Part shown: positions 1 through 64,000 of the stretch, piece after piece
Layout: each line of letters opens with the position of its first letter
How positions within the stretch are numbered: position 1 is the first letter of the stretch
NCBI RefSeq assembly: GCF_041261205.1
Contig: NZ_JBGCCH010000006.1
Span: 248,001 to 312,000 of the forward strand
DNA length: 64,000 nt
Direction: 5' to 3'
Origin: Catenulispora sp. MAP5-51
Lineage (GTDB): Bacteria > Actinomycetota > Actinomycetes > Streptomycetales > Catenulisporaceae
Made by a program: the position numbers and the translations under genes
The notes under the pieces: generated by a model
Database searches by the model: none
What the model saw: only the letters and a program-made list of their open reading frames with translations
Told to the model about the DNA's origin: nothing

Positions 1-1155
1 CGCCTCCTCGGGGACCGGGATCCATACATTGATTCCGGTGGTGCCCCAGGCCTCGATGCCGCGCGCGGCCAGGGCGGCGACGAGGGTGTCGCGGCGCTCG
101 GTGTAGGCGCGCGCCGCTTCGGCGATCTGCGCCTCGACCGCCTCGTCCGTCCACAGCCGGTGGACCTGCGCCTGGATCAGCTGGCTGACCCAGCCCGCGC
201 CGAGGCGGAGCCGGCCGGCCATCCGGCCGCCGGTGGTGCCGTCGGCGGCGACCACCGCGCAGCGCAGGTCCGGGCCGTAGGCCTTGGACAGGGAACGGAT
301 ATGGGCCCAGTGCTCGGTGGCCCCGGCCAGGGTGTGCAGCCGGTGGTGCCGGGTGATGTCGGCGCCGTGGTCGTCCTCGATCACCAGGACGTCCGGGTGC
401 CGGGCCAGCAGCGCGCGCAGGGCTTCGGCGCGGCCGGCGGACACCGCGGCGCCGGTCGGGTTCTGCGCGCGGCTGGTGATGATCACCGCGCGCACGCCGC
501 GCTTGAGGGCCGCGGCCAGGCCCGCCGGCGTCATGCCCTCGATGTCGACCGGGACCGGGACGGCGGTCAGGTTCATCGCCGGCAGCAGCCGGTAGACGGC
601 GCCCCAGCCCGGGTCCTCGACGGCCACCGTGTCGCCGGTGCGCAGGTGGGCGGACAGGGCGCGGTCGATGGCGTCGCCGGCGCCGAAGGCCAGCAGCAGG
701 TCGCCGACCGGGACGCCGTCGGCGCCGAGACGGGCGCGCGCGGTGGCGAGCAGCTCCGGCAGCATCGCGTCGGCGGCATAGGGGCGCTGCGACGGGCCAT
801 CGGGGAAGACAAGGTCCGGCAGCAGGCGGCGGTCCGGGTCGCCGGTGACCAGGTCCTTCGCGCCGGCCGGGATCGGGAAGCTGAGGTTGCGCGGGGCGGT
901 GGCCGGCTGCGCGCGCACCCGGGTGCCGCGCCGGCCGGCGGTCTCCACCGCGCCGCGGTCGCGCAGCAGGCGGTAGGCGGCCGAGACGGTGTTGGGGTTC
1001 ACCCCGAGGTCGGCCGCGAGGTCCCGGATCGGCGGCAGGGCCTGGCCGGGCGGCAGGTCGCCGGCGGCGATGCCGGCCTCGATGGACGCCGCGATCTGGC
1101 TGGCGCCCCGGCCGGAGATTTTGTACGCTGCCGGGGAGGGTGTTTGAACTACCAC
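1..1155 (-). CDS. MocR/PdxR-type regulator: GntR HTH fused to aminotransferase fold (C-terminus cut by window edge)
   Basis: The frame opens at a GTG at 1155 and stays open for 385 codons to the window edge, so the C-terminus is missing. Residues about 15-85 form a GntR-type winged helix (PPGQALPPIRDLAADLGVNP, then NTVSAAYRLLRDRGAVET). The rest reads as a fold-type I PLP aminotransferase-like domain with AFGAGDAIDRAL, an ARxNPTG-type segment (SRAQNPTGAAVS), VIEDDHGADI and the lysine motif SLSKAYGPDLR. This is the MocR architecture, in which PLP or an amino-acid aldimine acts as effector. It diverges from a PNPOx-like gene 27 bp away, a common pairing that suggests control of vitamin B6 related metabolism (inference). 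An in-frame stop upstream of the GTG supports the start. Confidence 0.9.
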   Translation of the reverse strand, partial: MVVQTPSPAAYKISGRGASQIAASIEAGIAAGDLPPGQALPPIRDLAADLGVNPNTVSAAYRLLRDRGAVETAGRRGTRVRAQPATAPRNLSFPIPAGAKDLVTGDPDRRLLPDLVFPDGPSQRPYAADAMLPELLATARARLGADGVPVGDLLLAFGAGDAIDRALSAHLRTGDTVAVEDPGWGAVYRLLPAMNLTAVPVPVDIEGMTPAGLAAALKRGVRAVIITSRAQNPTGAAVSAGRAEALRALLARHPDVLVIEDDHGADITRHHRLHTLAGATEHWAHIRSLSKAYGPDLRCAVVAADGTTGGRMAGRLRLGAGWVSQLIQAQVHRLWTDEAVEAQIAEAARAYTERRDTLVAALAARGIEAWGTTGINVWIPVPEEA

Positions 1156-1160
1156 AGTGA

Positions 1161-1174
1161 CTAGTTTGCACTAG
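1161..1174. promoter_or_regulatory. Inverted repeat in MocR/PNPOx divergent spacer (candidate operator)
   Basis: CTAGT-TTGC-ACTAG is a perfect 5-bp inverted repeat with a 4-nt spacer. It lies in the 27-bp gap between two divergent start codons, where an autoregulating MocR protein would be expected to bind. The symmetry is seen directly; the regulator assignment is inferred from position. Confidence 0.4.
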
Positions 1175-1182
1175 GACGAAAA

Positions 1183-2013
1183 ATGACGCAAGCGGCCCCC
1201 AGCCAGACTTCCAGCCCGAGCCCGAGCCCGAGCCAGAGCCAGAGCCAGAGCCAGAGCCCGAGCCAGATTCAGAGCCAGAGCCAGAGCCCCGCCGCCCCGG
1301 CGCGCGACGCCGAGACCGAGGCCTGCCTGTTCGGCCACGGCGCCGAGGGTGCCTACGAGCAGACCCCGCGCACCACCGCCACGCGCTACCAGAGCCGCGT
1401 CGGCTACGACCGTGCCGCCGTCCACGCCGTCCTGGACGAGGCGCTGGTCTGCCACCTGGCCTACGTCCACGAGGGCGCGCCGGTGGCCCTGCCGACGGTC
1501 CACGCCCGCTCTGGCGACCGGCTGTACGTGCACGGCTCGACCGGCGGCCGCTTCGCGCGCCTGGACGGCCGGCAAGTGGGCGTGACCGTCACCCTCTTCG
1601 ACGGCCTGGTCCTGGCCCGCAGCTGGATGCACCACTCGATGGCGTTCCGCAGCGTCGTGATCCACGGCACGGCCCGGGTCGTCGCCGACCCCGCCGAACG
1701 CCTGGACGCCATGCGGGCCCTGATCGACCACATCGCCCCCGGCCGCACCGCCGAGTCGCGCGAGCCCACCCGCAAGGAGCTGGCGCAGACCGCGATCCTG
1801 GCGCTGGACCTGGAGCAGGTCTCGCTGAAGGCGCGCGGCGGCCAGGTCGCGGACGACGAGGAGGACCTGGCGCTGCCGTACTGGGCCGGGACGATCCCGC
1901 TCGCGGTGACCGCCGGCGTCGCCCAGCCCGCTCCGGACCTGCTGGAGGGCATAGCGATGCCGGAGTACGCGCAGAACTACACGCGCTCGCGTGCCTGCGG
2001 ATACGCGCATTGA
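1183..2013 (+). CDS. Pyridoxamine 5'-phosphate oxidase family (flavin-binding split barrel) protein
   Basis: This 276-residue protein starts at ATG 1183 with AGGA a few bases upstream. Residues 8-35 are a low-complexity Ser-Pro/Ser-Gln tract encoded by a hexanucleotide repeat and are probably disordered. The folded part begins near residue 60 (TTATRYQSRVGYDRAAVHAV) and matches the PNPOx-like nitroreductase/FMN-binding split-barrel family: LCHLAYVHEGAPVALPT-like segment, LYVHGSTGGRFARL, GVTVTLFDGLVLARS, MAFRSVVIHGTARVV. Such proteins bind flavin, heme or F420, and the substrate cannot be told from sequence. Its divergence from a MocR regulator suggests that regulator controls it. The family is typically about 210-240 residues, so the extra length is the N-terminal tract. 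Confidence 0.85.
   Translation: MTQAAPSQTSSPSPSPSQSQSQSQSPSQIQSQSQSPAAPARDAETEACLFGHGAEGAYEQTPRTTATRYQSRVGYDRAAVHAVLDEALVCHLAYVHEGAPVALPTVHARSGDRLYVHGSTGGRFARLDGRQVGVTVTLFDGLVLARSWMHHSMAFRSVVIHGTARVVADPAERLDAMRALIDHIAPGRTAESREPTRKELAQTAILALDLEQVSLKARGGQVADDEEDLALPYWAGTIPLAVTAGVAQPAPDLLEGIAMPEYAQNYTRSRACGYAH
1213..1290 (+). repeat. GAGCCN hexanucleotide tract inside the PNPOx-like gene
   Basis: A run of about 13 hexamers, mostly GAGCCC or GAGCCA, encodes alternating Ser-Pro and Ser-Gln. The unit is a multiple of three, so gain or loss of copies would change tail length without a frameshift. Confidence 0.85.
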
Positions 2014-2061
2014 GGTATCGGCTGGAATGCTGAGGCCCGGCGGGTCCCGCGCACCGGGATC

Positions 2062-2103
2062 CGCCCGCTCAGGTCCGCCTGCTCAGGTCCGCCCGCTCAG
2101 GTT
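2062..2103. repeat. Three tandem copies of a 14-bp unit
   Basis: CGCCCGCTCAGGTC occurs three times head to tail with one or two substitutions (2062-2075, 2076-2089, 2090-2103). It lies in the 125-bp gap between the convergent PNPOx-like and thiolase genes. No coding role is visible. Confidence 0.8.
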
Positions 2104-2138
2104 CGAGCGCTCGGCGCCGACAGCCCAGGCCCGCCGCC

Positions 2139-3425
<1,287 letters not shown>

Positions 3426-3445
3426 CTACTGCGCGGGGTGATCCG

Positions 3446-3637
3446 TCAGCAGCCGCAGGCTCCGCCACAGGCGCAGGAGCCGCCGCTCTGACAGCCGCAC
3501 TTGCAACCGCCGCCGCAGCTGCAGCTTCCGGCCTCCGGTTCCAGGACGACGATCGGCAGCGCCCGGCTCTCGGCGGGCGTCGGCGGCGTGCCGTCCGACG
3601 GGCTCTGAGGGACTTCCGACAATGACTGCTTTGCCAT
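3446..3637 (-). CDS. Small protein with Gly/Cys-rich CxC tail (metallothionein-like or RiPP-like)
   Basis: A 63-residue protein starts at ATG 3637 behind a very good ribosome binding site (AAGGAGGCGCT). The first 37 residues are ordinary and acidic/Pro-rich. The last 26 carry nine cysteines in Gly/Ser, arranged CxC-x3-CxCxC-x5-CxC-x3-CxC, and end with Cys at the C-terminus. There is no signal peptide. Repeated CxC pairs suggest metal binding in the manner of bacterial metallothioneins. A modified-peptide precursor with a leader ending near VVLEPEAG is an alternative, but no YcaO or radical-SAM gene is nearby. I do not recognise a named family. It is flanked by thiolase and a GNAT gene on the same strand, with a hairpin terminator after it. 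Confidence 0.75.
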   Translation of the reverse strand: MAKQSLSEVPQSPSDGTPPTPAESRALPIVVLEPEAGSCSCGGGCKCGCQSGGSCACGGACGC

Positions 3638-3800
3638 AGCGCCTCCTTCGCTGGCGGCGGGCCGGGTGGCGCGGCGGGGATCCGCCACAAGCCGCCAATG
3701 CCGCCGGTTTCCAGTCAAAAGGGAGATCTGCCCCGGGTCAATGGGCGGTCGGCACACGCCACCCGGGGCGCCAGGGGGCGCGCGGGGGTGGATCAGGCCT

Positions 3801-4319
3801 CTACCGCGCCCCGGCCAGCGCGACTCCTGCCGCCGCCGGCAGATACGTCGTTCCGGAGAAGTCCCACCCGGCGATCACCTTGCGGTAGTGGAACAGCTCT
3901 TGATCCGGCGCCGTCCTGGTGCGCGCGTATTCGCGGTAGCCGGCGGCGGTGCACAGGCGCTGGTTCTCCCACATCATCGCGTGGGTCAGGAGCCTGAGCT
4001 CGGGCAGCCAGAGCTGGCGGGCGTGCTCCTCGGCGAAGGCCAGGACGCGGCGGCCGATGCCGCGGCCCTGCAGGTCCGGGGCGACGGCGAAGTTGTCCAC
4101 GTGCAGCCAGCCGTCCTCCGGGACGAGGGTCACGGTGGCGATGGCGGGGCTGCCGACCACGAACAGGCAGCCGCGGCGCATCAGGTGCGGGTAGTCGGCG
4201 TCCATCGCGGCGGGCCGGGAGCCGATCCGGTCGACGTAGTGACGGTAGGCCGAGTGGGTGACGGCGTGGACCGCCGCGAGGTCCACCGGCACCGCGTATC
4301 GGACTCCCAGCGGCTGCAT
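3801..4319 (-). CDS. GNAT family N-acetyltransferase
   Basis: This 172-residue protein carries the GNAT acetyl-CoA binding motif A (VDNFAVAPDLQGRGIGRRVL, the Q/RxxGxG/A loop) at about residues 92-111, with a following EEHARQLWLPELRLLTHAMMWENQ segment (motif B). It would transfer an acetyl group from acetyl-CoA to an unknown amine. The start at ATG 4319 is chosen because AAGGAGAGG lies just upstream; an in-frame ATG 51 nt earlier has no ribosome binding site. The last 25 residues are not conserved. No neighbour points to a substrate. Confidence 0.85.
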   Translation of the reverse strand: MQPLGVRYAVPVDLAAVHAVTHSAYRHYVDRIGSRPAAMDADYPHLMRRGCLFVVGSPAIATVTLVPEDGWLHVDNFAVAPDLQGRGIGRRVLAFAEEHARQLWLPELRLLTHAMMWENQRLCTAAGYREYARTRTAPDQELFHYRKVIAGWDFSGTTYLPAAAGVALAGAR

Positions 4320-4454
4320 CTTCGTGCCTCTCCTTCTCCCGCCCCTCGACTGTTCATCGCAGGCTGGCACACGCGGCCCAGGCCGGGTGGCCAGATCGGG
4401 CGTCGTTAATCAGACAAGGTGACAGTGCTGGTGAGTCGACCGGAGGGCGCGGCG

Positions 4455-5462
4455 TCAGGCCGGCAGGCGTACCTCCGCGGACCCCGCTGCCCCCGCCGAA
4501 CCCGCAGATCCCGCACCCGCAGACCCCGCTGCCCCCGCAGCCTGCTCGTGCCGCCGGTCCAGCCCGAGGTTCCGGTAGATCTCCAGCGTCGCCGTGGACA
4601 TGTTCAGCGTGATGAAGTGCAGCCCCGGCACGCCCTCGGCCAGCAGCCGCTCGCACATCCGGGTCGTCCACTCGACGCCGACCTCGCGCACCGCGGCCTT
4701 GTCCCCGTCCACCGCCGTCAGCGCGCGCTCCAGCTCGGCCGGGAACGCCTGCCCGGTCAGCCCGGTGATCCGCTTGATCTGCGCGACGTTGGTCACCGGC
4801 ATCACGCCCGGCAGGATCGGCACGTCGCAGCCCGTGGCCGCGACTCGGTCGCGCAGCCGCAGATAGTCGTCGGTGAGGAAGAACATCTGCGTGATCGCGA
4901 AGTCCGCGCCCCGGCGGCACTTCGCCACGAAGTGCTCCACCTCCGAGTCCCAGTCCGGGGAGCGCGGGTGCATTTCCGGGAACGCCGCGACGCCCACACA
5001 GAACTCGCCCGATTCCCTCACCAGATCCACAAGTTCGCTGGCGTAGCTCAGGCCCTCCGGATGGGCCTCCCAGTCGCCGAGCGGGTCGCCCGGCGGGTCG
5101 CCCCGCAGCGCCAGGATGTTGCGTACGCCGGCGTCCGCGTACTGCCCGATCACGTGCCGCAGCTCGGCCACGGAGTGGTTCACCGCTGTGAGGTGCCCCA
5201 CAGGGGTGAGCGTGGTCTCGGTGGCGATGCGCTCGGTGGTCTCCACCGTCTTCATCCGCGTGGATCCGCCCGCGCCGTACGTCACCGACACGAACGTCGG
5301 CGAGTACCCCTCCAGCCGCCGCAAAGCGCGCCAGAGCTGCTGCTCCTGGGTGTCGTCCCGGGGCGGGAAGAACTCGAAGGAGTAGGAGCGCTCGCCGCGG
5401 GCCAGCAGCTCGCGGACGGTGGCGGCCCGGTCCGGCCGCACAGACGGGAGTCCCAGTGCCAT
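4455..5462 (-). CDS. metF: Methylenetetrahydrofolate reductase
   Basis: This 335-residue flavoenzyme reduces 5,10-methylene-THF to 5-methyl-THF for methionine synthesis. It shows the MetF TIM-barrel signatures YSFEFFPPR near residue 26, [31 protein letters not shown] and DFAITQMFF, and ends the fold with [10 protein letters not shown]. Translation starts at ATG 5462; the frame is open far upstream but those codons are antisense to the next gene. The last 30 residues (Ala/Gly/Ser repeats) are a low-complexity tail beyond the usual end of the family. It is divergent from the polyprenyl synthase, an arrangement also seen in streptomycetes. Confidence 0.95.
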
Positions 5463-5552
5463 GAATCCACCGTACTGAGCATGTGGCTCTTTGTAAGGCA
5501 GGGAAGGCGCACGTCCCGAGACGCGAGACACGGGCCTCGCAGGACCGGCCGT

Positions 5553-6656
5553 ATGGTTGTTCCCGTGAACCCCCTGGACCGCCACTCCCTGCGTACCCGT
5601 GTTGACGCCGCCCTGTCGGCGTTCCTGGACCGCCAGGGCGCGGACCTGATCGCGATGTCGCCCGAACTGGCGCCGCTGCCGACCGCGCTGCGCGAGTTCC
5701 TGGACGGCGGCAAGCTGATGCGCCCGGGGTTCTGCTACTGGGGCTGGCGCGGGGTGCTCGGCGACAGCGCGACCGCGCAGGAGGAGGGCGGCATAGTCCA
5801 CGCCGCCGCCTCCCTGGAACTGCTCCAGGCGTCGGCGCTGATCCACGACGACTACATGGACGACTCCGACACCCGCCGCGGCATGCCGGCCATCCACCGC
5901 CGCTTCGCCGCCGCGCACCGCGAGGCCGCCTGGGAGGGCTCCGACGCGCGGTTCGGCGCAGCGGCCGCGATCCTGCTCGGCGACGTCTGCCTGACCTGGT
6001 GCGACGAGATGTTCGCGGGCAACGGCCTGCCCGCCGAGCGCACCGCCGCCGCCCGCCGGTACTTCGACGTCATGCGCACCGAGGTGATGGCCGGCCAGTA
6101 CCTGGACGTGCTCGCGCAGGCCCACGGCCTGGACGAGCCCGAGCGCGCCGCCCACCGGGCCCAGACCGTCATCCGCTTCAAGTCCGCCAAGTACACCATC
6201 GAGCGGCCGCTGCACGTCGGCGCGATGCTGGCCGGCGGCGGCCCGGACGTGATCGCCGCCTACTCCGCCTACGGCCTGCCGCTCGGCGAGGCCTTCCAGC
6301 TGCGCGACGACGTGCTCGGCGTGTTCGGCGACCCGGCGGCCACCGGCAAGCCCGCCGGCGACGACCTGCGCGAGGGCAAGCAGACGCTGCTGGTGGCCCT
6401 GGCCGCGGCGCGCGCCGACAGCCCGGCGGCGATCAAGACGCTGCGCGGCGAGCTGGGGAACCCCGGCCTGGACGCCGCCGGGGTCGCCGAGCTGCAGGAC
6501 ATCATCCGCTCCACCGGCGCGCTGGACGACGTCGAGACGCGGATCACCGCGCTGACCGAGGAGGCGCGGGCGGCCCTGGACGCCGCGTCGATCGACGCGG
6601 AGGCCAAGACCGTCCTGGGGGAGCTGGCGGTCATGGCGACCGCCCGCAAGAAGTAG
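5553..6656 (+). CDS. Polyprenyl (geranylgeranyl-type) diphosphate synthase
   Basis: This trans-isoprenyl diphosphate synthase of 367 residues elongates allylic diphosphates with IPP. It has the first Asp-rich motif DDYMDDSD (DDxxD type) near residue 101 and the second in [12 protein letters not shown], plus GGKLMRP and the K(S)AKYTIERP segment. ATG 5553 or GTG 5565 could be the start. TATGGT at 5552-5557 lies 7 nt before GTG 5565 and would suit a leaderless transcript, whereas ATG 5553 has only a weak AGGA upstream. Chain length cannot be fixed from sequence alone. It stands alone, with no squalene or carotenoid genes beside it, so a housekeeping prenyl supply role is likely. Confidence 0.92.
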
Positions 6657-6740
6657 CCGGCTGAGAAGAACTCGCCGGCCCTGAAGATCTAGCCGGCCGC
6701 GAAGTAGGCGAAGTAGCAGCCGGCCCTGAAGAACTGGCTA
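6656..6740. repeat. Degenerate GCCGGCC(C)TGAAGA repeats between convergent genes
   Basis: Four imperfect copies of an 18- to 27-nt unit beginning GCCGGC and containing GAAG follow the polyprenyl synthase stop (6656, 6674, 6692, 6719). The last copy overlaps the stop codon of the convergent phosphatase gene. No stem-loop terminator is obvious here. Confidence 0.6.
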
Positions 6741-7334
6741 GCCCTGCTGGTTCAGCCCGTCGATCACCGGCCGCGCGTGCTCGAAGCCCAGCCGCGTCAC
6801 CGTCGCGGTGTCCAGCCGGAAGAACCGCCCGTCCGCCGGCGGCAGCCCGAGCCAGCGCGCGCACAGGATCCGCAGCACGTGGCCGTGCGCGACCAGACAC
6901 ACGTCCTCGCCGTCGCCGTCGGCCAGCATCGGCCGCGCCCGCTCCAGCACCCGGTCCACCCGCGTGCCGACGTGCTCGATGCTCTCGCCGGGGTGCTCGT
7001 GGTCGCCGGGCACGATGCCGTCGTCCCACAGGTACCAGCCGGGCCGCGTCCGGTGGATCTCGTCGGTCGTCACCCCCTCGTAGCCGCCGTAGTCCCACTC
7101 CAGCAGATCGGGGTCCTCGACCGCGCCGGTCAGCCCGGCGAGTTCGGCGGTGCGCACCGCACGCGTCAGGGGACTGGTGTAGACGGCGCCGAAGGTGTGG
7201 CCGGCCAGGAGTTTGCCGGCGGCGCGGGCCTGGTCCTCGCCGACGGTGGTCAGCGGCAGGTCGGTCAGCCCGGTGTGGCGACCGGAGCGGCTCCACTCGG
7301 TCTCGCCGTGGCGGAGCAAGATCAGCTCAGACAT
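6738..7334 (-). CDS. Histidine phosphatase (phosphoglycerate mutase-like) family protein
   Basis: This 198-residue protein has the RHGE phosphohistidine motif at residues 8-11 (LLRHGETEWS), the acid residue in LEWDYGGYEG and the second catalytic His in CLVAHGHVLRIL. Length and motifs fit the CobC/PhoE-like branch of acid phosphatases and mutases. Physiological substrate is unknown. It is upstream of, and on the opposite strand to, the polyprenyl synthase and is separated from the next minus-strand gene by 78 nt. Confidence 0.92.
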   Translation of the reverse strand: MSELILLRHGETEWSRSGRHTGLTDLPLTTVGEDQARAAGKLLAGHTFGAVYTSPLTRAVRTAELAGLTGAVEDPDLLEWDYGGYEGVTTDEIHRTRPGWYLWDDGIVPGDHEHPGESIEHVGTRVDRVLERARPMLADGDGEDVCLVAHGHVLRILCARWLGLPPADGRFFRLDTATVTRLGFEHARPVIDGLNQQG

Positions 7335-7412
7335 GTCCCCGAGCGTAGCCGGAGGCGGCGTGCCACGCGTGATGGGAGTCGGTACGGACGATGACGTCCG
7401 GCTCCCGCCGCG

Positions 7413-8453
7413 TCAGCTCCCGGACTTCGCCGACCCGACTGAGGCGACTGAGGCGACTGAGGCGACTGACGCGGCCGCCTCGGCCATCGCCTTCGCCGCG
7501 AACCCCGCTGCCCGGTTCGCCGCCGCGTCCGCGACCGGTCCCGCCGACTCCGGAGTGGGGCGGAGCGGCGCGCGCCGTACCGGCAGCGGCCGGCTCGGGG
7601 CGGGCCGCACCTGTGTCGGCGCGGTAGCAGTCGTGAACGCCGCCAGCAGCCGGCGTGCGGTGTCCGTGAACGAGTGCAGGATCGAGTTCTCCGTGTCGCT
7701 CAGCGAGTGGCGTCCGCCGCTCCCTGCCGCGGTCGCGGCGCCGGCGCGTTCGCGCGGCCACAGCGAACCGTCCAGGAACTCTATTGCGTGGCGTCCGTCC
7801 AGCGTCGCCACGCGGCCGCCCGAGCGCCGGACCGCGCGCAGCAGGCCCGACTCGCCGTGCGCGTCGTGGGCGGCGTTGCAGTGGCCGCCGACGCGCCAAT
7901 AGGTCTCGCTGTCGACGGCCAGCAGCCGGGCCGAGGTGGACGGCCGGGGGCCGGTGGCCGGGACGCGCTCGGCCGGGGTGCGCCGGTGGGCCTCGGCGAC
8001 GACAAGGTCCATCCGGTGCGGACCGCGCAGCGCCGCCACCGCCGCCGCGATCGCGCCGGGGGCCAGGGCCAGGCCGGGGTCGGCGAACACCATCGACTTG
8101 CCGCGCGCGGCGACGGCGAGTTGTTCGCAGGCGTGCGCGTGGGCGCACCAGCCCGGTGGCGTCGGGGCGCCCATCAGCAGGCGCAGGCGGGGGTCGTCCA
8201 TCGCGGCCTGCAGGACCAGGCGGCGGGTGAGGTCCGTGGAGCCCGCGTCCAGGAAGACGACGTCCAGCTTAGGCACCCGGATCTGGCTCAGCAGGGCCCG
8301 CACGCACCGCAGGACGCGGCGTTCGTCGTTCAGGAGCGGGACGAGGACCGAGACGGTCTCGGCGGCCGGGGGCGGATCGGCGGACAGGGCGGACGGCACA
8401 GACGGCGCGGGCAGTTCGGGTGAGGAGGCTGCCAGGTGTCGATTTCGTCCCAC
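7413..8453 (-). CDS. Family 2 glycosyltransferase-like protein
   Basis: A 346-residue protein with a GT-A fold start near residue 33 (VSVLVPLLNDERRVLRCVRALLSQ), then VVFLDAGSTDLT and VFADPGLALAPGAI, as in GT2 enzymes that use nucleotide sugars. The second half (residues 230-346) is Ala/Pro/Arg-rich and lacks clear membrane segments, unlike processive GT2 enzymes. The tail has an in-frame 9-bp repeat encoding Ala-Ser-Val. The usual DxD is FAD-P rather than DxD, so activity is uncertain. No other sugar gene is adjacent. Confidence 0.8.
   Translation of the reverse strand: MGRNRHLAASSPELPAPSVPSALSADPPPAAETVSVLVPLLNDERRVLRCVRALLSQIRVPKLDVVFLDAGSTDLTRRLVLQAAMDDPRLRLLMGAPTPPGWCAHAHACEQLAVAARGKSMVFADPGLALAPGAIAAAVAALRGPHRMDLVVAEAHRRTPAERVPATGPRPSTSARLLAVDSETYWRVGGHCNAAHDAHGESGLLRAVRRSGGRVATLDGRHAIEFLDGSLWPRERAGAATAAGSGGRHSLSDTENSILHSFTDTARRLLAAFTTATAPTQVRPAPSRPLPVRRAPLRPTPESAGPVADAAANRAAGFAAKAMAEAAASVASVASVASVGSAKSGS
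7437..7470. repeat. 9-bp GAGGCGACT tandem repeat in glycosyltransferase tail
   Basis: About 3.5 perfect copies (7441-7467 plus a partial copy on the left) encode repeated Ala-Ser-Val on the minus strand. The unit keeps the frame. Confidence 0.8.
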
Positions 8454-8914
8454 GCGCTACAGCATCCCCACCGCGGGCCGTGATCGCAGCGTGACGGAAT
8501 GTCGGGTGGGCCGTGAGGGTGACCGCCGGGAGGCTAAACGAGCCGAAAGGGGCGGGACCCGCGCCCCCACAGACGCGGATCCCGCCAAGGCCGTGTGGCC
8601 TTCCCTACCCCCACTGGCACCCCCACCGGGTGCGTCGGAGGCCGCATGGAAGCAGCACATCCGATCACCCATATAGACGTTCGAGGTGGTGGGTTGGGTT
8701 GCAGCGTCACAGCGTTCTGTATGTTGCGATTTAGTAACGCCGCCCGCGGCCTCCGTCGTCCGACGTATGTGCAGGTACTCATGCCGGACCTGAGTACTAA
8801 TACCCATGAGGATGTCGGTGCCATGCGCCACACTGATGACGGCACGCGATGGCCGCGCCACGGTGGGGAGTGTCGGGGAGGCACTGGCCGGCCGCGTGTC
8901 GCATGGGGGAAGAC

Positions 8915-8977
8915 CCGGTCCCGTTTGATGGGGCACTGCCGACACGGGGCGGCCAGAGCTCCGTGAAACGGGACCGG
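8915..8977. repeat. Perfect 12-bp inverted repeat, 39-nt spacer
   Basis: CCGGTCCCGTTT at 8915-8926 is matched by its exact complement AAACGGGACCGG at 8966-8977. The spacer is long for a terminator. It may be a cruciform, a folded RNA or two operator halves. Confidence 0.7.
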
Positions 8978-9159
8978 ATCGGGCACCCGCGGCGGCCGGC
9001 GGACAGCCGGCCGCTTGTCGAGAGCGCGGCGGCGTTGAGGGATTCCCTCCGCCGCCGTCGTCGTCTCCGCAGGCCGGCGACCTTCAATTCACTCATTTGA
9101 GCGAGTCTTGACCCGATTCCGTTGAGGGCGGGTGGCCCTCGGGGGTAGCCTGGTTCGAG

Positions 9160-9175
9160 TCGAACAAAGATTCGA
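9160..9175. promoter_or_regulatory. LexA (SOS) box-like palindrome
   Basis: TCGAACAAAGATTCGA fits the actinobacterial LexA site TCGAAC-N4-GTTCGA with one substitution (A at 9170). It lies about 120-135 nt upstream of the DUF6504 gene, whose family travels with translesion polymerase genes, so damage control is plausible. Confidence 0.6.
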
Positions 9176-9295
9176 TGATGGGTCCGACGCCCGGAACGGC
9201 CTCCCCGCCGGGCGGTCGCGGGAGGGGAAGCCCGTGGCCGCCCGTTGGCCGGTCCGGGCGTGCGGACGAGTGAGGTGGCGGCTATGGAGGCTGCG

Positions 9296-9700
9296 ATGAG
9301 TGCGAATGGGACGGGTGCCGGAGTGAGCACCGATGACGAGCTGATCGACGTACTGCGCCGCCACGGCGAGCCGGCGCATTTCATCTGGCGCGGCAAGCTC
9401 TACCGCGTGCGCCAGGTCCTGTCGCACTGGATCCAGGTCGGTGCCGACTCCGGCGAGATCCCCTCCGTGCTGTTGCGCACCGACCGGCGCCTGGGCACGT
9501 TCGAGACGCTGGTCTTCGGCCGCGACCGGGAGATAGAGCGCGAGCTGTGGAGCGTGCGCGCCAGCGTCGGCCGGGACGGCGACGTGGAGGTGTTCCAGCT
9601 GTGCCACGACTCCGCCTCCGGCGGCTGGCTGCTGGTCGCCGAATCCCTGAGCTGCCTGCCGGAGCACATCGGCAGGGTGCTGAGATTCCCGGAGAACTGA
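9296..9700 (+). CDS. DUF6504 family protein
   Basis: This 134-residue protein resembles DUF6504, small cytoplasmic proteins often encoded next to dinB, imuB or dnaE2 in actinobacteria. Typical features visible are EPAHFIWRGKLYRVRQVLSHW (about residues 22-42) and the later Trp/Glu pairs RELWSVRA and WLLVAESL. ATG 9296 has GGAGG five nt upstream; ATG 9284 with GAGGTGG is the alternative and adds four residues. No enzymatic motif is seen. A LexA-like box upstream and a PafBC-like promoter downstream suggest this is part of a DNA-damage group. Confidence 0.8.
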   Translation: MSANGTGAGVSTDDELIDVLRRHGEPAHFIWRGKLYRVRQVLSHWIQVGADSGEIPSVLLRTDRRLGTFETLVFGRDREIERELWSVRASVGRDGDVEVFQLCHDSASGGWLLVAESLSCLPEHIGRVLRFPEN

Positions 9701-9745
9701 CCGAGACAGCCGTTCACGGGGATTTCCCGGCTTCAACACCTGTTT

Positions 9746-9768
9746 TTGTCAGTGGGGCCTGTCACTGT
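9746..9768 (+). promoter_or_regulatory. PafBC / RecA-NDp-like promoter upstream of HEPN gene
   Basis: TTGTCAGTG at 9746-9754, then 8 nt, then CACTGT at 9763-9768. The RecA-NDp consensus is TTGTCRGTG-N8-TAnnnT; only the first -10 base differs. The same upstream block with an ideal -10 lies before recA in this window. Confidence 0.6.
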
Positions 9769-9834
9769 GGAAGAGACATGCTGCGAGTGTCCGACATGTC
9801 ATCAGTGGACCCTGACTAGTACAGGGAGGGAACT

Positions 9835-10359
9835 ATGCCCGCCGCTCTCACAAGCCCGGACACGGGACCGATAGCAGGCTCCCGAGCCCACCCGCCGCCG
9901 CTGCCCCCGATGGGCTCCGGCGGCCACCGCCGCGGCCCGGCCTCGCGCAGCGCCCGCGACCTGTTCGAGCAGGCCGTGCACGAACTGGCCGAGGCCGTGA
10001 CCTCCTCGCACCCCTACGACCGCTACTGCGGCGCGCACATGGCGGCCCTGCACGCCTCCGCGGCCGTGGTGACGGCCCGCGCGGTGCCGGCCGCCCCGAC
10101 CCGCCGCAGGCCGCGCAGCGTCTGGGACCTCCTCTACCGCGAGGCGCCGGAGCTGGCGGACTGGGCGGCGTACTTCGCCTCCGGCGCCACCCGCCGCGCC
10201 GCCGCCCAGGCCGGCCTGCCGAACGCGGTGACCGACGCCGAGGCCGCGGAGCTGGCGCGCGAGGCCGAGGTGTACCTCGGAGTGGTCGCGCAGCTGCTGG
10301 GGCTGGCTTTCCAGGACGGGCTGCCGTTGGGGACGGGGGAGCAGCCGGCCGCGAGCTGA
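9835..10359 (+). CDS. SAV_6107 family HEPN domain protein
   Basis: This 174-residue helical protein matches my memory of the SAV_6107 family: SARDLFEQAVHELAEAVTSS, then YDRYCGAHMAALHASAAVVTAR, VWDLLYREAPELADWAAYF and EAAELAREAEVYLGVVAQLL. Members are small HEPN-like four-helix proteins found near translesion polymerase genes in actinobacteria. The catalytic Rx4-6H of HEPN RNases is not evident. ATG 9835 is preceded by GGGAGGG. The PafBC-like promoter 70 nt upstream suggests induction by DNA damage. Molecular role is unknown. Confidence 0.8.
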   Translation: MPAALTSPDTGPIAGSRAHPPPLPPMGSGGHRRGPASRSARDLFEQAVHELAEAVTSSHPYDRYCGAHMAALHASAAVVTARAVPAAPTRRRPRSVWDLLYREAPELADWAAYFASGATRRAAAQAGLPNAVTDAEAAELAREAEVYLGVVAQLLGLAFQDGLPLGTGEQPAAS

Positions 10360-10704
10360 CGCCGCGCGGAGGTCTCTGACGCCCGGCCGGATCGCCTCGG
10401 CTGGGAGGCGGTGAGGAATCGCAGGGCTCGACCGGTCATCGATCTGATATCGGCCGAGAGGCGATGACGCGCTGCCGTTTTTCGCGGGACGACCCCGCTT
10501 CGCCAGGTGTCGATCCCGACGTTCCCGCCGGCCCGGCGGCGCCCGTTCCATCGGCGCGCCCGGCTACTGGTGGGGCCTGTGAGGCGTCCCGGATTCCTGG
10601 GGCCACCCTACTCCGGTTCGCCGGCTCGCGCGGGCGCCCGGGTGAGAATCCGGCGACCAGCGGCGTGATCACCGCGTGACCCGCGCTCGCTAGGGTCCGG
10701 GCCC
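10360..10704. other. 345-bp intergenic region, no gene seen
   Basis: It contains a 7-bp inverted repeat (10435-10441/10462-10468) and, at its right end, TAGGGT at 10691-10696, which fits a -10 box for leaderless translation from ATG 10705. Short open frames here have no ribosome binding site or recognisable protein. Confidence 0.5.
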
Positions 10705-11472
10705 ATGGACATGGCGCACGGGGTGGGCCTGCTCGGCGCGGCGGCGGGGGCCGGCGGGGTGGATGCGATCGTCGGCGGCGGAGGGCTGATCCAGCTGCCC
10801 GCGCTGCTGTTGGCGTACCCGGCGTTGCCCGCGGCGGTCGCGCTCGGCACGAACAAGTTCGCGGCGTTATCCGGCACCAGCACGGCCGCGGCCACCTACC
10901 TGCGCCGGACGGAGGTGGACCGCCGCGTGATGCTGCCGGCCGCCGCGCTGGCGGTGGTGTGCGCGGGCTTCGGCGCGGTGTCGGCGTCCCGGCTGCCGAC
11001 GAGCGTGTTCCGCCCGATCGTCATGGTGCTGCTGGTCTGCGTCGCGGCGTTCGTGGTGTTCCGGCCCACGTTCGGGGCGGAGCAGGCGGACCTGGCGGTG
11101 TCGCGGCGCCGCCGCCTGACCACGACGCTGGTGGCCGGCGTGGGCATCGGCTTCTACGACGGCATCTTCGGCCCCGGCACGGGAACCTTCCTGATCATCT
11201 GCTTCGCGGTGGGCATCGGCACGGAGTTCGTCGCCGGCTCGGCGATGGCCAAGGTGGTCAACGTCGGCACGAACTTCGGCGCCCTGGTGGTGTTCGCGAC
11301 GCAGGGCCACGTGATGTGGCTGCTCGGCGCGGGCATGGGCGTGTGCAACCTCGCCGGCGCGCGCATCGGTGCGAGGCTGGCGATCAAGCGGGGCGCGGGG
11401 TTCGTGCGGGCGGTGCTGCTGGTGGTGGTCGTGGCGATGGTGGTGAAGATGGGCTTCGACCAGTTCGGATAG
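10705..11472 (+). CDS. TSUP family (TauE/SafE) membrane permease
   Basis: A 255-residue integral membrane protein with about eight hydrophobic segments and the TauE/SafE internal duplication: GGVDAIVGGGGLIQLPAL followed by ALGTNKFAALSGT in the first half, GFYDGIFGPGTGTFLI followed by SAMAKVVNVGTNFGAL in the second. The family exports sulfite, sulfoacetate or related organic anions; the substrate cannot be inferred here. There is no ribosome binding site, but TAGGGT ends 8 nt before the ATG, so the mRNA is probably leaderless. It is convergent with lhr, 25 bp apart. Confidence 0.92.
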   Translation: MDMAHGVGLLGAAAGAGGVDAIVGGGGLIQLPALLLAYPALPAAVALGTNKFAALSGTSTAAATYLRRTEVDRRVMLPAAALAVVCAGFGAVSASRLPTSVFRPIVMVLLVCVAAFVVFRPTFGAEQADLAVSRRRRLTTTLVAGVGIGFYDGIFGPGTGTFLIICFAVGIGTEFVAGSAMAKVVNVGTNFGALVVFATQGHVMWLLGAGMGVCNLAGARIGARLAIKRGAGFVRAVLLVVVVAMVVKMGFDQFG

Positions 11473-11497
11473 CCGCCGGTGGGCGGGGGCCCCGGCG

Positions 11498-14400
11498 TCA
11501 GCTCCGCAGCCGCAGGCCCGAGGGCGTCGAGCGGAATCCGGCGGCCGCCAGGGCCTGGGCCAGCGCCGAGTCCCGGCCCGCGTACAGCACGTCCTCGCCG
11601 TCGGTCTTGGACACCGTCAGCTTGCCGAGCCAGCCGTCGCGGACCGTCAGGGCCAGGGCGTCCACCGCGGGCTGCAGGACTGTGAGGTCCTCGGTCCAGG
11701 ACAGGAGGGTGCGGCCGCCGCGTTCGACGTACAGGACCAGTTCGCCGTCGACCAGGACCACGAGGGCGCCTGCCTTGCGGCCCGGTTTGTGGCCGGTGGC
11801 GGGGGCGCCGTCGTCGCCGACGGGGCGTGGGGGCCAGGGGAGCGCGGCGCCGTAGGCGTTGGCCGGGTCGGTGGCCGCCAGGACCAGGGCTCCGATGCGT
11901 TCGGAGTCCTTCTTCTTCGGGCGGCGCGGGGTGTACTCGTGGGGCGTGCCCATCAGTTTGTGCACGCTGTCGTCGATGGCCGCGCCGGTGGTTTCGTGGT
12001 CGCGGTTCTCCAGTGCTTCCAGGGCCGCCGCCAGGGAGCGGAGGCGGTCCACCGCGCCGTCGGCGGCGAACTGGGCTGCTCCGAGGCCCTCGACGAAGTA
12101 GCCGCGGCGGGCCCGGCCCGCCTCCTCGTACGCCGACAGCACCGAGTACACGCCCGCGTAGCCGCCGGGGATGCGCTCGGCCATCACCGAGCCGCGCGTC
12201 ACCACGCCGTAGCGGTCCATCAGGACCTCGCCGAGCAGGTGCGCGCGGCGGGTCGGGTCGACCAGGCGGGGGGACAGGCGGGACCAGCGGCCGGCGGCGG
12301 ACGGGCTGACCGCGGCTGAGGCGTTCTGGTCCGCCGCGACGGCGGCCACGCCGAAGCGTGCGTAGCGGCCGCGGGGGGTCGGGCGGCGGGCTTTGTGGGC
12401 GCTCTTGCCCGAGTTCAGGAGACCGCGCAGGGGAGCCAGGGTGTCGTTGGTGATGTAGCCGGCCCACAAGAGGTCCCACAGGCCTGACAGGACCTCGGAG
12501 GAGGAGAACCCGTCGCCGACCCGGGCCACGATGCCGCGCAGGAACAGGGCCGCGTCCTCGCCGAGCGCGTCCAGGATCGCCTCGTGCACCGGGCCCGGGT
12601 CCAGGGCTTCCGAGGGTTCGGGGAGCAGCAGCGGCGCCAACTCCGCCGGGCAGAGGGTCACCCAGCCGTCGTCGCCGGCCAGGGAGCCGGCGCCGGCCCA
12701 GACCACCTCGCCGGAGGAGGTCAGCTCGTCGAGCATGGTCGGGGAGTAGTCCGCGATCCGGGAGGGCAGGATCAGGCGTTCCAGGGCGGAGGCCGGGACC
12801 ACGGCGCCGGCCAGCTGCTCCACGACGCGCAGCACGCCGTCCGTCCCGCGCAGCGGCGAGGCCGCGGCCCGGCCGACCGACTGCCAGGCCGGCAGCAGCA
12901 TCGCCAGCGTGCGCGGCGGGACCGGCTCGGCCTCCTTGCGCAGCGCGGCCATCGTCCGGCGCCGCACCCGGCGCAGCACCTCGGAGTCGCACCACTCGGT
13001 CCCGCTGCCGCCGGGGCGGAACTCGCCGGACAGGACGCGGCCGGCCGCCGCCAGCCGTTCGAGGGCGGCGATCACCGAGGAGGCCGGGATGCCGAAGCGG
13101 GTGGCCGGTTCGATGGCGTTGAACGGGCCGTGGGTGCGGGCGTAGCGGGCCACCAGGTCGCCGAGCGGGTCGGCCACGACGGCCGTGAACGCCTCCGGGA
13201 TCCCCACCGGCAGCGGCACGCCCAAGGCGTCCTGCAGACGCCCCGCGTCCTCGATCGCGGCCCAGCGCTCCTCGCCGGCCATCCGGACCCTGATGACCCG
13301 GCGCGCGCCCTCCAGGCCGACCAGCCACGACGCCTCGACGCCGCGCGCGGCGGCCTCGGCCGTCGAGAGCGGCCCGAGCAGGCGCAGGAGGTCGGCGGCG
13401 TCCTCGGCGTCGCGGGCATGGCGGGAAGGAGTCAGGTACTGGAGCTCTTCTTCCAGGGCGGTGAGGATCTCGGGGTCCAGCAGGTCCCGCAGGCCGGTCT
13501 GGCCCAGCAGCTCGGCCAGCAGCGCCGGGTCCAGGGACAGCGCGGCGGCGCGGCGCTCGGCCAGCGGGGAGTCGCCCTCGTACATGAACTGCGCGATGTA
13601 GCCGAACAGCAGGGAGCGCGCGAAGGGGGAGGGCTGCGCGGTCTCCACCTCGACGATGCGGACCTTGCGGGCCTCGATGTCCCGGCACAGCTCGATCAGC
13701 CCCGGCACGTCGTACACGTCCTGCAGCACCTCGCGCACCGCCTCCAGCACGATCGGGAAGCTCGCGTGCTTGGACGCCACCGCCAGCAGCTGCGCCGAGC
13801 GCTGCCGCTGCTGCCACAGGGGCGTGCGCTTGCCGGGGCGCGTGCGCGGCAGAAGGAGCGCGCGCCCGGCGCATTCGCGGAAGCGGGAGGCGAACAGGGC
13901 CGAGCCGCCGATCTCGCCGGTGACGATCTCCTCGATCTCGTCCGAGGCGAACAGCAGGCCCAGGGTCTCGGTGCTGGGGTCGGCGGCGTCGGTGTCGGGC
14001 AGACGCAGGACGATGCCGTCGTCGGCGTGCATCACCTGCGCGTCCAGGCCGTAGCGTTCGCGCAGCCGGGTGCCGATGGCCAGGGCCCAGGGGGCGTGGA
14101 CCTGCGCGCCGAACGGGGAGTGGACCAGGATCTTCCAGTCGCCGAGCTCGTCGCGGGTGCGCTCGACCACGATGGTCCGGTCGTCCGGGACGCGGCCGGT
14201 GGCCTGCTTCTGCTCGCGCAGGTAGGACAGCAGGTTGTCGGCGGCCCACTCGTCCAGGCCGGACTCCTTCAGCCGGGTCCTCGAGGACTCCTCGTCGGCC
14301 TTGCCCAGCTCGCGCAGGAAGCCGCCGAGGGCGCGGCCCAGCTCCAGCGGGCGGCCCAGCGCGTCGCCGTGCCAGAACGGCAGCTTGCCCGGCATCCCGG

Positions 14401-16264
14401 GCGCGGGGGAGACCAGGACGCGGTCGTGCGTGATGTCCTCGATCCGCCAGGAGGACGAGCCCAGCGTGAACACGTCGCCGACCCGCGACTCGTAGACCAT
14501 CTCCTCGTCCAGCTCGCCGACCCGCTTGGCGCCCTCCTTGGCGCCGGCCAGGAAGACGCCGAAGTAGCCGCGGTCCGGGATGGTGCCGCCGGAGGTGACG
14601 GCCAGCCGCTGCGCGCCCGGGCGGGCCGAGAGCTTGCCCTCGACGCGGTCCCAGACGACGCGCGGCTTCAGCTCGGCGAACTCGTCCGACGGATAGCGGC
14701 CGGAGAGCAGGTCGAGCACTGATTCGTAGGCCGAGTCCGGCAGTGCGGCGAACGGCATCGCGCGGCGGATCAGGGCGATGAGGTCGGCCGCCGGCCAGTC
14801 CTCGACCGCGACCATCGCGATGATGTGCTGGGCCAGCACGTCCAGCGGGTTGCGCACCACCTTCAGGGACTCGATCGACCCGGCCAGCATCCGTTCGGCC
14901 ACCACCGCCGACTGCACCAGGTCGCCCCGGTACTTGGGGAAGATCACGCCGCGCGAGACCGCCCCGACCTGGTGCCCGGCGCGCCCGACGCGCTGCAGGC
15001 CGGCGGCCACCGAGGGCGGGGACTCCACCTGCACCACCAGGTCCACCGCGCCCATGTCGATGCCCAGCTCCAGGCTGGAGGTGGCGACCACGGCCGGCAG
15101 GTTCCCGGCCTTCAGCGCCTCCTCGATGTCGGCGCGCTGCTCCTTGGAGACCGAGCCGTGGTGCGCCCGGGCCAGGACCGGCGGGGCGCCGGAGACCTGG
15201 CCGGCCTGCGCCATCATTTCGGCGGGGGTCGAGGTGGCGAGCACCTGCTTGGCGCTCAGCGGCTCGTCGAGGGAGTCGCGTTCGCCGGCCACCCCGCCGG
15301 TGACCCGCTCCCAGTGCGCCTCGTTCAGCTTGCCGGTCAGCCGCTCGGCCAGCCGCCGGGAGTTGGTGAAGACGATGGTCGAGCGGTGCTGCTCGATCAG
15401 GTCCGCCACGGCCGCCTCGACGTGCGGCCACACCGACGCCTGCCGCCGGCCGGTCTGGTCGGCGGCGACCAGCTCGCCGCCGTCGGTGTCCAGCGCGCCC
15501 ATGTCCTCCACCGGCACCGACACCCGGATGTCGAAGTTCTTGACGATCTTGGGCGCCACGATCTGCACCGGATGCGGTCCGCCGAGGAACTGCGCCACGG
15601 TCTCGGCCGGGCGCACCGTCGCCGACAGGCCGATCCGCCGCGCCGGCCGCTCCAGCAGCGCGTCCAGCCGCTCCAGGGAGACGGCCAGGTGCGAGCCGCG
15701 CTTGGTCCCGGCGACCGCGTGCACCTCGTCGATGATCACGGTCTCGACGCCGCGCAGCGACTCGCGCGCGGCGGAGGTGAGGATCAGGAACAGCGACTCG
15801 GGGGTGGTGATCAGGATGTCCGAGGGCTTGGTCATGAACTTGCGCCGCTGGTCGGCCGGGGTGTCGCCGGAGCGCACCGCGATGTCGACGTCCGGCTCGG
15901 GCAGGCCCAGGCGCGCGGCGGCCTGCTTCAGGCCGGCCAGCGGCGCGCGCAGGTTGCGCTCGACGTCCACGGCCAGGGCCTTCAGCGGCGAGACATACAG
16001 GACGCGGCAGCGGCGCTTGGGCTCGCTCGGCGGCGGGCCGAAGGCCAGCCGGTCCAGGGCGGCCAGGAAGGCCGCGAGCGTCTTGCCGGACCCGGTCGGC
16101 GCCACGACCAGGGCGTTCTTCTCCTCGGCCAGCGCGTTCCAGGCCCCGGCCTGGGCGGTCGTGGGCTCGGCGAAGGCAGCCGTGAACCAGGCCTGGGTGG
16201 CCGGGTGGAAATGCTCCAAGGCCGCCGACCCTGCATTCCGGTGTGACGCTGCCATACGTTCCAT
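11498..16264 (-). CDS. lhr: Lhr family ATP-dependent 3'-5' DNA helicase
   Basis: This 1588-residue superfamily 2 helicase is a repair translocase of the large Lhr type (about 1500 residues in mycobacteria). The N-terminal motor has Walker A APTGSGKT (55-62), IIDEVHAVAG (DEVH box), LSATVRPAE (motif III), IVFTNSRRLAERL, ATSSLELGIDMG and QRVGRAGHQ (motif VI). The long C-terminal part includes winged-helix and Lhr-specific segments and ends in LRLRS. ATG 16264 is taken as start (AAGG upstream); ATG 16255 is possible. An open frame continues about 350 nt further upstream across the DUF3046 gene and is spurious. It is divergent from DUF3046 and close to recA, the usual repair neighbourhood in actinobacteria. 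Confidence 0.95.
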   Translation of the reverse strand: MERMAASHRNAGSAALEHFHPATQAWFTAAFAEPTTAQAGAWNALAEEKNALVVAPTGSGKTLAAFLAALDRLAFGPPPSEPKRRCRVLYVSPLKALAVDVERNLRAPLAGLKQAAARLGLPEPDVDIAVRSGDTPADQRRKFMTKPSDILITTPESLFLILTSAARESLRGVETVIIDEVHAVAGTKRGSHLAVSLERLDALLERPARRIGLSATVRPAETVAQFLGGPHPVQIVAPKIVKNFDIRVSVPVEDMGALDTDGGELVAADQTGRRQASVWPHVEAAVADLIEQHRSTIVFTNSRRLAERLTGKLNEAHWERVTGGVAGERDSLDEPLSAKQVLATSTPAEMMAQAGQVSGAPPVLARAHHGSVSKEQRADIEEALKAGNLPAVVATSSLELGIDMGAVDLVVQVESPPSVAAGLQRVGRAGHQVGAVSRGVIFPKYRGDLVQSAVVAERMLAGSIESLKVVRNPLDVLAQHIIAMVAVEDWPAADLIALIRRAMPFAALPDSAYESVLDLLSGRYPSDEFAELKPRVVWDRVEGKLSARPGAQRLAVTSGGTIPDRGYFGVFLAGAKEGAKRVGELDEEMVYESRVGDVFTLGSSSWRIEDITHDRVLVSPAPGMPGKLPFWHGDALGRPLELGRALGGFLRELGKADEESSRTRLKESGLDEWAADNLLSYLREQKQATGRVPDDRTIVVERTRDELGDWKILVHSPFGAQVHAPWALAIGTRLRERYGLDAQVMHADDGIVLRLPDTDAADPSTETLGLLFASDEIEEIVTGEIGGSALFASRFRECAGRALLLPRTRPGKRTPLWQQRQRSAQLLAVASKHASFPIVLEAVREVLQDVYDVPGLIELCRDIEARKVRIVEVETAQPSPFARSLLFGYIAQFMYEGDSPLAERRAAALSLDPALLAELLGQTGLRDLLDPEILTALEEELQYLTPSRHARDAEDAADLLRLLGPLSTAEAAARGVEASWLVGLEGARRVIRVRMAGEERWAAIEDAGRLQDALGVPLPVGIPEAFTAVVADPLGDLVARYARTHGPFNAIEPATRFGIPASSVIAALERLAAAGRVLSGEFRPGGSGTEWCDSEVLRRVRRRTMAALRKEAEPVPPRTLAMLLPAWQSVGRAAASPLRGTDGVLRVVEQLAGAVVPASALERLILPSRIADYSPTMLDELTSSGEVVWAGAGSLAGDDGWVTLCPAELAPLLLPEPSEALDPGPVHEAILDALGEDAALFLRGIVARVGDGFSSSEVLSGLWDLLWAGYITNDTLAPLRGLLNSGKSAHKARRPTPRGRYARFGVAAVAADQNASAAVSPSAAGRWSRLSPRLVDPTRRAHLLGEVLMDRYGVVTRGSVMAERIPGGYAGVYSVLSAYEEAGRARRGYFVEGLGAAQFAADGAVDRLRSLAAALEALENRDHETTGAAIDDSVHKLMGTPHEYTPRRPKKKDSERIGALVLAATDPANAYGAALPWPPRPVGDDGAPATGHKPGRKAGALVVLVDGELVLYVERGGRTLLSWTEDLTVLQPAVDALALTVRDGWLGKLTVSKTDGEDVLYAGRDSALAQALAAAGFRSTPSGLRLRS

Positions 16265-16272
16265 AGTGCCTT

Positions 16273-16308
16273 GGCCGTCTGACAGAAGTGTCCGGGCCGT
16301 CTGACAGA
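16273..16308. promoter_or_regulatory. Two 14-bp direct repeats, 22 bp apart, between lhr and DUF3046
   Basis: GGCCGTCTGACAGA occurs at 16273-16286 and again, identical, at 16295-16308. The 22-bp spacing is about two helical turns, so two protein molecules could bind the same face. The repeats fill the short divergent spacer and could control both genes. Confidence 0.6.
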
Positions 16309-16332
16309 CTGGAGGCCATGCGGTCAGGGACG

Positions 16333-16518
16333 ATGCGGCTTCAGGATTTCTGGGAGCGGATGCGGGCGGAGTTCGGGCCGCTGGCCGACTCCTTTGCCCG
16401 CGATCATGTGATGAGCGACCTGGGCGGCCGCAGCGTGATGGAGGCGCTGCGGGACGGCGTGGACGTGAAGGACATCTGGGGTGCCGTGGCCAAGGACCGG
16501 GGTATTCCGTATTTCTAG
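16333..16518 (+). CDS. DUF3046 family protein
   Basis: This 61-residue protein matches DUF3046, a small actinobacterial family usually found just upstream of recA: MRLQDFWERMRAEFG, SFARDHVMSDLGGRSVMEAL and DVKDIWGAVAKDRGIP. Family members normally begin MRL, which favours ATG 16333; ATG 16318 after GGAGG adds five residues. No catalytic motif is visible. The position between lhr and recA is conserved in relatives, but its function is unknown to me. Confidence 0.85.
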   Translation: MRLQDFWERMRAEFGPLADSFARDHVMSDLGGRSVMEALRDGVDVKDIWGAVAKDRGIPYF

Positions 16519-16620
16519 ATCCGGTTCCCGGAACCGGCGTCCGACCCGAGGCCGGAATCGTCAGCTCCGCAGCCGGAACGCCACTTCCGGCCGGGTAAGG
16601 ATCCCCGCTACGTTCCACAT

Positions 16621-17985
16621 GTGACCGCAGCCGACTCCCGAATATCGCCCGGCCTCGTCGACGCCGCCGGGCGTGCGGCGGCCGTCCAGCGCCGCACCGT
16701 CCGCGTCCTCATCGGCAGCCAGATCCTCGGCGGCATCGGGTCCTCGACCGGGTTCTCGCTGTCCACGCTGCTGGCCAAGGAGATCACCGGGAACGCCGGG
16801 CTCGCCGGGCTGACCGGTACCTTCTCCTCGCTCGGCGCGGCCTGTGCCTCCGTCCCGCTCTCGCGCGTCATGGCGGCCCGGGGCCGGCGGCCGGGGCTGG
16901 TGCTCGGCTACGGCGCCGCGATCGCCGGGACCCTGGTCATCGTCCTGGCCGCCCGGCTGCACTTCTATCCGCTGCTGCTCGGCGGCATGGCGCTGTTCGG
17001 GTCGGCGTCGGCGGTCAACCTGCAGGCCCGGTACGCCGGCACCGATCTGGCGCCGGCCGAGCGGCGCGGCCGGTCGCTGTCGCTGGTGATCTGGGCGGTG
17101 ACCGTCGGGTCGATCCTCGGTCCCAACCTCGGGCATCCGGCGGAGGGGACGGCGCGGGCGCTCGGGCTGCCGCCGCTGGCCGGGGCGTTCCTGTGGTCGG
17201 GGGTCGCGCTGTGCGGGGCGGCGCTCGTGCTCGGACTCTTACTGCGTCCTGATCCGCTGCTGGTGGCGCGGGAGCTGCGCGGGGAGGACGTCGCGGCGCC
17301 GAAGCGGCTGACGCTGAAGGAGTCCTTCGCCGTGATCGGCGAATCGCCGCGGGCGGTGCTGGCGATCGCTGTGGTGGCGGTCTCGCACACCGTCATGGTC
17401 TCGGTGATGTCGATGACGCCGGTGCACATGAACTCCGACGGGATGTCCGTGACGGTGATCGGGCTGGTGTTGTCGGTCCACATCACCGGGATGTACGCGT
17501 TCTCGCCGCTGGTCGGGTACGCGGTGGACCGGATCGGACGGATCCCGGTACTCAGTACGGGGTTGGCGGTGCTGGCGGTGGCGTGCCTGGTGGTCGGGGC
17601 GGCGCCGATGGGATCGCGGGCGTACCTGATCACCGGGTTGCTGCTGCTGGGGATCGGCTGGTCCTGCGGCGTGGTGGCCGGCTCGACGCTGCTCACCGAG
17701 TCCACGCCCGACCGGGTGCGGCCGTCGGTGCAGGGGGCCAGCGACTTCGTGATGCAGGGTTCTTCGGCCGGGGGCGCGGCGCTGGCCGGGCTGGTGGTCG
17801 GGACGCTGGGGTACTCGTGGCTGGCCGGGCTGGCGGTCGCGCTGCTGGCTCCGGTCGCGGTGCTCGTGGCGGTGACGGCGGTGCGGCGGCCCGGTGCCGG
17901 GGCCGGGGCCGGCGCCGGGGGAGCGGCGCCGGACAACATTCCGGGGCGTTCCGTACAGGAAGACGCGGCACCCCAGGTACCGTGA
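16621..17985 (+). CDS. MFS transporter, 12-TM
   Basis: A 454-residue major facilitator with about twelve hydrophobic helices. The cytoplasmic loop after helix 2 contains SRVMAARGRRPG, the MFS motif A equivalent, and a second copy lies in VGYAVDRIGRIPVL. The start is GTG 16621; there is no ribosome binding site, but TACGTT (16609-16614) ends six nt before it, consistent with a leaderless transcript. The C-terminal 40 residues are Gly/Ala-rich. Substrate unknown. It lies between DUF3046 and recA, on the same strand as both. Confidence 0.9.
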   Translation: MTAADSRISPGLVDAAGRAAAVQRRTVRVLIGSQILGGIGSSTGFSLSTLLAKEITGNAGLAGLTGTFSSLGAACASVPLSRVMAARGRRPGLVLGYGAAIAGTLVIVLAARLHFYPLLLGGMALFGSASAVNLQARYAGTDLAPAERRGRSLSLVIWAVTVGSILGPNLGHPAEGTARALGLPPLAGAFLWSGVALCGAALVLGLLLRPDPLLVARELRGEDVAAPKRLTLKESFAVIGESPRAVLAIAVVAVSHTVMVSVMSMTPVHMNSDGMSVTVIGLVLSVHITGMYAFSPLVGYAVDRIGRIPVLSTGLAVLAVACLVVGAAPMGSRAYLITGLLLLGIGWSCGVVAGSTLLTESTPDRVRPSVQGASDFVMQGSSAGGAALAGLVVGTLGYSWLAGLAVALLAPVAVLVAVTAVRRPGAGAGAGAGGAAPDNIPGRSVQEDAAPQVP

Positions 17986-18024
17986 GAGACGGTCAGGGCC
18001 GCGGGACGCGGGCCGAGTCAGTTT

Positions 18025-18047
18025 TTGTCAGTGGCGTCCTCTACGTT
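18025..18047 (+). promoter_or_regulatory. RecA-NDp / PafBC-type promoter of recA
   Basis: TTGTCAGTG (18025-18033), an 8-nt spacer and TACGTT (18042-18047) match the LexA-independent damage promoter consensus TTGTCRGTG-N8-TAnnnT exactly. This class is activated by PafBC in mycobacteria. I see no LexA box between the MFS stop and the recA start. Confidence 0.85.
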
Positions 18048-18093
18048 CAAGACCGTCAGACGTGAAGTACCGGAGAAATAGAGGCAGGCACCC

Positions 18094-19242
<1,149 letters not shown>

Positions 19243-19245
19243 TAG

Positions 19246-20235
19246 GTGAGCGCCGGTTGGGGCCGGTTCCAGGACGAGGAAGCCGGTCCCGACTGGTTGG
19301 CCGCGGCGGGGGAGGACGCGGCTGGGGAAAACGCGGCGCCGGGTTGGGCCGCGCCGGGCGGGGACGCTCCGGAGGGGAAGTCCGGAGCGGGCTCGCCGGG
19401 ATGGGCCGCGCCGGGTGAATCCGCCGATGGCGCGCCGGGGTGGGCCGCGGCTGCCGAGCCGGGTGCGGATTCCGCGCCGAGCGGCTGGGCTTCGTTGGCC
19501 GACGCGGCGGGCAGCCGGAGCGCGGCGCCGAAGCGTTCCGGCCAGCAGCGGAAGTCCTCGGGCGGCTTCGGCGACGATCGGCGTGACGACCGGCGCGGCG
19601 GCTCTGCCACCCCGGCAAAGGCGAAAAAGAGCGCGAGCGCCGCCAAGAAGTCCTCCGGCGGCTGGTCCTCGCGCCGCAAGGACCGCGATCCGGCCGACGC
19701 CGACGCCGACAAGCCCAAGCCGCCGCTTTCGCGCGAGAAGCTGGAGCAGCGCGCGAAGAACATCCTGATGTACCACCTCGGCCGGCAGATGCAGACCCGC
19801 TCGCAGTTGGCCGACCGGCTCCGCAAGAAGGAGATCCCGGACGACATCGCCGAGGCGGCGCTCGACCGGTTCGAGGAGCTGCACCTGCTCAACGACGGCG
19901 ACTACGCCGAGACCTTCGTGCGCTCCCGGCACACCGAGCGCGGGCTGGCCAAGCGGGCCCTGGGCTACGAGCTGCGCAAGCGCGGGATCGACGACGAGAC
20001 CGCCGCCGAGGCCCTGTCCACGCTCGACGAGGACCAGGAGGCCGCCACGGCGCGGCGACTTGTCGACTCGCGGCTGCGCGCCACCCGGGGGCTGGACCCG
20101 CAGGTGCGGACCCGGCGGCTGGTCGGCATGCTCGCGCGCAAGGGCTACTCCTCCTCGGTCGCTTTCCGGGTGGTCAAGGAGGCGCTGGCCGAGGAGGGGC
20201 TGGACGTCGACCTCGGGGACCCCGGCTTCGACTGA
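19246..20235 (+). CDS. recX: RecX regulatory protein with long N-terminal extension
   Basis: RecX binds RecA filaments and limits strand exchange. The RecX three-helix repeats occupy residues about 165-325 (NILMYHLGRQMQTRSQLADR, ALDRFEELHLLNDGDYAETFVRSR, LGYELRKRGIDDETAAEAL). Before that are about 160 extra residues, Ala/Gly-rich and acidic with four spaced Trp motifs (GWAAPGG, GWAAPGE, GWAAAAE, GWASLAD), then a Lys/Arg-rich linker. Typical RecX proteins are 150-220 residues. The GTG start is three nt after the recA stop, so translation is probably coupled. Confidence 0.93.
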   Translation: MSAGWGRFQDEEAGPDWLAAAGEDAAGENAAPGWAAPGGDAPEGKSGAGSPGWAAPGESADGAPGWAAAAEPGADSAPSGWASLADAAGSRSAAPKRSGQQRKSSGGFGDDRRDDRRGGSATPAKAKKSASAAKKSSGGWSSRRKDRDPADADADKPKPPLSREKLEQRAKNILMYHLGRQMQTRSQLADRLRKKEIPDDIAEAALDRFEELHLLNDGDYAETFVRSRHTERGLAKRALGYELRKRGIDDETAAEALSTLDEDQEAATARRLVDSRLRATRGLDPQVRTRRLVGMLARKGYSSSVAFRVVKEALAEEGLDVDLGDPGFD

Positions 20236-20351
20236 GGCCCTGCGTACCCCTGGCGCGCCGGCCCGCGCAAGGGTTCGCCCGAACACCACCCCATCCGGTG
20301 TTTTCATCGGCTTTTCCCGGCGACACCAACGGTTGTCGACCACACTCCTCC

Positions 20352-20380
20352 TTGACCGTATTGTTACCTCGCCCTAACCT
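20352..20380 (+). promoter_or_regulatory. Vegetative-type promoter of rny
   Basis: TTGACC (20352-20357), 17-nt spacer, TAACCT (20375-20380). This is a good match to the housekeeping sigma consensus and predicts a 5' leader of about 50 nt before ATG 20436. Confidence 0.65.
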
Positions 20381-20435
20381 CGCACTCAGTGAGGGATCAT
20401 CGAAGGATCACTCAAGCGCGCTGGGAGCGAACTAA

Positions 20436-22118
20436 ATGGTCGGCCTGTTGATCGCGATCGCAGCGGTGGTCGCGGCGTGTGTCGGCCTGCTCGTGGGTCT
20501 GAACGTCGGCGGCACCCGCCGGATCAACAATCTCAAGAAGAGCGCGTACCAGGACTTCGACAAGCAGGTCGCCGAGCTGGCCCAGCGCGCCCAGGCGCGG
20601 GAGGGCGAGCACGCCGCCGCGGTCGTGGCCGCCCAGCGCGACCTGGCCGCCGTGCACCGGGAGGCCGCCGAGTCGCGCAAGCAGGCCGACGCCCAGGCCG
20701 TGCAGATCCGGGAGCAGGCCGCCGCCTCGGCAGGCGTCGAGATGGACCGGGCGCGCCGGATCCGGGACGAGGCCGAGGCCGAGACCCGGGTGCTCAAGGA
20801 CGACATCCGCGAGCTGCGGCTGGATCTGGAGCGCCGCGAGGCCCGGCAGGCCGAGCGCGAGGAGCGGCTGGACGCCGACCTGCGCCGCACCTCCGACAAG
20901 GAGCGCGAGCTGTCCGCCGCCGACGCCGAGCTGGAGCGCAAGAAGGCCGAGCTGGCCACGCTGGAGGACGAGCGCCGCGCCGTCCTGGAGCGGGCCGCCG
21001 CGCTGTCCGCCGCCGAGGCCAAGTCCGAGCTGGTGAAGTCGATCGAGAACCAGGCCAAGCGCGAGGCCGCGGTGCTCATCCGGCAGATCGAGCAGGAGGC
21101 CCGGGACGAGGGCGACAAGCGGGCCCGCAAGACCGTGGCCCTGGCCATCCAGCGGGTGGCCAGCGAGCAGACCGCCGAGTCCGTGGTCTCCGTGCTGCAC
21201 CTGCCCAGCGACGACATGAAGGGCCGGATCATCGGCCGCGAGGGCCGCAACATCCGGGCCTACGAGTCGATCACCGGCGTCAACCTGATCATCGACGACT
21301 CGCCCGAGGCGGTGCTGCTGTCCTGCTTCGACCCGGTGCGCCGGGAGGTCGGCCGGCTGACGCTGGAGGAGCTGGTCCTGGACGGCCGGATCCACCCGCA
21401 CCGCATCGAGGAGATCTACGAGCGCTCCAAGGCCAAGGTCGAGACGCTGTGCGTGCGCGCCGGCGAGGACGCCCTGATGGAGCTCGGCATCACCGACATG
21501 CACCCCGAGCTGATCGCCCTGCTCGGCAAGCTGCGCTACCGCACCTCCTACGGCCAGAACGTCCTGAAGCACCTCGTGGAGTCCGCGCACCTGGCCTCGA
21601 TCATGGCCTCCGAGCTGCGGCTGGACCCGGTGCTGCTCAAGCGGTGCACGGTGCTGCACGACATCGGCAAGGCGCTGACCCACGAGGTCGAGGGCAGCCA
21701 CGCGCTGATCGGCGCCGAGATCGCCCGCAAGTACGGCGAGCACGACGACGTCGTCCACGCCATCGAGGCGCACCACAACGAGGTCGAGGTCCGCACCGTG
21801 GAGGCGGTGCTGACGCAGGCCGCCGACGCCATCAGCGGCGGCCGCCCCGGCGCGCGCCGGGAGTCGCTGGAGGCCTACGTCAAGCGCCTGGAGCGGCTGG
21901 AGCAGATCGCCGCCGAGCAGGAGGGCGTGGAGAAGGTCTTCGCCATGCAGGCCGGCCGCGAGATCCGGGTGATGGTCGTCCCCGACGCGGTCGACGACAT
22001 CCAGGCGCAGGTCATCGCCCGGGACATCGCCAAGCAGGTCGAGGAGGAGCTGACCTACCCGGGGCAGATCCGGATCACGGTCGTGCGCGAGTCCCGGGCT
22101 ACTGAGTACGCACGCTGA
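20436..22118 (+). CDS. rny: Ribonuclease Y
   Basis: A 560-residue membrane-anchored endoribonuclease that starts mRNA decay. Residues 3-25 form a single N-terminal transmembrane anchor, followed by a long charged coiled coil (about 30-210). The KH domain has GRIIGREGRNIRAYES near residue 262. The HD domain carries the metal-binding HDIGKA and the later EAHHNE near residues 405-448. All family parts are present at the normal length. It has its own promoter and is convergent with the next gene, overlapping it by 20 bp at the 3' ends. Confidence 0.95.
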   Translation: MVGLLIAIAAVVAACVGLLVGLNVGGTRRINNLKKSAYQDFDKQVAELAQRAQAREGEHAAAVVAAQRDLAAVHREAAESRKQADAQAVQIREQAAASAGVEMDRARRIRDEAEAETRVLKDDIRELRLDLERREARQAEREERLDADLRRTSDKERELSAADAELERKKAELATLEDERRAVLERAAALSAAEAKSELVKSIENQAKREAAVLIRQIEQEARDEGDKRARKTVALAIQRVASEQTAESVVSVLHLPSDDMKGRIIGREGRNIRAYESITGVNLIIDDSPEAVLLSCFDPVRREVGRLTLEELVLDGRIHPHRIEEIYERSKAKVETLCVRAGEDALMELGITDMHPELIALLGKLRYRTSYGQNVLKHLVESAHLASIMASELRLDPVLLKRCTVLHDIGKALTHEVEGSHALIGAEIARKYGEHDDVVHAIEAHHNEVEVRTVEAVLTQAADAISGGRPGARRESLEAYVKRLERLEQIAAEQEGVEKVFAMQAGREIRVMVVPDAVDDIQAQVIARDIAKQVEEELTYPGQIRITVVRESRATEYAR

Positions 22119-23181
22119 GGTTCCTCGAAGCCCGGTGCCGCCAGACCCACCCGGCGAACAACGCCAGTACCAGCAGCGCCGCGGCCAGCACGATCAGATA
22201 CGCCGGGATGCCGGCGACCTTCAGCAGCTCCTCCTGGTCGTAGGTACTGTGCTGAACCCAGTCCGAACGCGCCGGAGTGAACGCGTAGTCCTGCGTGATC
22301 AGTGACGGGTCCGCGAAGGTCGCGTCGTACACGGTCAGGAACATCTTCCCCGCCGCCAGGGTCGCCAGCGCCGGCCCGACGTCCGAGGGGTCGATCCAGT
22401 CCCCGAACGCCGAGGGTGCCGCCTGGTCGGGGACCGGCGAGCTCGCCACGTCCATCCGGTGCGGTGCCAGCACGGAGACCTGCACGTTCTGCGCCGTCGT
22501 CGCGCCGGCCGACAGCCGCATCGGGTACACGGCCGACTTGGCCGGGAACGACAGGCTGATCGGGTCCAGGACCCCGTTCAGATCGGCGGTGCTCCCGGTC
22601 GCCAGCCGGACGGCCACGAACTTCCAGCCCTGACTCGTGTACGCGGCCAGCCGCGCCGCCGTGCTGTCCTTCAGGGTGAACTGGTGCTGGTTCAGCCAGG
22701 CGCCCAGCGCCGCCGGGTCGGCCGAGGCCAGGTTCGCCACCTCGAACTCGCCGATCCGCTGGTCGCTGAGCACCTGCACGGCCGGCGGAGGTGCCGCGGC
22801 CATGGCGCCGCCGGCTCCCGAGTACTTGGCGGACGATCCGTGCGGCCAGAAGTAGTGGTGCACCACGGCCACCGGAGCCTGGGCGCCCTCCAGCTCGTCG
22901 AACAGATCCCGGTCGGCCAGCTTCACCGTGGCCTGGTTCGGCACCGGCATCACCCACGCCGCGTCCGTCACGTCGCTGCGCGTGGAGAACCGCATGACGA
23001 CGTCCTCCGTCGTCCCGTCGAACCGCACCACCGCCTGTTCGCGCGCGACGCTCATCGTGCCGCCCGAACCCGGGATCATCGCCCCGCATCCGCACGCCCA
23101 CGCCGGATCGGCCACCCACACCGCCTGCAGCCCGCCCGCCGCCAGCGCCAGTGTCAGAGTTTTGGCCACCCACCTGCGCAT
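22099..23181 (-). CDS. DUF2330 secreted, membrane-anchored protein
   Basis: A 360-residue protein with a signal peptide (RRWVAKTLTLALAAGGLQAV, then PAWACGCGAMIP), a DUF2330-type extracellular domain beginning CGCGAMI and including VMRFSTRSDVTDAAWVMPVP, and a C-terminal transmembrane helix (residues about 325-345) followed by basic residues. The start at 23181 has GGGAGGGG nine nt upstream. Function is unknown; the Cys-rich opening may bind metal or form disulfides. Confidence 0.85.
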   Translation of the reverse strand: MRRWVAKTLTLALAAGGLQAVWVADPAWACGCGAMIPGSGGTMSVAREQAVVRFDGTTEDVVMRFSTRSDVTDAAWVMPVPNQATVKLADRDLFDELEGAQAPVAVVHHYFWPHGSSAKYSGAGGAMAAAPPPAVQVLSDQRIGEFEVANLASADPAALGAWLNQHQFTLKDSTAARLAAYTSQGWKFVAVRLATGSTADLNGVLDPISLSFPAKSAVYPMRLSAGATTAQNVQVSVLAPHRMDVASSPVPDQAAPSAFGDWIDPSDVGPALATLAAGKMFLTVYDATFADPSLITQDYAFTPARSDWVQHSTYDQEELLKVAGIPAYLIVLAAALLVLALFAGWVWRHRASRNLSVRTQ

Positions 23182-23297
23182 CCTGATTCCCCTCCCGAAA
23201 AGCCCTGAAAAGCAACCGTCTCCCGGCCAGGCTTGGACGCCCTCGCCGGGAGACGGGTTCCGCTGCTCCCACCACGGATTGGTAACGGCCGGACCGG

Positions 23298-24764
23298 CTA
23301 CCGCTCGCGGCCCGGGGCCAGCAGCTGCACCGCCACCGCGGCGACCGCCAGCACCACCGCGAGCCCGATCAGCGTCTGGTGCATCCCGCGGACGAAGTCG
23401 CCGCCGGCCACCAGCGCGCCGGCCACGGCCACCGACAGCGCGCCGCCGACCTGCCGCGAGGTGTTCACGATGCCGGCCGCGGTGCCCGCGCGCTCGGCCG
23501 GGACGCTGCCCATCACCATGATGGTCAGGGCCGGGACCACGAACGATCCGGCGAAGGAGACCGGGATCAGCAACAGGACCAGCAGCCAAGCCGGCTGGTC
23601 GGGGCGGACCGCCAGCAGCAGGAGCATCGCGCCGGCGGTGCCGGTCAGGCCGATCGTCATCGACGCCCGGGCGCCGATCCGGGCCACCATCCGGGCCGCC
23701 ACGGTCACGTTCACCACCGACACCACCGCGGTGATCGGGGCGAACAGCAGGCCGGTGACCGTCGGGGACTTGTGGGCCACCTGCTGGAAGTACAGGCTGA
23801 GCAGGAAGATCACGCCGTAGAAGGCGGCGTTGACGGTGAACCCGGCGGCCGCGGTCAGGGACATGGCGCGGGACTTGAACAGCGCCAGCGGCACCATCGG
23901 CCGCTCCTGCCGGGACTCGGCCACCGCGAAGACCACCGAGGCCAGCGCCGCCGCCGCGAACGAGGCCGGCACCCCGGCGGTGCCGAAGCCCTTCGAGCCG
24001 CCCTCGATGAAGCCGTAGGTGACACCGGCCAGCGCCACCACCGAGGACACCAGCCCGATGACGTCGAAGTGGGCGCGTGCGGCGGTCGCGGCCTGGGCGA
24101 GCTTGGGCGTGCCGGCCAGCAGGGCCAGCGCCGCGGCCCCGGCCGGCAGGTTCAGGAAGAAGATCCAGCGCCAGTTCACGGCGGCGGTGATCAGGCCGCC
24201 GGCCACCGGTCCGGCAGCCGCGGCGGCGGAGCCGGCCGCGGTCCACAGGGCGATCGCCCGGTTGCGCGCCGCCGGCTCCGGGAACGCCTGGCGGATCAGC
24301 GCCAGCGAGGCCGGCAGCATCAGCGAGGCGGCGGCACCCTGGATCAGCCGCGCGGTGATCAGCAGCCCCAGCGACGGGGCCAGCCCGCACGCCACGGAGG
24401 AGAGCGTGAACCCGATCAGCCCGAGGCCGTAGGCGGCCTTGGCACCGAACCGGTCGCTCAGCGCGCCGGCGGAGAGCATGAGGGCTGCGAAGGCCAGGGT
24501 GTAGCCGTCGATCACCCACTGCGCGCCGGCCATCCCGCCGGCCAGGCTGCGGTTGATGGCCGGCAGCGCCACGTTGACGACCATGGCGTCCAGGCCGACG
24601 AGGAAGAAGCCGAAGACGGACGCCGCGAGGAGGCGCTTGGAGCCGGTGGCCGAGGGCGCGGCGTCGGCGGCAGGTGCGGTGGCGGCCGTGGCGTTGGCGG
24701 TGGCGTCGGCCGTGGCGGCGTCGGGGCCGGCGGTCCGCGGCCGGGCGGCGGTGAGAGCTGTCAT
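23298..24764 (-). CDS. DHA2-type MFS drug efflux transporter (EmrB/QacA-like)
   Basis: A 488-residue transporter with about 14 helices. Motif C-like PAVGG-type sequence appears as AAGPVAGGLITAAVNWRWIF, motif A as GALSDRFGAKAAYG, and motif D1 as FLVGLDAMVVNVALPAI. The first 40 residues are Ala/Thr-rich and disordered. ATG 24764 is chosen by length; ATG 24797 is an alternative and neither has a strong ribosome binding site. It is divergent from an XRE regulator (24881), which is the likely local regulator. Confidence 0.9.
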   Translation of the reverse strand: MTALTAARPRTAGPDAATADATANATAATAPAADAAPSATGSKRLLAASVFGFFLVGLDAMVVNVALPAINRSLAGGMAGAQWVIDGYTLAFAALMLSAGALSDRFGAKAAYGLGLIGFTLSSVACGLAPSLGLLITARLIQGAAASLMLPASLALIRQAFPEPAARNRAIALWTAAGSAAAAAGPVAGGLITAAVNWRWIFFLNLPAGAAALALLAGTPKLAQAATAARAHFDVIGLVSSVVALAGVTYGFIEGGSKGFGTAGVPASFAAAALASVVFAVAESRQERPMVPLALFKSRAMSLTAAAGFTVNAAFYGVIFLLSLYFQQVAHKSPTVTGLLFAPITAVVSVVNVTVAARMVARIGARASMTIGLTGTAGAMLLLLAVRPDQPAWLLVLLLIPVSFAGSFVVPALTIMVMGSVPAERAGTAAGIVNTSRQVGGALSVAVAGALVAGGDFVRGMHQTLIGLAVVLAVAAVAVQLLAPGRER

Positions 24765-24880
24765 GCCGGTAACGATCGCGGTCCGCCGCACCGCCATACA
24801 GACCGTGCCGAGCCGGGGAGCGCGGTGCCGGGGTGCGACACACCCCCTCACATCTCGCGCGCTGCCTCTACGCTGGCAGT

Positions 24881-25834
24881 ATGACGAATGGCACGGAGCT
24901 GGGGATCTTCCTGAAGGCACGGCGCGCGGCGGTCCGGCCGGAGGAAGTGGGCCTGCCCACCGGGACGAGCGTCCGCCGCACGCCGGGCCTGCGCCGCGAA
25001 GAGGTGGCGATCCTGGCCGGCGTCAGCGTCGACTACTACACCCGTCTGGAGCGCGGCAAGGAGAGCAACCCGAGCCCGGCCGTGGTGGACGCGCTGGCCC
25101 GCATCCTGCGCCTGAGCCCGGACGAGCACCAGCACCTGCGCAACCTCGGGGAGATCGCGGCCCGGCCGGCCCGGCAGGCCGAGCAGCGCCAGTCCCGGAC
25201 ACGGACCGTGCGCCAGGGCGCGTTGATCCTGATGGAGCAGATCCGTCCCTACCCGGCCTACATCGTCAGCCGGACCAACGACGTGCTGGCCGCCAACCCC
25301 GCGGGGCTGGCGCTGTTCCCGGGCCTGGCGGGCTGGCCGGCCGGGCAGCGCAACATCACCCGCTACCTGTTCCTGAACCCGGTCGCCAAGCAGCTGTATC
25401 CGGAGTGGGACAAGCTCGTCCCGAACTCCGTGGCCTACCTGCGGGCCCGGGCCGGCGCCGATCCCGACGACCCGGAGCTGGTGCGCCTCATCGGCGAGCT
25501 CGTGGTGAAGAGCAAGGAGTTCGCCCGGCTCTGGGAACGCTACGAGGTGAAGAACATCGGCCAGGGCACGAAGGCCTTCCAGCACCCCGACGTCGGCCCG
25601 ATGACGCTGGACTACGAGGCGATGGAGCTGGCCAACACCGGCGGCCAGCGCATGATCGCCTACTACCCGATGCCCGGCAGCCTCGACCTCGACGCCGTCA
25701 CGCTGCTGGACATGATCGGCTCAGGGCTGCTCGCGGCGGGCGTCGACGGACTTCAGCAGCTCGTTCAGCCCGCCGATGGAGAGCTTGTGGAACTGGGGGA
25801 CGGGACCGGGGTGGCCGGCGAGCATGAGGGCTGA
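24881..25834 (+). CDS. XRE family regulator with MmyB-like ligand-binding domain
   Basis: A 317-residue regulator with an N-terminal Cro/C1 HTH (LRREEVAILAGVSVDYYTRL, residues about 40-60) followed by an MmyB-like PAS-type domain (IRPYPAYIVSRTNDVLAANP and NITRYLFLNP), typical of actinobacterial regulators that may sense fatty acids. It is divergent from the DHA2 transporter. TACGCT (24869-24874) ends six nt before the ATG and there is no ribosome binding site, so it is probably leaderless. The final 38 residues are antisense to the next gene, do not resemble the family, and look like read-through after loss of an earlier stop. Confidence 0.9.
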   Translation: MTNGTELGIFLKARRAAVRPEEVGLPTGTSVRRTPGLRREEVAILAGVSVDYYTRLERGKESNPSPAVVDALARILRLSPDEHQHLRNLGEIAARPARQAEQRQSRTRTVRQGALILMEQIRPYPAYIVSRTNDVLAANPAGLALFPGLAGWPAGQRNITRYLFLNPVAKQLYPEWDKLVPNSVAYLRARAGADPDDPELVRLIGELVVKSKEFARLWERYEVKNIGQGTKAFQHPDVGPMTLDYEAMELANTGGQRMIAYYPMPGSLDLDAVTLLDMIGSGLLAAGVDGLQQLVQPADGELVELGDGTGVAGEHEG

Positions 25835-26269
25835 CCGGACGGTCATCCGCACTATCCGCATCGCCGCGAAGAACAGGTAGAAGGCCAGCGGGATCTCGAC
25901 GAACACCGCGGAGAGCACCGAGGCGGTCTCGTCCGGGGTGCCCCAGTCCAGCGAGATGTCGAACCACGCGTCGCACAGCAGCAGGGTCGCGGTGAAGACG
26001 CAGGCGATCACCGTGTACTGGCGCCGGCGCCAGGCACCCCAGCACGTGGCGAGGAGCCCGAGCAGCAGCAGGCTGTCGAAGCCGACCCAGGCGGCGTTCC
26101 AGGCGTTCTCCGGATGGTGGTCGGGCAACTCCAGCGCCAGGTAGACGATCCACGGGACGAGCACCACGAACCCGGCGGTGACGACCGTCAGGAACAGCTG
26201 GCGCATGTGCCGCAGCTGCGCGTTCTTCAGGGACGGCAGCCCGGCTGCCGCGAGTTCGTCGTGGTCCAC
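25721..26269 (-). CDS. Four-helix membrane protein of unknown function
   Basis: A 182-residue protein with four hydrophobic segments (about residues 27-48, 60-82, 86-106 and 118-142). The layout resembles small actinobacterial proteins of unknown function with short loops, for example WGAWRRRQ between helices 2 and 3. A hydrophilic C-terminal tail follows. It overlaps the 3' end of the XRE gene by 114 bp on the other strand. I do not recognise a named family. Confidence 0.75.
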   Translation of the reverse strand: MDHDELAAAGLPSLKNAQLRHMRQLFLTVVTAGFVVLVPWIVYLALELPDHHPENAWNAAWVGFDSLLLLGLLATCWGAWRRRQYTVIACVFTATLLLCDAWFDISLDWGTPDETASVLSAVFVEIPLAFYLFFAAMRIVRMTVRSALMLAGHPGPVPQFHKLSIGGLNELLKSVDARREQP

Positions 26270-26379
26270 GATCTCGATGGTCGCACGGGACCGGTAACGG
26301 ATGGGTCACGGGATGGAACCGGACACGGGCCCGCGCGTCTCCTTAGCAGAGGCGACAATGGTTACGGGAGGACATTGAG

Positions 26380-27486
26380 ATGGCCGGTCGTGGACGTAAG
26401 ACGTGGGCTCGGGCCGCCCTGTGCGCGGCGGCGCTGGCGACCCCGCTGGCGGTGAGCGGATGTCAGAGCTCGACGAGCGCGGCGGGCTCGGGCCCGGCGG
26501 CCGTGGCCGGCACCTCGAGCAGCCAGGCATCGGGAGGCTCCGCGGGCGCGGGCGCGCAGGGCGGCGGCTCGTCCGCTTCGAGCCCGGCGGCGGGGTCCTC
26601 GTCCTCCGCTCCCGCAGCGCTGAACGCGACCGGCGGCACCGGCCTGACCATCTCCGACGGCAGCGGCAAAGTCCTGATGAACGGCAAGGCCGTCGACTTC
26701 GGTACGCAGGTGACCGATCCGGCCTGGTCCCCGGACGGCAGCCGGGTGGTCTTCATCGACGGCGCCGGCGACCTGGTCGTGGCGAACGCCGACGGCAGCG
26801 GCCAGACCGTGGCCGCCCACAACCCCGGCGGCCAGAAGTGGTCGCACCCGACCTGGCAGACCACGCAGGCCGATCCGCAGGACGGCATGGCGGCGCGGAA
26901 CAACATCTTCTTCGCCTCGACCGCCGGCGGCGGCACCTTGTGGGAGGTCCCGACGGACGCCCACAACGCGAAGCCCACGCAGCTCAGCCTCAACGGCTAC
27001 TCCGGGCAGGGGAACACCCCGCCGCCCGCGGCCGACAACCTCTGGCCCGCCGGCGGCGGCCGCTTCGGCAGCGCGGTGTACGAGCACGACAACGGTTCGT
27101 CCGCCGACGTCTACGTCCGTGACAACTACCTGCGCCAGCAGGGCGGGATCGCGATCAAGAACGCGTCCGAGCCGGAATACGTGCTGGTCGGGACGTCCGC
27201 GGACAGCCAGGGCACCCCGGAGGTCGTGTTCGTCCGCCAGGTCGGCGCGTACAAGCACGTGTTCGTGGAGGCCATCCAGAACAGCACCGGCGGCGCTCCC
27301 GCGCCGGCGCGCGACCTGACCCCGCACGCCACCACCGACTGCACCGAGCCGGCCATCTCCCCGGACGGCAGGACCGTCGCGTTCTCCACGTCCTCCGGCG
27401 TCGTGTCCGTCGCCGCCGACGGGTCGGGGAATCCGGCGTTCGTGACGCACGCGCCGGGCTTCCCGGCGTTCCGGGCGGTCTCCTGA
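26380..27486 (+). CDS. TolB-like beta-propeller lipoprotein
   Basis: A 368-residue secreted lipoprotein. The signal peptide ends in the lipobox AVSGC (Cys28), followed by about 55 residues of Ser/Gly/Ala linker. The folded part has WD40-like PD40 repeats, visible as DPAWSPDGSRVVFIDG and EPAISPDGRTVAFST. Such proteins sit on the outer face of the membrane and bind partners. It starts at ATG 26380 with GGAGG upstream. No enzymatic motif is visible. Confidence 0.82.
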   Translation: MAGRGRKTWARAALCAAALATPLAVSGCQSSTSAAGSGPAAVAGTSSSQASGGSAGAGAQGGGSSASSPAAGSSSSAPAALNATGGTGLTISDGSGKVLMNGKAVDFGTQVTDPAWSPDGSRVVFIDGAGDLVVANADGSGQTVAAHNPGGQKWSHPTWQTTQADPQDGMAARNNIFFASTAGGGTLWEVPTDAHNAKPTQLSLNGYSGQGNTPPPAADNLWPAGGGRFGSAVYEHDNGSSADVYVRDNYLRQQGGIAIKNASEPEYVLVGTSADSQGTPEVVFVRQVGAYKHVFVEAIQNSTGGAPAPARDLTPHATTDCTEPAISPDGRTVAFSTSSGVVSVAADGSGNPAFVTHAPGFPAFRAVS

Positions 27487-27502
27487 CCGGACGTCCCGCG
27501 GA

Positions 27503-28276
27503 TCAGGACCGCCACCACGGTTCACGGATCACGAGGTTCTCCAGCGGTACACAGCCCTGGGCGTTGGCGACCTGGTCGTGGTCCAGGTCCCAGCCGACGA
27601 TCCCGTTCCCCATCCGGGTCAGCTCGATGAGCGTGTTCGACTGCTCGGTCGTGCCGAGCTGCACCTGGCACGCCACCAGCGAGGACCAGGACCGGCCGTC
27701 CAGGGCCACCGCGAACGCCGCGACCGGCAGCGCCACCACGGCCAGCAGGGTCGCGGCGACGCGCTCGGCCGTGATGAGCCGGTGCTGCCACGGCGCCAGC
27801 GCCTGCGAGCGCTCCCGGTGGCCCCGGTGGCCGGTCCGGTACTCGATCACCACCCCCTGCCGCAGCAGCCAGGCCAGCACGGCGGTGGCCGCGCCCCAGC
27901 GCCAGTCGAAGAACACCGTCATCAGCAGGCCGAAGGCCAGCGGGCTGATCAGCGACATGGCGGTGGCGATCAGCAGGGTGCGCCGGTCCGTGCCGCGGGG
28001 CAGGCCGCCGCGCGCGGCCATGGCCAGGAACGTCATGCGCGCGGTCACCAGCGCCAGGATCATGGCCAGCACAGCGCTGCTGCGCACCATGCCCATCAGC
28101 ACGTCGAGCCAGTTCTTCGGCTCCAGGGCGACCAGCACGTCCCAGGCCGCGTCGCCGCCGCCGACGGTCCAGGCCACCTTCAGGATCGGGAACACCAGGA
28201 CCACCGCCAGCACCACGGTGTGCCCGGGGCCTCCCCAGCTGTCTTCGTTCTTCGCCTTCTCGACCACGGACTTCAT
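27503..28276 (-). CDS. DUF-type membrane protein, about five helices
   Basis: A 257-residue integral membrane protein with hydrophobic segments around residues 20-36, 64-86, 102-124, 170-195 and one weaker one. It has no recognised catalytic motif. ATG 28276 is preceded by AGGA at moderate distance. It is divergent from the sigma factor gene 87 bp away, so the two may share regulation. Confidence 0.7.
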   Translation of the reverse strand: MKSVVEKAKNEDSWGGPGHTVVLAVVLVFPILKVAWTVGGGDAAWDVLVALEPKNWLDVLMGMVRSSAVLAMILALVTARMTFLAMAARGGLPRGTDRRTLLIATAMSLISPLAFGLLMTVFFDWRWGAATAVLAWLLRQGVVIEYRTGHRGHRERSQALAPWQHRLITAERVAATLLAVVALPVAAFAVALDGRSWSSLVACQVQLGTTEQSNTLIELTRMGNGIVGWDLDHDQVANAQGCVPLENLVIREPWWRS

Positions 28277-28363
28277 TGGGCAGGGTCCTGACACCCGGCG
28301 GCCAATCCGTTGCTCCGAACGGGAACAGAACCATCGGGCGCCCCGGACCCGTCTGGCAGGGGT

Positions 28364-28885
28364 GTGAGGCATTCGGACAAGGAAAGCGACGACGCCGGCT
28401 TCGCGGAGTTCGTGGCCGCCAACACGGCCCGCCTGGTGCACCTGGCGGAGCTGCTGACCGGCAGCCCGCAGGACGCTCCCGACCTGGTGCAGTCGGCGCT
28501 GATCAAGGTGTATCCGCGCTGGTCGCGGATCGAGGCCGACGACCCCACCGGCTATATCCGCCGCGTGATGATCAACCAGCAGAACGACTGGTGGCGGCGC
28601 AAGCGGCACAAGGAGGTCAGCCTGTCGGCCGGCGGGCTGCCCGACCGCGCGGCCGGCGGGGACCTGGCCGGCGAGCAGGCCCGGCGCGACCTCGTGCTCG
28701 CCGCGCTGTCCGGGCTGACTCGCCGCGAGCGGCAGGTGGTGGTGCTGCGGTTCTACTGCGACCTGACCGAGCCGGCCATCGCGGCCGAGGCCGGGATCGC
28801 GGTCGGGACCGTGAAGAGCACCTTGGCGCGGGCCCTGACCCGCCTGAGAAGCATGCCCGGGCTGGCGCTGGCGCGTGTCGACTGA
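28364..28885 (+). CDS. SigE-family ECF RNA polymerase sigma factor
   Basis: A 173-residue sigma factor. Region 2 has FAEFVAANTARLVHLAELLTG and YIRRVMINQQNDWWRR (DNA melting and -10 binding), and region 4 has LTRRERQVVVLRFYCDLTEP followed by EAGIAVGTVKSTLARALTRL (-35 binding HTH). This is the SigE-family pattern of actinobacteria (TIGR02983). GTG 28364 was chosen from the AGGGG just upstream and the family's usual start. The next gene, 49 nt downstream, encodes a single-span membrane protein that may act as its anti-sigma factor, although it lacks a zinc-anti-sigma HxxxCxxC motif. Confidence 0.92.
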   Translation: MRHSDKESDDAGFAEFVAANTARLVHLAELLTGSPQDAPDLVQSALIKVYPRWSRIEADDPTGYIRRVMINQQNDWWRRKRHKEVSLSAGGLPDRAAGGDLAGEQARRDLVLAALSGLTRRERQVVVLRFYCDLTEPAIAAEAGIAVGTVKSTLARALTRLRSMPGLALARVD

Positions 28886-28934
28886 CGCGGCGGCGCAACG
28901 AAGGGCACCGATCGATGAGGAAGGAGAATCAGGA

Positions 28935-29741
28935 GTGGAAGACGGTTTCGAGGAACACCTCGCCGGGATGATGGACTATCGCACCGACCCGGCGGCACCG
29001 GTGTCGGCGGCCGGGGCGCGCATCGCGGCCCGCCGCCGCGGCCGGATGCGCGCGATCGGCACGGCCGGCAGCGCACTGGCCGTCGCGGCGGTCGGGATCG
29101 GCGTCGCGACACTCAACGGCTCGGGCGGACACGGGGCCGCTGCCGGGCCGGGTCTGTCGGCCGGGGTCGGAGGCGGAGTGACGCCGGCGGCGGTGTCCAG
29201 TCCGCCGGTCACGGGCACCGGCACGAGCCCGAGTGCGAGCCCGACCGGGTCGCGGCCCGGGACGACGGTCCGGGTGGCATCGGGGACGACGATCACGGTG
29301 ACGGACGGCTTCTCGGTCCGGGTGACGGACACCGAGGCCTGCTACACCGCTTCCCCGACGTTCATAGGTCTTCCGGCCACCACCCCGGACGCACCGGGCT
29401 GCATCGACACCACCGACCCGAACGTCCGGCGGCGGCCCGGCGCCCCGGCGAACCTCAGCGCCGTGACGCTGCCCCGGGGCGGAGGCCTCCTGGCGGTGTT
29501 CCAGGGTCCTGAGATCCCGGTGCGTGCCGAAGTCCTGATGCTCGGCAAGCGGTATCCCGCGACGCTGGTCTCGACACCGGGGATGAAGGACTGGATCGCG
29601 CTGTACGCGCTCCTGCCGCCCGAGCCGGCGGACATGACCGGTTCCCCGGGCCTCGTGGCCTACGACGCGTCCGGCAAGGTGCTCGCCCAGCACGCGGACA
29701 GGGAGACCCCGATCCCTACCAAGTCCGGCAACGGCAAGTAG
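28935..29741 (+). CDS. Single-span membrane protein cotranscribed with sigma factor
   Basis: A 268-residue protein with a short cytoplasmic N-terminus (residues 1-35), basic residues ARRRGRMRAIG, one transmembrane helix (about 40-60) and a long extracellular Ser/Gly/Thr-rich domain with one Cys pair (ACYTAS and GCIDTT). The GTG 28935 start has AAGGAG eight nt upstream; a longer frame from 28875 overlaps the sigma gene and has no ribosome binding site. Its position right after an ECF sigma gene suggests an anti-sigma or sensor role (inference). No ZAS motif is present. Confidence 0.8.
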   Translation: MEDGFEEHLAGMMDYRTDPAAPVSAAGARIAARRRGRMRAIGTAGSALAVAAVGIGVATLNGSGGHGAAAGPGLSAGVGGGVTPAAVSSPPVTGTGTSPSASPTGSRPGTTVRVASGTTITVTDGFSVRVTDTEACYTASPTFIGLPATTPDAPGCIDTTDPNVRRRPGAPANLSAVTLPRGGGLLAVFQGPEIPVRAEVLMLGKRYPATLVSTPGMKDWIALYALLPPEPADMTGSPGLVAYDASGKVLAQHADRETPIPTKSGNGK

Positions 29742-29765
29742 CTCCGCCGGACGTTCGGGGACAGC

Positions 29766-29811
29766 GGGCCGGCCGGGATCATCCAAGGATCCCGGCGGCC
29801 CTCCTTTGTTC
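29766..29811 (+). terminator. Intrinsic terminator after the sigma factor operon
   Basis: A 14-bp GC-rich stem (GGGCC-GGCCGGGATC with one bulge against GATCCCGGCGGCCC) and 7-nt loop, followed by TCCTTTGTTC, a T-rich tail. Confidence 0.75.
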
Positions 29812-29862
29812 AGGCTGGACTGCGCACCCATGGTTGCGAAGTCCAGCCTTTCTATCTATCGT
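29812..29862 (+). promoter_or_regulatory. MarR promoter and overlapping operator
   Basis: TTGCGA (29834-29839), 17-nt spacer, TATCGT (29857-29862), then GTG at 29870, so the message is probably leaderless. A perfect 10-bp inverted repeat, AGGCTGGACT (29812-29821) and AGTCCAGCCT (29840-29849), places one arm between the -35 and -10 boxes, as expected for autorepression. Confidence 0.65.
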
Positions 29863-29869
29863 GGGGGCC

Positions 29870-30334
29870 GTGCCCGAGCCTGCCGAGGACCTTCATGACG
29901 ACCTTCATGGCGAGGCGCTGCGCGCGGCCATGGAGATCTTCGTCGTAGTCGGCCGCCTGCGCCGCCGCCTCGGCGCGCTCCCCGGCGACGCCGGTCTGAC
30001 GCCGGCCCAGGCCTCGGTGCTCACGCGGCTGACCAAGGTGCCCTCCGCGACGGTGGGCGAGCTGGCCGGCGCCGAGCAGGTTTCGCACCAGGCGACGGTC
30101 AAGACCGTTGCCGCGCTCGAGCAGGCCGGTCTGGTCCGCCGGGACCCCGATCCGGACGACGGCCGGCGCCAGCTCATCAGCCTCACCGAAACCGGCCGGA
30201 CGCGCGCTTTCGGTGCGCGTCAGGCGCGGCAGGAGTGGATGGCCCGGGCGCTGGCCGAATACGGAACCCCGGAGCAGATCCGTGCCGTCCTCGTCGCGGC
30301 CGAGTTGCTCGGCAAGGTCTCCGACGCACCCTGA
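29870..30334 (+). CDS. MarR family transcriptional regulator
   Basis: A 154-residue winged-helix regulator. The recognition helix region is VGELAGAEQVSHQATVKTVA and the wing is VRRDPDPDDGRRQLISLTETG, the DxR-type MarR signature. It starts at GTG 29870 seven nt after a -10 box. The isochorismatase-like gene begins 24 nt after its stop and is likely in the same transcript. The inverted repeat at the promoter suggests autoregulation. Confidence 0.9.
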   Translation: MPEPAEDLHDDLHGEALRAAMEIFVVVGRLRRRLGALPGDAGLTPAQASVLTRLTKVPSATVGELAGAEQVSHQATVKTVAALEQAGLVRRDPDPDDGRRQLISLTETGRTRAFGARQARQEWMARALAEYGTPEQIRAVLVAAELLGKVSDAP

Positions 30335-30358
30335 AGTCCCCAAGGAAAGGCACTCCCC

Positions 30359-30940
30359 GTGGCCATCACCACCATCGACTCCAAGACCGCGCTGGTCGTC
30401 ATCGACCTGCAGAACGGCATCACCGCCATGCCCGGTGCGCCGGTGCCGACCGCCGACGTCATCAAGAACTCCGTGGAGCTGGCGCAGGCCTTCCGCGAGC
30501 GCGGCCTGCCGGTCGTGCTGGTCAACGTCACCTTCGCCGCGGACGGCGCGGACGTGATGCCCGGCCGCACCGACCAGGGCGCGGGCGGCCGGCAGTTCCC
30601 CGAGGGCTGGGACCGGATCATCGCCGACCTCGACGGCCACGAGGCCGACATCCGGGTCACCAAGCGCAACTGGTCCGCGTTCTACGGCACGAACCTCGAC
30701 CTGCAACTGCGCCGCCGCGGCGTCACGCAGATCGTCCTGACCGGCATCGCGACCAGCATCGGCGTGGAGTCCACGGCGCGCGTCGCGCACGAGCACGGCT
30801 ACCACGTCACGGTCGCCACCGACGCGGTCACCGACTCCGACGCCGACGCGCACCAGAACAGCGTGGAGCGCATCTTCCCGCGCCTGGCCGAGAACGGGAC
30901 CACGGCGGAGATCCTCGCCGCGCTGCCCGCCGCCGGCTGA
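30359..30940 (+). CDS. Isochorismatase-like (cysteine hydrolase superfamily) protein lacking the catalytic Cys
   Basis: A 193-residue protein with the superfamily residues Asp in VVIDLQNG (about residue 16) and Lys in VTKRNWSAF. In the third block, TGIATSIGVESTAR, the position of the nucleophilic Cys of nicotinamidases and N-carbamoyl hydrolases is Gly. Gly at this position occurs in true isochorismatases such as PhzD/EntB, so the enzyme may hydrolyse a vinyl ether rather than an amide. GTG 30359 has AAGGAAAGG upstream. Its pairing with MarR suggests response to an aromatic compound (inference). Confidence 0.88.
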   Translation: MAITTIDSKTALVVIDLQNGITAMPGAPVPTADVIKNSVELAQAFRERGLPVVLVNVTFAADGADVMPGRTDQGAGGRQFPEGWDRIIADLDGHEADIRVTKRNWSAFYGTNLDLQLRRRGVTQIVLTGIATSIGVESTARVAHEHGYHVTVATDAVTDSDADAHQNSVERIFPRLAENGTTAEILAALPAAG

Positions 30941-31031
30941 GCCCTTCCCGGACCGCCTCCGTGCGCCGGACTCCCGTCACCTCGCACAATGAGAGGTGAC
31001 GGGAACCCGGACCCAGAAGGAGGTAGCGGCG

Positions 31032-31688
31032 ATGAGCGGCAGGATCAAGCACCCGGTCTTCGCCCGGATCTATGCGAAGTGCGCTGGTCCCTCTTTGGAG
31101 AAGGCCGGCATCGGCGTGCACCGGGACCGGCTGCTGGCCGGGCTGAGCGGTGACGTCGTCGAGGTCGGGGCGGGCAACGGCCTGAACTTCACCCGCTATC
31201 CGGGGACGGTCGGGCAGGTGACCGCCGTCGAACCGGAGCCGGACCTGCGCGCTCTGGCCGAGGCGGCGGCGCGGTCCGCGTCCGTGCCGGTGGCGGTCGT
31301 CGAGGGCCGCGCCGAGGCGCTGCCGTTCCCCGACGGCTCCTTCGACGCCGCGGTGGCGTGTCTCGTGCTGTGCTCGGTGACGGACCAGAGAATCGCGTTG
31401 GCCGAGATCAGCAGGGTTCTGCGACCTGGCGGCATCCTGCGCTTCTTCGAGCATGTGCGGTCCGACAACGGCGGGATGCGCGGCCTGCAGCGCGTCCTGG
31501 ACGCCACGATCTGGCCGCTGGCCGCCGGCGGCTGCCACACCGCCCGCGACACCGCCGCCGCGATCGCCGCCGCCGGCTTCACCGTCACCGAACTGGACTA
31601 CTTCGAGTTCCCGCACACCCGGATCCCGCTGCCGATCCAGACGCACATCCTCGGCGTCGCGACCAGGCCCTCAGCCGACCGCGGCTAG
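31032..31688 (+). CDS. Class I SAM-dependent methyltransferase
   Basis: A 218-residue Rossmann methyltransferase. Motif I is VVEVGAGNGLNFTRY (SAM binding), motif II-like TAVEPEPDL, a post-II segment AEALPFPDGSFDAAVACLVL and the late LRPGGILRFFEHVR. It resembles the Methyltransf_11 type that acts on quinones, lipids or small molecules; the acceptor is unknown. ATG 31032 has AAGGAGG ten nt upstream. Its stop overlaps the convergent MFS remnant by 18 bp. Confidence 0.9.
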   Translation: MSGRIKHPVFARIYAKCAGPSLEKAGIGVHRDRLLAGLSGDVVEVGAGNGLNFTRYPGTVGQVTAVEPEPDLRALAEAAARSASVPVAVVEGRAEALPFPDGSFDAAVACLVLCSVTDQRIALAEISRVLRPGGILRFFEHVRSDNGGMRGLQRVLDATIWPLAAGGCHTARDTAAAIAAAGFTVTELDYFEFPHTRIPLPIQTHILGVATRPSADRG

Positions 31689-32009
31689 CGCCTCCTCGGG
31701 GGCGTCGCTCGGCGCCTCGCGCCGGGTGACCAGCGAGACCAGCAACGAACAGGCCGTCAGCACGACGCCGAACCAGACCGCGCTGGAGACCCCCGACTGG
31801 TCCGCGAACACCCCGCCGATCAGCGCGCCGAGCGCGATCGAGACGTTGAATCCCAGGGTGTTGATGGACATCGCGGCCTCGAACCGGTCCGGCGCCGAGG
31901 AGAGCACCAGGTTGATCTGGCACAGGTTCGACGCGCCGAACGCCAGGCCCCACACCGCCGCCGCGACCAGCGCGCCGCCGCGCGAGTGGCCGAGCCCCAC
32001 CAGCGCCAT
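31671..32009 (-). pseudogene. C-terminal remnant of an MFS transporter
   Basis: The 112-codon frame from ATG 32009 encodes only the last four or so helices of an arabinose-efflux-type MFS protein (VWGLAFGASNLCQINLVLSS, NTLGFNVSIALGALIGGVFA, VWFGVVLTACSLLVSLV). A functional protein would need about 400 residues. Upstream in the same frame is antisense LysR sequence without MFS features, so the N-terminal two thirds are missing, probably by deletion up to the LysR promoter. Confidence 0.8.
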
Positions 32010-32011
32010 CG

Positions 32012-32026
32012 ATCGTGATTCACGAT
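32012..32026. promoter_or_regulatory. LysR-type box (T-N11-A) between LysR and MFS remnant
   Basis: ATCGTGA-T-TCACGAT is a perfect 7-bp palindrome around one base and contains T-N11-A (32013 to 32025), the core LysR motif. It overlaps an alternative ATG (32025) and ends eight nt before ATG 32034. Confidence 0.65.
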
Positions 32027-32033
32027 GGACGGT

Positions 32034-32915
32034 ATGGAACTCCAGCAACTGCGCTACGTCATAGCCGTCGCCGAGACCGGCGGCTTCACCCGGGCCGCCG
32101 AGCGATGCCTGGTCGTGCAGTCCGCGCTGAGCCACCAGATCGCCCGCCTGGAGCGCGAGCTGGGGGCCAGGCTCTTCGAGCGCACCAGCCGCCGCGTGAG
32201 CCTGACCCCGGCCGGCGCCGCCTTCCTCCCGGCCGCCCGGCAGTGCCTGGAGGCCGCCGACCGGGCCGCGGCCGAGGTGGCCGCCGCCGTCGGCGAGGTG
32301 CGCGGCCGGCTCGCCGTCGGCCTGATCCCGACCGTCACCGCCGTCGACATCCCCGGCGCCCTGCGCGACTTCCACGAGCGCTACCCGCGGGTGCGGATCA
32401 GCCTGCGCGTCGGCGCCAGCGACGACCTCGTCGAGAAGGTGAAGGGCGGATCCCTGGACGTCGCGTTCCTCGGACTGCCGGTGAGCGCGGAGCCGCGAGG
32501 GGTGGCCGTGCACGAGCTGGCACGCGACGCCCTGGTCGCCGTCGCGGCGCCGGATCACCCGCTGGCGTCACGGGAATCGGTGACCCTGCGCGAGTTGGCG
32601 GCCGAGCCGTTCGTGGACCTCCCGGCCGGGACCGCGGGCCGCTTGCAGTCCGACGAGGCCTTCGAGGCCGCCGGCCTGACCCGCGACGTGGCCTACGAGG
32701 TGACCACCGCCGACTACACGGCGCGCCTCGTCGCCCCGGGCCTGGCGATCGCCCTGCTGCCGGCCGCGTGGGCGCCGTCCCTGAACGGCGTGACGGTCAT
32801 CCCGGTCCTCGACGCGCCGCAGCGGGTGGAGTGCGCGATCTGGGGTCGCGAGACGCGGACGCCGGCGGCCGCGGCGTTTCTGGAGATCCTGAAGATCCCG
32901 CACACAATTCTCTGA
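32034..32915 (+). CDS. LysR family transcriptional regulator
   Basis: A 293-residue regulator. The N-terminal HTH reads MELQQLRYVIAVAETGGFTR through AAERCLVVQSALSHQIARLE (residues 1-45), and the effector domain follows (residues 90-290). ATG 32034 is preferred because the family starts MELQQL and a LysR box covers the earlier ATG at 32025. It is divergent from the MFS remnant, which was probably its target before the deletion. Confidence 0.92.
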   Translation: MELQQLRYVIAVAETGGFTRAAERCLVVQSALSHQIARLERELGARLFERTSRRVSLTPAGAAFLPAARQCLEAADRAAAEVAAAVGEVRGRLAVGLIPTVTAVDIPGALRDFHERYPRVRISLRVGASDDLVEKVKGGSLDVAFLGLPVSAEPRGVAVHELARDALVAVAAPDHPLASRESVTLRELAAEPFVDLPAGTAGRLQSDEAFEAAGLTRDVAYEVTTADYTARLVAPGLAIALLPAAWAPSLNGVTVIPVLDAPQRVECAIWGRETRTPAAAAFLEILKIPHTIL

Positions 32916-32960
32916 TCGAACCCCTCACCACCGAGCCTTGCTATACCCCAGGATGGGAGT

Positions 32961-33293
32961 GTGAGCGGGAAATACGATCGCCTGGCCGCGATGATCGTCA
33001 AGGCCCGGGAGGCGAGGGGCTGGAGCCGGTCCGACCTCGCCAATCTGGCGTACGTCACCGAGGTGGTGATCGCGCGGGTCGAGGCCGGCAACCCGCCCAA
33101 CATGGTGGCGCTGAAGGCGGTCGAGCAGGCGCTGGGCTGGCTGCCCGGGATCTTCGACCTGGTGCTCGATCAGGAGGCGGACCCGGACGAGGACGAGGGC
33201 GTCCTCGCCGCCGACGGTGCCGACGACGACGAGGACGACGGGTCGGCGGAGCTGCGCGAGCTCACGGTGGACAGCAGTATCGACTGGGCCTGA
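32961..33293 (+). CDS. XRE family HTH protein with acidic tail
   Basis: A 110-residue protein with a Cro/C1-type HTH (MIVKAREARGWSRSDLANLA, then VTEVVIARVEAGNPPN) in residues 10-60. The remaining residues are strongly acidic (DPDEDEGVLAADGADDDEDD). GTG 32961 is the likely start, with GGATGGGAG upstream. The absence of a second domain suggests a small DNA-binding regulator; the target is unknown. Confidence 0.85.
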   Translation: MSGKYDRLAAMIVKAREARGWSRSDLANLAYVTEVVIARVEAGNPPNMVALKAVEQALGWLPGIFDLVLDQEADPDEDEGVLAADGADDDEDDGSAELRELTVDSSIDWA

Positions 33294-33335
33294 TCAGATC
33301 GGGACCAACCCGCACCCACCACTCAGCCCGGCCGT

Positions 33336-35258
33336 TCAGCCGAACAGTTCGCCGAGCACGAATTCGTCACGTCGGCCGTCGCCCCATGTTGCGACCAGAC
33401 ATTCGCCGGTCACTGCGACGGTGACTGGGATGGTGACGGGGACGGGGCCCGCCGGCGCGCTCCGCCCCAGCCAGTGCGCCGAGACGTAGACCGTCGGCAG
33501 TCCGGGCACCGGCTCGGCCGTGAGATACGGCGCGGCACTGTGCTCGCCGAGGGCGTTGGCGCCGTGGAAGCGGGCGATGCCGGAGCCGGTCCAGCCGTGC
33601 AGCGGTACGAGCCGGACCGCCACCTCGTCGCCGCGCACCGATGTTCCCTCCACGACGGGTTCGGTGGCGCCCGCGACCGCGAATGATCCCTCGCGGACAG
33701 TCCAGCCTGGCGGCGCCGTCACCAGATGGGCACGCAGCTCAATCCCCTGATGCAGCACCGACACCGACACCACCCGAGCCCCCGGCACATCGACGCCACC
33801 CATGCGCGGCCGGTACCACGACGCGGCCCAGCCCTCGCCGGTCGCGGTGCCCCGCAATCCCTCCCGGCGGGTCGCGCGCCCCCACTCGTCGACCAGCGCC
33901 ACCTGCCCGTCCACCCCGGCGGTCCAGGCATCGCCGACGCCGGGCGCGGTGTGCGTGGAGGAGCCGATCGAGGCGTAATGCGGATCGCCGCTTCCGGTGT
34001 CCGGATCGACGACGTGGTCACTGGCGTGGTTCGCGATCTGCACCACACCGTCGCCGGAACGGATCACCCAGCCGACGCCATGCAGAGTCCTGACACAGTC
34101 GCCGCGCTCCGAGGGTTGCGGCTCCTCGGCCTCGGTCCACAACGGGTGGTCGGCCGGGGCGGCCAGTCCCAGAAACCCCATCCCCGCGAAGTACGGCGAA
34201 CCGGGACCGCTGTAGACCTGGCACATCGGCAGGAACTCCGCGGCGCCCCACCCCAACGACGGCGCGGCCCCGCCCCCGCCGACCCCCGAATCCACCGTGA
34301 ACCGCCGCAACACACCACTGGCCAGCCGCCGTCTGGCCCCCGCTGCCTCGCTTCCGACACCGGCCAGCGCCGCGGTCCACAACCCGCCCAGCACCGCCTG
34401 CCGATACGTCAGCGAACGCCCCTGAAACAGCGGCGATCCGTCGGCGGCGAACAGCAACGCGTACGAGTCGGCGAACTGGCCCAACCGCCCGAGGTACCGC
34501 TCCCGCCGCTCCGCAGGCTGCTCAGAAAGCTGATACCACTGCCACAGAAACGGGTGGATGACCCACGAATTGTAGTGATCGACCCGGTTCCCGTGCCGCG
34601 TCGTCGGACTGACCGGCCCGTCGTTGAACCAGCCGTCCCCCAGATACCAGGACTCGAACAGGTCCACGTCCTCCTGGGCGTGCCCGCCCGGCACCTCGTA
34701 CCCCGCCGACCGCAGGAACGCCTCGATGACCGCCGTGAACAACAGCCAGTTGTTGTCCGATCCGTGCTTGGCCGCGTGATGCGCCAGCCACTCGGCGGTC
34801 TGCTCGCGCAGCTTCTCGTCCAGCCGGTCCCACACCTGCGCGCGGCAGACGGCCAGCCCGAAGGCGAGGTTCGCGGCCTCCACGATCGGCTGCGGGGTGC
34901 CGTTCCACTGCCGGATCTCGTCGACCCCGATCGCCCGGCCCCACCGGTCGGGCCCGTCGGGCGCCATCGCGGCGGCCAGGCCGCGCGCGTACCACCCCGC
35001 GTGGTCGTGCGGGTCGTCGAGCCGTCCGGCCAGCAGCGGCGCGGCTGTCAGGAAGCTGCGGGCGAAGCCCTCGATCCCGTCGCTCCGGATCCCGGCCGCC
35101 GACGGCCGGCCCGGCGGCGTGATCAGGCCGCCGCCGGGGGAGGCGTGGCGGCGGGCGGTCAGCAGCCAGTGGTCGGCCACCGCCTCCCAGTGCGCTCGCG
35201 TCCAGCCGGTGAAGGGGGACAGGACACGGTCTTCCGGCGGCAGGCGCGGGTCGTTCAT
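33336..35258 (-). CDS. DUF2264 domain protein (GH154-like, putative glycuronidase/hydrolase)
   Basis: A 640-residue protein without a signal peptide. The N-terminal two thirds match my memory of DUF2264, an (alpha/alpha) barrel family, some members of which have been assigned to glycoside hydrolase family GH154: GIEGFARSFLTAAPLLAG, EIRQWNGTPQPIVEAANLAF, NWLLFTAVIEAFLRSAGY and YNSWVIHPFLWQWYQL. The C-terminal third is beta-rich. It is the last gene of the minus-strand glycan operon, 14 nt after the ROK gene, so it probably processes an oligosaccharide inside the cell. Substrate is not determinable. Confidence 0.8.
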   Translation of the reverse strand: MNDPRLPPEDRVLSPFTGWTRAHWEAVADHWLLTARRHASPGGGLITPPGRPSAAGIRSDGIEGFARSFLTAAPLLAGRLDDPHDHAGWYARGLAAAMAPDGPDRWGRAIGVDEIRQWNGTPQPIVEAANLAFGLAVCRAQVWDRLDEKLREQTAEWLAHHAAKHGSDNNWLLFTAVIEAFLRSAGYEVPGGHAQEDVDLFESWYLGDGWFNDGPVSPTTRHGNRVDHYNSWVIHPFLWQWYQLSEQPAERRERYLGRLGQFADSYALLFAADGSPLFQGRSLTYRQAVLGGLWTAALAGVGSEAAGARRRLASGVLRRFTVDSGVGGGGAAPSLGWGAAEFLPMCQVYSGPGSPYFAGMGFLGLAAPADHPLWTEAEEPQPSERGDCVRTLHGVGWVIRSGDGVVQIANHASDHVVDPDTGSGDPHYASIGSSTHTAPGVGDAWTAGVDGQVALVDEWGRATRREGLRGTATGEGWAASWYRPRMGGVDVPGARVVSVSVLHQGIELRAHLVTAPPGWTVREGSFAVAGATEPVVEGTSVRGDEVAVRLVPLHGWTGSGIARFHGANALGEHSAAPYLTAEPVPGLPTVYVSAHWLGRSAPAGPVPVTIPVTVAVTGECLVATWGDGRRDEFVLGELFG

Positions 35259-35272
35259 GAGAGCGGTGGTCC

Positions 35273-37448
35273 TCAGGGCGTGCGGCGCAGCCGCGGGGTG
35301 AAGGTGGAGTGGAAGATGGTCGACGCGGCGCCGACCGCGACCGCCTCGCTGCTGTTCACCGAGCGCTCGACGCGGATGCGGCGCAGCCGGCGCGCGGTCG
35401 GGTAGGCGTTGACCGCGTGCTCGATCTCGGTGAGCCACACGTCCGCCACCTCTCCGGTGAAGAACGGCCCGCCGACCACCACCAGCCCGACGTCCAGCAG
35501 GTCGATCACCGACAGCACGCCCCGGCTGACGGCCTTCGCCGCCTGCTGCACGGTCAGCCGCGAGCGCTGCCGCCCGAGCGTGCGCGGCTGCTGGTCCGAG
35601 GGCGCGTGGCTCGGGGCGTAGCTCGGGGCGTAGCTCCCCGGGTTGCACTCCGGGAGGATCTCGGGCCGCCCCGACGCGTCGAACCGGCCCAGCGTGACCG
35701 CGCAGAGCTGGCCGAACTCGCCGGCGTTGGCCGTCAGCCCGCGGTACAGGTCGCCGTTGAGGAACAGCCCGGTCCCGACGCCGGTCCCCAGATACAGGTA
35801 CACGAAATCGCAGGCCCGGCTGTCGCGCCCGATCCAGCGTTCGCCGACCGCCGCCGCCGAGCAGTCCTTCTCGATCACGATGCGGCAGGAGAAACGGCGT
35901 TCCAGCAAGGTGCGCAGCGGTACGTCCCGCAGCACCGACATCAGCGGCGGATCGAGCACCGTCCCGGAGACGGTGTCCACCGGACCGGGGGTGGCCACGC
36001 CGATGCCGAGGAAGCCCTCCTCCCACCGGCCGTGCCCGGCTTGTTCGAGCACTGTCTCGCCCAGATCGGCGATCTGCGTCACGACCGCGCCCGGCCGCGG
36101 GTCGGAGGTGATCGGCTCGGACCGCCTGGCGACGACCCGTCCGGACAGATCGACCAGGACCGCCGTGAGCACGTGCGGGTCGATGTGGATGCCCAGCGCG
36201 TGCGCGGCGCCGTCCCGCAGCCGCACCGGGCTGCTCGGCTTGCCCACGGCCGAATGCCGCTGCCGCTCCTCGACCAGCAGGCCGCGCTGGATCAGCGAGC
36301 GCGCGATCCGCGACACCGACTGCTGCGTCAGCCTCGTCCGCTCGGCGATCTCGCCGCGCGTGATCCGCCCGGCCAGCCGCACCGTCTCGATCACGACGCA
36401 CTCGTTGAACGAGCCCAGGTCGATCTGGTTGGCCCCGCCGCCGGTCGCCGGACCCGAATGGCCCGGCGCGGGGAGCGGAAGCGTCGGCGGCGCGGCCGAC
36501 GGTGCCGGCAGAGGTTCGCGGATCCACCGCACGCGGGCCGGATCCGGGCTGTCGACGTAGCGTGACAGAACCGAGGCCACGTCGAGCAGTACGCGCGTGG
36601 AGGACTCCGGATGCCGGGCGGCGTCCAGGGCTAAGACGGCGCGCGTGAACGACAGGCTGGTGGTCCGTTCCGGCGGTTGGTGGACTGTGATCCCCAGATG
36701 GGAGCAGCGTTCTGCGATCTGGATCTGTAACGGCCGTGTGGTCGAGGGCTCGGCGCGCAGGATTACGGCGTGCAGTTCCGGCAGCGGATGCGTTCGGCGT
36801 ACCGCGTCCAGGAACGGGCCGACGGAGTCGAGTTCAGGGTTCGGACCGGAACCGGCTGTGGGCGCCGCCGCCTCAGTCTGCGCGGCGGCCGTCGCCTCGA
36901 CGAGCGCGTTCCCGACAGCGGCCAGCGCGTACGGATCCACCGCCGGCTCGGCCGAGGGCGGCGGGACGCTGGCGACCGAGCGCCCCGCCAACACCAGCAC
37001 CGTGCAGCCCGCGTCCAGATGCAGTCCGACCGGCCACAGGTCGCTGGGCTCCAGCGCGGGCACCACTGGGATCTGCGGGACGGTCAGCCGGCTCCCGGTC
37101 AGGTTCCAGCGGTGCCGCGTCTCGGCGACGACGGTGTGCGAACAGCCCAGGCGCCGGGCCACCATCCGCGAGGTCCTGGCGTCCGGCGTGGACGTCAGGA
37201 TGCTCGCCACGATCTCGCCCTCGTCCACCGCCGACGGACGCCCGGTGCGGGCCCGGTCCAGCAGCCCGTCCAGGCCCTCGGCCGCGTATCGCTTGCGCCA
37301 CGTGCTCACCGTCTGCCGCGAGACGCCCAGGCGCCGCGCGATGTCCGCGTTGCGCAGGCCCTCGGCGGCCAGCAGCACGATCGAAGCGCGCAGCGCCTGC
37401 TGGCCGTCGCCGTCGGCCCACCGGCGCAGCACCGAGTGCTCGGGCAGG

Positions 37449-37456
<8 letters not shown>
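35273..37456 (-). CDS. ROK family regulator fused to a degenerate IS630-type transposase domain
   Basis: A 727-residue protein of unusual build. Residues 20-120 contain two HTH motifs in the IS630/Tc1 order (ALRASIVLLAAEGLRNADIA with VSRQTVSTWRKRYAAEGLDG, then MVARRLGCSHTVVAETRHRW). Residues 139-310 follow the IS630 catalytic domain layout (WPVGLHLDAGCTVLVLAGR, ELHAVILRAEPSTT, HQPPERTTSLSFTRAVLALD), but the DDE residues are replaced (expected VDEK is LAGR, LDNY is LRAE, VERWF is TRAVL). Residues 345-727 are a standard ROK repressor: HTH GEIAERTRLTQQSVSRIARS, then LGIGVATPGPVD and YLGTGVGTGLFLNG. The ROK zinc motif CxCGxxGCxE is absent. The start codon overlaps the GH38 stop by 8 bp, so it is coupled and likely regulates this locus. 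Confidence 0.88.
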
Positions 37457-40580
<3,124 letters not shown>

Positions 40581-40642
40581 GGTGGGGCGGTCCCTTCGAA
40601 GCGGTGGTGCGGAAGTGCGTCAGGTGCGTCAGGCCCGGTGCG

Positions 40643-42934
40643 TCAGCCGGCCGTGGACAAAGTCACGCTGCTGACATACAGGGGCTTGGTCGGGTCGGTG
40701 ACCGCCAGGCGCAGGTCGGCCGACAGGTTCTGCAACTCGGCGAACTGCACGTTCGTCAGCGTCACCGTCGCGGTCTGCCAGCTTCCGGTGCCGCTGCCGG
40801 CCACGGTCGGCCCGCCGAAGTACGGGGCGCCGGGGGAGTCGTACTGCACCTGGAATCCCTGACCGGCGACCGACCAGTAGGTGACGTTCGCCGTCACCGT
40901 CGAGGCCTTGGCGACCTGGCTGGACGGATCGAGCTGCAGGTAGACGTTGGCCGGCGTGACGCCGCTCTGCGCGGAGGTCCAGGTCTCATAAGCGGTCTGG
41001 CCGTCCTGCGTCACCTGGGTGAGGTTGCCGTCGCCGCCCAGGCCGGTCGCGCCGACCGACAGGAACAGCAGGCCGCCGCCGCCCTGCCCGGCGGTGCCAG
41101 TGACGGACGTCGCGCCGCCGCTGGACGACGGGCACTGGTCCGGGACCGGCGTGCCGGCCGGCGCCGCGCCCGGCAGCATCGACCACTGGTCGAGCTGCGC
41201 CGACTTCATCGCGACCGGAACGCACAGGCTGCCGTCGGCCAGCACCTTCTGCGCCGGAGCCTGGCCGGTCAGCGCGTCCACCACGTGGTACGTGCCGGCG
41301 ATGAGGTTCAGGCCCTTCGGGTGCAGCGTGACCGAGCCGGTGTAGCCGAAGCTCGGGCTCACCTCGCCCAGCGTGATCTGGGCACTGCGATGGTCCGCGG
41401 CGGTGGCCGGGACGACCTGGAGCGCGTGCTGGCTGGTGAGGTCGGCGTAGGCCGGCGCGTAGGAGGCGAGCTGGGATCCGTTGCTGAGTACCGTTCCGCC
41501 TGCCTTCTGGTACGCGGCGATGTTCGCGTCGGAGCCGTTCATCGGCAGCACGGCGCGGTAGTGCGACAGGCTGTCGGCGTGGTTGGCGATCTCCTCGCTG
41601 GTGACCACGGAGAAGCCGGCCTGGTAGCCGTCCCACAGAGCGGTCATGTCGTTCTCGACGTTGTTCAGGCTGCCGCCGGCGTCGTTGCCGCGAGCCTGTG
41701 AGTAGTCGATGTAGACCGCCACCGGCTGCGTCGGGAACGAGCCGGACAGCTTCTTCAGCTGCGGCAGCCAGGAGGTGTAGATCGGGTAGCCGATCACGTC
41801 CTTGCTGGTGCCGTCGTGGATGAAGAAGTCCTCGCCGCCGCCGTACGGCAGCGTCATGGCATACATCGACAGCCAGTTCGTGGCCTCGGCGGGGATCTGG
41901 TCGTCGGTGCCGAACACGGTCCACTCCTGCGCGACCGGGACGTGGTACGCCCGGCCCAGGCTGCCGAACAGCAGGCTCAGGCCCGCGGAGTTGGCGGCGT
42001 CCTCCACGACCGTGGCGTGGTACTTCCTGGCCAGGTTGAAGAAGATGTCGGGCAGGTTGCCCAGCTGCGGGGCGTTGGCGATGTGCCCGCCGAAGTAGTA
42101 GAAGAGCGGCCCGTCGCTGACCTTGCGCACGGCCGCGGTGAGGCGGTCGTACGTGTCCTGGACACTCCACTGGCGGAAGGCCTGGTAGACGCTGTCCAGA
42201 GGGGCGCCGGGGAGCGCGGCCGGCACCTGGCTGAACGACGTGTACGTGGTCCCGTACTTGGTGTTGAAGGCATTGATGGTCTTGTAGGTGGCCGGCAGCC
42301 AGGTGTTCTGGAAGTACGCGATGTCCGCCGGCGCCCAGCCGCCCACGCCGGGACCGTCCAGCCACTGGGCGTCCAGGTGGCCGTAGTCCATGAACGAGCC
42401 GCCATAGGCCGGGTTGTGCGTGACGTGCGCGACCGTGGCGGTGACGTAGGCGAAGTAGTCGTTCTGCTCGGTCTGGTCCCACCAGGCCAGGGCGACGCCG
42501 GTGGCGCCGGTGCTGGTCACCTCGTGGTCCGTCTCGAACGTCGCCGGGCTGCCGCCCCAGCCGGACTGCCAGAAGATCGGCACCAGCTTCACGCCGGCGG
42601 CCTTGGCGTTGGCGAGTTCGGTGTCCAGCTCGGAGAAGTCGAAGGTGCCGCGCGCCGGCTCCAGCTTGGACCACGGCATGTTGAGCTCGGCGCGGTCGAT
42701 GCCCTTGGCCTTGACGGCGGCGAAGTCCGCCGTGGACCACGGTGTTCCGTTGTTGTCGAACTGGAACTGCGAGGCCCAGTAGTCGGAAGTGGGGGTGGCG
42801 TGTGTTGTCGTTGCCGTTCGCGGTGCCGTTGCGTGTGCTGGTGCGGGGTCGGCGGTCGCATATTGCGCGACGAACACACTGGCGGCCAGGCCGCACAGCA
42901 GCGGAATCGCTCCGCGTCGAACCGTGCGCAGCAT
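40643..42934 (-). CDS. Secreted glycoside hydrolase, GH42-like barrel plus C-terminal beta domain
   Basis: A 763-residue exported protein. The signal peptide runs through residues 1-29 (PLLCGLAASVFVAQYATADP). Residues 50-400 look like a TIM-barrel of the GH42/GH35 type (KAKGIDRAELNMPWSKLEPA with GTFDFSELDTELANAKAAGV, then KLVPIFWQSGWGGSP), followed by a domain resembling a beta-galactosidase trimerisation domain and a C-terminal beta-sandwich from about 640. The catalytic glutamates cannot be placed with certainty, so the family is not fixed. RBS GAAGGGGG precedes ATG 42934. It would release sugars outside the cell for the divergent ABC operon. Confidence 0.8.
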   Translation of the reverse strand: MLRTVRRGAIPLLCGLAASVFVAQYATADPAPAHATAPRTATTTHATPTSDYWASQFQFDNNGTPWSTADFAAVKAKGIDRAELNMPWSKLEPARGTFDFSELDTELANAKAAGVKLVPIFWQSGWGGSPATFETDHEVTSTGATGVALAWWDQTEQNDYFAYVTATVAHVTHNPAYGGSFMDYGHLDAQWLDGPGVGGWAPADIAYFQNTWLPATYKTINAFNTKYGTTYTSFSQVPAALPGAPLDSVYQAFRQWSVQDTYDRLTAAVRKVSDGPLFYYFGGHIANAPQLGNLPDIFFNLARKYHATVVEDAANSAGLSLLFGSLGRAYHVPVAQEWTVFGTDDQIPAEATNWLSMYAMTLPYGGGEDFFIHDGTSKDVIGYPIYTSWLPQLKKLSGSFPTQPVAVYIDYSQARGNDAGGSLNNVENDMTALWDGYQAGFSVVTSEEIANHADSLSHYRAVLPMNGSDANIAAYQKAGGTVLSNGSQLASYAPAYADLTSQHALQVVPATAADHRSAQITLGEVSPSFGYTGSVTLHPKGLNLIAGTYHVVDALTGQAPAQKVLADGSLCVPVAMKSAQLDQWSMLPGAAPAGTPVPDQCPSSSGGATSVTGTAGQGGGGLLFLSVGATGLGGDGNLTQVTQDGQTAYETWTSAQSGVTPANVYLQLDPSSQVAKASTVTANVTYWSVAGQGFQVQYDSPGAPYFGGPTVAGSGTGSWQTATVTLTNVQFAELQNLSADLRLAVTDPTKPLYVSSVTLSTAG

Positions 42935-43137
42935 CAGTTCCCCCTTCAGGGGTTTGCAGATGGCGGGTGGTTTGGTTTCCTCCAGGACACGCGCCGTCGG
43001 CGACGTGAGGGGTATGTAACTCCAAGAGTGTTAGTCCGACAAGGCTTCTCACTGAAGCCCCGTTGTGAACCGCGCTGATCTGCACAGATGCCAGTTGAAG
43101 ATCATTGCTTTAGCGGTTTTCCTTGTCAGAGAAGTCT

Positions 43138-43152
43138 TTTGACGCCGACAAA
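43138..43152. promoter_or_regulatory. Imperfect palindrome next to the ABC operon -35 box
   Basis: TTTGACGCCGACAAA is symmetric at 12 of 15 positions. It lies immediately upstream of the -35 box at 43155 in the 341-bp divergent spacer between the hydrolase and the ABC operon. LacI- or ROK-type binding is plausible. Confidence 0.4.
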
Positions 43153-43154
43153 CC

Positions 43155-43184
43155 TTGACCCCGCCGCCGATCCGCTCCGATACT
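43155..43184 (+). promoter_or_regulatory. Predicted promoter of the sugar ABC operon
   Basis: TTGACC (43155-43160), 18-nt spacer, GATACT (43179-43184). A start site near 43191 would give an 85-nt leader to ATG 43276. No other good -35/-10 pair is seen in the plus direction of this spacer. Confidence 0.55.
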
Positions 43185-43206
43185 TCGGGACACCTCCAGG
43201 ACTTCG

Positions 43207-43231
43207 TCACACCGCTGTGAACGCGGTGTGA
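43207..43231. promoter_or_regulatory. 9-bp inverted repeat in the leader of the ABC operon
   Basis: TCACACCGC-TGTGAAC-GCGGTGTGA, perfect arms with a 7-nt centre. It lies about 16 nt after the predicted transcription start, a position suitable for a repressor operator; an RNA hairpin is the alternative. Confidence 0.55.
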
Positions 43232-43275
43232 AGCCCGTCGGCCGTGACCTCCCAACTCTTCTTCGAGGAGCCGTC

Positions 43276-44646
43276 ATGGCCAGAACAACACCTTTGCAAT
43301 CAGTGGGTTTCCGCCGCGCTTTCGCGGCGCTCGCCGCCGTGCCGCTCTCCGCAGGTCTGGCCGCCTGTGGCAGCAGCAGCGGAAGCGGGTCGGGATCGTC
43401 GCAGACGCTGACCATCGCGATGTGGACGAACCCGGCCGCGGTCGCCCAGACCGAGAAGGTGAACGCCGAGTTCGAGAAGCAGCACCCCGGCGTCAAGATC
43501 AAGATGCAGACCGCGCCGACGGCCGGCAACGCGTGGCCGACGCTGTGGCAGAGCCTGGTCTCGGCCAAGAGCGTGGACGTGCTCGCGCAGTTCCCGCCGA
43601 CCCCGCACGCCTATCCGCCGGCCTCGACCGGCATCATCCCGCAGGGCACCCCGGCGCTGATCCAGTCCGGCCAGTTCGTGGACCTGTCGAACCAGCCGTT
43701 CATGAAGCGCTTCGACCCGGCCGCGCAGAAGTACGCCATGGGCTACAACAACGGGACCTACGGCGTCATGACGGCTGAATATGTCAACAACTCCGGCATG
43801 TTCTACAAGAAGGACCTGCTGACCAAGTACGGCCTGTCGGTCCCGACGACCTACAGCGAGTTCATCAACGACATGGACGTCCTGAAGTCGAAGGGCATCA
43901 CGCCGCTGTATGTGGCCGGTAAGGACGGCTACCAGAGCATCGCGTGGTTCGGCATCATGAACCAGCTGCTGATGCAGGACAAGCCGAGCACCGACGCCCC
44001 GGCGGTGTGGGAGAAGCGCGCGCAGGACTTCTGGAACGGTGCCCAGAGCTGGACCGATCCGGTCTACGCCGACACCGCGAACCGGTACGAGAAGGTCCTG
44101 TCCTACATGGAGCCGAACGCCGCGGGTGTGCCTGCGCAGTCGGCTCCGGGAGTCTGGGCCGCCAAGACCAACGACTTCCCGTTCTTCTTCGACGGCTCCT
44201 ACGACGGCAACACCATCGCGCAGTCCAACCCGGGCCTGAACTTCGGCTTCATGGCGCTGCCCGGCGCCGACGACGCCGCCGCGAACCGCGCCGTCCTGGC
44301 GCCGGACCTGTCCTGGGTGGTCCCGACCTGGTCCAAGCATCAGCAGCTGGCGATGGAGTGGCTGGACCTGTTCACCCAGCCGGACAACTACGCGGCGTGG
44401 CTGAAGGCCACCGGATCGATCTCCACCGAGCCGGCGGTGCCGACGCCCGCGCTGTCCTGGACCGACTGGCTGTCCACGCACGCCTCGCAGGGCTTCGTCA
44501 ACGCCGAGCAGCCCTGGACGTCGACCAAGTTCCCGACGGCGGCCGGCGACCAGGACCGGACCAAGATGCAGCCGTTCGGTTCGCAGACCCCGGCCCAGGC
44601 GCTCAAGGAATCGGCGGACGCTTACAAGTCGGCAGTGGGGCACTGA
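43276..44646 (+). CDS. Sugar ABC transporter substrate-binding lipoprotein
   Basis: A 456-residue family 1 solute-binding protein. The signal peptide ends at the lipobox GLAAC (Cys31), and the mature chain begins GSSSGSGSG. Typical features are LTIAMWTNPAAVAQTEKVN, FEKQHPGVKIKMQT and the late PDLSWVVPTWSKHQQLAMEW. It binds an oligosaccharide outside the membrane and passes it to the two permeases that follow. RBS GAGGAG precedes ATG 43276. The permease start is 3 nt after its stop. Confidence 0.93.
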   Translation: MARTTPLQSVGFRRAFAALAAVPLSAGLAACGSSSGSGSGSSQTLTIAMWTNPAAVAQTEKVNAEFEKQHPGVKIKMQTAPTAGNAWPTLWQSLVSAKSVDVLAQFPPTPHAYPPASTGIIPQGTPALIQSGQFVDLSNQPFMKRFDPAAQKYAMGYNNGTYGVMTAEYVNNSGMFYKKDLLTKYGLSVPTTYSEFINDMDVLKSKGITPLYVAGKDGYQSIAWFGIMNQLLMQDKPSTDAPAVWEKRAQDFWNGAQSWTDPVYADTANRYEKVLSYMEPNAAGVPAQSAPGVWAAKTNDFPFFFDGSYDGNTIAQSNPGLNFGFMALPGADDAAANRAVLAPDLSWVVPTWSKHQQLAMEWLDLFTQPDNYAAWLKATGSISTEPAVPTPALSWTDWLSTHASQGFVNAEQPWTSTKFPTAAGDQDRTKMQPFGSQTPAQALKESADAYKSAVGH

Positions 44647-44649
44647 CCT

Positions 44650-45549
44650 GTGAGCACCATCCCCTTCGGCACAAAGCGGACACGGCGGTGGCTGCCCTGG
44701 GCCTCCATCGCCGTGCCCTCCATCGGCTGGCTGGTCTTCGGGTTGTTCCCGTCGGTGTCGACGGTCTTCTTCTCCTTCACCGAGTACTCCGGCTTCCCGG
44801 GCACCCCGCTGCACTTCTGCGGGTTGTGCAACTACAGCAACGCGTTCAACAGCTCCTGGTCCGACTTCTCGGCCTCGGTGGTCGTGACGCTCAAGTACGT
44901 GGCCGGGGTCACGGTCCTGCAGATCGCGATCGGCCTTGGACTCGCGCTGCTGCTGCGCCACCGACGGCACGGATTCGGGCTCTACCGCGCCCTGATCTTC
45001 ATGCCGCAGGTCTTCTCCGTGACCATCGTGGGCGTGCTGTTCTCGCTGGTCTTCGACCCGCAGAACGGCCCGGCCGAGCCGGTGTACCACGGGCTGTTCG
45101 GCTCGACGAGCGCCTTCCTGGGCGACCAGAGCTGGGCCCTGTGGCTGGTCATCATGATCAACGTCTGGATGTTCAGCGGCTACACCATGCTGGTCTACAT
45201 CGCCGCGCTGCGGCGGATCCCGCCGGAGCTGTACGAGGCCGCCTCGCTCGACGGCGCCGGGCGCCTGCGGACGTTCCGCCACATCACCTGGCCGCTGCTG
45301 GCGAACGCCACCACGGTGAACGTCTTCCTGACCGCGATGGGGTGCGTCGGCGAGTTCGCGCTCATCAGGGTCCTGACGGACGGCCACTACGGCACCAAGA
45401 CGCTCGGCATGTACATGTTCGACACCGCGTTCGGCGTGAACCCGTCGCTGGGCTACGGCTCGATGCTGGCGGTGGCGCAGTTCGTGATCACCCTGGTGAT
45501 CGGCAGCGCTCTGCTGGTCTTCCTGCGCCGGCGGGAGGTGACGCTGTGA
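44650..45549 (+). CDS. Sugar ABC transporter permease (MalF-like)
   Basis: A 299-residue inner-membrane permease with six helices and the ATPase-coupling EAA loop (YEAASLDGAGRLRTFRHITW, residues about 196-215). It starts at GTG 44650 and its stop overlaps the next permease by 4 bp. There is no ATPase gene in the operon, so a shared MsiK-like ATPase probably energises transport, as for other actinobacterial sugar importers. Confidence 0.93.
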   Translation: MSTIPFGTKRTRRWLPWASIAVPSIGWLVFGLFPSVSTVFFSFTEYSGFPGTPLHFCGLCNYSNAFNSSWSDFSASVVVTLKYVAGVTVLQIAIGLGLALLLRHRRHGFGLYRALIFMPQVFSVTIVGVLFSLVFDPQNGPAEPVYHGLFGSTSAFLGDQSWALWLVIMINVWMFSGYTMLVYIAALRRIPPELYEAASLDGAGRLRTFRHITWPLLANATTVNVFLTAMGCVGEFALIRVLTDGHYGTKTLGMYMFDTAFGVNPSLGYGSMLAVAQFVITLVIGSALLVFLRRREVTL

Positions 45550-46415
45550 GCCTGCGACTGCGCGAGATGACACGCACCGGCGGGCTGCAACTGGTCTGCC
45601 TGGTCATCTCCGTCGGATTCTTCGCCCTGCCGCTGGTCTACCTGGCGCTGCAGGCGTTCAAGACCAACAACGAGTTCCTGAACGACCCGACCGGGCTGCC
45701 GCACTCGTGGACGTTCTCCAACTTCAGCGACGCCTGGAGCCAGGGCGACTTCTCGAACGAGATGGTGAACAGCCTGCTGTACGCCGTCATCCCCGACATC
45801 ATCACCCTGATTCTCGGTGTGTTCCTGGCCTTCCCGATCTCCCGCGGCTGGTTCAAGCACTCCAACCTGCTGTACGGCTTCTTCGTGTTCTCCGGGTTCC
45901 TGCCGGCCGGCCTGATCCCGCTGTTCATCGAGGCCCAGAAGATCGGCACCTACAACAGCCGGATCGGCTACCTGATCATGACCTCGCTGACCGGCGCGGG
46001 GTTCTTCTTCTTCGTCGGGTACATCAAGACCATCCCGCGCGAGATGGACGAGGCCGCCGCCTTGGACGGCTGCGGGTACATCCGCTACATCTTCACGATG
46101 GTCGTCCCGCAGATGAAGCCGGCGCTGGCCACCTTCGGCATCTTCGGCTTCGTCGCCGGCTGGAACAACCTGATCCTGCCCCTGGTCATGCTCAACGACC
46201 AGAGCCTGTGGCCGGTGACCCGCGGCCTGTTCTCGTTCTTCGGGCAGTACTCCTCGCAGTGGCCGCTGGTCGCGGCGGCGACGATCATCGTGGCGCTGCC
46301 GATCCTGGCCGTCTTCGCGCTCCTGCAACGCAACCTGGTCGAGGGCGTCGCCGGCGGTGCTGCGGCCGGCAGTGGAGGCGTGGCAGTGACACAGAACCCG
46401 GAGAAGATCTCATGA
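45546..46415 (+). CDS. Sugar ABC transporter permease (MalG-like)
   Basis: A 289-residue permease with six helices and the EAA loop MDEAAALDGCGYIRYIFTMV near residue 165. GTG 45546 overlaps the preceding stop (GTGA). With the MalF-like partner it forms the membrane channel of the importer. Its stop overlaps the ThuA start by 4 bp (ATGA). Confidence 0.93.
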   Translation: MSLRLREMTRTGGLQLVCLVISVGFFALPLVYLALQAFKTNNEFLNDPTGLPHSWTFSNFSDAWSQGDFSNEMVNSLLYAVIPDIITLILGVFLAFPISRGWFKHSNLLYGFFVFSGFLPAGLIPLFIEAQKIGTYNSRIGYLIMTSLTGAGFFFFVGYIKTIPREMDEAAALDGCGYIRYIFTMVVPQMKPALATFGIFGFVAGWNNLILPLVMLNDQSLWPVTRGLFSFFGQYSSQWPLVAAATIIVALPILAVFALLQRNLVEGVAGGAAAGSGGVAVTQNPEKIS

Positions 46416-47068
46416 CTTCACAGACCAAGCACGCTTTGGTGGTCCGGGGTGGCTGGGACGGCCACGTCCCGGTCCCCACGAGCGACAAGTACGCGGCCGT
46501 CCTCAAGGACGACGGTTACGACGTCACGGTTTCCGACACCCTGGACAGCTACCTCGACGAGGAGCTGTTGGCCGGCACCGATCTGATCGTCCAGTGCTGG
46601 ACCATGGGCCAGATCAGCGGTGACCAGGTCAGCGGTCTGATCAATGCGGTGCGAGCCGGGACGGGGTTCGCCGGCTGGCACGGCGGCGTCATCGATGCCT
46701 TCCGGAGCGAGACCCGTTATCAGCTCATGACCGGCGGGCAGTTCGTGCACCACCCGCGGGAGTTCACCACCTACGAGGTACGGACCGTCGCCGAACACCC
46801 GATCATGGCCGGGATCGAGCGGTTCACCGTGACCACCGAGCAGTACTACCTGCACATGGATCCGCAGGTCGAGGTCCTGGCGGTCACCGACTACGCCGAG
46901 GACCCGGACACCCCCGAGCTCGCCGGCGCCGTCGTGCCGATCACCTGGACCCGGGAGTGGGGAGCCGGCCGGGTCTTCGTCACCGCGGTCGGCCACCGGA
47001 TGGCCGACGTGGAAGTACCCGAAGTCGATGCGATGATCAGGAGGGGAATGGCATGGGCGACACGATGA
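46412..47068 (+). CDS. ThuA-like protein (trehalose-utilisation family)
   Basis: A 218-residue ThuA-domain protein with the class I glutamine-amidotransferase-like fold: ALVVRGGWDGH at the N-terminus, FAGWHGGVIDAFR (the GxHG segment, residues about 87-99), LMTGGQFVHHP and VPITWTREWGAGRVFVTAVGH. ThuA proteins take part in oxidation or handling of disaccharides such as trehalose; exact chemistry is unsettled. It overlaps the permease and the following oxidoreductase, so it is part of the same pathway. Confidence 0.88.
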   Translation: MTSQTKHALVVRGGWDGHVPVPTSDKYAAVLKDDGYDVTVSDTLDSYLDEELLAGTDLIVQCWTMGQISGDQVSGLINAVRAGTGFAGWHGGVIDAFRSETRYQLMTGGQFVHHPREFTTYEVRTVAEHPIMAGIERFTVTTEQYYLHMDPQVEVLAVTDYAEDPDTPELAGAVVPITWTREWGAGRVFVTAVGHRMADVEVPEVDAMIRRGMAWATR

Positions 47069-48204
47069 CATCAGCGACACCGACGACACCGGCGCTGCGC
47101 GTCGGCGTGGTCGGTGCGGGCAACATCAGCGGCCAGTACTTCGAGGCGGTGCCGCGATTGCCGAACCTGCGCATCACGGCGGTCGCCGACCTGGACGCGG
47201 ACCGCGCCGCCGCGGCCGCGTCCCGGATCCCCGGTGCGCGTGCCGCCAAGCCGAACGAGCTGTACACGGCCGAGGACGTCGACCTCGTCCTGAACCTGAC
47301 CATCCCGGCCGCGCACGCCGAGGTCGCGCACGCCGCGATCGCCGGCGGCAAGCACGTCTACGGCGAGAAGCCGCTCGCGGCCACCACCGCCGAGGCCCGT
47401 GCGGTGCTGGAAGCGGCCGAGCGCGCCGGGGTGCGCGTCGGCTGCGCGCCGGACACCGTGCTCGGCACCGGGATCCAGACGGCGCGGGCCGTCCTGGACG
47501 CCGGGGACGTCGGCGTCCCGGTGGCCGCGACCGCGTTCATGGTCACGCCGGGCCACGAACGCTGGCATCCGGCCCCGGAGTTCTACTACCGCCCCGGTGG
47601 CGGTCCGCTCCTGGACATGGGCCCGTACTACCTCACGGCGCTGGTCACGCTGCTCGGCCCGGTGAAGCGCGTGGTGGGGATGAGCTCCACTCCGCGCCCC
47701 ACACGGGTCATCGGCAGCGGGCCCCGGGCCGGCACCGAGTTCGCGGTGGAGGTGGAGACGCATGTCACCGGCGTGCTGGAGCACGAGGGCGGCGCGCTGT
47801 CCACGCTGGTGATGAGCTTCGACGTGTGGGCCGGGCAGCTGCCGCGGATCGAGGTCTACGGGTCCGGGGGATCGCTGGAGGTGCCCGATCCCAACGGGTT
47901 CGACGGGGAGGTGCGCATTTTCCGAGCTGAGGCTGGCGAATGGGAGCGGGTTCCCGAGCGCGGCGGATACCGCGATGCCTCACGCGGTTACGGCGTCTCG
48001 GACCTGGCGCGGGCGCTCGGCGAAGGGGTTCCGCACCGGGCGAACGGCCAGCTGGCCTTCCACGTGCTGGACGTCATGGAATCGCTGCTCGCCGCCGCGA
48101 AGAGCGGGGACTCGGTGCGGATCGGCAGCACCTGCGAGCGTCCCGCGGCGGTTCCGGCCGGGGCCCGGCCCGAGCAGGAACAAGGGCAGGAGCCGGAACT
48201 TTGA
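47053..48204 (+). CDS. Gfo/Idh/MocA family oxidoreductase
   Basis: A 383-residue NAD(P)-dependent sugar dehydrogenase. The Rossmann start is LRVGVVGAGNISGQYFEAVP (residues 15-34), and the family EKP motif is in GGKHVYGEKPLAATTAEAR. The C-terminal alpha/beta domain has GGGPLLDMGPYYLTAL (the Asp/Tyr region near residue 180). ATG 47053 has AGGAGGGG upstream and overlaps ThuA by 16 bp. Substrate is a sugar or cyclitol, not defined by sequence. The last 20 residues are Gln/Glu-rich and not conserved. Confidence 0.93.
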   Translation: MGDTMTSATPTTPALRVGVVGAGNISGQYFEAVPRLPNLRITAVADLDADRAAAAASRIPGARAAKPNELYTAEDVDLVLNLTIPAAHAEVAHAAIAGGKHVYGEKPLAATTAEARAVLEAAERAGVRVGCAPDTVLGTGIQTARAVLDAGDVGVPVAATAFMVTPGHERWHPAPEFYYRPGGGPLLDMGPYYLTALVTLLGPVKRVVGMSSTPRPTRVIGSGPRAGTEFAVEVETHVTGVLEHEGGALSTLVMSFDVWAGQLPRIEVYGSGGSLEVPDPNGFDGEVRIFRAEAGEWERVPERGGYRDASRGYGVSDLARALGEGVPHRANGQLAFHVLDVMESLLAAAKSGDSVRIGSTCERPAAVPAGARPEQEQGQEPEL

Positions 48205-49217
48205 GGAAGCGGCCGGCTGTGCTGTTCGCCATGCTCCACGAGAACCTGCCCCGGCTGTTCTCGCCCCAGGCCATGGACCGGCTGCGCGAGCTGACCGAGA
48301 TCGACGCCTGTCTGGTGGTCGAGGACTTCCGGCAGCCGGAGGCGGCCCGGGCGCTGGCCTCGGCCGAGGTCCTGATCACCAGCTGGGGCGCGCCGCCGAT
48401 CGGGCAGAGCGTGCTGGACGGCGCACCGCGGTTGCGCGCCGTCCTGCACGCGGCCGGGACGGTGCGCGGCTACGTCACGGACGCGTGCTGGGAGCGCGGG
48501 CTGCTGGTGTCCTCGGCGGCGGAGGCCAACGCGATCCCGGTCGCCGAGTACACGCTGGCCGCGATCCTGTTGGCGGGCAAGAACGCCTTCGTGCTGCGCG
48601 AGTCGTTCACCGGCTCGCGCGGCGCGCCCGATCCCGATCGGGAACGGCGGCGGGACACGCTCGGCAACCACCGCCGGCGGGTCGGCGTCATCGGCGCCTC
48701 GCGGGTCGGGCGGCGGTTGCTGGAGTTGTTGCGGCCGCTGGACTTCGAGGTCTTCCTGGGCGATCCCTACGTCGGGCCGACCGAGGCCGCCGAGCTCGGC
48801 GCCGTGCTGCTGTCGCTGGACGATCTCCTGCGCAGCAGCGACGTCGTCACGGTGCACGCGCCGGACCTGCCGGCCACCCGCGGGATGCTCGACCGGCGCC
48901 GGCTCGCGCTGATCCCCGACGGCGCGACCCTGATCAACACGGCACGGGGCGCGTTGATCGAGGCCGAGGCGCTGACCGCCGAGCTGGTCTCCGGCCGGCT
49001 CAGCGCGGTCCTGGACGTCACCGATCCCGAGCCGCTGCCTGCGGATTCGCCGCTGTACGGGCTTGCGAACGTCTTCCTCACCCCGCACATCGCCGGTTCC
49101 GTCGGCAACGAGCTGTCGCGGATCGGCGATGCGGTGGTGGACGAGGTCGAGCGGCTGGTGAGCGGATATCCGTTGCGGCATCAGGTGGTGCGGTCGGATC
49201 TGGAGCGGGTGGCCTGA
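48201..49217 (+). CDS. D-2-hydroxyacid dehydrogenase family protein
   Basis: A 338-residue NAD-dependent dehydrogenase. Rossmann motif VGVIGASRVGRRLLELL, Arg in TLINTARGALIE, Glu in VLDVTDPEPLP and the catalytic His in FLTPHIAGSVGNEL are all in place. The start is probably TTG 48201, overlapping the previous stop (TTGA) and preceded by AGGAG; the next ATG is at 48231. It closes the sugar operon, suggesting that the imported sugar is oxidised to an acid or that a 2-keto acid is reduced. Confidence 0.9.
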   Translation: MRKRPAVLFAMLHENLPRLFSPQAMDRLRELTEIDACLVVEDFRQPEAARALASAEVLITSWGAPPIGQSVLDGAPRLRAVLHAAGTVRGYVTDACWERGLLVSSAAEANAIPVAEYTLAAILLAGKNAFVLRESFTGSRGAPDPDRERRRDTLGNHRRRVGVIGASRVGRRLLELLRPLDFEVFLGDPYVGPTEAAELGAVLLSLDDLLRSSDVVTVHAPDLPATRGMLDRRRLALIPDGATLINTARGALIEAEALTAELVSGRLSAVLDVTDPEPLPADSPLYGLANVFLTPHIAGSVGNELSRIGDAVVDEVERLVSGYPLRHQVVRSDLERVA

Positions 49218-49250
49218 GCCTCATCCCACTCTGAATCAGCCCACCTTGAA

Positions 49251-50270
49251 TCAGTCCTCTTCGAAGGTGACGACCATCTTCCCGGTGTTGCCGCCGCCGA
49301 GCATGGACACGAAGGCGTCGACCGTGTTGGCGAAGCCGTGCACCACGGTCTCGTCGACCGGTACGGCGCCGGAGACGATGTGCGGGATCAGGAAGTCCTC
49401 GAACTCCTCGCGGGCGTCGAGGTGGTCGCGCACCAGGAACCCCTCCAGGCGCAGCGCGTTGCCGACGATGTCGTAGAGGTTGGCCGGCGCGGCGGGCGGG
49501 TTGTCCAGGTCGTCGTACTGCGCGACGGCGCCGCACCAGGCGATGCGTCCGTGGTGTCGCAGGACGCTGATGGCGGCCTCCAGGTGCGTGCCTCCGACGT
49601 TGTCGAAGTAGACGTCGATGCCGTGCGGCGCGGCGGCGCTGAGCTGGTCGGCCAGCGGCGTCGCGGACCGGTAGTCCACGGCGGCGTCGAAGCCGACGTG
49701 CTCGACCAGGTGCTTCGCCTTCGCCGGGGAGCCGGTGCTGCCGATGAGCCGGCCGGCGCCCAGCACCCGGGCGATGCGCGCGGCCGCCGTCCCGACACCG
49801 CCGCCGGCGGCCGAGATGAACAGGTCCTCGCCGGGCTGGAGCTTCGCGATCCGCTTCAGCCCGACGTAGGCGGTCAGGCCGGTGCCGCCGAGGATGCCGA
49901 GGTAGGCGGTGAGCGGGACGCCGTCGGGGACGGTCAGGACCCTGATGTCAGCCGCGGTGACGACCGCGTGCGTGGCCCAGCTGTGCCGGTGGAAGACGAC
50001 GCTGCCCTCGGCGACCGCCGGGTCCTTCGAGGCCAGGACCCGGCCCAGCACCCGGCCCTCGAGCCCGAAGCCCTTCTCCCAGTCGCCCCAGTGCATCGCC
50101 TCGCGCATGTACGGGTCGACAGACTGGGCCAGGTTCCGCACCAGGATCCGGCCCGGCGCGAGGTCCGGGATCGGCCCGGAGACGAACTCGAAATCGGCGG
50201 CCGCGGGGCGGCCCTGCGGGCGGCGGGCTTGGCGGATGGCTTGGTAGGTCGCGTTGACTGGCATGGCCAT
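49251..50270 (-). CDS. NADP-dependent oxidoreductase of the MDR/quinone reductase (CurA-like) type
   Basis: A 339-residue zinc-free medium-chain reductase. The nucleotide-binding block is DLFISAAGGGVGTAAARIAR (residues about 150-168), the N-terminal part has RNLAQSVDPYMREAMH, and IDVYFDNVGGTHLEAAI and MVVTFEED near the end are characteristic of the leukotriene B4 12-hydroxydehydrogenase/CurA group. It reduces conjugated enones with NADPH. It starts at ATG 50270 (ATG 50264 possible). It is divergent from a LysR gene that probably controls it. Confidence 0.92.
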   Translation of the reverse strand: MAMPVNATYQAIRQARRPQGRPAAADFEFVSGPIPDLAPGRILVRNLAQSVDPYMREAMHWGDWEKGFGLEGRVLGRVLASKDPAVAEGSVVFHRHSWATHAVVTAADIRVLTVPDGVPLTAYLGILGGTGLTAYVGLKRIAKLQPGEDLFISAAGGGVGTAAARIARVLGAGRLIGSTGSPAKAKHLVEHVGFDAAVDYRSATPLADQLSAAAPHGIDVYFDNVGGTHLEAAISVLRHHGRIAWCGAVAQYDDLDNPPAAPANLYDIVGNALRLEGFLVRDHLDAREEFEDFLIPHIVSGAVPVDETVVHGFANTVDAFVSMLGGGNTGKMVVTFEED

Positions 50271-50374
50271 GACAGTAGGGAACCGTGCAGCTCAGAAGCA
50301 GATGCGCGCGTTTGTGGATAACCCGTTTCCATGAGCGGCTTTCATGATCGCGTAGCTCGGTTTACAGTGATCGC

Positions 50375-51256
50375 ATGACCGACCTCGCTCCCTCGGAGCT
50401 GCGCCTGCTGGTCGCCGTGGCGCGCATGGGGAGCTTCACCGCCGCCGCGGAGGTCAGCGGGACGTCGCAGTCCGCGGTGTCGCACGCGATCCGCGGCGTG
50501 GAGCGCAAGGTCGGAGCCGTGCTGTTCGAGCGCGGCCGCGCCGGTGCGCGGCCGACCCCGGCGGGGGAGCGGGCCGTGGTGCGGGCCCGGCAGGTGCTGC
50601 GCCAGCTGGAGCTTCTGGGCGCCGAGGCGCGCGGCGCGGAGGAGGGCACGGTCAGCGGCACGCTGCGGGTCGCGGCGTTCCGCAGCGCCGCGGCGGTACT
50701 GCTGCCGCCGGCGATCATCGGGCTCGGCGCACGGTATCCGGGCGTCACGCCGCGCGTGCTGGTCGTGCCCGAACTCGGCGCGGGCACCGTCGGCGAGGTC
50801 GAGGAAGGCCGCGCGGACCTGGCCATCGCCACCCTCGACGAAGACACCGCAGCCCCCGACGGCCTGGTGGTCGGCGAGCTGCTGCGCGAGCCCTATGTGC
50901 TGGCCTACCCCGCCACGCGCAGAAAACCGCAGGGCCTGCCGCTGATCGACTGGCCGGAGAACTGCTCCTCGTACACCCGCGACTGGTGGCGCACCCAGGA
51001 CTTCCTGCCCAAAGCGACGCTGGAGGTCGCCGACGACGGCGTGGTCCTGTCGATGATCGCGCAAGGCGTCGGCATGGCGATCCTGCCCCGCCTGACCGTC
51101 ACCGGCCCGGTCGCCGGCGTGACGGTGGAGAGCCTCGGCCCCCACGCCCCGACGCGCCGCATCGTCAGCGTGGCCACGCGCGCCGACGCGAAGGCCGCGG
51201 CACCGCGCGAACTGGTGCGGCTGCTGCGCGGGGTCGCGCGGGAGATGTTGGCCTAA
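50375..51256 (+). CDS. LysR family transcriptional regulator
   Basis: A 293-residue regulator with an HTH (VARMGSFTAAAEVSGTSQSA through VSHAIRGVERKVGAV, residues 14-48) and an effector domain. TACAGT (50363-50368) ends six nt before ATG 50375 and no ribosome binding site is present, so translation is probably leaderless. It is divergent from the quinone reductase-like gene 104 bp away and followed by the inverted-repeat region. Confidence 0.92.
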   Translation: MTDLAPSELRLLVAVARMGSFTAAAEVSGTSQSAVSHAIRGVERKVGAVLFERGRAGARPTPAGERAVVRARQVLRQLELLGAEARGAEEGTVSGTLRVAAFRSAAAVLLPPAIIGLGARYPGVTPRVLVVPELGAGTVGEVEEGRADLAIATLDEDTAAPDGLVVGELLREPYVLAYPATRRKPQGLPLIDWPENCSSYTRDWWRTQDFLPKATLEVADDGVVLSMIAQGVGMAILPRLTVTGPVAGVTVESLGPHAPTRRIVSVATRADAKAAAPRELVRLLRGVAREMLA

Positions 51257-51593
51257 GTCGCCGGCGCTCGTCCTCCGCGCGGTTTTTCGGCGCCCCTGAC
51301 TTTTGTGTGTGTGGGTGGGTGTGGCTGGTTGCGGTTTGTTGGTGGGTTGACAGTCACAGGCGTTTGTTGACGGCTTCGCGCAGGGTTTGCGGGATCCGTT
51401 GGTGGCGCGGGTTGGGGGTGGTGCTGGTTTTGCGGGGCGGTGGTGGTGTGGGCAGGTGGTTGGGTTTACTGCGACGGTCAAGAGCAAGAGCGACAGTCAA
51501 GGGCGCCTCCGGCGGCGCCTGCGCGGCGAGCGGCCTCGCTCCGGGGAGTGGGGGTCGCGTAGTCGGGCGGCGGTCGCTGCTTGTGGTCGCCTC

Positions 51594-51755
51594 TGTCCCG
51601 GATTCCCCGTCGCTTCGTCGCCCGGAGGGAACCATCCCGGCCTGGGCGGTGTCAAGCCGGATCACACGCTGCTGTGGGCTAGTATCGGCGGCTTGACACC
51701 GCCCAGTCCGGGATGGTTGTGCAAGCACCGCCGAAGCGACGGGGAATCCGGGACA
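51594..51755. mobile_element. MITE-like palindromic unit A
   Basis: Bounded by TGTCCCGGATTCCCCGTCGC (51594-51613) and its exact inverse (51736-51755); the match extends to 24 bp. Inside is a 30-bp stem with one mismatch (51630-51659 against 51689-51718) and a 29-nt loop. No transposase is encoded. A REP/BIME-like or RNA-hairpin element is the alternative. Confidence 0.6.
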
Positions 51756-51853
51756 ACCCCGGCCTGTGGTGTGGACGGGGTCCACTTCGCGAGGCGCAGC
51801 GGCGGCCGGGTGGTGTGTGCGTGTGGTGCGGGAACTCTTCCCACAGGTGGGTT

Positions 51854-52010
51854 TGTCCCGGATTCCCCGTCGCGTCGGCGGGCGAAGCCAAGCAGGCCGG
51901 GCCGGTGGTGTCAAGTCGCTGATACCGGGCCACCAGCTGGGCGATCCGACTTGATACCACCGGACCGGTCTGCTTCCGTAAGGCGACGATGCGACGGGGA
52001 ATCCGGGACA
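51854..52010. mobile_element. MITE-like palindromic unit B
   Basis: Bounded by the same 20-bp terminal inverted repeats as unit A (51854-51873 and 51991-52010). The inner stem is 29 bp with three mismatches (51890-51918 against 51947-51975) and a 28-nt loop. Its reverse complement resembles unit A in the loop as well (GATAC and GATC flanks), so A and B are related copies 98 bp apart. Confidence 0.6.
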
Positions 52011-52316
52011 GAGGCGACCACAAGCAGCGTCCGCCGCCTAGCAGCGCGGCCCCCCACTCCCCGGAGCGAGGCCGCTCGCCGCGTAGGCGCCGCCGGAGGC
52101 GCTCTTGACCTTGACTGCCGCTTTTGCTCTTGACTGTCGCAGTAGAGCCAACCACTTGCCCACACCACCGTCGCCCCGCGAAACCAGCGCCACCCCCGAC
52201 CCGCGCCACCAACGGATCCCGCAAAACCCGCGCGAAGCCGTCAAAAAACGCCTGTAAGCCACCCACCCCAGCCGCACCCACACGAGAAACTCACCCACAC
52301 AGAGGTCAGGAGCGCC

Positions 52317-52643
52317 GGTTTTCCTGCACCCGCAAGCCGGGGAACGGTTTCCGCGCCGTTTCGCCCGCTGGCCGGCCCGGGCCCTCCCGCCCCGGGATGC
52401 CGGAGCGACCCCGTCCCGTCGCGCGCGCCGCCGTGCTCCGGAATCAGCTCCTTGACCTGCCGATTGTGGGCTGCTCGTTGCGGTATCGAGATTTTTCAAG
52501 GATCGGCAAACTCTTGCAGCCCTGAGATCAGGATATTGCGCGAAGGTGTCGGCGGCGTTACGCTCCCGCTGCGACATCCCCCCACCGGGCCGAACGCCAC
52601 GGCCCGAACCCCGCACTGTGCCCCATCGAAGGAGCCCTTTGTG
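52317..52643. other. 327-bp leader upstream of the GH87-like gene
   Basis: No gene is seen. It has an AT-richer stretch at 52490-52510, an inverted repeat GCAA-ACTC-TTGC (52506-52517) and CCTGA-GA-TCAGG (52521-52532), either of which could be an operator. No convincing -35/-10 pair was found. Confidence 0.4.
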
Positions 52644-55600
52644 ATGTCCAGATCCGCACGCGCCCGGATACCGGGCACGCGACCGTACTCGCCACGCCGC
52701 ACCCGCACCATGGCCGCCGCCCTCGGGGCGGTGCTGGCCACCGCCGGCACGCTGGTCGCCCTCGCCGCCTCGCCCGCGGCCGCGGCCGGTGCCACCGGCG
52801 GCTCCGGGGCGAGCCTGCCCTATGTGGAGGTCCAGGCCGCGAAGTCCGCGACCACCGGGAGTCTGATCGGTCCAAGCTTCAGCCAGGGCCAGCTCGCCGA
52901 CGAGGCCTCCTACCGGCAGGCCGTCACCCTGGCCGGCAACGGCTCGGGCCAGAGCATCACCTTCACCACCCCGGTCGCGACCAACTCGATCGACATCCGG
53001 TACAGCATCCCGGACACATCGTCAGGGTCCGTATACAGTGCCCCGCTGTCGCTGTACGTCAACGGTGCCAAGCAGTCCGACCTGTCGCTGACCAACGCCT
53101 ACAGCTGGTACTACGGGAGCTACCCGTTCACCAACACCCCGGGCAGCGGCAACCCGCACCACTTCTACGACGAGGTGCACCGGCTGCTGTCCACGACCTA
53201 TCCGGCCGGGACCACCTTCAAGCTGCAGGTCGACTCCGGTGACAGCGCCTCGTCCTACACGATCAACCTCGCCGACTTCGAGAACGTGGGCCCGGCGCTG
53301 ACCCAGCCGGCCGGCTCGGTCTCGGTGACCAGCGAGGGCGCGGACGCCACCGGCGTGAACGACTCCACCAGCGCGTTCAACGCGGCCATCGCCGCCGCGG
53401 GCGCGGGCGGCACGGTGTGGATCCCGCCGGGCACGTTCAACATCCCGGGCCACATCTCGGTCAACAACGTGACCGTCGCCGGCGCCGGCATGTGGTACTC
53501 GACCGTGACCGGCACCGCGCCGGGCTTCTACGGCAACTCCGCGCCGAACCCGAGCACCAACGTGCATCTGTCGAACTTCGCCATCTTCGGCAACGTGCAG
53601 GAGCGCGACGACAGCGCCCAGGTGAACGGCATCGGCGGCGCGCTGAGCAACTCGACCGTGTCCAACATCTGGATCGAGCACATGAAGGTCGGGGCCTGGA
53701 TGGACGGCCCGATGGACAAGCTGACCTTCAGCGGGATGCGGATCCGGGACACCACGGCCGACGGCATCAACTTCCACGGCGGCGTGACCAACTCCACCGT
53801 GACCAACAGCGACATCCGCAACACCGGTGACGACGGCATCGCGACCTGGGCCGACTCCGGCATCGGCGCCGACGCCAACGACACCATCTCCAACAACACC
53901 GTCCAGCTCCAGCAGCTCGCCAACGGCATCGCCATCTACGGCGGCCACGACAACACCGTCACCGGCAACCTGGTCGCCGACACCGGTCTGACCCAGGGCG
54001 GCGGCATCCACGTCGGCCAGCGCTTCAGCTCCACGCCGGTGGGCACCACCACGATCTCGAACAACACCCTGCTCCGCGACGGCAGCCTGGACCCGAACTG
54101 GCAGTTCGGCGTCGGCGCGCTGTGGTTCGACGGCAGCCAGGGCGCGATCACCGGGCCGATCAACGTCAGCAACGCCCTGATCGAGCAGTCGCCGTTCGAG
54201 GCGGTCCAGTGGGTCGAGGGCACGGTCAGCGGCGTCAGCCTGAACAACGTGACCATCGCCGGCACCGGCACGTTCGCGATGCAGGAGCAGACCGGCGGCA
54301 CCGCGACGTTCCAGAACGTCGTCGCCACCGGCGTGGCGCAGGCCAACGCCGGCAACGCGCCGAGCTACAGCTGCGAGGGCAACTCCTTCGCCATCACCGA
54401 CAACGGCGGCAACTCCGGCGTGAGCCCGACGCAGTGCGTCTCGGACAACCCCACGCCGGTCTTCCCGCCGTACCCGGCCAGCAGCGTCACCACCAGCCCC
54501 GGCTCGCTGAACTTCGGCTCGGTGGCGACCGGCACGACCAGCGCCGCGCAGACCGTGACGGTCTCCAACCCGACCGGCTCGGCGGCCGCGGTGTCCTCGA
54601 TCGCCGCCACCGGTGACTTCGCGCAGACCAACAACTGCGGTTCCTCGATCGCGGCCAACGGTTCCTGCACGGTGAGCGTCACCTTCAAGCCCACCGCTTC
54701 CGGTGCGCGCAGCGGCAGCCTGACGGTCAACGCCGGCGGCGTCACCGACACCGTCTCGCTGTCCGGCAGCGGCGTCGCGCCCGGACCGGTGCTCGCCGCC
54801 AACCCGGCCAGCCTGGCCTTCGCCCGCACCGCGGTCGGCGCCTCGGCCGGGCCGCAGACGGTGACCATCTCCAACAGCGGTACCAGCGCGGCCACCGTCT
54901 CAGGGGTCTCCGTCACCGGCGACTTCAGCCAGACGAACAACTGCTCCTCGATCGCCGTCAACGGCACCTGCACGGTCACGGTGAACTTCACCCCGACCGC
55001 CGGGGGCTCGCGCACCGGCACGCTCACCGTCGCCAGCAACGCGACCAACGCCCCCACCACCGTGGCGCTCAGCGGCACCGGCGTCGACAGCTCGGTGAAC
55101 CTGGCGGCCGGCCAGCCGGCCTCGGCCAGCTCCAGCAACGGCTCCTACGTCCCGGCCAACCTGACCGACGCCGACCCCTCGACCTACTGGGAGAGCGCGA
55201 ACAGCGCCTTCCCGCAGTGGGCGCAGGTCGACCTCGGCCAGAACTGGAACGTCGGCAAGGTGGTCCTGCGGCTCCCGCCGTCGACCGCGTGGGGTGCCCG
55301 CACCCAGACGTTGTCGGTCCAGGGCTCCACGGACGGCACGAACTTCTCGACCCTCGTGGGCTCGGCCACCTACACCTTCGACCCGAACGCCAACAACAAC
55401 ACGGTGACGATCCCGTTCACCGCCGGCACGGTCCGCTACGTTCGGGTGAACATCACCGCGAACAGCGGCTGGCCGGCCGGGCAGCTCTCGGACTTCCAGG
55501 TCTACCTCGGCAGCGGCGGCACCACCACCGGCCCGTCGATCGCGACCAGCCCGAGCAGCCTGTCCTTCGGCAACCAGGCCGTCGGCACCGCCTCCGGCGC

Positions 55601-56279
55601 GCAGTCGGTCTCGGTGAGCAACACCGGCAACGGCGCGGCCTCGATCTCCTCGATCACCACCAGCGGTGACTTCGCGCTTGCCAGTCCATCAACACAGACC
55701 AACACCTGCGGCAGCACCCTGGCCGCCGGCGCGTCCTGCACGGTGAGCGTCACCTTCACCCCGACTGCCTCCGGCACCCGGACCGGCTCGCTGAGCATCG
55801 CCAGCAACGCCCCCGGCAGCCCGGCGACGGTCGCCCTGACCGGCACCGGCGCCACCAGCGGCACCACCAACCTGGCGCTGAACCAGCCGACCTCGTCCAG
55901 CGGGTACACGCAGAACTACGTGCCCGGCAACGTGGTCGACGGCAACACCAGCAGCTACTGGGAGAGCACGGACAACGCCTTCCCGCAGTGGATCCAGGTC
56001 GACCTCGGCGCCTCGAAGAGCATCAGCAAGGTCGTGCTCGACCTGCCGCCGTCCAGCTCCTGGGCCACCCGCAGCCAGACGCTGTCGGTGCTCGGCTCGA
56101 CCGACAACAGCACCTTCTCCACCATCGTCGGTTCGGCGAGCTACACCTTCAACCCCTCGACCGGGAACACCGTGACCATCACGTTCCCGTCGACCTCCCC
56201 CCGGTACGTGCGGCTGAACTTCACCGCCAACACCGGGTGGCCGGCCGGGCAGCTCTCGGAGTTCCAGATCTTCCAGTGA
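52644..56279 (+). CDS. Secreted GH87-like mycodextranase (alpha-1,3-glucanase) with accessory domains
   Basis: A 1211-residue exported enzyme. The signal peptide is residues about 20-52 (TMAAALGAVLATAGTLVALA, cut near AAAAG). An N-terminal beta-sandwich (YVEVQAAKSA... region) precedes a right-handed beta-helix (about 230-600) with DTTADGINFHGG and NTGDDGIATWAD, the acidic clusters expected for GH87 catalysis. Then come two Ig-like HYDIN/ASH-type domains, an F5/8-type C (CBM32-like) domain, a third Ig-like domain and a second CBM32-like domain ending at the stop. It would degrade fungal alpha-1,3-glucan outside the cell. ATG 52644 (or GTG 52641) follows AAGGAG. Confidence 0.85.
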   Translation: MSRSARARIPGTRPYSPRRTRTMAAALGAVLATAGTLVALAASPAAAAGATGGSGASLPYVEVQAAKSATTGSLIGPSFSQGQLADEASYRQAVTLAGNGSGQSITFTTPVATNSIDIRYSIPDTSSGSVYSAPLSLYVNGAKQSDLSLTNAYSWYYGSYPFTNTPGSGNPHHFYDEVHRLLSTTYPAGTTFKLQVDSGDSASSYTINLADFENVGPALTQPAGSVSVTSEGADATGVNDSTSAFNAAIAAAGAGGTVWIPPGTFNIPGHISVNNVTVAGAGMWYSTVTGTAPGFYGNSAPNPSTNVHLSNFAIFGNVQERDDSAQVNGIGGALSNSTVSNIWIEHMKVGAWMDGPMDKLTFSGMRIRDTTADGINFHGGVTNSTVTNSDIRNTGDDGIATWADSGIGADANDTISNNTVQLQQLANGIAIYGGHDNTVTGNLVADTGLTQGGGIHVGQRFSSTPVGTTTISNNTLLRDGSLDPNWQFGVGALWFDGSQGAITGPINVSNALIEQSPFEAVQWVEGTVSGVSLNNVTIAGTGTFAMQEQTGGTATFQNVVATGVAQANAGNAPSYSCEGNSFAITDNGGNSGVSPTQCVSDNPTPVFPPYPASSVTTSPGSLNFGSVATGTTSAAQTVTVSNPTGSAAAVSSIAATGDFAQTNNCGSSIAANGSCTVSVTFKPTASGARSGSLTVNAGGVTDTVSLSGSGVAPGPVLAANPASLAFARTAVGASAGPQTVTISNSGTSAATVSGVSVTGDFSQTNNCSSIAVNGTCTVTVNFTPTAGGSRTGTLTVASNATNAPTTVALSGTGVDSSVNLAAGQPASASSSNGSYVPANLTDADPSTYWESANSAFPQWAQVDLGQNWNVGKVVLRLPPSTAWGARTQTLSVQGSTDGTNFSTLVGSATYTFDPNANNNTVTIPFTAGTVRYVRVNITANSGWPAGQLSDFQVYLGSGGTTTGPSIATSPSSLSFGNQAVGTASGAQSVSVSNTGNGAASISSITTSGDFALASPSTQTNTCGSTLAAGASCTVSVTFTPTASGTRTGSLSIASNAPGSPATVALTGTGATSGTTNLALNQPTSSSGYTQNYVPGNVVDGNTSSYWESTDNAFPQWIQVDLGASKSISKVVLDLPPSSSWATRSQTLSVLGSTDNSTFSTIVGSASYTFNPSTGNTVTITFPSTSPRYVRLNFTANTGWPAGQLSEFQIFQ

Positions 56280-56303
56280 CACGTGGTTCTGGTTCTCAGT
56301 GAT

Positions 56304-56339
56304 GCGGCGCCGTCTCCGCTCGTGCGGGGGCGGCGCCGC
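56304..56339 (+). terminator. Hairpin terminator after the GH87-like gene
   Basis: GCGGCGCCG (56304-56312) pairs with CGGCGCCGC (56331-56339), with an internal CCGC/GCGG extension and TCGT loop. It starts 25 nt after the stop codon. Confidence 0.75.
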
Positions 56340-56353
56340 GCTGTTCTCATGGC

Positions 56354-56617
56354 TTATCGGTATCCGCTGATCGAGACCAGGGCGTCGTAGAGGGCGGAGT
56401 CACCGGACGGCCGGTCCTGCCAGCGCGCGGCGATGTGACCGTCCGGCCGGACAAGCAGGGCTCCGCCGGAACGCAGGCCACAACTGTCGGCGTGCTCGGC
56501 AGGCAGAGATTCGATGCGGAGCGGCCACGGCCCGGTGATTTGTTGCCCCCAGCCCGCCGGGTCCGGAGTCAGAACCGTGAACCACTCGCCGACGGCGTCC
56601 AGGGTCGAGCGATTCGG
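56354..56617 (-). pseudogene. C-terminal fragment of an FAD-dependent aromatic monooxygenase
   Basis: On the minus strand one frame encodes about 87 residues ending in a stop at 56354: RSTLDAVGEWFTVLTPDPAG, then SGGALLVRPDGHIAARWQ. This is the thioredoxin-like C-terminal domain of phenol hydroxylase/PheA-TfdB type flavoproteins. The FAD-binding two thirds are absent and no start codon is placed sensibly, so it is a remnant. Confidence 0.7.
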
Positions 56618-56696
56618 CGTCTGACACCGGCATGCTGAACTCCTCTCAACGCTCGCGGATGCCGCCCTGAATATCAGTAATCGTAGGGCAATGTCT

Positions 56697-56731
56697 GTTC
56701 ATGGATGAGAATCCTGATTCCGGTTATGAAC
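56697..56731. promoter_or_regulatory. Nested imperfect palindrome upstream of alginate lyase
   Basis: Outer arms GTTCAT/ATGAAC and inner arms GAATC-CT-GATTC share one centre over 35 bp. It lies about 150 nt before the alginate lyase start in an otherwise featureless 265-bp spacer. Confidence 0.4.
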
Positions 56732-56882
56732 CTTTACTCACTCTTGACCGCCGGAGCATTGCCGCCCCCGCCCGCCGCCGACGACGATGAGCACGCGCTT
56801 CGCAAGGTCCGGACACCCCCGCTCGGCTTCGGCCCATGGCTCCCGACGCCGACGTCCTCGCCACCTATCCGAAGGGACTCTC

Positions 56883-57728
56883 ATGTTGAGAGGCGCGTCA
56901 CCCAAACTCGCCGCCGCGCTCGCCGCGGCCACCGTGATCTGCACCGGCGTCGTGGTCGCCGTGTCGTCGGCGACCGCTCAGGCCGCGCCCGGCCACGCCG
57001 TCGCGGCGCACGCGGTTCCGGCCGCGTCGGCCAAGCTCGGTACCACCGTCGCGCCCGGCGGCAACTTCAACCTGTCGGTCTGGGAGCTCCAGGAGCCCGT
57101 GGGCAGCCCCGGGTCGCCGCGGACGATTCCGTCCTCGCAGCTGCAGGGGTCGAAGGGCTATCAGGACTCGTACTTCTACACGGACCCCAAAGACGGGGCC
57201 ATGACGTTCTGGGCGCCGGAGAAGGGTGTCACCACACCGAACTCCAACTACGCGCGCTCCGAGCTGCGCGAGATGAACAGCGACGGCAGCGATGCCGACT
57301 GGCACCTGGCCGGCACCCACCAGCTGCAGGCCACCCTGCGCGTGGACTCGGTGACCAACCATGTCTGCGTGGGCCAGATCCACCTCGGGACCGGCGGCTC
57401 CTCGACCAAGCCGCTCGTCGAGCTGTACTACTACGCCAACGGCAACATCGTGCTCGGGACCGAGAACTCGCCGTCCGGCGGGCAGACCACGCACCAGATC
57501 GCGAACGTGCCGGTCGGGACGCAGTGGAGCTACACGATCGCCGTCACCGGCGGGAACACCGTCTCGCTGACGGTGAACGGCAAGACGACGAAGTACACGA
57601 TCCCGTCGTCCTTCGACGCGTACCACATGTACTTCAAGGCTGGTTCGTACAACCAGTCCTCGTCGAACAGCACCACCAAGGGGGCGCGCGTGGGCTTCTA
57701 CGCGCTGACGGTGCACCACAGCGGCTGA
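56883..57728 (+). CDS. Secreted alginate lyase, polysaccharide lyase family 7
   Basis: A 281-residue exported lyase. The signal peptide is residues about 1-33 (ATVICTGVVVAVSSATAQA). All three PL7 motifs are present: RSELREM (substrate-binding Arg), QIH (catalytic His) in VGQIHLGTG, and YFKAGSYNQ (catalytic Tyr). It cleaves alginate by beta-elimination; M or G preference is uncertain, although QIH often goes with polyG activity. ATG 56883 has AAGGGA seven nt upstream. A hairpin terminator follows. Confidence 0.95.
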   Translation: MLRGASPKLAAALAAATVICTGVVVAVSSATAQAAPGHAVAAHAVPAASAKLGTTVAPGGNFNLSVWELQEPVGSPGSPRTIPSSQLQGSKGYQDSYFYTDPKDGAMTFWAPEKGVTTPNSNYARSELREMNSDGSDADWHLAGTHQLQATLRVDSVTNHVCVGQIHLGTGGSSTKPLVELYYYANGNIVLGTENSPSGGQTTHQIANVPVGTQWSYTIAVTGGNTVSLTVNGKTTKYTIPSSFDAYHMYFKAGSYNQSSSNSTTKGARVGFYALTVHHSG

Positions 57729-57746
57729 CCGCCGCGAACAGGGATC

Positions 57747-57776
57747 CCCGCGCCCGATCCACCGATCGGGCGCGGG
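57747..57776 (+). terminator. Hairpin terminator after alginate lyase
   Basis: CCCGCGCCCGATC-CACC-GATCGGGCGCGGG, a perfect 13-bp stem with a 4-nt loop, 18 nt after the stop. It may serve the convergent 57811-58077 gene as well. Confidence 0.85.
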
Positions 57777-57810
57777 CAGATCTGAGCGGGGCAGATCTGG
57801 GCGGGGCAGA

Positions 57811-58077
57811 TCACAGTCCGAACGCTTCCTTGGTCTTCGCCCGCTGCGCGCGCGCCATCCCGCGCATCACCTCGTAGCTGCGGCCGTCCATGGTCGACAC
57901 GATGATGACGTCATGGCCCTGACGCTCCTCGACCGTGGCGATGGCGTCGCGCGACAGGGAGATGTTGTCGTTGAAGAGCATGCGGAACGGGGCCTTGAGA
58001 TGAATCGTGTGTTCGTCGAAGTCGGTCACGGTCCAGCGCTTGTGCTCGGCCTTTTCCCCGGCCTTGTTCTCGGTCAT
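57811..58077 (-). CDS. Hypothetical 88-residue protein
   Basis: I do not recognise this family. The protein has a mixed beta-rich sequence (WTVTDFDEHTIHLKAPFRML, DAIATVEERQGHDVIIVST) and a basic C-terminal helix (GMARAQRAKTKEAFGL). There is no signal peptide, membrane segment or Cys. Codon use is normal. It starts at ATG 58077 without an obvious ribosome binding site. It is convergent with alginate lyase and 97 bp downstream of the TetR stop. Confidence 0.65.
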   Translation of the reverse strand: MTENKAGEKAEHKRWTVTDFDEHTIHLKAPFRMLFNDNISLSRDAIATVEERQGHDVIIVSTMDGRSYEVMRGMARAQRAKTKEAFGL

Positions 58078-58174
58078 GAGTGTTAGCGTTGCGCCGACGG
58101 CACGGTGATGGCGGCGCGGGTGGGCCGTTCGGGTGTGTCGCGAGAAGATCGGCGCAGAATTTCCTGACGGCCGG

Positions 58175-58906
58175 TCAGCCCGCGCCCTGGTCGCCGTTGT
58201 CGGCCAGCCGCGACCGCAGCCCGTCGATGAGCCGGTCCACCCCGAAGGCGAACAGCTTCTGGGTGTCGCCGTCGGCCATCAGCGCCATGAGGGCCCCGAT
58301 GTTCGGCAGTGACTCGGCGGCCGCCTTGCACGCGTCGTCCGCCATCGTCCCGGACGCCGCGGACGCCGCGGACGCCGCGGACGCCGCGGACTTCGCCCCG
58401 GCGCGCAGCGTGCCCAGCGGTGCCTTCGGCTGCTGCTCCTGGAGCACGAAGCCTTGCACGTAGTTGGCCATCAGCACCGTGGCCCACGCGGCCTCGTCCT
58501 CCGAGAAGCCGCCGGCGTGCAGGCGGCCCAGCATCACGTCGAGCAGGTGCATCAGGTTCGGGCCGGGGGTGCGGCGGCCGGCCATCAGGCGGGCGGTGTC
58601 GCGGTTGGCGTGCAGGTAGCGGTAGTAGCCGTGGGCCATCTCGCGCAGGCACACCGACCAGTCGCCGTCGGCGGCCAGCTTGCGGGGGTCCCAGGTCAGG
58701 CTGTCGGCGAGAAGGTCGAGCAGCTGCTCCTTGTCCTGCACGTGGTAGTACAGCGAGGCCGCGCGCACGCCCAGTTCGGCGGCCACTTTGCGCATCGACA
58801 GGGCGTCCAGCCCGTCCCGGCGCAGGACCGTCAGACCCGCCGCGGCCAGGGCTTCGCGGGTGATGGCGGGGGGCCGGGCCGCCGCGCTGTGGTCCGCCGA
58901 AGTCAC
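58175..58906 (-). CDS. TetR family transcriptional regulator
   Basis: A 243-residue repressor. The N-terminal HTH is TVLRRDGLDALSMRKVAAEL followed by GVRAASLYYHVQDKEQLLDL (residues 25-65), and the ligand domain has TetR_C-like LMAGRRTPGPNLMHLLDVML. Residues about 173-186 are an Ala-Ala-Ser repeat from a 9-bp DNA repeat. The GTG 58906 start has AAGGAGA upstream. Two palindromic operators lie between it and the divergent MFS gene, so it should repress that pump and itself. Confidence 0.93.
   Translation of the reverse strand: MTSADHSAAARPPAITREALAAAGLTVLRRDGLDALSMRKVAAELGVRAASLYYHVQDKEQLLDLLADSLTWDPRKLAADGDWSVCLREMAHGYYRYLHANRDTARLMAGRRTPGPNLMHLLDVMLGRLHAGGFSEDEAAWATVLMANYVQGFVLQEQQPKAPLGTLRAGAKSAASAASAASAASGTMADDACKAAAESLPNIGALMALMADGDTQKLFAFGVDRLIDGLRSRLADNGDQGAG
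58352..58387. repeat. Four perfect 9-bp GGACGCCGC repeats in the TetR gene
   Basis: Tandem copies at 58352, 58361, 58370 and 58379 encode Ala-Ala-Ser in the ligand-binding half. Copy number changes would keep the frame but alter loop length. Confidence 0.9.
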
Positions 58907-58963
58907 CCGCGGGTCTCCTTAGGTCGTCATAAGCCGTCGCCGTTCTGCCCCCAGACTTGCAGT

Positions 58964-58996
58964 CTAACGCTGTTAGTGGGAATCTAACGGTGTTAG
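58964..58996. promoter_or_regulatory. Twin TetR operators (CTAAC-N3-GTTAG)
   Basis: CTAACGCTGTTAG (58964-58976) and CTAACGGTGTTAG (58984-58996) are near-identical palindromes with centres 20 bp apart, in the divergent spacer. The spacing would place two dimers on nearly the same face of DNA. Confidence 0.85.
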
Positions 58997-59063
58997 GCAG
59001 CCGTCGCGCGGTGGCTCCGCCCGGCTGCTCCGGGCTGCCCCGCGCCCCGAAGCAGGGGGCACC

Positions 59064-60629
59064 ATGACCGTCCCGGAACCCACCTCCCGTCGCAAAGCCC
59101 TGATCCTCGGCACGCTGTGCATCACGCTGTTCATGGCGATGCTCGACAACGTCGTCGTCAACACCGCGCTGCCGAAGATCGGCGCGCAGCTGCACGCCGG
59201 CGTCACCGGCCTGCAATGGGTGGTCGAGGGCTACAGCCTGGTCTACGCCGCGCTGCTGCTGACCGGCGGCACGCTCGGCGACCGCCTGGGCCGCAAGCGC
59301 GTCTTCCTGGTCGGCGTCGTCGGCTTCAGCCTCGGCTCCATGCTGTGCGCGCTGTCCGGCTCGATCGGCGAGCTCGTCGCGTCGCGGATGGTGCAGGGCG
59401 TGGGCGCGGCGATGCTGACGCCGGGCAGCCTGTCGATCATCCGCAACACCTTCCCCGACCCGCGCGAGCGGGCCCGCGCCATCGGCCTGTGGTCCGGCAT
59501 CTCCGGGCTCGGGCTGGCGCTCGGCCCGGCCGTCGGCGGCCCGCTGGTGGACGCCTTCGGCTGGTCCAGCGTCTTCTGGATCAACGTGCCGATCGGTGTC
59601 GTGGCGCTGCTGGTGGGCTGGCGGGTGCTGCCGGAGTTCCACGACGGCCGCGACCGCTTCGACATCCCCGGCCAGGTCACCGGCGCCCTCGGTTTCGGCG
59701 CGCTGGTCTTCGCGCTGATCGAGGGGCCGAGCTCGGGCTGGGAGAGCGCGCGGGTGCTCGGCGCCGCCGCCGTCGCCCTGGTCTCGCTGGTCTCGTTCCT
59801 GGTCATCGAGGGGACGCGCACGGCGCCGATGCTCGACCTGTCGTTCTTCCGCGACCGGGTGATCTCCGGCGCGCTGATGAGCGGGTTCATGGTGAGCTTC
59901 GGCATGTTCGGCGCGCTGTTCTTCCTGCCGCTGCTGATGCAGGACGTCTACGGCTGGTCGCCCACGATGGCCGGCGTCGGCTCGCTGCCGGCGACCGCCT
60001 CGATCATGGTGGCCGCGCCCGTCGCGGGCATCGTGACCGGACGCCTCGGACCGCGCCCGGCGCTCGTCAGCGGTCTGACCCTGTGCGCGATCGCCCTGGG
60101 CGGCTTGTCGCTCTACGGGATCGGCGCGCACTACGGCCAGTACGTCTGGACGCTGCCGGTCATGGGCCTGGGCATGGGCCTGTCCTTCGCCCCGGTCTCG
60201 GTCGCGGTGCTCGAACGCGTCCCGGGCCCGAAGGCCGGCATGGCCTCGGCGGTCACCAACACCATGCGCGAGGTCGGCGGCGTGGTCGGCATCGCGGCCC
60301 TCGGCGCGATCCTCACCAGCCGGATGACCGGGCTGCTCGGCCACAAGCTGCACGCGCTCGGCGTCGACGCCGGCCATTCGCACCAGGTCGTGGCCGCCGT
60401 CACGAACGGCGGCGCGGGCGGGATCACCGCCGGCCGCGCGCTGCCGCCGGCGCTGCGCGACACGGTCGACTCCTCTTTCGTGGACGCGCTGCACCTCGCG
60501 CTGCGCAGCGGCGCCGGGCTGCTCCTGCTGGCCGCGATCGCCGCGTGGATCCTGTTGCGGACCAAGGCGAAGAGCGCGGCGTTGTCTCAGCCTTCTGAGG
60601 TTGGCGCACCGGCCGTCGCCCCCGCGTGA
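59064..60629 (+). CDS. DHA2-type MFS efflux pump (14-TM)
   Basis: A 521-residue drug:H+ antiporter of the EmrB/QacA group: MLDNVVVNTALPKIG (motif D1), GGTLGDRLGRKRVFL (motif A), GLALGPAVGGPLVDAFGWSS (motif C), and about 14 helices. Substrate unknown. It is divergent from the TetR gene and should be induced when the repressor binds its ligand. ATG 59064 is preceded by a weak GGGGG. Confidence 0.93.
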   Translation: MTVPEPTSRRKALILGTLCITLFMAMLDNVVVNTALPKIGAQLHAGVTGLQWVVEGYSLVYAALLLTGGTLGDRLGRKRVFLVGVVGFSLGSMLCALSGSIGELVASRMVQGVGAAMLTPGSLSIIRNTFPDPRERARAIGLWSGISGLGLALGPAVGGPLVDAFGWSSVFWINVPIGVVALLVGWRVLPEFHDGRDRFDIPGQVTGALGFGALVFALIEGPSSGWESARVLGAAAVALVSLVSFLVIEGTRTAPMLDLSFFRDRVISGALMSGFMVSFGMFGALFFLPLLMQDVYGWSPTMAGVGSLPATASIMVAAPVAGIVTGRLGPRPALVSGLTLCAIALGGLSLYGIGAHYGQYVWTLPVMGLGMGLSFAPVSVAVLERVPGPKAGMASAVTNTMREVGGVVGIAALGAILTSRMTGLLGHKLHALGVDAGHSHQVVAAVTNGGAGGITAGRALPPALRDTVDSSFVDALHLALRSGAGLLLLAAIAAWILLRTKAKSAALSQPSEVGAPAVAPA

Positions 60630-60662
60630 CCACGGAACCGGTAACGGATGCGGTTACGGGAT

Positions 60663-60676
60663 CGGTTCCGGAACCG
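60663..60676. promoter_or_regulatory. 14-bp palindrome upstream of the GH3 promoter
   Basis: CGGTTCCGGAACCG is perfectly symmetric. It is followed 8 nt later by the -35 box. Related GGAACCG and GGTAAC/GTTAC elements also occur at 60635-60655, so several binding sites may be present. Confidence 0.5.
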
Positions 60677-60684
60677 GTTCTTCA

Positions 60685-60713
60685 TTGACAGTGGTTAACC
60701 CGCGCGCAATATT
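60685..60713 (+). promoter_or_regulatory. Promoter of the GH3 gene
   Basis: TTGACA (60685-60690, perfect -35), 17-nt spacer containing GGTTAACC, AATATT (60708-60713). The predicted leader before ATG 60774 is about 55 nt. Confidence 0.65.
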
Positions 60714-60773
60714 CAAGCCGGACGAGGGCGCCCTCCCTGCCATCTGTTAGCTCAGAGGACTGAAGGGACTGCA

Positions 60774-63700
60774 ATGAGGCTCCTCAAGCTTGCGCGCGGG
60801 TCGATGCCCTTGCGCGGCCGGCCCAGGCCGGTAGTACGTACCCTGCTGGCGGCGGGGGCGTTGTTCGCCGCGTCGCTGACCGGTCTGCCCGGCCAGGCGC
60901 ACGCGGCCGCGGGCACCCCGTTCGGCGGGACGCCTGTGGCGCTGCCGGGCTTGGTCCAAGCGGCCAACTATGACACCGGCGGCCAGGGTGTCGCCTACAA
61001 CGTGGCGGCCGCCAACGGTTCGGCCAACAGCTACCGCGCCGACGGGGTGGACCTGGAGACCACCGCCGACACGCTGGGCACCAGCCCCGCGGGTGGTGCC
61101 TACGACATGGGGTGGACGACACCCGGGCAGTGGTTCAACTACACGGTCAGTGTTGCCACGGCAGGTACATACAGCGTCGCATTCCGTTTGTCCTCCCCGT
61201 ATGGCATCGCTGACGCGTTGCACATCGCGGATGCTTCGGGGGCGAATCTGACCGGTTCGGTCGCTGTGCCGAACACTGGCGGCTATGAGACGTGGGCGAC
61301 GGTCACCGCGAGTCTGATCCTGCCGGCGGGCACCCAGACGTTGACGGTGAAGCAGGACACGAACGGTTGGAACTTCCACAACATGGCCTTCACCCTCACC
61401 AGCAGTGGTGGCGGTGGCGGCGGTGACAAGCCGTTCGGCGGGACCCCGGCGCCGGTGCCCGGCACGGTGCAGATCGCCAACTACGACACCGGCGGTCAAG
61501 GCGTCGCCTACAACGTGACCTCCACCAACGGCTCGGCCAACGGCTACCGCGCCGACGGAGTGGACCTGGAGAACACGCCCGACACGCAGGACACCAGTCC
61601 CGCCGGCGGTGCTTATGACATGGGCTGGACCGGTGCCGGACAGTGGTTCCACTACACGGTCCAGGTGGCCACCAGCGGCGTCTACACCGTCAGCTTCCGG
61701 GTGGCGTCGCCGTCCGCGATCTCCGACGCGCTGCACATCGAAAACGCTTCCGGCGCCAACCTGACCGGTGCCGTGGCGGTGCCCAACACCGGCGGCTACG
61801 GGACGTTCGCCACGGTCACGGCCACCATCACGCTGCCGGCCGGGGCGCAGACGCTGACCCTGAAGCAGGACGCGGCCGGCTTCAACATCCACTTTCTGTC
61901 CTTCGTCCTGGGCTCCGGCGGCGGGACCGGCCCGAACCAGTACTGCGGCACGCAGGACCTGGCGATGGATCAGCCGACCACGGCGTCCTCGACCTACACC
62001 ACCACGGGCAACCTGGCGCCGGCCGCCACCGACGGCGACCCCGGCACCCGCTGGGAGAGCGCGTATAGCGACCCGCAGTGGCTGGACGTGGACCTGGGGA
62101 CCCAGCAGCAGATCTGCGGCATCGGCCTTCTGTGGGAGGACGCCTACGCCTCGGCCTTCCAGATCCAGGTCTCCAACGACAACGCGACCTGGACGACCGT
62201 CTACTCCACGACCACCGGCACCGGCGGCCACCAGACGTTCCCGGTCTCCGCGACCGACCGCTACGTCCGGATGTACGGCACGGCCCGCGCCACCCAGTGG
62301 GGCTACTCGATCCTGGAGTTCGACGTCTACGGCCTGACCAGCACCCCGCCGGTCACCGGGGGCAACGGCAACGGCGGCAACGGGGTCTGCCCCTGGGTCG
62401 GCTCCACCGCGCCGGTCGCGCAGCGGGTTCAGCAGGTGCTGAACACCATGAACCAGTCCGAGGAACTGACGCTGGTCGCCGGCGACGGCACGACGAACTA
62501 CATCGGCCACGTCGCGGGCGTTCCCAACCTGTGCATCCCGCAGATCAACATGGAGGACGGACCCTCCGGGGTCGGTGACGGCAACGGCGGCGTGACGGCC
62601 TTCCCCGACGGGGAGTCCGCGGCGTCCACCTGGGACCCGGGGCTGATCCAGCAGGAGGGCACGGCCAAGGGCGCCGAGTTCGCCGGCAAGGGCGTCACCG
62701 TCGCGCTCGGCCCGACCAGCAACCTGGTGCGCGACCCGCGCTGGGGCCGGACCTACGAGACATACGGCGAGGACCCGTTCCTGGCCGGGGAGATCACCTC
62801 CTCCGAGGTGAAGGGCCTGCAGAGCCAGGGCGTGATGGCCGACGTGAAGCACGTGGCCGCCTACGACCAGGAGCAGTATCCGAACGGCGGCAACAACGAG
62901 ATCGTCGGCACGCAGGCCATGCAGGAGCTGTACCTGGCTCCGTTCCAGGACTCGATCGCGCAGTCCGCACCGGCCTCGTTCATGTGCTCCTACGCCGTGG
63001 TCAACGGTGCCTCGTCCTGCGCGAGCGCCCCGATGCTCCGCAACGGCCTGGACACCCAGGCGAACTACGGCGGCTTCGTGGTCTCCGACTGGGGCGCCGC
63101 GGGTCCGGCGGTCGCCGACGCCAACGGCGGCCTGGACATCGCGATGCCGTTCAACTCCTACGCGACCAACCTGGGCAACGCGCTGGCCGCCGGCCAGTTC
63201 GACCAGGGCACCCTGAACTCCATCGTGGCCAGGATCCTGACCCAGCTGTTCGCGTTCGGCGCGTTCGACAACCCGGCGAGCGGTTCGCTGTCCGCCACGG
63301 TCACGAACGCGGCGCACCAGCAGACGGCGCTGCAGCTCGGCCAGGAAGGCACGGTCCTGTTGAAGAACAACGGCCTGCTGCCGCTGAATCCGAACCCGAC
63401 CACCGCCAAGTCCATCGCCGTGCTCGGGACCGACGGCGGCGCCGCGGTCGAGCTCGCCGGCGGCGGCAGTGGCGGGGTCGACAGCTCGAACACGGTCTGG
63501 CCGGTCACCGGCATCCAGAACGCGGTCGGGCCGAACGTCAAGGTGACGTACACGCCCGGCGACGACAACGGGACGACCAATATCCCGCAGGCGGTGGCCG
63601 CGGCGCAGGCCGCGACCTACGCGATCGTCTTCGTCAGCGCGCCGGAGGGCGAGGAGAGCGACCTGAAGACGCTCGACGTGTCCGCCGCGGACGAGACGAT

Positions 63701-64000
63701 GGTCGCGGATGTGGCGGCGGTGAACCCGAACACCATCGTGGTGATCAACAGCGGTTCGCCGGTGGTCATGCCGTGGCTGAACAGCGTGGCCGGTGTCTTC
63801 GAGAACTGGTACGGCGGCCAGGAAACCGGGGCTGCGGTGGCCTCGCTGATCTTCGGCACGGCGAACCCGTCGGGCAAGTTGCCGGTGACGTTCCCGTCGT
63901 CGTTGAGTCAGGTTCCGGCGCAGACCACGGCGCAGTGGCCGGGTACGCCGACCGGGCCGGTGTACAGCGAGGGTGTGAACATCGGGTACCGCTGGTATCA
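60774..64000 (+). CDS. Secreted GH3 beta-glycosidase with CBM6-CBM6-CBM32 (3' end beyond window)
   Basis: At least 1075 codons are open from ATG 60774 (AAGGGA upstream) to the window edge. The signal peptide runs to about residue 47 (VVRTLLAAGALFAASLTGLP). Two CBM6-like domains follow (about 50-213 and 220-380; each has ANYDTGGQGVAYNV and AGGAYDMGW), then an F5/8 type C domain (about 390-520; RWESAYSDPQWLDVDLG). The GH3 catalytic part begins near residue 540, with the nucleophile Asp in VVSDWGA (near 770) and KHVAAY upstream. Placing carbohydrate-binding domains before GH3 is unusual but known. The enzyme removes terminal beta-linked sugars outside the cell; specificity is unknown. The stop lies beyond the window. 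Confidence 0.92.
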   Translation, partial: MRLLKLARGSMPLRGRPRPVVRTLLAAGALFAASLTGLPGQAHAAAGTPFGGTPVALPGLVQAANYDTGGQGVAYNVAAANGSANSYRADGVDLETTADTLGTSPAGGAYDMGWTTPGQWFNYTVSVATAGTYSVAFRLSSPYGIADALHIADASGANLTGSVAVPNTGGYETWATVTASLILPAGTQTLTVKQDTNGWNFHNMAFTLTSSGGGGGGDKPFGGTPAPVPGTVQIANYDTGGQGVAYNVTSTNGSANGYRADGVDLENTPDTQDTSPAGGAYDMGWTGAGQWFHYTVQVATSGVYTVSFRVASPSAISDALHIENASGANLTGAVAVPNTGGYGTFATVTATITLPAGAQTLTLKQDAAGFNIHFLSFVLGSGGGTGPNQYCGTQDLAMDQPTTASSTYTTTGNLAPAATDGDPGTRWESAYSDPQWLDVDLGTQQQICGIGLLWEDAYASAFQIQVSNDNATWTTVYSTTTGTGGHQTFPVSATDRYVRMYGTARATQWGYSILEFDVYGLTSTPPVTGGNGNGGNGVCPWVGSTAPVAQRVQQVLNTMNQSEELTLVAGDGTTNYIGHVAGVPNLCIPQINMEDGPSGVGDGNGGVTAFPDGESAASTWDPGLIQQEGTAKGAEFAGKGVTVALGPTSNLVRDPRWGRTYETYGEDPFLAGEITSSEVKGLQSQGVMADVKHVAAYDQEQYPNGGNNEIVGTQAMQELYLAPFQDSIAQSAPASFMCSYAVVNGASSCASAPMLRNGLDTQANYGGFVVSDWGAAGPAVADANGGLDIAMPFNSYATNLGNALAAGQFDQGTLNSIVARILTQLFAFGAFDNPASGSLSATVTNAAHQQTALQLGQEGTVLLKNNGLLPLNPNPTTAKSIAVLGTDGGAAVELAGGGSGGVDSSNTVWPVTGIQNAVGPNVKVTYTPGDDNGTTNIPQAVAAAQAATYAIVFVSAPEGEESDLKTLDVSAADETMVADVAAVNPNTIVVINSGSPVVMPWLNSVAGVFENWYGGQETGAAVASLIFGTANPSGKLPVTFPSSLSQVPAQTTAQWPGTPTGPVYSEGVNIGYRWY
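60921..61912 (+). repeat. Tandem duplication of a CBM6 module (period about 513 bp)
   Basis: The copies start at 60921 and 61434 (TTCGGCGGGAC in both) and remain highly similar through CGCGCCGACGG and beyond. High similarity at the DNA level suggests recent duplication or gene conversion. Confidence 0.85.

Follow-up and report, generated by a model that had tools for sequence, protein, structure and literature searches.

A gene on the minus strand of Catenulispora sp. MAP5-51 encodes a ROK-family regulator, presumably sugar-responsive, that probably gained a further DNA-binding module in the form of an IS630 (Tc1/mariner-type) transposase. The gene (start 37456, stop 35273–35275, 727 codons) lies in the 64,000-nucleotide stretch of DNA analysed here (hereafter the window), which derives from a genome of 10.9 Mb (G000); its domains, neighbours and candidate control sites are located in Table 1. 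A preliminary description of the window, which gave no strand, had proposed a domesticated transposase that helps control the glycan locus. This reading is supported in part: the transposase ancestry of the N-terminal module, its lost catalysis, the reality of the fusion and the linkage to GH38 are borne out, and the regulatory role is a presumed one.

Table 1. Features of the fused repressor gene and its locus (window coordinates; residues refer to the repressor)
Feature	Position	Strand	Evidence
ROK repressor gene with IS630-derived N-terminus, 727 aa	35273..37456	minus	single open frame, conserved in relatives
Bipartite paired-type HTH with RxGRP linker, IS630/Tc1-mariner origin	residues 19–118, 37103..37402	minus	Pfam and PDB profile matches
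Degenerate IS630 DDE (RNase H-like) core remnant lacking catalytic residues (predicted)	residues 139–312, 36521..37042	minus	blastp, hhalign with shuffles, catalytic columns, model
Fast-evolving stretch at the place of core β2–β3	residues 161–210, 36827..36976	minus	dN/dS, lengths in relatives, model
Pro-rich linker from core remnant to ROK half	residues 313–342, 36431..36520	minus	low pLDDT from residue 321, alignment
Winged HTH of ROK repressor	residues 343–415, 36212..36430	minus	Pfam MarR_2
ROK sugar-sensor domain	residues 416–727, 35276..36211	minus	Pfam ROK, E 3.5e-25
GH38 α-mannosidase gene, directly upstream	37449..40580	minus	Pfam Glyco_hydro_38N 2.8e-91, 38C 3.1e-51
GH42-like glycosidase gene, opening the same-strand run	40643..42934	minus	Pfam Glyco_hydro_42 1.5e-9, partial, 49 residues
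DUF2264 gene, next downstream	33336..35258	minus	Pfam PF10022 3.9e-95
Divergent genes of an ABC transporter (solute-binding protein, first permease)	43228..45549	plus	SBP_bac_1 4.7e-14, BPD_transp_1 7.9e-20
Candidate operator CCTCCAGGAC, near GH42 start	42979..42988	.	kept in 7 Catenulispora and Actinospica
Second CCTCCAGGAC copy (candidate), just past likely -10 of transporter promoter	43193..43202	.	kept in 7 Catenulispora
CTCCAAGAGTGTTAGT block, candidate second operator, in spacer of likely GH42 promoter	43020..43035	.	conservation

Domain architecture

Pfam searches recovered a MarR_2 HTH at residues 358–401 (E 2.7e-12; residues 359–401 and 35.4 bits against a cut-off of 27 with the ROK half searched alone) and a ROK domain at residues 421–711 (89.5 bits against a curated cut-off of 22.9), in agreement with the preliminary assignment of residues 345–727 to a ROK repressor with its own HTH. 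Within about residues 21–107, matches were obtained to the Pfam families HTH_29 (E 2.5e-19), HTH_23 (1.2e-16), HTH_28 (1.1e-15) and HTH_32 (5.8e-9), and the Pfam PAX family reached E 2.2e-4 on residues 1–340 (21.6 bits against a gathering threshold of 22), where the first HTH alone was matched. The NCBIfam IS630 transposase model matched at E 3.7e-19, yet its 69–70 bits lie under the cut-off of 100. Searched alone against Pfam, residues 139–340 returned no family up to E 1. The source genome holds one full copy of the protein, the sole other match at E ≤ 0.001 spanning 48 residues (E 8.8e-5).

ROK proteins are characterised by a zinc motif, CxCGxxGCxE, and ROK kinases have a phosphate motif; neither was seen in the window's protein, where the stretch corresponding to the zinc motif, judged by eye, reads GEFGQLCAVTLGRF...ILPECNP. 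The zinc motif is also absent from those unfused sister proteins that were inspected.

Ancestry of the N-terminal module

Residues 21–301 align by blastp with an intact IS630 transposase carrying a Pfam DDE_3 domain (L034; 28.9% identity). A profile of 43 fused N-termini (the window's protein and 42 of the 44 fused loci described below, L123 and L127 being omitted for long inserts) was aligned with one of 12 selected IS630 enzymes; the match covered 297 columns at a probability of 100, a result dominated by the HTH part. With the HTH part removed, hhalign still paired the core region with the IS630 profile at a probability of 70 (99 columns, E 4e-5); when the first sequence defined the columns, the core region alone gave a probability of 79.6 over 161 columns and a score of 41.2, against 18.2 for the best of 200 column shuffles and 12.9 for the reversed profile. 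The order of the segments VGLhLD..VLVL, FLdaVrrtHP..LHaV and H.pP...F likewise agrees with the IS630 core.

The DNA-binding domains of SETMAR, Pax, Prd and Sleeping Beauty are those of Tc1/mariner elements or their domesticated descendants, and these were the best PDB matches of the 43-member profile: SETMAR (2.3e-5), Pax5 (6.4e-5), Pax8, Prd, Pax6 (0.0012) and Sleeping Beauty (about 0.014), in alignments spanning one HTH or part of two.

An AlphaFold model of residues 1–345 (pLDDT 86.9, pTM 0.75) places seven helices in the DNA-binding half, followed by strands at residues 139–147, 151–159, 227–235 and 256–260 with helices between them; a helix at residues 175–197 occupies the position where IS630 has β2–β3, the strand correspondence being read from the alignment. 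Residues 161–210, which include this helix, are rich in Ala, Gly and Pro in several relatives and vary in length among them. Foldseek ranked the Mos1 mariner transpososome first for this model among 350,542 chains (E 2.4e-3, TM-score 0.15), followed by CAST and IstA transposases, with Pax/Prd structures at ranks 5, 7 and 8; TM-scores were low and nothing in this set reached E 0.001. A search of a viral structure library also returned nothing at E 0.001, the named matches listed being mostly HTH proteins.

The preliminary description had seen an IS630 layout across residues 20–310 and had named an RNase H-like fold at residues 139–310 as a structural check. The layout stands for the HTH pair, through Pfam, and for the core through profile similarity to the transposase core; the structural check did not bear it out, the model of the core remnant alone (pLDDT 86.3) giving no RNase H match in Foldseek (best E 0.66). 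The case for a core remnant rests on sequence profiles, since Foldseek finds no RNase H relative for it, and on those profiles residues 139–312 are judged to descend from the IS630 core, with a fold that has since drifted.

Loss of the catalytic residues

All 12 selected reference IS630 enzymes carry D, D and E at the catalytic positions, and none of the 43 fused members has the complete triad. When fused members and IS630 enzymes are aligned jointly, R occupies the first D column in 34 members, E in five, G in two, and D and S in one each; the second D column has L in 36, a gap in six, V in one and D in none, with many members carrying a D two places beyond it; and the glutamate column holds E in 0/43. 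The window's protein reads R, L and R at the three columns, and the replacements noted at the outset (VDEK by LAGR, DNY by LRAE, VE by TR) are confirmed by alignment with IS630 transposases. Transposition catalysis by the fused protein would be very unlikely on this reading, because the glutamate is gone and the β2–β3 part appears to have been replaced. The paired-type HTH pair and its GRP linker are kept, the triad is lost and so, judging from the model and the alignment, is β2–β3, and therefore the module could bind DNA and should not cut it.

Distribution, conservation and selection

The fused gene is present in 7/10 genomes of the genus (G000, G001, G002, G004, G006, G008 and G009; split by contig ends in G002), and the three genomes of the genus that do not contain it are 77–90% complete. 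Across 391 genomes of the order, every ROK match below E 1e-100 is fused (19/19 from 18 genomes, the window included, 18 of them aligned over the full length), in frames of 705–833 aa apart from one of 543 aa that is cut by a contig end. Among the weaker ROK matches listed (33–43% identity, E ≥ 5.7e-62), 25/26 lie in frames of 402–552 aa, the exception being a frame of 1,499 aa; the 12 of these 26 that were inspected start near the ROK half.

This distribution was extended by a pattern-based scan that covered 84,980 species, with 44 fused and 31 unfused loci among the best 80 of 96, the other five being set aside as contig-cut (L100, L122, L161, L173) or frame-broken (L130). The homologues with the same fusion for which the preliminary description had suggested a search are thus present. 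Fused loci occur in Catenulispora, Actinospica, Streptacidiphilus, Actinacidiphila, Streptomyces and Nonomuraea, and unfused sister loci in Kribbella, Glycomyces, Phytomonospora, Microbacteriaceae and one organism labelled Streptomyces.

The DNA-binding parts are under strong purifying selection: in six Catenulispora, dN/dS is 0.055 for the HTH pair and 0.012 for the winged helix, the lowest value of the protein, alongside 0.066 for the ROK domain. The remaining segments give 0.048 (residues 121–160), 0.247 (161–210, the highest of the protein), 0.177 (211–312) and 0.090 (linker). More distant pairs show higher HTH values of 0.23–0.45 at larger dS, where the ratios are unreliable. Across the 43 N-termini, 28 columns are invariant, 23 of which fall within residues 10–117.

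Evolutionary history of the fusion

Phylogenies of the ROK half place one fused clade (clade B, eight Streptomyces) outside a group composed of the unfused clade and the fused clade that includes the window's protein (clade A), with a support for the latter grouping of 94 when 18/31 unfused loci are included and of 99/98 when 12/31 are. These best trees suggest, as a rather doubtful possibility, that clades A and B arose by independent fusions, in each of which a related transposase module met a related ROK gene; against this, an AU test does not reject A and B as one clade (p 0.089), a single fusion that the unfused clade later lost fits too, and a tree from a smaller row set unites the N-terminal modules of the two clades at 100/99, although one from a larger set does so only at 72/48, with an odd IS630-labelled row (L050) nearby. 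The smaller tree holds fewer fused rows and leaves out several IS630 rows, L050 among them. Besides two fusions, the alternatives are one fusion with loss and one fusion without loss. The N-terminal modules fall with the IS630 subgroup of L031 and L033–L036 in the larger tree, and adjoin a stand-alone degenerate IS630 family in the smaller tree (78/99, node not starred).

Genomic context and candidate operators

Linkage of the gene to a GH38 mannosidase, as first described, holds both within the window, where the GH38 gene and the repressor start overlap by 8 nt (37449–37456), and beyond it: a GH38 gene is found near 40/44 fused loci (all except L102, L118, L126 and L175, in the flanks covered) as against 0/31 unfused sister loci, in flanks that vary in length and are shorter than 9 kb at two of the unfused loci. 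In the order set, 16/18 fusions (17 loci and the window) have a GH38 gene, L089 and L092 being without; this set overlaps the previous one and is not independent of it. The GH38 contrast reflects one to three evolutionary events, because the fused loci form two clades and the unfused loci one.

Two kinds of conserved site in the intergenic region between the GH42-like gene and the divergent transporter genes are candidate operators, neither of them assignable to the transposase-derived domain. Alongside the CCTCCAGGAC copies of Table 1, Actinospica has one identical copy and CCTCCAGGGC at the second site, and Streptacidiphilus/Actinacidiphila carry shorter variants only; apart from these variants, the copies are not kept outside Catenulispora and Actinospica. 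For the second candidate, CTCCAAGAGTGTTAGT, the sequence CCAAGAGTGTTA is shared unchanged by seven Catenulispora and by five loci of Streptacidiphilus/Actinacidiphila, and Actinospica differs from it by one change. Allowing up to two mismatches, the 16-mer at this site is unmatched elsewhere in the genome; at three mismatches it has two further matches, against 12 for a reversed control. The -35 and -10 elements of the promoters were placed by eye. The 8-mer CCTCCAGG/CCTGGAGG occurs seven times in the window, twice in the transporter/GH42 intergenic region; as a family-wide operator CCTCCAGG found no support, its density being 0.187 per kb in the 44 fused loci against 0.156 in the other 36, which include the five contig-cut or frame-broken ones.

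Proposed mechanism and rival explanations

In other ROK repressors, the ROK domain senses the sugar and the winged helix binds the operator. Most probably, a dimer of the window's protein would bind promoter DNA through its winged helices and be released from it when a mannoside-derived sugar binds the ROK half, while the two transposase-derived arms would grip extra sites in or near the divergent promoter region of the GH42–GH38–regulator and transporter genes. The arms would thereby provide a second and longer surface for reading DNA, and their contacts may raise affinity or bridge both promoters, in the way that a transposase dimer holds two transposon ends together. Binding of DNA by the N-terminal module, or its dimerisation, and control of the glycan locus by the protein are inferences, as are the DNA targets, the bridging by dimers, the identity of the sugar, and a repressing as opposed to an activating role.

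Three other explanations bear on this mechanism. The HTH pair alone might derive from a transposase, with residues 139–312 an unrelated sensor or dimerisation domain that resembles a dead core, in keeping with the empty Pfam result for residues 139–340 and with a Foldseek search of the domain alone that returns no RNase H fold; the extension of the blastp alignment with intact IS630 to residue 301, a core-region profile score over double that of the highest-scoring shuffle among 200, and the agreement in segment order make this improbable. It is also quite improbable that the transposase part is a neutral fossil passenger and that the ROK half alone regulates, which is the arrangement in the unfused relatives from Kribbella and Glycomyces: sister proteins that lack the module and measure about 400 aa do exist and residues 161–210 evolve fast, but the HTH pair has a dN/dS as low as that of the ROK domain, the invariant columns of the N-termini are concentrated in the DNA-binding half, and the module persists in several genera and in both deep clades.

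An error of sequencing or assembly joining two genes, which the preliminary description had named as a possible refutation, is excluded because many independent genomes carry the fusion, single-contig assemblies (G004 and G713) included. Such an artefact, or alternatively the recent interruption of a ROK gene by an insertion sequence, has a negligible probability: nothing speaks for it beyond one frame-broken fused locus elsewhere (L130), and the flanking genes are conserved. Acquisition of the transposase as a second DNA-binding module is the reading retained here.

Other IS630-derived proteins

Fusions of IS630-derived modules to a different class of regulator were also encountered. L192 (G732) combines IS630 HTHs and a degenerate core with Pfam GntR and FCD domains, and L214 (G533) is a fusion of the same type with 49% identity to it over 599 residues; their catalytic columns read D, G, E and T, H, R, respectively. 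A search of 293 genomes of the order with the L192-type GntR half gave two matches, the full fusion in G533 and a frame-broken copy in G532, in a result from which the source genome of L192 is itself absent. L193 (G182) joins an HTH pair to GntR–FCD with no core; as a broad family this type was rejected, a full-length match among 335 genomes of the class being confined to the source genome, with seven others matching over the GntR half, in alignments that start no earlier than residue 94. The other long frames at HTH matches were discounted as fusions: L192 and L193 are the regulator fusions among the ten loci L186–L195, and the other eight, inspected by eye, resemble genes for transposases with a long or shifted frame.

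Stand-alone degenerate proteins are represented by a single match in each of G034, G479, G468, G707 and G612. Four of these (L197–L200) adjoin genes whose starts read, by eye, as an AMP-ligase and an MFS transporter, those of L197–L199 also a polyketide synthase start; Pfam identifies ketoacyl synthase, docking and AMP-binding domains among the neighbours of L199, and the gene in G034 adjoins an AMP-binding gene. The cores are at different stages of decay: the catalytic columns read D, N, E in L179, G, D, D in L178 and P, G, A in L176. The family is not dead by residues in every member, since the cores of L177 and L180 keep D, D and E, with 53 residues in place of 82 between the two aspartates; a loss of activity is presumed from the shortened core.

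Both the GntR/FCD and stand-alone families are small in the samples searched, and an AU test of a single domestication for all of these and the ROK fusions together gives p 0.41. On balance we lean slightly towards the view that streptomycetes and their relatives have repeatedly made decaying IS630 transposases into regulators (stand-alone proteins next to biosynthetic genes for a polyketide synthase or AMP-ligase, GntR/FCD fusions, and ROK fusions at mannosidase loci), with an arm that would serve as a second DNA-reading head and bridge promoters, in parallel to the birth of Pax and of host–transposase fusion transcription factors in eukaryotes.

Relation to known systems and significance

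The ROK repressors NagC and Mlc, whose models match the window's protein, share with it the winged helix, the ROK domain and a carbohydrate locus, and differ from it in having no counterpart of the ~340-residue transposase-derived N-terminus. Relative to IS630 transposases, the bipartite HTH, the GRP linker and the order of core segments are common, whereas the window's protein has lost the triad, has its β2–β3 part apparently replaced, falls below the NCBIfam cut-off, is present in a single copy and is fused to ROK. Eukaryotes are known to have gained new regulators when host proteins captured the DNA-binding domains of transposases; Pax and SETMAR are eukaryotic genes made from Tc1/mariner transposases, and have in common with the present fusion a paired-type DNA-binding module class joined to another domain, in contrast to which the fusion described here is bacterial, IS630-derived and partnered with a sugar-type repressor. 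TldR proteins, derived from inactivated TnpB, are RNA-guided, unlike the window's protein with its DDE transposase and ROK fusion.

Capture of a Tc1/Mariner HTH by F-box genes is reported in PMC12062965, transposase capture by host proteins in eukaryotes is also the subject of PMC7386202, and TldRs are treated in PMC13418256 as phage-encoded RNA-guided transcription factors acting in bacteria. The passages on co-opted bacterial transcription factors in a review (PMC8987985) concern Xre and RHH proteins from phages and toxin–antitoxin systems rather than DDE transposases, and IS630 is not mentioned in them. No published report of a bacterial IS630–ROK fusion was found in the open-licence literature searched.

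Dozens of soil actinobacteria have conserved the chimera, in most cases next to enzymes for mannose sugars, as a regulator with three predicted HTH units per chain, in which the reading of DNA is dissectable module by module. It belongs to a conserved bacterial family whose sister states are still visible: transposases that are intact, stand-alone proteins in which the core is shortened, fusions in which it is dead, and ROK relatives that are unfused; the steps of domestication are therefore testable in soil bacteria.

GntR/FCD fusions

Fusions uniting an IS630 HTH pair, a degenerate DDE (RNase H-like) transposase core and a GntR/FCD regulator constitute a further transposase-regulator fusion family, besides the ROK fusion; two genomes encode them (L192, L214), and a third contains a copy whose reading frame is broken (L215). 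In the L193 protein, any core between the HTH pair and GntR/FCD is absent; among 335 genomes searched, this type was found at full length in its source genome only.

Features at fused ROK and related loci
Feature	Locus	Position	Strand
HTH pair + degenerate core + GntR/FCD	L192	1854-3893	+
HTH pair + degenerate core + GntR/FCD	L214	1203-3041	-
HTH pair joined straight to GntR/FCD (368 aa frame)	L193	1549-2652	-
Fused protein with internal Gly/Ala/Phe repeat (G008)	L023	8209-10518	-
Fused locus, frame broken	L130	10001-11790	
Second ROK gene	L086	5520-6563	
Second ROK gene	L087	9642-10676	
CTCCAAGAGTGTTAGT block, spacer of likely GH42 promoter	window	43020-43035	
Stand-alone degenerate IS630 protein	L197	5510-6568	+
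Stand-alone degenerate IS630 protein	L198	5649-6713	+
Stand-alone degenerate IS630 protein	L199	5144-6043	-
Stand-alone degenerate IS630 protein	L200	4801-5838	-
Stand-alone degenerate IS630 protein	L030	9519-10397	-

Fused ROK loci

The repeat in the G008 protein lies within the counterpart of window 36827-36976. The broken frame at L130, where the GH38 match is likewise split into two pieces, may reflect a pseudogene or a sequencing error. Genomes G629 and G519 each have another ROK gene between the GH38 genes and the fused gene, sharing 34-35% identity with the ROK half of the fused protein. Promoter spacers normally drift; CTCCAAGAGTGTTAGT, flanked by likely -35 and -10 elements of the GH42 promoter, nevertheless has a core that is kept across genera.

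Stand-alone IS630 proteins

The core of the stand-alone proteins is altered and in most cases shortened. AMP-ligase and MFS-like genes adjoin them in four genomes, three of which also feature an adjacent polyketide synthase start, with an AMP-binding gene adjoining in a fifth; these proteins are possible regulators of neighbouring gene clusters.
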